Origin: an uncultured Helicobacter sp.
GTDB taxonomy: Bacteria; Campylobacterota; Campylobacteria; Campylobacterales; Helicobacteraceae
Length of the DNA stretch: 36,071 nt
Assembly: GCA_947177485.1 (NCBI GenBank)
Contig: CAMWUR010000019.1
Span: 1-36,071 of the forward strand
Direction of reading: 5' to 3'
The translations under genes were made by a program, and so were the position numbers. The notes beneath the pieces were generated by a model. That model searched no databases. It was not told the origin of the DNA and saw only the letters and a program-made list of their open reading frames with translations. This document shows positions 1-36,071 of this stretch, piece after piece; positions within the stretch are counted from its first letter, which is position 1, and every line of letters begins with the position of its first letter.

Positions 1-6
1 TCCTTA

Positions 7-168
7 TTAAAATGTAAATTCATCCAAAAACCCCCCCCCCCCGCTTAACTGATGCTTAAATATTCCCAAATCGCAGGGGTTGTTACATTTTGTAATCATT
101 TGAAGACAAAGATGACATCGCGGACAAGAATCAAAAGTTATTTTGGAGGAATATTTTGATAGAATCAT
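7..168 (-). CDS. putative short phase-variable ORF with in-frame poly-G tract
   Basis: A minus-strand frame opens at an ATG at 168 and runs 53 codons to a double stop (TAA TAA). It contains a cysteine-rich stretch (SCPRCHLC, then KCNNPC) followed by four glycines encoded by a run of twelve G. If the tract lost one G (or gained two), the frame would not stop but would pass through WMNLHFNK and run off the window. A gain of one G gives an early TGA. The frame begins 30 bases after the tyrA stop on the same strand, and I see no Shine-Dalgarno sequence. I do not recognise the protein. It could be the out-of-phase 5' part of a longer contingency gene lying to the left, or chance. A plus-strand reading frame also crosses the tract and ends at 48, so the coding strand is not settled. 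Confidence 0.3.
   Translation of the reverse strand: MILSKYSSKITFDSCPRCHLCLQMITKCNNPCDLGIFKHQLSGGGGFLDEFTF
31..42. repeat. C12/G12 homopolymeric tract
   Basis: Twelve consecutive C (plus strand), preceded by five A. Tracts of this length slip during replication and are the usual contingency switch in Helicobacter and Campylobacter surface and modification genes. The exact count may vary between reads or clones. Confidence 0.9.
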
Positions 169-197
169 AAAAAAGATAAAATGATAGTAAATAAAAC

Positions 198-1025
198 CTA
201 AAAAATTCTATGGATTCTGTTTGCCTGCTCAATCCATTCAAAAAACTCGTCCCATCGACTTTCTCGAATCATCTTTTCTGCCTTGCGCATTTCTTGCTCA
301 AAACTTTGCAAGCTTTGTAGCAGATTTTGTTGATTTTGCTCGGCAATATCCGTCCACATACGCGCAGAGCTGTTCGCAAGACGTACCATTCCACGAAACC
401 CGCCTCCAGCGAGCGCGAGAATGTTTTTAAAATCTTCTTGTTGTAAAATGGCATTCGCAAGAGCAAAGCTAATGACATGAGGCAAATGGCTGATATAGGC
501 AGCGTGGTGGTCATGTTCGGCAAGCGGCATGTGGACAATTTGCATTCCAAGTGCGATGAACATTTCTTTGGCAAGCGTCCTTTGCAGCTCGCCGCTATCA
601 ATCCCATCAAACATAATCACGAGCTTATTGTGGTAGAGCTCCTTAAACGCCGCCTTTGGTCCGCTGTGTTCTGTGCCACACATCGGGTGCGCGGGAACAT
701 AGTTGCGCGCAATCACTTGAGGCAGCGCACGGACAATCTGCTCCTTTGTGCTGCCAAAGTCGATGAGCGTTGTGTGTGCACGCAGCGGCGGCAAGTTTTG
801 CAGAATCTGCACAATCGCGCTCACAGGGACAGCAAGAACAATCACATCACATTCTCTAATTGTCTCAAAATCTGCAATCTCGTCAATCAGTCCAAGTGAG
901 AGCGCTTGTTGCTCATGCAAAGAATCCATGTCAAGCCCAACAATACTCTTGAACATCTTTGTCTCACGGAGCGCAAGCCCTAAAGAGCCACCCATAAGCC
1001 CAAGCCCAACGATTCCAACCTGCAT
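198..1025 (-). CDS. tyrA: prephenate dehydrogenase (TyrA)
   Basis: 275 residues, cytoplasmic. It oxidatively decarboxylates prephenate to 4-hydroxyphenylpyruvate with NAD(P)+, in tyrosine synthesis. Visible features are the N-terminal Rossmann loop GLGLMGG (residues 7-13), the family signature AHPMCGTEHSG in the middle, and SHLPH with the conserved histidines in the helical dimerisation domain. The length is normal for a monofunctional TyrA; there is no chorismate mutase or ACT domain. The ATG at 1025 is preceded by a good purine-rich ribosome site (AAGGCGAGAG). The gene is divergent from bamA across a 111-base gap. Family assignment is firm; cofactor preference cannot be read from the sequence. 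Confidence 0.93.
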   Translation of the reverse strand: MQVGIVGLGLMGGSLGLALRETKMFKSIVGLDMDSLHEQQALSLGLIDEIADFETIRECDVIVLAVPVSAIVQILQNLPPLRAHTTLIDFGSTKEQIVRALPQVIARNYVPAHPMCGTEHSGPKAAFKELYHNKLVIMFDGIDSGELQRTLAKEMFIALGMQIVHMPLAEHDHHAAYISHLPHVISFALANAILQQEDFKNILALAGGGFRGMVRLANSSARMWTDIAEQNQQNLLQSLQSFEQEMRKAEKMIRESRWDEFFEWIEQANRIHRIF

Positions 1026-1051
1026 TCTCTCGCCTTTTAAATAAAATGTAT

Positions 1052-1099
1052 ATTATCAGCACTTTTGTTAAAATGTCATTAATCCTATTATCATAGAAT
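1052..1099. promoter_or_regulatory. candidate divergent promoters, tyrA / bamA
   Basis: The 111-base gap between the two divergent genes is AT-rich. Toward bamA there is a -10-like TAGAAT at 1094-1099, about 38 bases before the ATG. Toward tyrA there is a -10-like GATAAT (complement of 1052-1057). Neither has a convincing -35, which is usual for the Campylobacterota housekeeping sigma factor. Weak call. Confidence 0.3.
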
Positions 1100-1136
1100 C
1101 GTCTGTTTAATGCCCAAAATCCATGAAAGTAGGTGA

Positions 1137-3392
1137 ATGTCGTCTATGCACAAACCATCTTCGTTGCTGCCTCTTTGTGCACTAGCTGGGTGTGCACTCG
1201 CACAGCCCCTTACTCTGCCTATCATTCGAGGCATCGATTATGAAGGTTTGGTCTATATCTCGCCTGCTGTGGCAAACGAGATTGCGAACATCAAAATGGG
1301 CGAGCCGCTCGATTTAGAACGTGTGAATCATGCGATTATCGATTTCCACAGACAAGGCTATTTTCAAGACATTTGGGTGAGCGAAGAAAATGGGATTCTC
1401 ACCTTTCATTTCAAAGAAAAGCCAAGCATTGCCGCAATCGAGATTGAGGGCTATGGAATCGGCACAGACAAAGATGCGATTGCGAAAGAGATTGGAATCA
1501 AAAAAGGCGATGTGTTTGACACATACAAGCTTGAAAATGTCAAGAAAAAAATCACCTCGATTCTTGAAGCAAAAGGCTATTATGACACCGTGATTGAGAC
1601 AGAGACAGAGGAGATTAACGAACGCGCAATCAAGCTCACGATTCTTGTCAATCAGGGCGAAGAAATCATCATTACAAAGGTGCATTATCGCGGCGCAGAG
1701 AACTTGAGCGCAAGCAAAATCGAATCGGTGATGCTCAACCGCGAGGAAGATTGGCTCGGCTGGATGTGGGGCTTCAACGATGGCAAGCTGCATGCAAACG
1801 AGCTTGAGAATGATTCACGTCGTGTGCGTGATTATTATATGCGCAAGGGCTATCTCGATGCGCAAGTCTCGCCCCCCTTGCTTTCTGCAAACTTTGATAG
1901 CTACACAGCAGAAATGTCGCTAGATATTTCCGAAGGCAGAGTTTATATGGTGCGCGATGTCTCTATCGACATGGACACGGCGGTAATTGATGAAGAAGAG
2001 CTGCATGACCTGCTTATGCTCGTGCCCGATAAACGTTTCAATATCGAAACCGTGCGCAAAGATATTGAACGTATGAAAGAAAAAATCGGGGACTTAGGCT
2101 ATGCTTTCACGCGAATCGACCCGCAATTTGACAGCGACAAAGAAGACGCCACGGTCTCTATCCGCTACAAAATCACAACAGGCAATCAGGCAAGAATCGG
2201 CGACGTCATCATCTCGGGCAACACGCGCACGCTCGATAGAGTGATTCGCCGTGAAATCGCGCTCTCCCCAGGCGATTTGTACCAAACTTCGCGGATTAAA
2301 ATCTCGCGCAATAGCTTACGTCAGCTTGGATTCTTCGACAAAGTCGAAATTGATGAGCGGCGCGTTGATGAAGAAACGGTCGATTTGCTCGTGAGTGTTT
2401 CCGAGACACACACAGGTGAAGTGCTGTTTGGAATCGGTTATGGCAGCTATGACGGCATTTTGGGCAATATCTCGTTGCGTGAACGCAACGTGTTTGGAAG
2501 CGGTATGACAGGCGGAATCTACCTCGACAAAAGCCGCCGTGAGTTGAGCTATCGCGTCGACCTCTACAACCCCCGCATTTTCGATTCACGTTATAGCCTC
2601 GCGACAGAAGTCTATCATCGCCAATACACCACCTACGACTACACCGAAAACAGCACGGGTGCGGGCGTGACGTTCGGGCGGCGATTCTTTGATTTTGTGC
2701 ATGCCACATTGGGATATAGCTATGTCCAAACCGAGCTCACAAACTTTGTTGGCAACCTTGCCGAAATCTACCGCCCCTATTTCCGCGAGGGAATGTATAG
2801 CAAAAGCTCGCTAATCCCGGGGCTTAGCTACGACAGCACTGATGATTATTATTTCCCGCGCAACGGAATCTCACTCTCTGGTTTTGTCGAGTTTGCTGGC
2901 GTTGGAGGCGATGAACAATTCATCAAATACTACACACGTGGCGCGGCATACACCAACCTTGATTTTCTCGATGATTGGGACGTGATTTTTCGCCTCAAGG
3001 GGCGCGCGGGAGTCATCTCCGAAACAGGCTATCTGCCCATTAACGAAAAGTTCTATCTAGGTGGAATGAGCACATTGCGCGGCTATCGCTCGAGCTCCAT
3101 CACGCCTTTTGACCCAAACGGCGTGCGCATTGGGGGCAAATACACAGCCTCTGGCAGCCTAGAAGCAAGTTTTGGCTTGTTTGAGACCGTGCAAATGCGC
3201 CTCACAGGGTTCTTTGATTTCGGGACAATCGGGCAAGACGGCTTTGGCGAAATCAACCGATACAGCACAGGGCTTGGAATCGAATGGGTTTCGCCACTTG
3301 GACCCATCAACTTCGTATTCCCCTACGCGCTCAACTACAAACCCGGCGACAAAACCTCACGTTTTGAATTCAACATGGGAACACGATTCTAA
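1137..3392 (+). CDS. bamA: outer-membrane protein assembly factor BamA (Omp85)
   Basis: 751 residues. Central subunit of the BAM complex that folds beta-barrel proteins into the outer membrane. After a short hydrophobic leader come about five POTRA repeats (roughly residues 28-420), then a 16-strand-type barrel to the C-terminus. The barrel contains the L6 signature LRGY in LGGMSTLRGYRSS and ends in phenylalanine (GTRF), the usual outer-membrane C-terminal signal. The first ATG (1137) is only three bases from the AGG, and a second ATG (1146, Met4) has a twelve-base gap, so the exact start is uncertain. The leader holds ALA-QP, a signal peptidase I-like site, but also LAGC, which resembles a lipobox. 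Followed after eight bases by mqnC, with GGAG in the gap. Confidence 0.93.
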   Translation: MSSMHKPSSLLPLCALAGCALAQPLTLPIIRGIDYEGLVYISPAVANEIANIKMGEPLDLERVNHAIIDFHRQGYFQDIWVSEENGILTFHFKEKPSIAAIEIEGYGIGTDKDAIAKEIGIKKGDVFDTYKLENVKKKITSILEAKGYYDTVIETETEEINERAIKLTILVNQGEEIIITKVHYRGAENLSASKIESVMLNREEDWLGWMWGFNDGKLHANELENDSRRVRDYYMRKGYLDAQVSPPLLSANFDSYTAEMSLDISEGRVYMVRDVSIDMDTAVIDEEELHDLLMLVPDKRFNIETVRKDIERMKEKIGDLGYAFTRIDPQFDSDKEDATVSIRYKITTGNQARIGDVIISGNTRTLDRVIRREIALSPGDLYQTSRIKISRNSLRQLGFFDKVEIDERRVDEETVDLLVSVSETHTGEVLFGIGYGSYDGILGNISLRERNVFGSGMTGGIYLDKSRRELSYRVDLYNPRIFDSRYSLATEVYHRQYTTYDYTENSTGAGVTFGRRFFDFVHATLGYSYVQTELTNFVGNLAEIYRPYFREGMYSKSSLIPGLSYDSTDDYYFPRNGISLSGFVEFAGVGGDEQFIKYYTRGAAYTNLDFLDDWDVIFRLKGRAGVISETGYLPINEKFYLGGMSTLRGYRSSSITPFDPNGVRIGGKYTASGSLEASFGLFETVQMRLTGFFDFGTIGQDGFGEINRYSTGLGIEWVSPLGPINFVFPYALNYKPGDKTSRFEFNMGTRF

Positions 3393-3400
3393 GGAGAACT

Positions 3401-4449
<1,049 letters not shown>

Positions 4450-4453
<4 letters not shown>

Positions 4454-5769
4454 CGGCATTATTTCGCGCTCTTAGCGCAATTCTTTTTTCCACAGGAGTT
4501 ACAATGGCAGCTACACTGCAACAACTAGAAATCAACAACGTTCAAATCCCCGTGATTTACGAAGATTCTTCGCTCATTCCAACGTTTAATATGACACTTG
4601 TTTTTCGCGCAAGTGGCACACTTGGAATCGCAAAAACAGGCAAGCACAATGGGCTTGTTGCAAGTCTTGCAAGCGCATTACTCGAAGAGGGCACAAAAGA
4701 ACTCGGGAGTGTCAAGTTTGCCGAAGAACTCGAACAACGAGCCATTAGCATTTCGAGCAACGCCGGACGTGAAAATTTCACTATCACTCTCGATTCGCTG
4801 ATTGAAGACGTACCCAATGCGCTTGGTTTTCTCGATTCTTTGTTGCATTCGCCCAACCTTAGCAACAAGGCTTTAGCAAAAGTGCAACAAGATTCCATTT
4901 CTGACATTCTCCAAAAAGAATCAGACTTTGATGCCATCGCAAGCGACAATCTGTTGCGCGTCCTGTTCAAAGGCACGCCGTGTGCGCTTATTCCCGAAGT
5001 GGGCGATGTCCAAAAAGTCAAACTCAAAGAGATTGCACAATTCTACAAAAACAACCTCGTTTTGAATAACCTCGTGATTATCGCCGGAGGTGATTTACGT
5101 TTTGATGACTTTGCCAAACACATTTCCCCCCTGCTCAAACGTTTGAAAAAAGGCAATGCAGCCTCGATTCAAACATGCCCAGCAAACACGGAATCCGGTT
5201 TGATTTCTGCAACCAAGCCAACCGAACAAGCCTATATCTATTTTGGTTCGCCACTGAAAATCGAGGATTATAGCACAGAGGGCTATAAAGCAAAAGTCGC
5301 GGCGTTTGTGCTTGGCACAGGTGGTTTTGGAAGCCGCATAATGGAAGAAATACGCGTTAAACGTGGGCTTGCCTATTCTGCCTATTGGTACACAAGCATT
5401 ACCAAAAGCGCAACAAACGCCACAGGCTATCTGCAAACAAAAAATGAAAACAAAGACCAAGCAATTGAGGCTGTAAAAAACGTCATTGCCGAATTTGTGC
5501 AAAACGGAATCACACAAGATGAGCTTGATGCAGCAAAAAAATTCTTGCTTGGTAGCGAGCCTCTGCGACACGAAACGTTAAGCCAACGTTTGAGTCGAGC
5601 ATACAACGCGTATTATTGGGGATTACCGCTTGATTTTGCTACAAAAGAATTGCACAACATCGAATCTCTTACGCTCGATTCTATCAACGATTATATCAAG
5701 AGCCACAGCGAGATTTTGCATTTGAGTTTTTCGATTGTGCAGGCAGATAGCGAAAATTTGGGGAAATAA
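4450..5769 (+). CDS. M16-family peptidase-like protein lacking the zinc motif
   Basis: 439 residues from the ATG at 4450, which overlaps the mqnC stop and has GGAG eight bases upstream. This start gives a signal-peptide-like N-terminus (hydrophobic to about residue 20, TMA-ATL). A second ATG at 4504 (Met19) has an even clearer AGGAG five bases upstream and would remove most of that leader. The M16 fold is recognisable, but the usual HxxEH zinc site is replaced: residues 68-82 read GLVASLASALLEEGT, with no histidine. The other half of the M16 active site is kept: R302 and Y309 in RVKRGLAY, the spacing of the Arg/Tyr pair of mitochondrial processing peptidase. This fits the non-catalytic partner of a two-subunit M16 protease. 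H. pylori calls the equivalent protein YmxG. Confidence 0.85.
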
Positions 5770-5800
5770 TAAAATAATCATAAATCACAAAGCTTTCACA

Positions 5801-5849
5801 TATAAAGGCTAGGATTCGTTTGTCAAAAGACAAATCTTATCACAAGGAG
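5801..5849 (+). promoter_or_regulatory. candidate promoter and leader of the DUF1104/two-component unit
   Basis: The 86-base gap after the M16 gene holds a -10-like TATAAA (5801-5806). A perfect 6-bp hairpin follows, TTTGTC-AAAA-GACAAA (5819-5834), ten bases before the strong ribosome site AAGGAG (5844-5849). The hairpin could be an operator or could affect translation. No -35 is evident. Weak call except for the ribosome site. Confidence 0.35.
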
Positions 5850-5855
5850 TTTTCC

Positions 5856-6281
5856 ATGTTTTCTATTTCCAAACCTGTTCTCGCACTCGCAATTGCCAGC
5901 GCCTCTTTGTTCGCAGCAGACTTTTCAAAACATAGCCTCACGGAATTGCAAAATCTTGCTGGCAAAGTCAAGCCAGAAGATGCGTTTGATTATAAAATCG
6001 AGATACGTAAACGAATCGACCAAATGACCGTTAAAGATGCACGCACCTTTATGCAAGGCATTCGTGAAAATACCAGAAACGCACGAGACAGAATGACTCT
6101 TGAAGAATGGCGTAAGTACAAGTTCGCCATATGTGAAGCAAATCGAAAACAAATCGATTCGATGACGGTCGAAAAAGCACGTGAGCTTGGTGTGTTCAAA
6201 AAACAACATCTTGGGCGAGGCGAATGTGGCATGCTTAGAGAACCACTCCACAGAGAGCCACTCCACAGAGAACCACTCTAA
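5856..6281 (+). CDS. DUF1104-type periplasmic protein
   Basis: 141 residues. I chose the ATG at 5856 because AAGGAG lies six bases upstream and it starts a clean signal peptide (MFSISKPVLALAIASASLFA, cut near residue 20). The mature part begins like Helicobacter DUF1104 proteins (ADFSKHSLTELQNLAGKV..., then DYKIEIRKRI). It is small, charged and helical. Three copies of D-x-M-T-V/L-x-x-A/W-R occur exactly 23 residues apart (starting at 55, 78 and 101), reminiscent in general style of Spy/CpxP-type periplasmic chaperones, though this is only a resemblance. The C-terminus is a tandem REPLH repeat. Function unknown. It directly precedes a response regulator and sensor kinase, so a periplasmic stress or metal role monitored by that system is a reasonable inference. 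Confidence 0.75.
   Translation: MFSISKPVLALAIASASLFAADFSKHSLTELQNLAGKVKPEDAFDYKIEIRKRIDQMTVKDARTFMQGIRENTRNARDRMTLEEWRKYKFAICEANRKQIDSMTVEKARELGVFKKQHLGRGECGMLREPLHREPLHREPL
6237..6281 (+). repeat. 15-bp tandem repeat, three units, at a gene junction
   Basis: Units at 6237-6251, 6252-6266 and 6267-6281, of the form AGAGAACCACTCCAC. The second differs by one base; the third ends TAA instead of CAC and so supplies the stop codon of the DUF1104 gene. Each unit encodes REPLH. Fifteen is a multiple of three, so copy-number change alters tail length without a frameshift. Confidence 0.95.
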
Positions 6282-6282
6282 G

Positions 6283-6948
6283 ATGGCAGCAAAAATTCTG
6301 CTTGTCGAAGATGACCCCTTTTTGGCAGAAATGGTCGAAGAATTTCTAGGCGAAGAAGGGTATGATGTCTGCGTGTGTGGCAACGCAAAAACCGCGTTGC
6401 AACTCGCGCTTGAGGAGAGCTTTGATGTGTGGATTTTGGACATCAAGCTCCCAAATGGCGATGGCTTTAGCCTACTGCAAACATTGCGCAAAAAAGGCAT
6501 CGCCACGCCTGCAATTTACACCACATCGCTTGGCAGCATCCATGACTTGCAAAAGGGCTTTGAGAGCGGCTGCGATGACTATCTGCGCAAGCCCTTCGAG
6601 CTCAAAGAATTGCTGCTGCGCATTCAAAAAATCTTGCAAGCCTCGTTTAGCACGGCGCATTCTTTGTCCGAAGATTTGGGCAATGGACTACATTTTTTTT
6701 ATGCAAAAAAGGCGCTGTTTCGCAACGAACAAAAGATTCCACTCACAGGCAAAGAGCTCGATTTGCTTGCGCTGTTTTTGCAGAACAAACATCGATTTAT
6801 GAGCTACGAGGAAATTTTCACCCATCTTTGGGGCATTGAAACACCAAGCGAAATGAGCCTACGCGCTTATGTCAAACATCTGCGTGCGCTGCTTGGTAAA
6901 GAAAAAATCACAAATCATAGAGGTAGAGGCTATTGCTATGAACCCTAG
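6283..6948 (+). CDS. OmpR/PhoB-family response regulator
   Basis: 221 residues from the ATG at 6283, one base after the DUF1104 stop (TAAGATG). This start gives a normal receiver N-terminus (MAAKILLVEDD). Longer in-frame starts would add a tail read from the tandem repeats (HSTESHSTENHS) and are unlikely. Receiver residues: D10/D11 acid pair, D53 phospho-acceptor in WILDIKLPNGDG, T80/T81, and K103 in YLRKPF. The C-terminal winged helix runs from about 135 and ends KITNHRGRGYCYEP, typical of the OmpR class. There is no strong ribosome site beyond repeat-derived AGAGA, so expression probably relies on coupling to the upstream gene. It forms a pair with the overlapping kinase gene. The regulon cannot be inferred. 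Confidence 0.9.
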   Translation: MAAKILLVEDDPFLAEMVEEFLGEEGYDVCVCGNAKTALQLALEESFDVWILDIKLPNGDGFSLLQTLRKKGIATPAIYTTSLGSIHDLQKGFESGCDDYLRKPFELKELLLRIQKILQASFSTAHSLSEDLGNGLHFFYAKKALFRNEQKIPLTGKELDLLALFLQNKHRFMSYEEIFTHLWGIETPSEMSLRAYVKHLRALLGKEKITNHRGRGYCYEP

Positions 6949-8131
6949 GCAGAGTGCCGTTCTCAAGATTCTGCTCCTCTATCTCCTCTCAACCGCGCTG
7001 CTTTTGGCAATCGCGCTACCCATTATCTATTCGTTCCAAACGCAAGCGCTGTTTGAAGAAGAACGTGAACGTTTGTATAACGCGCGCGGAGCAATCTTTT
7101 TTGCCCTGCATGCGCACGCAAAAAAAGAAGGCGACATCGCATTGCTGCATGAGAATCTGCAGTCCATTAGCCAAACCTTCAACCTGCCTTTCGCGCTATT
7201 CATCGGCAATGCGCTGCTTTTTTCCAATATCGCACATCTTGACATTGCGGCACACAACCCGAAAGACTTTGAAAATCTCGGTAGAATCACGCTCATTAAT
7301 GGACGCGCCTATCTCTTTGATTCGTGGCGCAAAAAGCTCAAAAGGGCGGATTCTACCTTTATGATTCTTGAAGGTAGCGATTTGAGCGAGGAGTTTTTTG
7401 GGCTCAAAATGCGCTATCTCCTCCTTTCTGCGCTCGCATTAGCTGGCATTGGAATCGTTGCCCTTTTTCTTGTTCGCCTTGCATTGCGTCCACTCCAAAA
7501 TCAAATCCAAGCGCTCAATGATTTTCTCAAAGATTCAACGCATGAAATCAACACGCCCCTTAGTGTGATTATGATGAGTATCGAGCGGTTCAATCAAGAA
7601 GAGCTTTCACCAAAAAATAAAAAATTGTTGCATAATATTTTGATTGCCTCACGCACGATGACACATCTCTATGACGACCTCATCTACTTGAATTTTCCTA
7701 GCGCGATTCCCGATAATGCAATAGAATTTGACCTCGCACAGCTCATTCGCGAACGTGTGGACTATTTTGCTCCACATATTGCCCAAAAGCAATTGCAGCT
7801 TACGACCCAATTGCAGCCTATGCGTTGGCGCGCAAATCTACACAAAATCGCAAAGCTGCTTGATAATGTCTTGAGCAATGCCATCAAATACAACCAACCT
7901 CATGGAATCTTGTCTCTGCAACTTTGCGACCGCACATTCAGCATTTGCAACAACGGCGCTATCGACACCAAAGCACACATTTTCGAGCGCTACACCCGTG
8001 CAAACAAAGACCAAGGAGGCTTTGGCATTGGGCTTGCGATTGTGCAACAAATTTGCACAGAATATCACATCACAATCTCTGTTGAAAGCAATGAATCCAC
8101 GACCACTTTTCGCTTGGCTTTCCCGACATGA
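6938..8131 (+). CDS. sensor histidine kinase
   Basis: 397 residues from the ATG at 6938, which overlaps the regulator gene by 11 bases and has AGAGG eight bases upstream; an upstream in-frame start at 6869 would add an unrelated tail. Order: transmembrane segment about 10-32, periplasmic sensor domain about 33-157, transmembrane segment about 159-180, then a dimerisation helix with phospho-acceptor H202 in DSTHEINTPLSV. The ATPase domain has an N-box (LLDNVLSNAIKYNQ, N310/N314), an F-box (IFERYTRA) and a G2 box (GGFGIGLAIV). The G1 box, normally DxGxG, is NNGAI (338-342): the ATP-binding aspartate is replaced by asparagine. There is little room for a HAMP domain. Inferred to sense an envelope signal and phosphorylate the preceding regulator. 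Confidence 0.9.
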   Translation: MNPRQSAVLKILLLYLLSTALLLAIALPIIYSFQTQALFEEERERLYNARGAIFFALHAHAKKEGDIALLHENLQSISQTFNLPFALFIGNALLFSNIAHLDIAAHNPKDFENLGRITLINGRAYLFDSWRKKLKRADSTFMILEGSDLSEEFFGLKMRYLLLSALALAGIGIVALFLVRLALRPLQNQIQALNDFLKDSTHEINTPLSVIMMSIERFNQEELSPKNKKLLHNILIASRTMTHLYDDLIYLNFPSAIPDNAIEFDLAQLIRERVDYFAPHIAQKQLQLTTQLQPMRWRANLHKIAKLLDNVLSNAIKYNQPHGILSLQLCDRTFSICNNGAIDTKAHIFERYTRANKDQGGFGIGLAIVQQICTEYHITISVESNESTTTFRLAFPT

Positions 8132-8898
8132 ACGCACAACAAATGACTCTCAAAGCGCGGCTTGAATCCGCATATACATTGCGTAACAATCCAAATGAAC
8201 TCTGTGCGCAAAAGCCCGACCCATTGTTGGTTGTGCACCGCTACAAACACAGCGAATCGATTGACAAAATCGCCATTGTCTGTGCGCTGCTTGCGTATGG
8301 CAACGCGCACCAAATCGTGCGCACACTTGGTGCGATTCCGTTTGAACTCTTTGCAAGCCCACGTCAGCTTGCGCATGCTACATTTCCACTCTATCGATTC
8401 CAAACCGCAGAGGACATCAGGGCGCTATGCATGGCGCTTGCACAGATTCCATTGCACGACGTCTTTTGCGCGGCAGCAGATTCCGCGCCGCGACACCTCG
8501 CCGCGCTCCATGGAATCGCAGCACTCCAACGCGCGATTCTTAGCGCAACAACGTACAGGAGTCGCGGCTTTGATTTTCTTGTTGGGCTGCCCTACAATCC
8601 CGACAAACCGCCGCGCGCGCAGGGCGCGTTCAAACGTTGGAATCTCTTTTTGCGCTGGGCAATTCGCAAAGACTGCCTCGATTTGGGATTCTGGGAGGGC
8701 GCAATCTCCACAGCGCAGCTGTTTTTGCCACTCGACACGCACACGAGCACATTATGCGTTGAGCTCGGAATCTTGGAGCGCAAGGCAAACCACTTGCAAG
8801 CTGTTTTTTGCGCGACAGACACGCTTGCAAGGCTCAATCCGCACGACCCAATCAAGTATGATTTTGCGCTGTATCGAATCGGGCAAGAACGTCGCTAG
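8128..8898 (+). CDS. TIGR02757 (DUF2400) family protein
   Basis: 256 residues. The start overlaps the kinase stop (ATGA, 8128-8131). Family hallmarks are DPLLVVHRY near residue 30, ALLAYGNAHQI, the KRWNLFLRWAIRKD segment, then FLPLDTHTSTL, and near the end HDPIKYDFALYRIG. The biochemical role of this family is unknown to me; the conserved segments are rich in Arg, Asp and His. Though coupled to the kinase gene, the family occurs in many contexts, so a role in signalling is not implied. It converges with proA: both stop codons lie in one CTAG at 8895-8898. Confidence 0.82.
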   Translation: MNAQQMTLKARLESAYTLRNNPNELCAQKPDPLLVVHRYKHSESIDKIAIVCALLAYGNAHQIVRTLGAIPFELFASPRQLAHATFPLYRFQTAEDIRALCMALAQIPLHDVFCAAADSAPRHLAALHGIAALQRAILSATTYRSRGFDFLVGLPYNPDKPPRAQGAFKRWNLFLRWAIRKDCLDLGFWEGAISTAQLFLPLDTHTSTLCVELGILERKANHLQAVFCATDTLARLNPHDPIKYDFALYRIGQERR

Positions 8899-10127
8899 CA
8901 GCGCACTTCGCCATTGCCGCGAATGAGATATTTGTAGGTTGTGAGCTCGCCTAATCCCATAGGTCCGCGCGCATGCAACTTGCTTGTGGCAATCCCCATT
9001 TCAGCACCAAGCCCAAACTCGCCGCCATCAGAGAATCGCGTTGAGGCATTCACATACACACAAGCCGAATCGACTTCAGCAAGGAATCGTTCCGCCGCGC
9101 TGTAATTTTCTGTGATGATGACATCAGAATGGTGCGAACCAAAATGATTGATGTGCTCGATGGCTTCATTGAGATTGGCAATAATCCGAATATTCAGGCA
9201 ATTGCTGCCATATTCTGTGCAATAGCTTTGCGAATCCACGGGCGTTGCGTGCTCGAAATGTTCCATCGAACGCGGACATGCGACAATCTGTGTCTCTTTT
9301 GCATTGAGCTTTGGACGCAAAACCTTCAAAAACTCGCTCGAAATGTCCACATCGACAAGCAATGTCTCAATCGCATTGCATGTGCTCGGGCGCTGGGTCT
9401 TGGCATTGATGACAATATTTGTCGCTTTTGTAAAATCGGCATCGCGATGCACATAGGCATGGCAAATTCCTTTGTCGTGTTTAATTACAGGAATCTTGCT
9501 ATTTTGCGTAACAAATGACACAAGAGATTCGCCCCCACGTGGAATCACGACATCGATGCAATCGCTCATCTGCAAAATCTCATGCGTTGCCTCACGGCTG
9601 CTCGTGAAAAACACCAACTCTTGGGGCATATCAAACGCACGCAAGGCGACGCGCAACGATTCGATGATTGCCTTGTTGCTCTGCTCGGATTCTTTGCCGC
9701 CTTTGAGCACGATTCCGTTTGCGCTTTTCAGGCAAAGCGCCGCCGTGTCGCTCGTTACATTTGGGCGCGATTCGTAGATGATTGCCACCACGCCAAGCGG
9801 GACAGAGACTTTTTCAATCTGGATTCCGCTTGCAACCTTATAGCCCTCAATCACCCTGCCAATTGGGTCGGGCAAATCGGCAATATTAGCGACACTTTGG
9901 GCAAGCATTTGCAATTTTTTATCATCAAGCGCCAAACGTTCCTGCATTGCGGCGCTTAGATGAGTCGCCTGCATGCAATCTTGCGCATTTGCTCGCAGAA
10001 TCGATTCTTTTGAATCAAGCAACTTTTGCGCAAAGCAATGTAACAGCTCGCGGCGCTGTGTCGCGCTTGTGGCGCGTAAAATGGCTGTGGAATCTTTGAG
10101 TGCACAGATTTGGTCATACAGAGACAT
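8895..10127 (-). CDS. proA: gamma-glutamyl phosphate reductase (ProA)
   Basis: 410 residues. Reduces gamma-glutamyl phosphate to glutamate semialdehyde with NADPH in proline synthesis. The aldehyde-dehydrogenase-type nucleophile is C250 in QRPSTCNAIETLL. IYESRPNVTSD, LKGGKESEQSN and the C-terminal GRGPMG-like segment (ARGPMGLGELTTYKY) are family signatures. I start at the ATG at 10127 (MSLYDQ), one base after the ispG stop with AGGA just upstream; a longer frame starts at 10199 inside ispG and is rejected. Same operon as ispG. No proB is in this window. Confidence 0.93.
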   Translation of the reverse strand: MSLYDQICALKDSTAILRATSATQRRELLHCFAQKLLDSKESILRANAQDCMQATHLSAAMQERLALDDKKLQMLAQSVANIADLPDPIGRVIEGYKVASGIQIEKVSVPLGVVAIIYESRPNVTSDTAALCLKSANGIVLKGGKESEQSNKAIIESLRVALRAFDMPQELVFFTSSREATHEILQMSDCIDVVIPRGGESLVSFVTQNSKIPVIKHDKGICHAYVHRDADFTKATNIVINAKTQRPSTCNAIETLLVDVDISSEFLKVLRPKLNAKETQIVACPRSMEHFEHATPVDSQSYCTEYGSNCLNIRIIANLNEAIEHINHFGSHHSDVIITENYSAAERFLAEVDSACVYVNASTRFSDGGEFGLGAEMGIATSKLHARGPMGLGELTTYKYLIRGNGEVRC

Positions 10128-10128
10128 C

Positions 10129-11208
10129 TCATTTTCCTGCTGCAAGATTTTCAAAATATTCTTTGTCCGCAAGCTCAACTTCTTGCACAAAACGGGCAAT
10201 CAGCTCATCGCCGCGCAAACGACACAACACTTCGCCTTTTTTGATAATCAGCCCGCTACCTTTGCCAAACGCAATCGCAATATCGGCACTCTTTGCCTCA
10301 CCCAACGCATTCACAGCACAACCCATCACCGAGACATGCAACGGCGCTTTGATGTGTGTAAGATTCTGCTTGATTTTCTCGAGCGAACCGATGAGGTCTG
10401 CCTCGATTCGCCCGCATGTGGGGCAGGAGACATAATAAATGCCTTCTTGCTGACGTCCGGAAAATTTCAGAATCGACTTTGCCACTTGCACTTCTTCTTC
10501 AAGCGAACCCGTGATAGAAACGCGCATTGTATCGCCGATTCCTTCCATGAGCAGCAATCCAAGCGCCATAGAACTCTTGATAGATGAATCAAACAATGTC
10601 CCAGCCTCCGTAACACCCAGATGAAATGGATAGGGCACAAGCGGGCGCAACGTCCGATATGCAGCGATTGTTCGTGGCACATCGCTCGCCTTGAGTGAGA
10701 CTTTGAGCGTTGTGAAACCGAAATCCTCGAGCAGTTTGACATTATAGAGCGCTGATTGCACCATTCCTTCGGGCGTGGGTCCATATTTTTTTTCAAATTG
10801 AGATTCGAGACTGCCCGCGTTCACGCCGATTCGGATTGGAATCTGATGGTCTTTGCAAGCTTCAACAACGGCTTTAATTTTATCTTTCGAGCCAATATTT
10901 CCCGGATTGATACGAATGCAATCGACAAAAGGCGCGGCAGCAAGTGCGAGCTTGTAGCGAAAGTGAATGTCGGCGACAAGCGGAATCGTGATTTGTGCGC
11001 GAAGCTGTTGTAGAGCTTTTGCGTCTTCCTCATCACTCACCGCAACGCGCACAATGTCACAACCTGCAAACGTAAGTCTATCGATTTGTGCTTTGGTTGC
11101 GGAGATGTTTGCCGTTTTGGTAAAAGTCATTGATTGCACAGAAATCGGTGCATCTCCGCCAATGGCAACAGAACCAACATGGATTTGTTTGGTTTGGTAT
11201 CTCTGCAT
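10129..11208 (-). CDS. ispG: 4-hydroxy-3-methylbut-2-enyl diphosphate synthase (IspG/GcpE)
   Basis: 359 residues. [4Fe-4S] enzyme of the non-mevalonate (MEP) isoprenoid pathway, converting MEcPP to HMBPP. TIM-barrel part with QSMT near residue 25 and [12 protein letters not shown] near 78-90. The cluster ligands are C262 and C265 in SCPTCGR, and C297 in VMGCAVN. The last motif reads [11 protein letters not shown], where many bacteria have NGPGEA. The ATG at 11208 has a strong G-rich ribosome site immediately upstream. First gene of an ispG-proA operon, divergent from the receiver-domain gene. Confidence 0.95.
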
Positions 11209-11246
11209 GTCCCCCCTCTCTTTAAGCCTCTTATTGTCTAAGTTAG

Positions 11247-11254
11247 TTTATAAT
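11247..11254. promoter_or_regulatory. overlapping divergent -10 elements, ispG / receiver operon
   Basis: Plus strand: TATAAT at 11249-11254, about 68 bases before the receiver start. Minus strand: TATAAA (complement of 11247-11252), about 38 bases before ispG. The two share four base pairs, so polymerase probably cannot occupy both at once. A further CATAAT at 11275-11280 is an alternative plus-strand -10. Confidence 0.45.
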
Positions 11255-11322
11255 GCGTAATATTATTGAAAGTTTCATAATGTTTTGTTGAAAGACACAA
11301 AAATACACGAAGGGACTAGGTC

Positions 11323-11751
11323 ATGCAAAAGGCTACACAATTGAAAAATCTCTTTGATTTACGATTGTTGTATGTTGAAGACGATGAGCAAGCGCAGTTG
11401 GTGATGCAGCGAATCTTAAAGCGGCGCTTTTCTGACATCGTGAGTGCAAAAGACGGACAAGAGGCACTCGATGTGTTTTTGGAAGGGAATGTGGATATCG
11501 CGATTGTTGACATGAACATTCCTTTGCTCAATGGGCTAGAACTTTGCATGCGCATACGCGAGAAAAATGAGGATATGCCAATCATGATGATTACAGCCTT
11601 TGACCAATCAGACTGCCTGCTTAAAGCACTCGAGATTGGTGTGGATCGATTCTTGTTCAAGCCTATCAATATGGAGATTCTAGACAGGCAGTTAAAAATA
11701 TTAGCAAGACGGGCGATACTATTCAAACAATATCTAGGAGTTGTCGTATGA
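11323..11751 (+). CDS. stand-alone CheY-like receiver domain protein
   Basis: 142 residues, essentially one receiver domain with a 10-20 residue tail at each end. Acidic pair D20/D21, phospho-acceptor D63 in AIVDMNIPLLNG, T91 in MMITAF, and K113 in FLFKPI: all residues needed for phosphorylation are present. The classical CheY Tyr106 position is phenylalanine (RFLFKP). No output domain. The stop overlaps the next start (ATGA, 11748-11751), so it is translationally coupled to the propeller protein, its most likely partner. No kinase gene is adjacent; phosphate must come from a kinase elsewhere. It is not evidently the chemotaxis CheY itself. Confidence 0.9.
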   Translation: MQKATQLKNLFDLRLLYVEDDEQAQLVMQRILKRRFSDIVSAKDGQEALDVFLEGNVDIAIVDMNIPLLNGLELCMRIREKNEDMPIMMITAFDQSDCLLKALEIGVDRFLFKPINMEILDRQLKILARRAILFKQYLGVVV

Positions 11752-13970
11752 TTCCACTTTTGCATCGAACGAGAGTTACGGGGAGTATTGTCAGTTGCAC
11801 GATTGCTTCTGACTCAGATAAAATTTTTATGATGGATAATCTCTTTCATTTTTACGAGCTAGATACTGAAGATTTATCTTTTACCAAAAGCATACAGCTC
11901 TTGAAAGACGCAAAAGGGCGGCACAAATTCACACGTTCACTCTCGACTTCAGCACAAGGTTACCTATTTATTTCTCCAAGCAAAAGTTCCACAGGAGTCG
12001 TTCTGCGCGACAATAAAACTGTCATCAAAATTGCAAGCCTTAAATGGCACAAAGCGAGTATTAGTTCATCGCAATTTTCCCCAAATGGACAATATATCGC
12101 CACAGGTGGTGAAGACGGCAAAACCTTTATATTTCAGCTCCCAAGCCTCAAGCTTGCCAGCTCTCTGCCCCCATGCCCAGATTATATCTCGGCTGTTGTG
12201 TTTGACAAAACAGACGAAAAATTTGCATCGGCAAGCTTTGATGGTGTGATTACAATTTTCGACCTTGAAGTGGGGCATATTACAGACACTGTCGAAGTCG
12301 AATCGGTTGTTGAAGATGGTATTTTCATCAATGATGGCAATCAATTCTTTTTTGCGTGTCGCGATGGAAAAGCAGGAATCTACAATCTCGAAACAAAACA
12401 AATCACCACTAAAGAACTCGCCAAAGAATGGTTCACACGCGTCCAAACAACACCTGATGACCAATTTATTATTTTGGGCACAAAATCGAATCTGCTTTAT
12501 ATCGTTCGGCTTGAAGATTTTGAGATTCTCCACATGCTTCCACTCGAACACAATGGCGTTTCAGCGCTCGAACTTGGAATGGATAAGCTCATTGTCGCTT
12601 TCATTGATGGCTATGTTGAATTTTATAATCTCAAAAAATCGCTCGATACCTTTCAAGGACTCATTGACGAAGGCAAACTCTTTGATGCTATCAAGCTCAC
12701 AAAAGACGAGAATATCTTCCTAAGCCTCTTGCCTGTTTATACCAAAGCAATCGAAAAACAATGGAAAATCACACTCAAAGAAGCGATTGATTTACTCGCA
12801 ACAAATAAATTCCAAGAAGCCGTGAGTTTGGTGCATCCCTTTATGGACGACAAGCGCAAAAAGGCAGAGTTTAGCCAATATGCCCAACAAGTCGAGGCTG
12901 TCTCGAAATTCTGCGATGCGTGGGAATCCAAAGATGTTGTTACGGCATACAAAATCGCCGAGCAAACGCCTGAAGTCAAAAAGCTGCCTTTCTATGATAT
13001 GCTCGAGGAATATTTCTTGCAAGTTTTCAATGCGGCAAAAAAACTGCTCATCATCGATATGAACGCAAACTTACCCAAAGCGCAGGCGCTGCTCAAACCC
13101 TTTTTGAATGTCAAGAGCAAAAAAGATGTTGCCTATTCGCTACTCAAAGAATCCAAACGTTTTTATCAAGCAGACATGTTGCTCAAAGAGCGCAAATTTG
13201 CCGAATTTTTCAAACTTGCCGAGAAATTTCCTATGCTCAAACAAACCAACAGCTATGACAAAGCAATGTATATGATTCCGCAAGTCATCGACCGAATCAA
13301 TCATCTTATTAGTAACAAAAAATATGAAAAGGCTGTCGAGCTTTCAACGTTTCTTTCGACACTTGTTCCATTCAAAGATGTTGGAGCAGAAAACCTCCGT
13401 CTGATTGAGCACCAACAAAGTTTTTTGGGCGCAATCGATGGGCAAGACATCAAAAAAGCCTATGACCTAGCACTGCAAGAACCGCGACTGCAAGCGATGC
13501 CTGAATATACAGAGCTCAACAATACTTTTAAAAATTTGGCAAAAGAAGCCATGAACCTCGCAGGTGAAGGACAAAGCAACAAAGTGATTGACTTGCTCAA
13601 TCCCTACTTTGAAATCGAATACTGGAAAGATAAAATCGCCTCGATTATCAAAATTTCCTATCTCTATGAGCTCGATAATGCCGCACAAAACAAAGCCGCC
13701 TATTCCGATGTGAATTGGAAAAAATCTGTGGGTGTCTATCTCGACCGATTTGGGCTTGATGAGGAAATCTCGAAAATTTGTGAATCGCATGGACTTATGG
13801 ACTGCCTTGCTGACATCGACAAAGGCGATCCAAAAGGTTATCTCTCCCTGCCCTACACCTACACCGTGCTCATTCGCGATGCCGAGAGCGGATTCAACAC
13901 CGCTGGAGGCGGCGACCCTAGCACATCAATGGCTGATATTGACGCATTATTGGCAGAACACGAAGAATAA
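11748..13970 (+). CDS. WD40-type beta-propeller plus alpha-helical repeat protein with FliM-like tail
   Basis: 740 residues, no signal peptide or membrane segment, so probably cytoplasmic. Residues about 10-300 are WD40-like blades (SPNGQYIATGGEDGKTFIF, then FASASFDGVITIFDL). From about 345 to 645 the protein is helical, with a tandem repeat of about 85 residues. Motif A (A-x-x-L-x-x-P-F, then charged KKD) occurs at 358, 445, 529 and 613; motif B (Y/F-x-L/I-A-x-x-x-P) at 401, 488 and 572. The C-terminus is Gly/Ser-rich and ends MADIDALLAEHEE, resembling the FliM N-terminal CheY-binding peptide. It is coupled by a 4-base overlap to the receiver gene and followed by a HIT gene. I do not recognise a characterised homologue; a scaffold whose binding is set by the receiver is inference. 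Confidence 0.8.
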   Translation: MIPLLHRTRVTGSIVSCTIASDSDKIFMMDNLFHFYELDTEDLSFTKSIQLLKDAKGRHKFTRSLSTSAQGYLFISPSKSSTGVVLRDNKTVIKIASLKWHKASISSSQFSPNGQYIATGGEDGKTFIFQLPSLKLASSLPPCPDYISAVVFDKTDEKFASASFDGVITIFDLEVGHITDTVEVESVVEDGIFINDGNQFFFACRDGKAGIYNLETKQITTKELAKEWFTRVQTTPDDQFIILGTKSNLLYIVRLEDFEILHMLPLEHNGVSALELGMDKLIVAFIDGYVEFYNLKKSLDTFQGLIDEGKLFDAIKLTKDENIFLSLLPVYTKAIEKQWKITLKEAIDLLATNKFQEAVSLVHPFMDDKRKKAEFSQYAQQVEAVSKFCDAWESKDVVTAYKIAEQTPEVKKLPFYDMLEEYFLQVFNAAKKLLIIDMNANLPKAQALLKPFLNVKSKKDVAYSLLKESKRFYQADMLLKERKFAEFFKLAEKFPMLKQTNSYDKAMYMIPQVIDRINHLISNKKYEKAVELSTFLSTLVPFKDVGAENLRLIEHQQSFLGAIDGQDIKKAYDLALQEPRLQAMPEYTELNNTFKNLAKEAMNLAGEGQSNKVIDLLNPYFEIEYWKDKIASIIKISYLYELDNAAQNKAAYSDVNWKKSVGVYLDRFGLDEEISKICESHGLMDCLADIDKGDPKGYLSLPYTYTVLIRDAESGFNTAGGGDPSTSMADIDALLAEHEE

Positions 13971-13984
13971 CGTAAAGGACAACC

Positions 13985-14374
13985 ATGAATATCTTTGAAA
14001 AAATCGTTGCAGGCGAGATTCCATGCAATAAGGTACATGAAAATGAATCCTATCTCGCATTCCACGACATCAGCCCCAAAGCACCGATTCACATTCTTGC
14101 AATCCCCAAAAAATGCTATACAAGTTTTCAAGATGTGCCACCTTCGGTGATGGCAGGGCTCACAAGCTTTATCCAAGAAGTTGCACATAAGGTTGGGCTT
14201 GACCAAAGCGGCTATCGAATCATCAGCAACATTGGGCAAGACGGGGGACAGGAAGTGCCGCATTTGCATTTCCATATCCTCGGAGGTGGGCGGCTCTCGT
14301 GGGGCGACTTTCGCGAGCATGGGGCAATGCATTCACATTCTCCCAAAGAAGATGACAACAAAAAAAGTCTATAA
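13985..14374 (+). CDS. HIT-family nucleotide hydrolase (HinT-like)
   Basis: 129 residues. The histidine triad is H93, H95 and H97 in VPHLHFHILGG, with the upstream FHDISPKAPIHIL segment of HinT proteins. These hydrolyse purine nucleoside phosphoramidates and aminoacyl-adenylates. AAAGGA precedes the ATG. It lies 14 bases after the propeller gene, probably in the same transcript. The C-terminal tail (EHGAMHSHSPKEDDN...) is slightly longer than in typical HinT. Confidence 0.9.
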   Translation: MNIFEKIVAGEIPCNKVHENESYLAFHDISPKAPIHILAIPKKCYTSFQDVPPSVMAGLTSFIQEVAHKVGLDQSGYRIISNIGQDGGQEVPHLHFHILGGGRLSWGDFREHGAMHSHSPKEDDNKKSL

Positions 14375-14399
14375 ATTTTGACAAACGAGCAAAAAAGCC

Positions 14400-14428
14400 T
14401 TGACTTTTGCTCCGTATTGTTGTATGAT
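14400..14428 (+). promoter_or_regulatory. sigma-70 promoter of the tRNA-tuf operon
   Basis: TTGACT (14400-14405), a 17-base spacer, then TATGAT (14423-14428), about 12 bases before the first tRNA. This is the best two-box promoter in the window and fits a stable-RNA operon. Confidence 0.75.
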
Positions 14429-14440
14429 TCCATTTCTTTT

Positions 14441-14516
14441 GCTGGTGTAGCTCAGTTGGTAGAGCAGCTGCCTTGTAAGCAGCAGGCCGGGGGTTCGAGT
14501 CCCTTGACCAGCTCCA
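14441..14516 (+). tRNA. tRNA-Thr (UGU)
   Basis: 76 bases, CCA encoded. All arms fold; anticodon loop CTTGTAA gives UGU. The seventh acceptor pair is a G-G mismatch, and the first two T-stem pairs are G-U. First of four tRNA genes before tuf. Confidence 0.95.
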
Positions 14517-14558
14517 TTTTTTGTTTCAGTGTTTGACCAGTAATAAGCTATAAGCAGA

Positions 14559-14643
<85 letters not shown>

Positions 14644-14667
14644 TAGAGCTTATAGATTTATCAATGT

Positions 14668-14744
14668 GCGGGAGTAGCTCAGTTGGCTAGAGCATCAGCC
14701 TTCCAAGCTGAGGGTCGCGGGTTCGAGCCCCGTTTCCCGCTCCA
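14668..14744 (+). tRNA. tRNA-Gly (UCC)
   Basis: 77 bases, CCA encoded. Acceptor GCGGGAG; anticodon loop CTTCCAA gives UCC, reading GGA/GGG glycine codons. Third tRNA of the cluster. Confidence 0.95.
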
Positions 14745-14821
14745 TGTCTGGGAGCTGATTTCTGCAATGCGTCAGTTTCGCCCTCCCAAATATATTGTCT
14801 ACATTTTGCATTTGTAGAGTT

Positions 14822-14896
14822 GCCCATATAGCTCAGTGGCAGAGCACTTCCTTGGTAAGGAAGAGGTCGGCGGTTCAATCCCGCCTATGGGCTCCA
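14822..14896 (+). tRNA. tRNA-Thr (GGU)
   Basis: 75 bases, CCA encoded. Acceptor GCCCATA pairs with TATGGGC; anticodon stem CTTCC/GGAAG with loop TTGGTAA gives GGU. Last tRNA before tuf. Confidence 0.95.
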
Positions 14897-14902
14897 GTTT
14901 TT

Positions 14903-14926
14903 GCCTCGATTCGGGGCTTGTTTGTT
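14903..14926 (+). terminator. weak attenuator-like hairpin between tRNA-Thr and tuf
   Basis: GCCTCG (14903-14908) pairs with CGGGGC (14912-14917) over a 3-base loop, followed by T-rich TTGTTTGTT. It could trim transcription into tuf after the tRNAs or act as a processing signal. The stem is short and the T run is interrupted. Confidence 0.35.
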
Positions 14927-14997
14927 AGCGTTTTTTGGTGTGGGCTTCACCGACACCACAACGACTTCACGATAAATTTGAGTTTAGGAGATTGATT

Positions 14998-16197
14998 ATG
15001 GCTAAGGAAAAGTTCGAGAGGACGAAGCCTCATGTAAATATTGGCACCATTGGGCATGTCGACCATGGTAAAACAACTTTGAGTGCAGCGATTTCTGCTG
15101 TTCTTTCTACAAAAGGTTTGGCAGAGTTGAAAGACTATGACAACATCGACAATGCGCCCGAAGAAAAAGAACGTGGAATCACCATTGCAACCTCTCATAT
15201 CGAATATGAGACAGAAAACCGACACTACGCACATGTGGATTGTCCCGGGCACGCCGACTATGTCAAAAATATGATTACAGGTGCGGCGCAAATGGACGGG
15301 GCGATTCTTGTCGTTTCTGCTGCTGATGGTCCTATGCCACAAACGCGCGAACATATCCTTTTGTCGCGACAAGTTGGCGTTCCCTATATCGTCGTATTCC
15401 TCAATAAACAAGATATGGTCGATGATGCCGAGCTTTTGGAACTGGTTGAAATGGAGGTACGTGAATTGCTTTCAAACTATGACTTTCCCGGAGACGACAC
15501 ACCCATCGTAGCAGGTTCAGCACTTAAAGCACTCGAAGAAGCTAAAACAGGCAATTTGGGCGAATGGAGCGAAAAGATTCTTGAGCTCATGAAAGCAGTC
15601 GATGATTATATCCCAACACCAGAACGCGACACCGATAAACCTTTCTTGATGCCCGTGGAAGATGTATTCTCAATCGCAGGACGTGGAACTGTGGTTACAG
15701 GAAGAATCGAAAGAGGTGTTGTTAAGGTTGGCGATGAAGTCGAGATTGTCGGGATTCGCAATACCCAAAAAACAACCGTTACAGGCGTTGAAATGTTCCG
15801 CAAAGAAATGGACCAAGGGCAAGCAGGCGATAATGTCGGTGTTTTGTTGCGTGGAACAAAGAAAGAAGATGTTGAACGTGGTATGGTTCTTTGTAAGGTT
15901 GGTTCTATCACACCTCACACCAAATTTGAAGCGGAAGTCTATATTCTCTCTAAAGACGAAGGTGGACGCCACACGCCTTTCTTGAATGGTTATCGCCCAC
16001 AATTCTATGTGCGCACAACAGACGTTACAGGAGCAATCACGCTTCCTGAAGGCACAGAAATGGTGATGCCCGGTGATAATGTCAAAATCACTGTGGAGCT
16101 GATTAACCCCATTGCGCTTGAAAAAGAAACGCGATTCGCGATTCGCGAAGGCGGCAAGACAGTGGGCGCGGGTGTTGTAACCAACATTCTCAAGTAA
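14998..16197 (+). CDS. tuf: elongation factor Tu
   Basis: 399 residues from the ATG at 14998, with TTAGGAG seven bases upstream; a longer frame from 14935 adds an unrelated 21-residue tail and is rejected. Delivers aminoacyl-tRNA to the ribosome as a GTPase. P-loop GHVDHGKT (19-26), switch [14 protein letters not shown] for guanine recognition, and the conserved C-terminal domains ending [11 protein letters not shown]. Follows four tRNA genes as in the E. coli tufB operon. Only one tuf is in the window. Confidence 0.98.
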
Positions 16198-16212
16198 TTA
16201 CGAGGAATCGAC

Positions 16213-16371
16213 ATGAAAGTCAAGATTGGACTCAAATGTTCAGAAAGTGGTGATATTAACTACACCACAACAAAGAACGCAAAAACACAAACAGAAAAAT
16301 TGGAGCTCAAGAAGTTTTGCCCGCGTCTTAAAAAGCATACACTTCATAAAGAAGTCAAGCTCAAAAGTTAG
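16213..16371 (+). CDS. rpmG: 50S ribosomal protein L33
   Basis: 52 residues, MKVKIGLKC... to ...HKEVKLKS, with AGGA upstream of the ATG at 16213. Large-subunit protein. The family's NYTTTKN and LELKKFCP motifs are clear. The zinc-ribbon cysteines are only half present: C9 is kept but position 12 is Ser, and C36 is kept but position 39 is Leu. With one Cys left of each CxxC it probably cannot bind zinc in the normal way. Lies 15 bases after tuf. Confidence 0.95.
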
Positions 16372-16387
16372 ACAGAGCAAGAGCCAA

Positions 16388-16415
16388 TGTACTCTAGGAG
16401 AAATCTTAGAGTACA
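16388..16415 (+). other. 12-bp hairpin with GAAA tetraloop, RNA processing candidate
   Basis: Arms 16388-16399 and 16404-16415 pair over all twelve positions (one G-U), closed by a GAAA loop of the GNRA type. It lies 16 bases after the rpmG stop and 5 bases before tRNA-Trp. No U run follows, so it is not a classical terminator. An RNase III site or an mRNA 3'-end stabiliser for tuf-rpmG is plausible. Confidence 0.8.
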
Positions 16416-16420
16416 GATGT

Positions 16421-16496
16421 AGGTCAGTAGCTCTAATGGTAGAGCGCCGGTCTCCAAAACCGATGGTTGGGGGTTCGAGTCCCTCCTGGCCTGCCA
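16421..16496 (+). tRNA. tRNA-Trp (CCA)
   Basis: 76 bases, 3' CCA encoded. Acceptor AGGTCAG pairs with CTGGCCT (one T-G wobble); anticodon loop TCTCCAAAA region gives CCA. Embedded between rpmG and secE, so its maturation will cut the transcript there. Confidence 0.95.
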
Positions 16497-16514
16497 AAGA
16501 GTATATTAAAGTGA

Positions 16515-16724
16515 ATGACGATGAAAAAACTAATAAGCTATTACCAAGATTCTAAAAAAGAGTTAAATAAGGTTCTGTTCCCCACGTGGTCGGGCGATGA
16601 TTCTGGTGTGGGCTCTGTACGTGCAGCCGCCATTTCTGTGGTGATTGTTGTTACAATCGTAACACTCTTTTTGGCATTGGTTGATTTGGTATTGTCGTGG
16701 TTTGTTATGTCCATCATTGCGTAA
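16515..16724 (+). CDS. secE: preprotein translocase subunit SecE
   Basis: 69 residues (67 if the second ATG at 16521 is used; the ribosome site is weak for both). Small essential subunit of SecYEG. N-terminal amphipathic segment (KKLISYYQDSKKELNKVLFPT) followed by one transmembrane helix at about 38-64. Located 18 bases after tRNA-Trp, so processing of that tRNA would leave a very short leader. Directly precedes nusG as in most bacteria. Confidence 0.93.
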   Translation: MTMKKLISYYQDSKKELNKVLFPTWSGDDSGVGSVRAAAISVVIVVTIVTLFLALVDLVLSWFVMSIIA

Positions 16725-16734
16725 GGGAGTAGGA

Positions 16735-17265
16735 ATGTCTTTTGCGTGGTATGCGATTCAAACCTATTATGGGAGTGAACGTTCTGTCAAGGACGCCATT
16801 GAGAATCTTGTGCGTGAATATAAGATTCAAGACCGCGTGGAGCAGATTGTTGTCCCTACAGAGGACATTATCGAAATCAAAAACAATAAAAAAAGAATCT
16901 CGGAACGTAGCGTATATCCTGGTTATGTCTTCATTAAAGTCGATTTGGACACAAAAACATGGCATTTGATTCAATCCCTGCCACGTGTAGGACGTTTCAT
17001 TGGCGAGGCAAAAAAACCCACGCCATTGAGCGAATCAGACATTAACACGATTCTTGAAAAAATCACCAATCGTGCTGCCCCACGTCCAAAAATCTTTTTT
17101 GAAACCGGCGAAGTCGTTCGAATCACGGAAGGACCTTTTGTGAATTTCACAGGCACTGTGGAAGAATATGACATGGAGCATCGCAAATTGAAACTCAATG
17201 TTTCTATTTTTGGGAGAAGCACTCCTATTGAGATTCTCTATTCTCAAGTGGAAAAAATCGTCTAA
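16735..17265 (+). CDS. nusG: transcription termination/antitermination factor NusG
   Basis: 176 residues from the ATG at 16735 (MSFAWYAIQTYYGSE), with GGGAGTAGGA upstream. NGN domain in the first ~95 residues, binding RNA polymerase (beta-prime coiled coil in the family); KOW domain at about 120-176 with VVRITEGPFVNFTGTVEE. Couples polymerase to the ribosome or Rho. Ten bases after secE. Confidence 0.96.
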   Translation: MSFAWYAIQTYYGSERSVKDAIENLVREYKIQDRVEQIVVPTEDIIEIKNNKKRISERSVYPGYVFIKVDLDTKTWHLIQSLPRVGRFIGEAKKPTPLSESDINTILEKITNRAAPRPKIFFETGEVVRITEGPFVNFTGTVEEYDMEHRKLKLNVSIFGRSTPIEILYSQVEKIV

Positions 17266-17287
17266 TCTAAAACATTAAGGAAACCAA

Positions 17288-17713
17288 ATGGCAAAAAAAA
17301 TCGTTGGGGAGCTTAAGCTTCAGATTCCGGCAGGCAAGGCAAATCCATCGCCTCCCGTGGGACCGGCTTTGGGACAAAGAGGGGTCAATATTATGGAGTT
17401 TTGTAAGGCTTTCAATGAAAAAACAAAAGACATGGGCAGTTTCAATATTCCCGTGATTATCACCGTTTATCAAGATAAGAGCTTTACTTTTATTACCAAA
17501 AAACCCCCCGTAACGGATTTGATTAAAAAAGCGGCAGGGATTCAAAAGGGTTCAGACAATCCTTTGAAAAACAAAGTTGCAAAGCTCACAAAGGCGCAGG
17601 TGTTAGAGATTGCAAAAACCAAATCAGAGGATTTGAACGCAAAAGACATAGATGGTGCCGTCAAGATTGTTGAAGGCAGCGCTCGTAGCATGGGCGTTGA
17701 GATTGTCGAATAA
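17288..17713 (+). CDS. rplK: 50S ribosomal protein L11
   Basis: 141 residues, normal length. N-terminal [30 protein letters not shown] and C-terminal [11 protein letters not shown] are diagnostic. Binds 23S rRNA at the GTPase centre and is the site sensed by the stringent-response enzyme. AAGGAAA ribosome site upstream. In the conserved rplKAJL cluster. Confidence 0.98.
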
Positions 17714-17734
17714 GCAGAAAAGTTGGAGTATAAT

Positions 17735-18439
17735 ATGGCAAAAAAACAAACAAAAAGAATGAGAGTTTTGCTTGAAAAGGTGGATACAACCAAAATATAC
17801 GACATCACAACAGCATCTGCCACAATCAAAGAATTGCGCTCTGCAAAGTTTGATGAAACGATAGAAATTGCATTGCGTTTAGGTGTTGACCCTCGTCATG
17901 CAGACCAGATGATTCGCGGTGCTGTGGTGTTGCCACATGGGACAGGAAAAACAGTGCGTGTAGCGGTGTTTGCAAAAGGCGTCAAGGCAGATGAAGCAAA
18001 AAATGCGGGCGCAGACATTGTGGGAGCAGATGATTTAGCTGAAGACATCAAAGCGGGCAATATCAATTTTGATATTGTCATCGCAACACCAGATATGATG
18101 GCTTTAGTTGGAAAAGTTGGGCGCATTTTGGGACCAAAAGGGCTCATGCCAAACCCCAAAACAGGCACCGTAACAATGGACGTTAGCAAAGCCGTCAATA
18201 ATGTCAAAAGCGGACAAGTGAATTTCCGTGTGGATAAAAAAGGCAATATTCACGCTCCAATTGGCAAGGTGAGCTTTAGCGAAGACAAAATCAAAGGCAA
18301 TCTCGAAGAGCTTGTGAAAATGATTAATCGTCTTAAGCCTTCTGTTGCCAAAGGTAAATACATTCGCCATGCAACTCTCTCGCTCACAATGAGTCCTTCG
18401 TTGCAGCTCGATGCACAAGAACTCATGGATTTGCGTTAG
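17735..18439 (+). CDS. rplA: 50S ribosomal protein L1
   Basis: 234 residues from the ATG at 17735 (MAKKQTKRM), with GGAG six bases upstream; an earlier in-frame ATG (17723) overlaps that ribosome site and is rejected. Forms the L1 stalk and in other bacteria represses its own operon. [22 protein letters not shown] is the family signature region. Confidence 0.97.
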
Positions 18440-18449
18440 CACAAATGGC

Positions 18450-18526
18450 TTAATCTTAGACTGATGACTACGGGGGCTACGGCTTAAACTTCCCTGTAAT
18501 AGGTTGTTTGTCGGAAAGGAGTACCA
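18450..18526 (+). promoter_or_regulatory. L10-type ribosomal leader upstream of rplJ
   Basis: The 87-base gap between rplA and rplJ contains a 7-bp stem, TACGGGG (18469-18475) with CCCTGTA (18492-18498). It encloses a loop with GGCTTAAAC, resembling the conserved GCUUAAU element of the L10 leader where L10(L12)4 binds and represses. Resemblance by eye only. Confidence 0.55.
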
Positions 18527-19009
18527 ATGACAAGAAACGAAAAAACTCGCATCATAGAGGACTTGACTACGGGTTTCAAAGCATCAAATGCGATTGCCGT
18601 GTGCGATTATAAAGGCTTAAGTGTCAAACAGCTCGAATCGCTCCGATTGAATGCGCGTGCAGCAGATGTCAAGATTCAAGTCGTCAAAAACACTCTCGCT
18701 GCAATCGCACTCAAAAATGCAGGGATAGAAGGTTTGGAATTTCGAGACACCAATTTGTTCGCTTGGGGCGAGGACCAAGTAGCTCTTGCAAAGATTTTGA
18801 GCAAGTTTGCTACGGATACAAATGGCATGTTTGCCATCAAAAACGGCTTCTTTGAAGGTGAAGTTGTCGATGCCAAACATATTGACATTGTATCCAAAAT
18901 GCCTTCACGTGATGAGCTATTGGGCATGTTGCTCTCTGTTTGGATGGGACCTGCTCGATATTTTGTTACAGGGCTTGACAATTTGCGCAAGCAAAAAGAA
19001 GAAAATTAA
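18527..19009 (+). CDS. rplJ: 50S ribosomal protein L10
   Basis: 160 residues. [13 protein letters not shown] start, [15 protein letters not shown] and [11 protein letters not shown] are characteristic. It anchors L7/L12 dimers through its C-terminal helix. Strong GGAAAGGAG ribosome site. Expression probably controlled by the leader just upstream. Confidence 0.97.
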
Positions 19010-19026
19010 ACAACAAGGAGATTGTT

Positions 19027-28150
<9,124 letters not shown>

Positions 28151-28170
28151 GTATTTAAAAAGCCCATTTG

Positions 28171-28179
28171 TGCTAGAAT
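28171..28179 (+). promoter_or_regulatory. extended -10 promoter for rpsL-rpsG-fusA
   Basis: TGCTAGAAT (TGn plus TAGAAT) lies 33 bases before the rpsL start, in the 61-base gap after rpoBC. No good -35. It suggests the str genes can be transcribed separately from rpoBC. Confidence 0.5.
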
Positions 28180-28211
28180 AGACGCTAAAATTTATTTTCT
28201 AAGGAAAAGAT

Positions 28212-28595
28212 GTGCCAACGATTAATCAGTTGATTCGCAAAGAAAGAAAGAAAGCGATGAAGAAATCCAAATCGCCCGCATTGGTTGAATGCCCCCAAAG
28301 ACGGGGCGTTTGCACGAGAGTTTACACCACAACACCCAAAAAGCCAAACTCGGCGTTGCGCAAGGTTGCAAAGGTGCGGCTCACAAGCGGATTTGAGGTG
28401 ATTAGCTATATCCCCGGTGAGGGGCACAACCTGCAAGAACACTCGATTGTGCTCATTCGCGGCGGAAGGGTCAAGGATTTGCCCGGTGTGAAGTACCATA
28501 TCATTCGTGGCGCACTTGACACGGCGGGTGTGGCAAAACGAACGGTGTCTCGCAGCAAATATGGTGCGAAAAAAGCCAAAGCGGCTGCAAAATAA
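28212..28595 (+). CDS. rpsL: 30S ribosomal protein S12
   Basis: 127 residues, starting with GTG at 28212 ([13 protein letters not shown]). AAGGA lies six bases upstream. An out-of-frame ATG overlaps the start (28210) and would encode only seven residues. [13 protein letters not shown] and [13 protein letters not shown] carry the lysines where streptomycin resistance mutations fall; both are wild type. Decoding-centre protein. First gene of the rpsL-rpsG-fusA set. Confidence 0.97.
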
Positions 28596-29081
<486 letters not shown>

Positions 29082-29089
29082 GAAAAACA

Positions 29090-31171
29090 ATGTCTCGAAA
29101 AATTCCTTTGAATAAAATCCGTAATATCGGCATCGCAGCGCATATTGATGCAGGCAAAACAACAACAACTGAACGCATTTTGTTCTACACAGGCGTGAGC
29201 CACAAGATTGGCGAAGTACATGACGGCGCAGCGACAATGGATTGGATGGAGCAAGAAAAAGAGCGCGGTATCACGATTACCTCTGCCGCAACCACATGCT
29301 TTTGGAATGACCACCAAATCAATATCATTGACACCCCCGGACACGTTGACTTCACCATCGAAGTTGAACGTTCAATGCGCGTTCTCGATGGTGCTGTGGC
29401 AGTCTTTTGTTCTGTGGGCGGCGTGCAACCCCAAAGCGAGACTGTTTGGCGACAAGCAAACAAATATGGCGTTCCGCGCATGGTTTTTGTGAACAAAATG
29501 GACAGAATCGGCGCGAATTTTTATAATGTCGAATCGCAAATCAAAGAAAGACTCAAGGCAAATCCTGTGCCTGTCGTGATTCCAATTGGCGCAGAAGATA
29601 GCTTTAAAGGTGTTGTGGATCTTATCCGTATGAAAGCTATCATCTGGAATGACGACACAATGGGCGCGAAGTATGACATCGAAGATATTCCCGCTGATTT
29701 GCTCGACAAAGCAAAAGAATACCGCGAAAAGATGGTCGAAGCCGCGGCAGAATCTGATGAAGAACTCATGGAAAAATATCTCGCCGGCGAAGAGTTGAGC
29801 GAAGAAGAAATCAAAAAGGGGCTCAAGCTCGGCTGTCATGCAATGAGTATTATTCCTATGCTTTGTGGCTCATCGTTTAAAAACAAAGGCGTGCAAACGC
29901 TGCTTGATGCCGTTGTGCAATATCTCCCTGCCCCCACAGAAGTCGCTGATATTCGCGGCGTGAGCGCAAAAGACGAGGGCAAAGAAATCTCTGTGCAATC
30001 AGCTGATGATGGCGAGTTTGCTGGTTTGGCATTCAAGATCATGACCGACCCCTTTGTGGGACAGCTCACATTCGTGCGCGTGTATCGCGGCAAACTCGAA
30101 TCAGGCAGCTATGTCTATAACTCGACCAAAGGCAAAAAAGAGCGCGTTGGGCGCTTGCTCAAAATGCATGCCAACCGCCGTGAAGACATCAAAGAAATCT
30201 TTGCTGGTGAGATTTGTGCCTTTGTGGGACTCAAAGAAACGCTCACGGGCGATACGCTTTGTTCAGAAAAAGACCCTGTGATTTTGGAACGCATGGAATT
30301 CCCCGAGCCTGTCATTTCAATCGCTGTCGAACCCAAGACTAAAGCCGACCAAGAAAAAATGAGCATCGCACTCTCAAAGCTCGCCGAAGAAGACCCGAGC
30401 TTCCGTGTCGAAACAGACGAAGAGAGCGGGCAAACCATTATTTCAGGCATGGGTGAATTGCACCTCGAAATCATTGTTGACCGTATGAAACGTGAGTTTA
30501 AAGTCGAAGCTGAAGTGGGACAACCCCAAGTCGCCTTCCGCGAGACGATTCGTAGCAGCGTGAATAAAGAACACAAATATGCCAAACAAAGCGGCGGACG
30601 CGGGCAATATGGGCATGTCTTTATCAAGCTCGAACCCCAAGAAGCAGGCAAAGGCTATGAATTTGTCGATGAGATTAAGGGCGGCGTGATTCCAAAAGAA
30701 TATATCCCTGCCGTCAACAAAGGAATCATTGAGGCAATGCAAAGCGGTGTGCTTGCGGGCTACCCTGTTGTGGATTGCAAAGTTACACTCTATGACGGAA
30801 GCTACCACGAGGTGGATTCAAGCGAAATGGCGTTCAAAATCGCTGGTTCTATGGCATTCAAAGAAGCTGCGCGAGACGCGAGTCCTGTATTACTCGAACC
30901 CATTATGAAAGTCGAAGTCGAAGTGCCCGAAGAATATATGGGCGATGTGATTGGCGACCTCAACCGCCGCCGCGGACAGATTAACTCGATGGACGACAGG
31001 CAAGGGCTCAAAATCATCAATGCCTTTGTGCCTCTTGCCGAGATGTTTGGATATTCAACAGATTTGCGTTCTGCCACACAAGGGCGCGGGACGTATGTTA
31101 TGGAAATGAGCCATTATGGCGAAGTGCCCGGGAATATCGCTAAAGAAATTGTTGAAAAACGTAAAGGCTAA
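29090..31171 (+). CDS. fusA: elongation factor G
   Basis: 693 residues. Translocation GTPase: P-loop [14 protein letters not shown], switch [19 protein letters not shown], then domains II-V, with [10 protein letters not shown] and GGRGQYGHV in the later domains. Normal full length. AGGAA upstream of the ATG. A short HAD gene follows after two bases. Confidence 0.98.
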
Positions 31172-31173
31172 CA

Positions 31174-31821
31174 TTGCTCGCGCTTTTTGACCTCGATGAG
31201 ACGCTCATTGCAGGCGATAGCGCGGGAAAATGGATAGAGTTTTGTGTCGAGTGCAAACTTGTCGATTCGAGCTTTTTGGAGCAGCTTGCCGTCTATGCGC
31301 AGCAATACAAAAACAAGACAATCGACATGCTTGCCTTTATGGAATTTTTTCTTCGCATTGTCGCCGGTCTGTCTGAATCAGAAGTCGGCGCGCTTGTTGC
31401 TAACTTTATCCCACAAAAAATCGTCCCTATCGTTTATCCCCAAATGCGCGAGATTCTGCATACGTACAAAAACGAGAGAAAAATCCTCATCTCGGCAACA
31501 GCCGATTTCCTCGTGCAGCCTATCGCCCAGCTTTTTGATATTTCTGAAACCATTGCAAGCCAAACAGAACGTAAAAATGGCATTTTTACAGGACACACAA
31601 AAGGTATTTTGTCATTTCATGATGGCAAAGTCAAACGTTTACAAGAATATTTAGATAAAGATTATAAAAGTTTGATTCAAGATTCTTGTTTTTATAGTGA
31701 CTCGATTAATGATTTGCCGCTGCTTGAACAAGTCAAAATCCCAATTGTGTGCAACCCTGATTCCCTGCTCGCCCCAATCGCTCAACGTCGACAATGGAAA
31801 TGTTTGCAACATGTGCTATAA
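31174..31821 (+). CDS. HAD-IB family phosphatase (SerB-like superfamily)
   Basis: 215 residues from a TTG at 31174, two bases after the fusA stop, with AAAGG six bases upstream. The TTG start is supported because the essential motif I (FDLDET, D6 and D8) begins at residue 5. Motif II ILISATADF, motif III lysine in GKVKRLQ, and motif IV SDSINDLPLL complete a HAD phosphatase; the alpha-helical cap lies between motifs I and II. The early context ALFDLDETLIAGDS matches the general HAD-IB group rather than true phosphoserine phosphatase. Substrate unknown. Likely co-expressed with fusA. Confidence 0.85.
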   Translation: MLALFDLDETLIAGDSAGKWIEFCVECKLVDSSFLEQLAVYAQQYKNKTIDMLAFMEFFLRIVAGLSESEVGALVANFIPQKIVPIVYPQMREILHTYKNERKILISATADFLVQPIAQLFDISETIASQTERKNGIFTGHTKGILSFHDGKVKRLQEYLDKDYKSLIQDSCFYSDSINDLPLLEQVKIPIVCNPDSLLAPIAQRRQWKCLQHVL

Positions 31822-31822
31822 T
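31814..31822 (+). promoter_or_regulatory. extended -10 promoter of the phosphate transporter gene
   Basis: TGCTATAAT, a perfect TGn-TATAAT, overlaps the stop codon of the HAD gene (31819-31821). Predicted start near 31829, leaving a leader of about 22 bases that includes the G-rich ribosome site. Confidence 0.65.
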
Positions 31823-31851
31823 ACCACCGCTATAAAACTAGGGGGTATCTA

Positions 31852-33552
31852 ATGGACAATATCAAAAACATGCGCAAGCTGGAGCAGGCTACAAGTTTCA
31901 ATCGTGCCGACTTCATCAAGCTTGGGCTTGCTATTTTGTTTGTGTTGGCTGCGGCTGCTGTTGCACTGTATTCGGCTTCTGCGTTTGGTGCAGAAGGCGA
32001 TTCACGTATGTCAGGCTTATCAGTGCTCATCATCGCAACAATGGTTGGGGGTTATATGGCGATGAACATCGGCGCAAACGATGTTGCTAATAATGTTGGT
32101 CCTGCCGTTGGCTCAAAGGCACTCACAATGGGTGGTGCGATTCTCATTGCAGCAGTCTGCGAAGCAAGCGGTGCAATCATTGCTGGGGGCGATGTCGTGG
32201 ATACCATTCGTTCGGGAATCATCGATTCAGCCAATGAAGTTTTGCAAGACAAAACCACTTTTATCAACCTCATGCTCTCTGCTCTCATCTCGAGCGCAGT
32301 ATGGCTGCATCTTGCCACCGTTCTTGGCGCCCCCGTCTCCACAACGCATTCTGTTGTCGGCGGAATCTTGGGCGCTGGCATCATGGCTGGCGGTTTTGGT
32401 ATTGTCAATTGGGCAACGATGGGCGAAATTGTGGGTAGCTGGATCATCTCACCTGTGCTTGGCGGACTCATCGCAGCAAGCTTTTTATTTATCGTCAAAC
32501 GTACAATCACGTATAAAGAAGACCAGCTCAAAGCGGCGCAAACGGTTGTGCCTATCTTGCTTTTCCTCATGACTTTTGCATTCTGCATGTATATGATTGG
32601 CAAGGGACTCAAAAACGTTTTTAGCCTCCCAATGCCTGTTTCTGTCGGAATCTCACTCGCCATTGGCTTGGTTGTGTATTTCATCTGCCGCCCGCTCATT
32701 ATCGCCGCTTCGGCAAAGCTTGAAAACAACAAAGAAAGCGTGGGTAAATTTTTCACGATTCCGCTCATTTTCGCAGCGGCGCTCTTGAGCTTTGCACATG
32801 GCACAAACGATGTTGCAAACGCTATTGGACCACTTGCCGCCATCAATGACCTTGTCGTTCATGGCGATGATTTGGCGCAAGCCGCAAGCGTGCCATTATG
32901 GATTATGATTGTTGGTGGGTTTGGAATCTCGCTTGGGCTTGCGCTCTATGGACCAAAGCTCATTCGTACAGTCGGCAGCGAGATTACCGAACTTGACCAA
33001 ATCCGCGCCTTTTGCGTAGCGATGAGCGCAGCGGTTACCGTGCTTGTTGCGTCTGCTTTGGGCTTACCCATTAGCTCTACACATGTAGCTGTGGGTGCTG
33101 TGTTTGGGGTTGGATTCTTACGTGAAGGAATCAAACGTCACTATTTCCAGATTGAACAAACCATCATCGAGGCGCACGAAAAAAGCGGCGAAGACACCAC
33201 AGCGATTAATCAATTTCTCGAGACTTTCCGCAAAGCGCCTATGGCTAAAAAACAGCTGTTGCTCAAAGCCATCAAACAAAGACGCGAAGCCGAAGAGGCT
33301 CTTGCTGCTGCAGGTGTAGCGATTGACGCAGAGGGCAAAATGAAGATAGTCGAAAAAACACAGACAGACAGCGCCCTACCCTTCTTGAGCAAAAAAGAAC
33401 AAAAGAAACTCAAACAAGCCTATAAAGAAGAGCTTGTCAAACGTTCGGCATTCAACAAAATCATTGCCACATGGATTATCACCGTACCCGTTGCAGCAGT
33501 CCTAAGTGGCACAATCTTTTTGGTTATCAGCTGGTTTGGAATCTCATACTAG
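31852..33552 (+). CDS. PiT-family inorganic phosphate transporter
   Basis: 566 residues, integral inner-membrane protein. The duplicated family signature is clear: GANDVANNVGPAVGSKAL in the first half and GTNDVANAIGPLAA in the second, with APVSTTHSVVGGILG and LPISSTHVAVGAVFG as the paired STH motifs. About ten or more membrane segments. A charged, helical loop of about 105 residues (roughly 435-540) sits before the last transmembrane helix. Couples phosphate entry to H+ or Na+ in the family. Own promoter just upstream; AGGGGG ribosome site. Confidence 0.92.
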   Translation: MDNIKNMRKLEQATSFNRADFIKLGLAILFVLAAAAVALYSASAFGAEGDSRMSGLSVLIIATMVGGYMAMNIGANDVANNVGPAVGSKALTMGGAILIAAVCEASGAIIAGGDVVDTIRSGIIDSANEVLQDKTTFINLMLSALISSAVWLHLATVLGAPVSTTHSVVGGILGAGIMAGGFGIVNWATMGEIVGSWIISPVLGGLIAASFLFIVKRTITYKEDQLKAAQTVVPILLFLMTFAFCMYMIGKGLKNVFSLPMPVSVGISLAIGLVVYFICRPLIIAASAKLENNKESVGKFFTIPLIFAAALLSFAHGTNDVANAIGPLAAINDLVVHGDDLAQAASVPLWIMIVGGFGISLGLALYGPKLIRTVGSEITELDQIRAFCVAMSAAVTVLVASALGLPISSTHVAVGAVFGVGFLREGIKRHYFQIEQTIIEAHEKSGEDTTAINQFLETFRKAPMAKKQLLLKAIKQRREAEEALAAAGVAIDAEGKMKIVEKTQTDSALPFLSKKEQKKLKQAYKEELVKRSAFNKIIATWIITVPVAAVLSGTIFLVISWFGISY

Positions 33553-33560
33553 GAGACAAT

Positions 33561-34703
33561 ATGTTGTTATTTACACCCGGTCCAACACCTGTACCAGAAG
33601 AATTGCGTTGGGCAATGGCAGCACCAGCAATCCATCATCGCACACCCGAATTTGAAAATATTTTTGCAAATACGAAAGCCTCGCTGCTTGCGCTGCTTGG
33701 TATGCAAGAAGTCCTTATGCTTGCAAGTTCAGGCACAGGCGCTATGGAAGCATGTATGGCAACCTTTTGCAACAACACGGCACTCGTCATCAATAGCGGC
33801 AAGTTTGGTGAACGTTTTGCCAAAATTGCCACAGCGCTTGGACGCTCTGTACATGAAATCAAACATGAATGGGACACACCCGCAAACGCTAACGAAGTAC
33901 TCGAAGCTCTTGGCAAAAACACAAACATCGATGCCGTCTTTTTGCAAGCATGCGAGAGTGCGGGCGGGCTACGTCACCCTTTTGAAGACATTGCAAGCGC
34001 CATCAAAGAACATAATCCCGAGATTTTTGTCGTTGTTGATTGTATCACAACGCTTGGTGTCGAGTTTATCGATACGCATAATATCGATGCGGTGATTGGT
34101 GGAAGCCAAAAGGCGTTTATGCTGCCACCCGGGCTTAGTATCATTGGCTTATCCGAAATGGCTGTGCGGCGAATCGAGCAATGCAATGTGGGCTATTATT
34201 TCAATCTTGCAAACGAGCTCAAGAATCAGCGCAAAAACACAACCGCCTATACGCCTGCGACCACGCTTATCATTGGGCTTGCAGAATATTTCCAAAAAGT
34301 CCTTATCGATGGATTTTATCATGTCTATCATACAACCAAAGCGCGCGCGTTGGGAACACAAAAAGCCATGCAGATTCTCGGGCTACAAATCTATCCAAAA
34401 GTGCCTGCAATAGCAATGACAACAATCGCACATGAACAAGCAGACACTTTGCGCAAAACACTCAAAAGCGACTTTGGCGTAAACGTTGCAGGTGGGCAAG
34501 ACCACCTCAAGGGCAAGATTTTCCGTATCAACCAAATGGGGCTTCTGCCCGTGCATGAATGCGCATGGGTTGTGAATGCTATCGAACTTACGCTCGAAAG
34601 GTTGCAATTGCGCAAATTCGATGGCAGCGCCAATACCGCCTTTTTGCAAACCTATTATGCCGAAATCAACAAACAAGCGCCCGGCGACCACCCAAAGCAG
34701 TAG
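33561..34703 (+). CDS. class V aminotransferase, SerC-annotated type of Helicobacter
   Basis: 380 residues from the ATG at 33561 (MLLFTPGPTPVPEE), with AGGAG upstream; a longer frame from 33471 overlaps the transporter gene and is rejected. PLP enzyme: K184 in GGSQKAFMLPPG binds the cofactor, and D160 in VVVDCITTLG pairs with the pyridine nitrogen. SSGTGAMEA and HHRTPEF are typical of alanine-glyoxylate/serine-pyruvate aminotransferases. From memory it closely resembles the H. pylori protein annotated phosphoserine aminotransferase (HP0736), so a serine-synthesis role is plausible, but it is not the classical SerC subgroup. Alternatives: serine-glyoxylate or alanine-glyoxylate aminotransferase. 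Confidence 0.85.
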   Translation: MLLFTPGPTPVPEELRWAMAAPAIHHRTPEFENIFANTKASLLALLGMQEVLMLASSGTGAMEACMATFCNNTALVINSGKFGERFAKIATALGRSVHEIKHEWDTPANANEVLEALGKNTNIDAVFLQACESAGGLRHPFEDIASAIKEHNPEIFVVVDCITTLGVEFIDTHNIDAVIGGSQKAFMLPPGLSIIGLSEMAVRRIEQCNVGYYFNLANELKNQRKNTTAYTPATTLIIGLAEYFQKVLIDGFYHVYHTTKARALGTQKAMQILGLQIYPKVPAIAMTTIAHEQADTLRKTLKSDFGVNVAGGQDHLKGKIFRINQMGLLPVHECAWVVNAIELTLERLQLRKFDGSANTAFLQTYYAEINKQAPGDHPKQ

Positions 34704-34706
34704 CAC

Positions 34707-35759
34707 ATGAAAATTCTCGTTACAGGAACGGCAGGCTTTATCGGTTCTTTTGTCGTACAACAACTGCTTAAGCGAGGCGATGAAGTCGTTGGGCTTGATA
34801 GTATCAACGACTATTATGATGTGCAACTCAAATTTGCACGATTAGAAAAGGCGGGGATTGCACGCGATTTGGTTGCATACAACAAACTCACCACAAGCAC
34901 ACTCGATTCACGTTATCGCTTTGTGCAGCTCAAGCTTGAAGACAAAAAATCTCTCCACTCCCTGTTTGCAAACGAGCGTTTTGATTCGGTTTGCAATCTC
35001 GCTGCGCAAGCGGGCGTACGCTATTCGCTGACCAACCCAGACGCCTATATCCAGAGCAATATCATTGGGTTTATGAATCTCCTTGAACTCTGCCGCAATT
35101 TTGAAATCGCGCACCTTGTCTATGCTTCGAGCTCATCTGTCTATGGGCTGAACCAAGAAATGCCCTTTAGCACGCATTTTGGAACGAACCACCCAATCAG
35201 CCTCTATGCGGCAAGCAAAAAGAGTAATGAGCTCATGGCGCACACCTACTCCCATTTGTTTGGCTTGCCCACAACGGGGCTGCGGTTTTTCACCGTCTAT
35301 GGTCCTTGGGGGCGCCCCGACATGGCATTATTTCTATTCACCAAAGCCATTCTCGAAGACAAGCCCATCGACATCTTCAACAATGGCGATATGATTCGGG
35401 ATTTCACATACATAGACGATATTGTCGAAGGCGTTGTGCGCGTCATCGACCACCCACCACGTAAAAACCCCGATTGGGACGCAATCATCGCCGACCCAAG
35501 CACCTCGTCTGCACCCTATAAAATCTACAATATCGGCAATAGTAATCCCGTGAAACTCATGGATTTCATCACCGAAATTGAAAAAAATATCGGCAAAGAG
35601 GCAATCAAAAATTTCTTGCCGCTCCAAGAAGGCGATGTCCCCGCGACTTATGCTTCGGTTACCGACCTGCAACGCGATTTGGGCTATCACCCTAGCACAC
35701 CCGTGAGCCTTGGTGTGGCAAATTTCGTGCGGTGGTATCGCAGATATTATAATGTCTAG
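34707..35759 (+). CDS. NAD-dependent epimerase, UDP-glucuronate 4-epimerase-like
   Basis: 350 residues. Extended short-chain dehydrogenase fold: GTAGFIG NAD loop (7-13), SSSSVYG with the catalytic serine (141-147), Y167 and K171 of the YxxxK pair, and [27 protein letters not shown] near the N-terminus and [16 protein letters not shown] are characteristic of UDP-glucuronate/galacturonate 4-epimerases. Probably supplies a nucleotide sugar for surface polysaccharide. Starts three bases after the aminotransferase stop, so the two are likely co-transcribed; a functional link is not obvious. Confidence 0.88.
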
Positions 35760-35801
35760 CTTTGTTGGAATCGCCAAGAAATGCGTGTGGTAGACACAAT
35801 C

Positions 35802-35867
35802 TCGGAGGTGCGACTTTAGTCGCACATATTTATGATTTCATGAGTGCGATTGAAACCGCACCTCCGA
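35802..35867. repeat. long imperfect palindrome
   Basis: TCGGAGGTGCG (35802-35812) is exactly complementary to CGCACCTCCGA (35857-35867). After two mismatches the inner arms pair again (TTTAGTCGCAC with GTGCGATTGAA, two G-U pairs), leaving an 18-base loop. No T run follows, so it looks more like a dispersed intergenic repeat than a terminator. Confidence 0.85.
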
Positions 35868-35868
35868 T

Positions 35869-36014
35869 TGTCATATTGAGCTTACGCGAAACATCTCATC
35901 ATTGCAAGGATTGCTTAGAATCCGAAGCAATCCACGAAGTCGAGCAACACAGAAACGTTGACTGCCAAGCATTCCATGACGTTTGATTGCTTCGGGCAAG
36001 CCCTCACAATGACG
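35869..36014. repeat. candidate MITE-like inverted-repeat element
   Basis: Outer ends TGTCATATTGAG (35869-35880) and CTCACAATGACG (36003-36014) are imperfect inverted repeats. Inside, CCGAAGCAATC (35922-35932) is the exact complement of GATTGCTTCGG (35985-35995), and AAACGT/ACGTTT lie further in. The CATTG...GAAGCAATCC words resemble intergenic repeats seen in several bacterial groups. No transposase. Confidence 0.55.
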
Positions 36015-36071
36015 ATAGCTTCTGCTTACCTAACATCGTTATAGCTTGTTGTTCCACATTGTGTTGCCATT

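Follow-up and report, generated by a model that had tools for sequence, protein, structure and literature searches.

The C-terminus of CheZ and the N-terminus of FliM bind CheY at its alpha4-beta5-alpha5 region. In FliM, the motif LSQxEIDALL binds phosphorylated CheY (CheY~P) (PMC6700473, PMC9126983), and one face of CheY is common to the FliM and CheZ peptides (PMC3774744). Loss of the C-terminal region of Helicobacter pylori CheZ abolishes its phosphatase function (PMC11237671), and Vibrio cholerae CheY4, whose differences include the lack of a K119 equivalent, fails to bind FliM (PMC3774744).

The locus described here joins a stand-alone receiver to a WD40-propeller/alpha-solenoid protein that ends in a helix reminiscent of these peptides. 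Receivers, WD40 proteins and CheY-docking peptides are each of known kinds. In the open-access papers searched, we found no description of the WD40 family or of the receiver-WD40 pair, nor of the combination of receiver, WD40 protein and tail, the input domain reported below or its confinement to WD40 loci. Like the CheY-binding peptide of CheZ (E. coli; H. pylori-type), the tail is helical, C-terminal and flexibly tethered, and its core is D-I-[DE]-[AS]-L-[LI], but it sits on a WD40-solenoid protein that has no phosphatase region, and the LGG end is missing. It shares the [DE]IDALL core, disordered tether and helix of the FliM N-terminal motif and differs in being C-terminal, in having no equivalents of L6 and Q8, and in belonging to a protein that is not part of the C-ring. 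The receiver resembles CheY and V. cholerae CheY4 in its complete phosphorylation site and lack of an output domain; unlike CheY, it is coupled to a WD40 gene and lacks the FliM-contact lysines of CheY. We consider, with a probability of about 0.5, that the pair represents a lineage-specific version of a two-gene signaling unit of the Campylobacterota, in which one genus gained a docking tail of the CheZ/FliM type.

The receiver gene and its WD40-solenoid neighbor

The window (the whole stretch of DNA analyzed, 36,071 nucleotides) is contig 19 of a 2.04-Mb Helicobacter genome (G000). Relatives of the same genus in the genome collection were Helicobacter sp. 15-1451 (G004), a Helicobacteraceae MAG (G002) and two Helicobacter MAGs (G003 and G001). 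Features of the locus are collected in Table 1.

Table 1. Features of the receiver-WD40 locus (positions in the window).
Feature	Position	Strand	Remarks
ispG (GcpE), divergent upstream neighbor	10129..11208	-	also flanks the pair in G011 (L040)
Stand-alone CheY-like receiver, 142 aa	11323..11751	+	ORF, Pfam; phosphoacceptor D63
WD40-propeller + alpha-solenoid protein, 740 aa	11748..13970	+	ATGA overlap with receiver gene
WD40 beta-propeller, residues 1-295	11748..12632	+	27 model strands, consistent with seven blades
Alpha-solenoid, residues 299-690	12642..13817	+	AlphaFold2 model
Disordered Gly/Ser-rich linker, residues 713-727	13884..13928	+	cannot be aligned between genus species
C-terminal helix MADIDALLAEHEE, candidate CheZ/FliM-type docking peptide	13929..13967	+	DIDALL at 13935-13952

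A preliminary description of this DNA had proposed a receiver with all phosphorylation residues whose gene overlaps, by ATGA, that of a 740-residue protein, and the open reading frames, Pfam matches and genus-invariant residues agree with it. The receiver frame ends in GTATGA, the ATGA of which starts the 740-codon WD40 gene. Its product matched the Response_reg domain (9.8e-25; 87.3 bits against a cut-off of 30.2), and residues E19/D20/D21, D63, T91, F110 and K113 were all present and invariant within the genus. With the acid pair, Asp, Thr and Lys in place and the domain score above the cut-off, the protein belongs to the receiver domain family, and its predicted structure had the usual alternating fold (pLDDT 84.9, from an alignment of four sequences).

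The AlphaFold2 model of the WD40 protein (27 relatives; mean pLDDT 88.9) consisted of strands to residue ~295 followed by helices from 299 to 690. Toward the protein end, pLDDT was below 50 at residues 713-726, and a helix at 728-739 (~59) held DIDALL at 730-735. Together with the WD40 repeats found by Pfam (PF00400, 41.9 bits against a cut-off of 27), the model upheld the layout first suggested, in which a propeller precedes an alpha-repeat rod, a linker and DIDALL. Repeats above the cut-off and a modeled propeller place the N-terminal part among WD40 propellers, for which Foldseek returned matches such as G-beta and WDR5. These confident matches were confined to the propeller, and Foldseek found no homologue of the whole chain. 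A likeness to eukaryotic coat and scaffold proteins had also been suggested. It holds for the architecture and not for propeller and solenoid together, for which the Foldseek TM-score on the query was ~0.36, and the longer alignments had an rmsd above 14 A. No C-ring domains were found in the WD40 protein, and its tail lacks the LSQ of the full LSQxEIDALL motif, so the protein is not a FliM.

Downstream, the WD40 gene is followed by a gene for a HIT-domain protein. The preliminary statement that no kinase is adjacent is correct for the window, where the nearest kinase (6869-8128, 3 kb upstream of the pair) is the partner of its own receiver-DNA-binding gene, but it does not extend to G058 (L046), in which a hybrid kinase precedes a 129-aa receiver and the WD40 gene. 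The kinase in the window forms with its overlapping OmpR-type regulator a complete two-component pair (6181-8131) that is separate from the receiver-WD40 pair.

Receiver-WD40 loci in the Campylobacterota and the C-domain of the input proteins

The WD40 protein belongs to a family of ~700-aa Campylobacterota proteins, including a paralogue in the same genome, that have a propeller and helical solenoid and are ~29-43% identical across genera; unlike the window protein, the others have no tail and mostly no adjoining receiver. The family was found in 166 of 399 sampled genomes of the order. Among the loci read, 20 had a receiver gene directly upstream on the same strand, five of them in the window's genus (receivers of 142-143 aa). 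Nine were in family f20 (upstream proteins of 428-439 aa, eight with a 25-nt overlap) and four in family f16 (268-271 aa). The others were G058 and G011, in which a 430-aa receiver-PAS-C-domain protein overlaps a WD40 gene by ATGA. We take G011 to be probably Wolinella, as its chromosome of 2,110,355 bp fits Wolinella succinogenes. The order of a divergent ispG followed by receiver(-PAS) and WD40 genes is common to G011 and the window's genome, which indicates that these are the same locus.

The preliminary description had looked to orthologues that keep the pair and lack the tail as the case against its docking proposal, and such orthologues exist in G011, the nine f20 loci, the four f16 loci and G058, with receivers that are, except in G058, fused to further domains. 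Since receivers precede tail-less WD40 members in four lineages outside the genus, the pairing needs no tail, and from this distribution of sequences we conclude that the pair is older than the tail. Most WD40-family genes had no upstream receiver, and in many Helicobacter species they lie beside ispG, gltX or other housekeeping genes. The basic role of the scaffold requires neither the receiver nor the tail, since most Helicobacter orthologues lack both. These solitary copies also fit the idea that the pair is accidental, the two proteins acting apart and the overlap reflecting only the compactness of the genomes. We regard this as very improbable, because WD40 genes preceded by a receiver fall at no fewer than four separate positions in the WD40 family tree (FastTree), and because a domain of the input proteins occurs solely beside WD40-family genes. 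The receiver tree neither shows nor excludes a single origin of all WD40-linked receivers.

That domain, which we refer to as the C-domain, is a C-terminal stretch of ~125 aa common to the upstream proteins, with or without a preceding receiver and PAS, the usual upstream partner of the WD40 gene being [receiver]-[PAS]-C-domain. Examples were found in at least seven families of the order (L040, L072, L075, L077, L253, L257 and others). The C-domain had no Pfam match (residues 124-268 of L253 were unmatched). A search of 40 genomes with a C-domain profile (A6) gave 25 matches at E<=1e-5, all within ~1.25 kb of a WD40-family gene. In 21 the domain was encoded immediately before the WD40 gene on the same strand; two were tandem copies one gene further up, one was on the opposite strand and one lay downstream of a second WD40 gene. 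Three matches weaker than E 1e-5 were not adjacent to WD40 genes, in so far as their surroundings could be checked. Built from neighbors of WD40 genes, the profile is biased toward them, yet equally strong matches elsewhere did not appear, so that the confinement is still informative.

Based on these data, the receiver/PAS and WD40 genes very probably constitute a two-gene signaling unit. In such a unit the upstream input protein would be made together with the cytoplasmic WD40-propeller/alpha-solenoid scaffold and would set the state of the scaffold, a control that the coupling of the genes suggests. At the pair locus of the window's genus no significant copy of the C-domain was found, and the input protein is the receiver alone. 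The bare receiver of the window would thus be a pared-down form of a receiver-PAS-C-domain input protein. The unit so defined pairs a WD40-solenoid scaffold with an input protein that has a receiver and/or PAS and ends in an unannotated domain. It spans seven or more families of the order and is not in Pfam as such.

Other WD40 loci varied in their surroundings. An apparent tandem of receiver, truncated WD40, receiver and WD40 genes was present in a 58%-complete MAG (L037 1208-4586, G001:C84), and may reflect duplication or faulty assembly. The paralogue in the window's own genome (L056 3956-6097, C7) has minD-minE-polysaccharide deacetylase on one side and a dprA-like gene on the other. In G004 (L059) it is succeeded by a ruvX-like gene, and the gene order around the paralogue recurs in other Helicobacteraceae. 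Another paralogue (L048 1405-6148, G019) is two genes from, and divergent to, an NrfA-like multihaem cytochrome gene.

Conservation of the C-terminal tail

The WD40 proteins of G003, G002 and G004 were 92, 69 and 66% identical to that of the window, respectively. DIDALL was invariant in these four genomes, which are the same-genus genomes with a complete protein, and its codons varied: GAT ATT GAC GCA TTA TTG; GAC ATT GAC GCC CTG CTA; GAT ATT GAT GCA CTT TTA; and GAT ATT GAC GCA CTT TTA. The tails of the genus read STSMADIDALLAEHEE, STSEVDIDALLEEANRS and STDEVDIDALLQEAEI. Between the window's genome and G003, the last 13 codons had five silent and no amino-acid changes, while the 16 linker codons had six silent and three amino-acid changes. 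As DIDALL is kept through silent changes while the linker diverges, the tail is a real, selected element of the protein.

Within the window's genome DIDALL is encoded once and EIDALL three times, one of these in FliM. Residue counts predict ~0.1 chance occurrences per genome of a protein with [DE]IDALL among its last 20 residues, if a genome codes for ~600,000 residues and contains two incidental [DE]IDALL sites. It is the conservation of the motif, and not this estimate, that settles that the tail is not due to chance. Among 19 coding-pattern sites in the genome, no other C-terminal IDALL tail was convincing, and a search of the PDB with the tail peptide gave no match, the peptide being too short for an informative search.

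Conservation of DIDALL, which the preliminary description suggested checking across the Campylobacterota, was confined to the genus. In all WD40-family members outside the genus the tail was absent, including the nearest, that of G011 (43%), which ends SSVIVRFEGD. The tail would have been added to the old C-terminus in the ancestor of the genus, or lost once in G011. Because it arose once, in one genus, there are no independent replicates. A relaxed motif, looked for in the C-terminal 25 residues of 130 WD40-family proteins, gave four matches outside the genus against one expected. Those of L045, L221 and L272 were rejected as tails since they sit in the protein core, and only that of L052 (EDFDVDSLV) is in a real extension. 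Two members in family f5 (L052 3950-6133 and L055 3980-6169) have their own C-terminal extensions, ending EDFDVDSLV and ENFDVSKLI, which are possibly a second, independent docking-like tail.

Candidate ligands of the tail

The tail carries the FliM/CheZ-type docking core [DE]-[IVL]-[DE]-x-L-[LI] on a disordered tether at the protein end, and is likely a receiver-docking peptide. The FliM of the same genome (gene at G000:C34) begins MADILSQEEIDALL, and its CheZ begins MTQEELDSLM and ends SDDDIESLIATLG (fuller C-terminus, SDDDIESLIATLGGGHH). The CheZ of G002 and G004 ends SEDDIEALIASLG (SEDDIEALIASLGGG plus two or three residues). We hypothesize that in this genus the scaffold gained a flexible linker and a helix of the CheZ/FliM class of CheY-binding peptides.

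Two receivers come into question as the ligand, and they were compared at the CheY-FliM contact positions of E. coli (PMC3774744, Table 3). The CheY of the genus keeps K92, Y106 and K119, is hydrophobic at the I95 and A99 positions, and is without K91 and K122. The neighboring receiver has S/T for K92, F for Y106 and Q/H for K119, and the K91 and K122 equivalents are also replaced, so that of the contact set it keeps only the hydrophobic residues (L, L, F). It is thus not a CheY; the separate CheY of the genome has all three of K92, Y106 and K119. Since the genome's own CheY keeps K92 and K119 and the neighbor has neither, CheY~P is no less likely a ligand than the neighboring receiver.

The tail could well bind CheY~P, and the most likely course would be that the helix captures phosphorylated CheY and so links the chemotaxis signal to the scaffold. 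More tentatively, the WD40-solenoid protein may be a non-flagellar effector of CheY~P, its CheZ-like tail bringing the chemotaxis signal away from the motor and into a second scaffold, one controlled by receiver/PAS proteins. If the tail does bind CheY~P, these bacteria would have a chemotaxis output besides the motor, and FliM and CheZ would have the tail as a competitor.

That DIDALL docks the neighboring receiver, as first proposed, is our second choice. The FliM-like tail behind this proposal is real and selected, but the idea that it explains the pairing is not supported, and the neighbor is without K92 and K119. The helix would here hold the receiver, taking over from the lost PAS/C-domain the task of connecting input and scaffold, with phosphorylation of D63 switching the docking. 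Loss of the PAS/C-domain and gain of the tail coincide in the window's genus, as would be understandable were the tail a substitute for the lost link to the receiver. The receiver also keeps a hydrophobic alpha4-beta5 groove (L99, L103, F110), its beta5 DRFLFKPI is genus-invariant, and basic residues at 122 (R/K) and 125 (K) adjoin the K119 position. Against this, the equivalents of K91, K92, K119 and K122 are all replaced, for which CheY4 offers a precedent (PMC3774744); binding through another receiver surface would need no exact FliM-type core; and elsewhere receivers pair with tail-less WD40 proteins. We therefore regard the neighbor as a doubtful ligand and this mode of docking as rather unlikely.

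A ligand other than CheY or the neighbor is unlikely. It is improbable, too, that the tail binds no receiver and instead caps the solenoid, self-assembles or binds an unrelated partner, with its likeness to FliM a convergence of short acidic amphipathic helices. Six residues are few, about 0.1 C-terminal matches per genome arise by chance, and in the AlphaFold2 model the helix, which follows a disordered linker, has low confidence. The match nonetheless takes in the Asp that is invariant in the CheY-contact core as well as both of its Leu residues, and it resembles the C-terminal peptide of CheZ in the same genomes.

In the CheZ proteins of the genus (L301-L304), each end was itself observed to carry a FliM-like peptide, the N-terminal one reading MTQEELDSLMN and the C-terminal one [SE]DDIE[AS]LIA.
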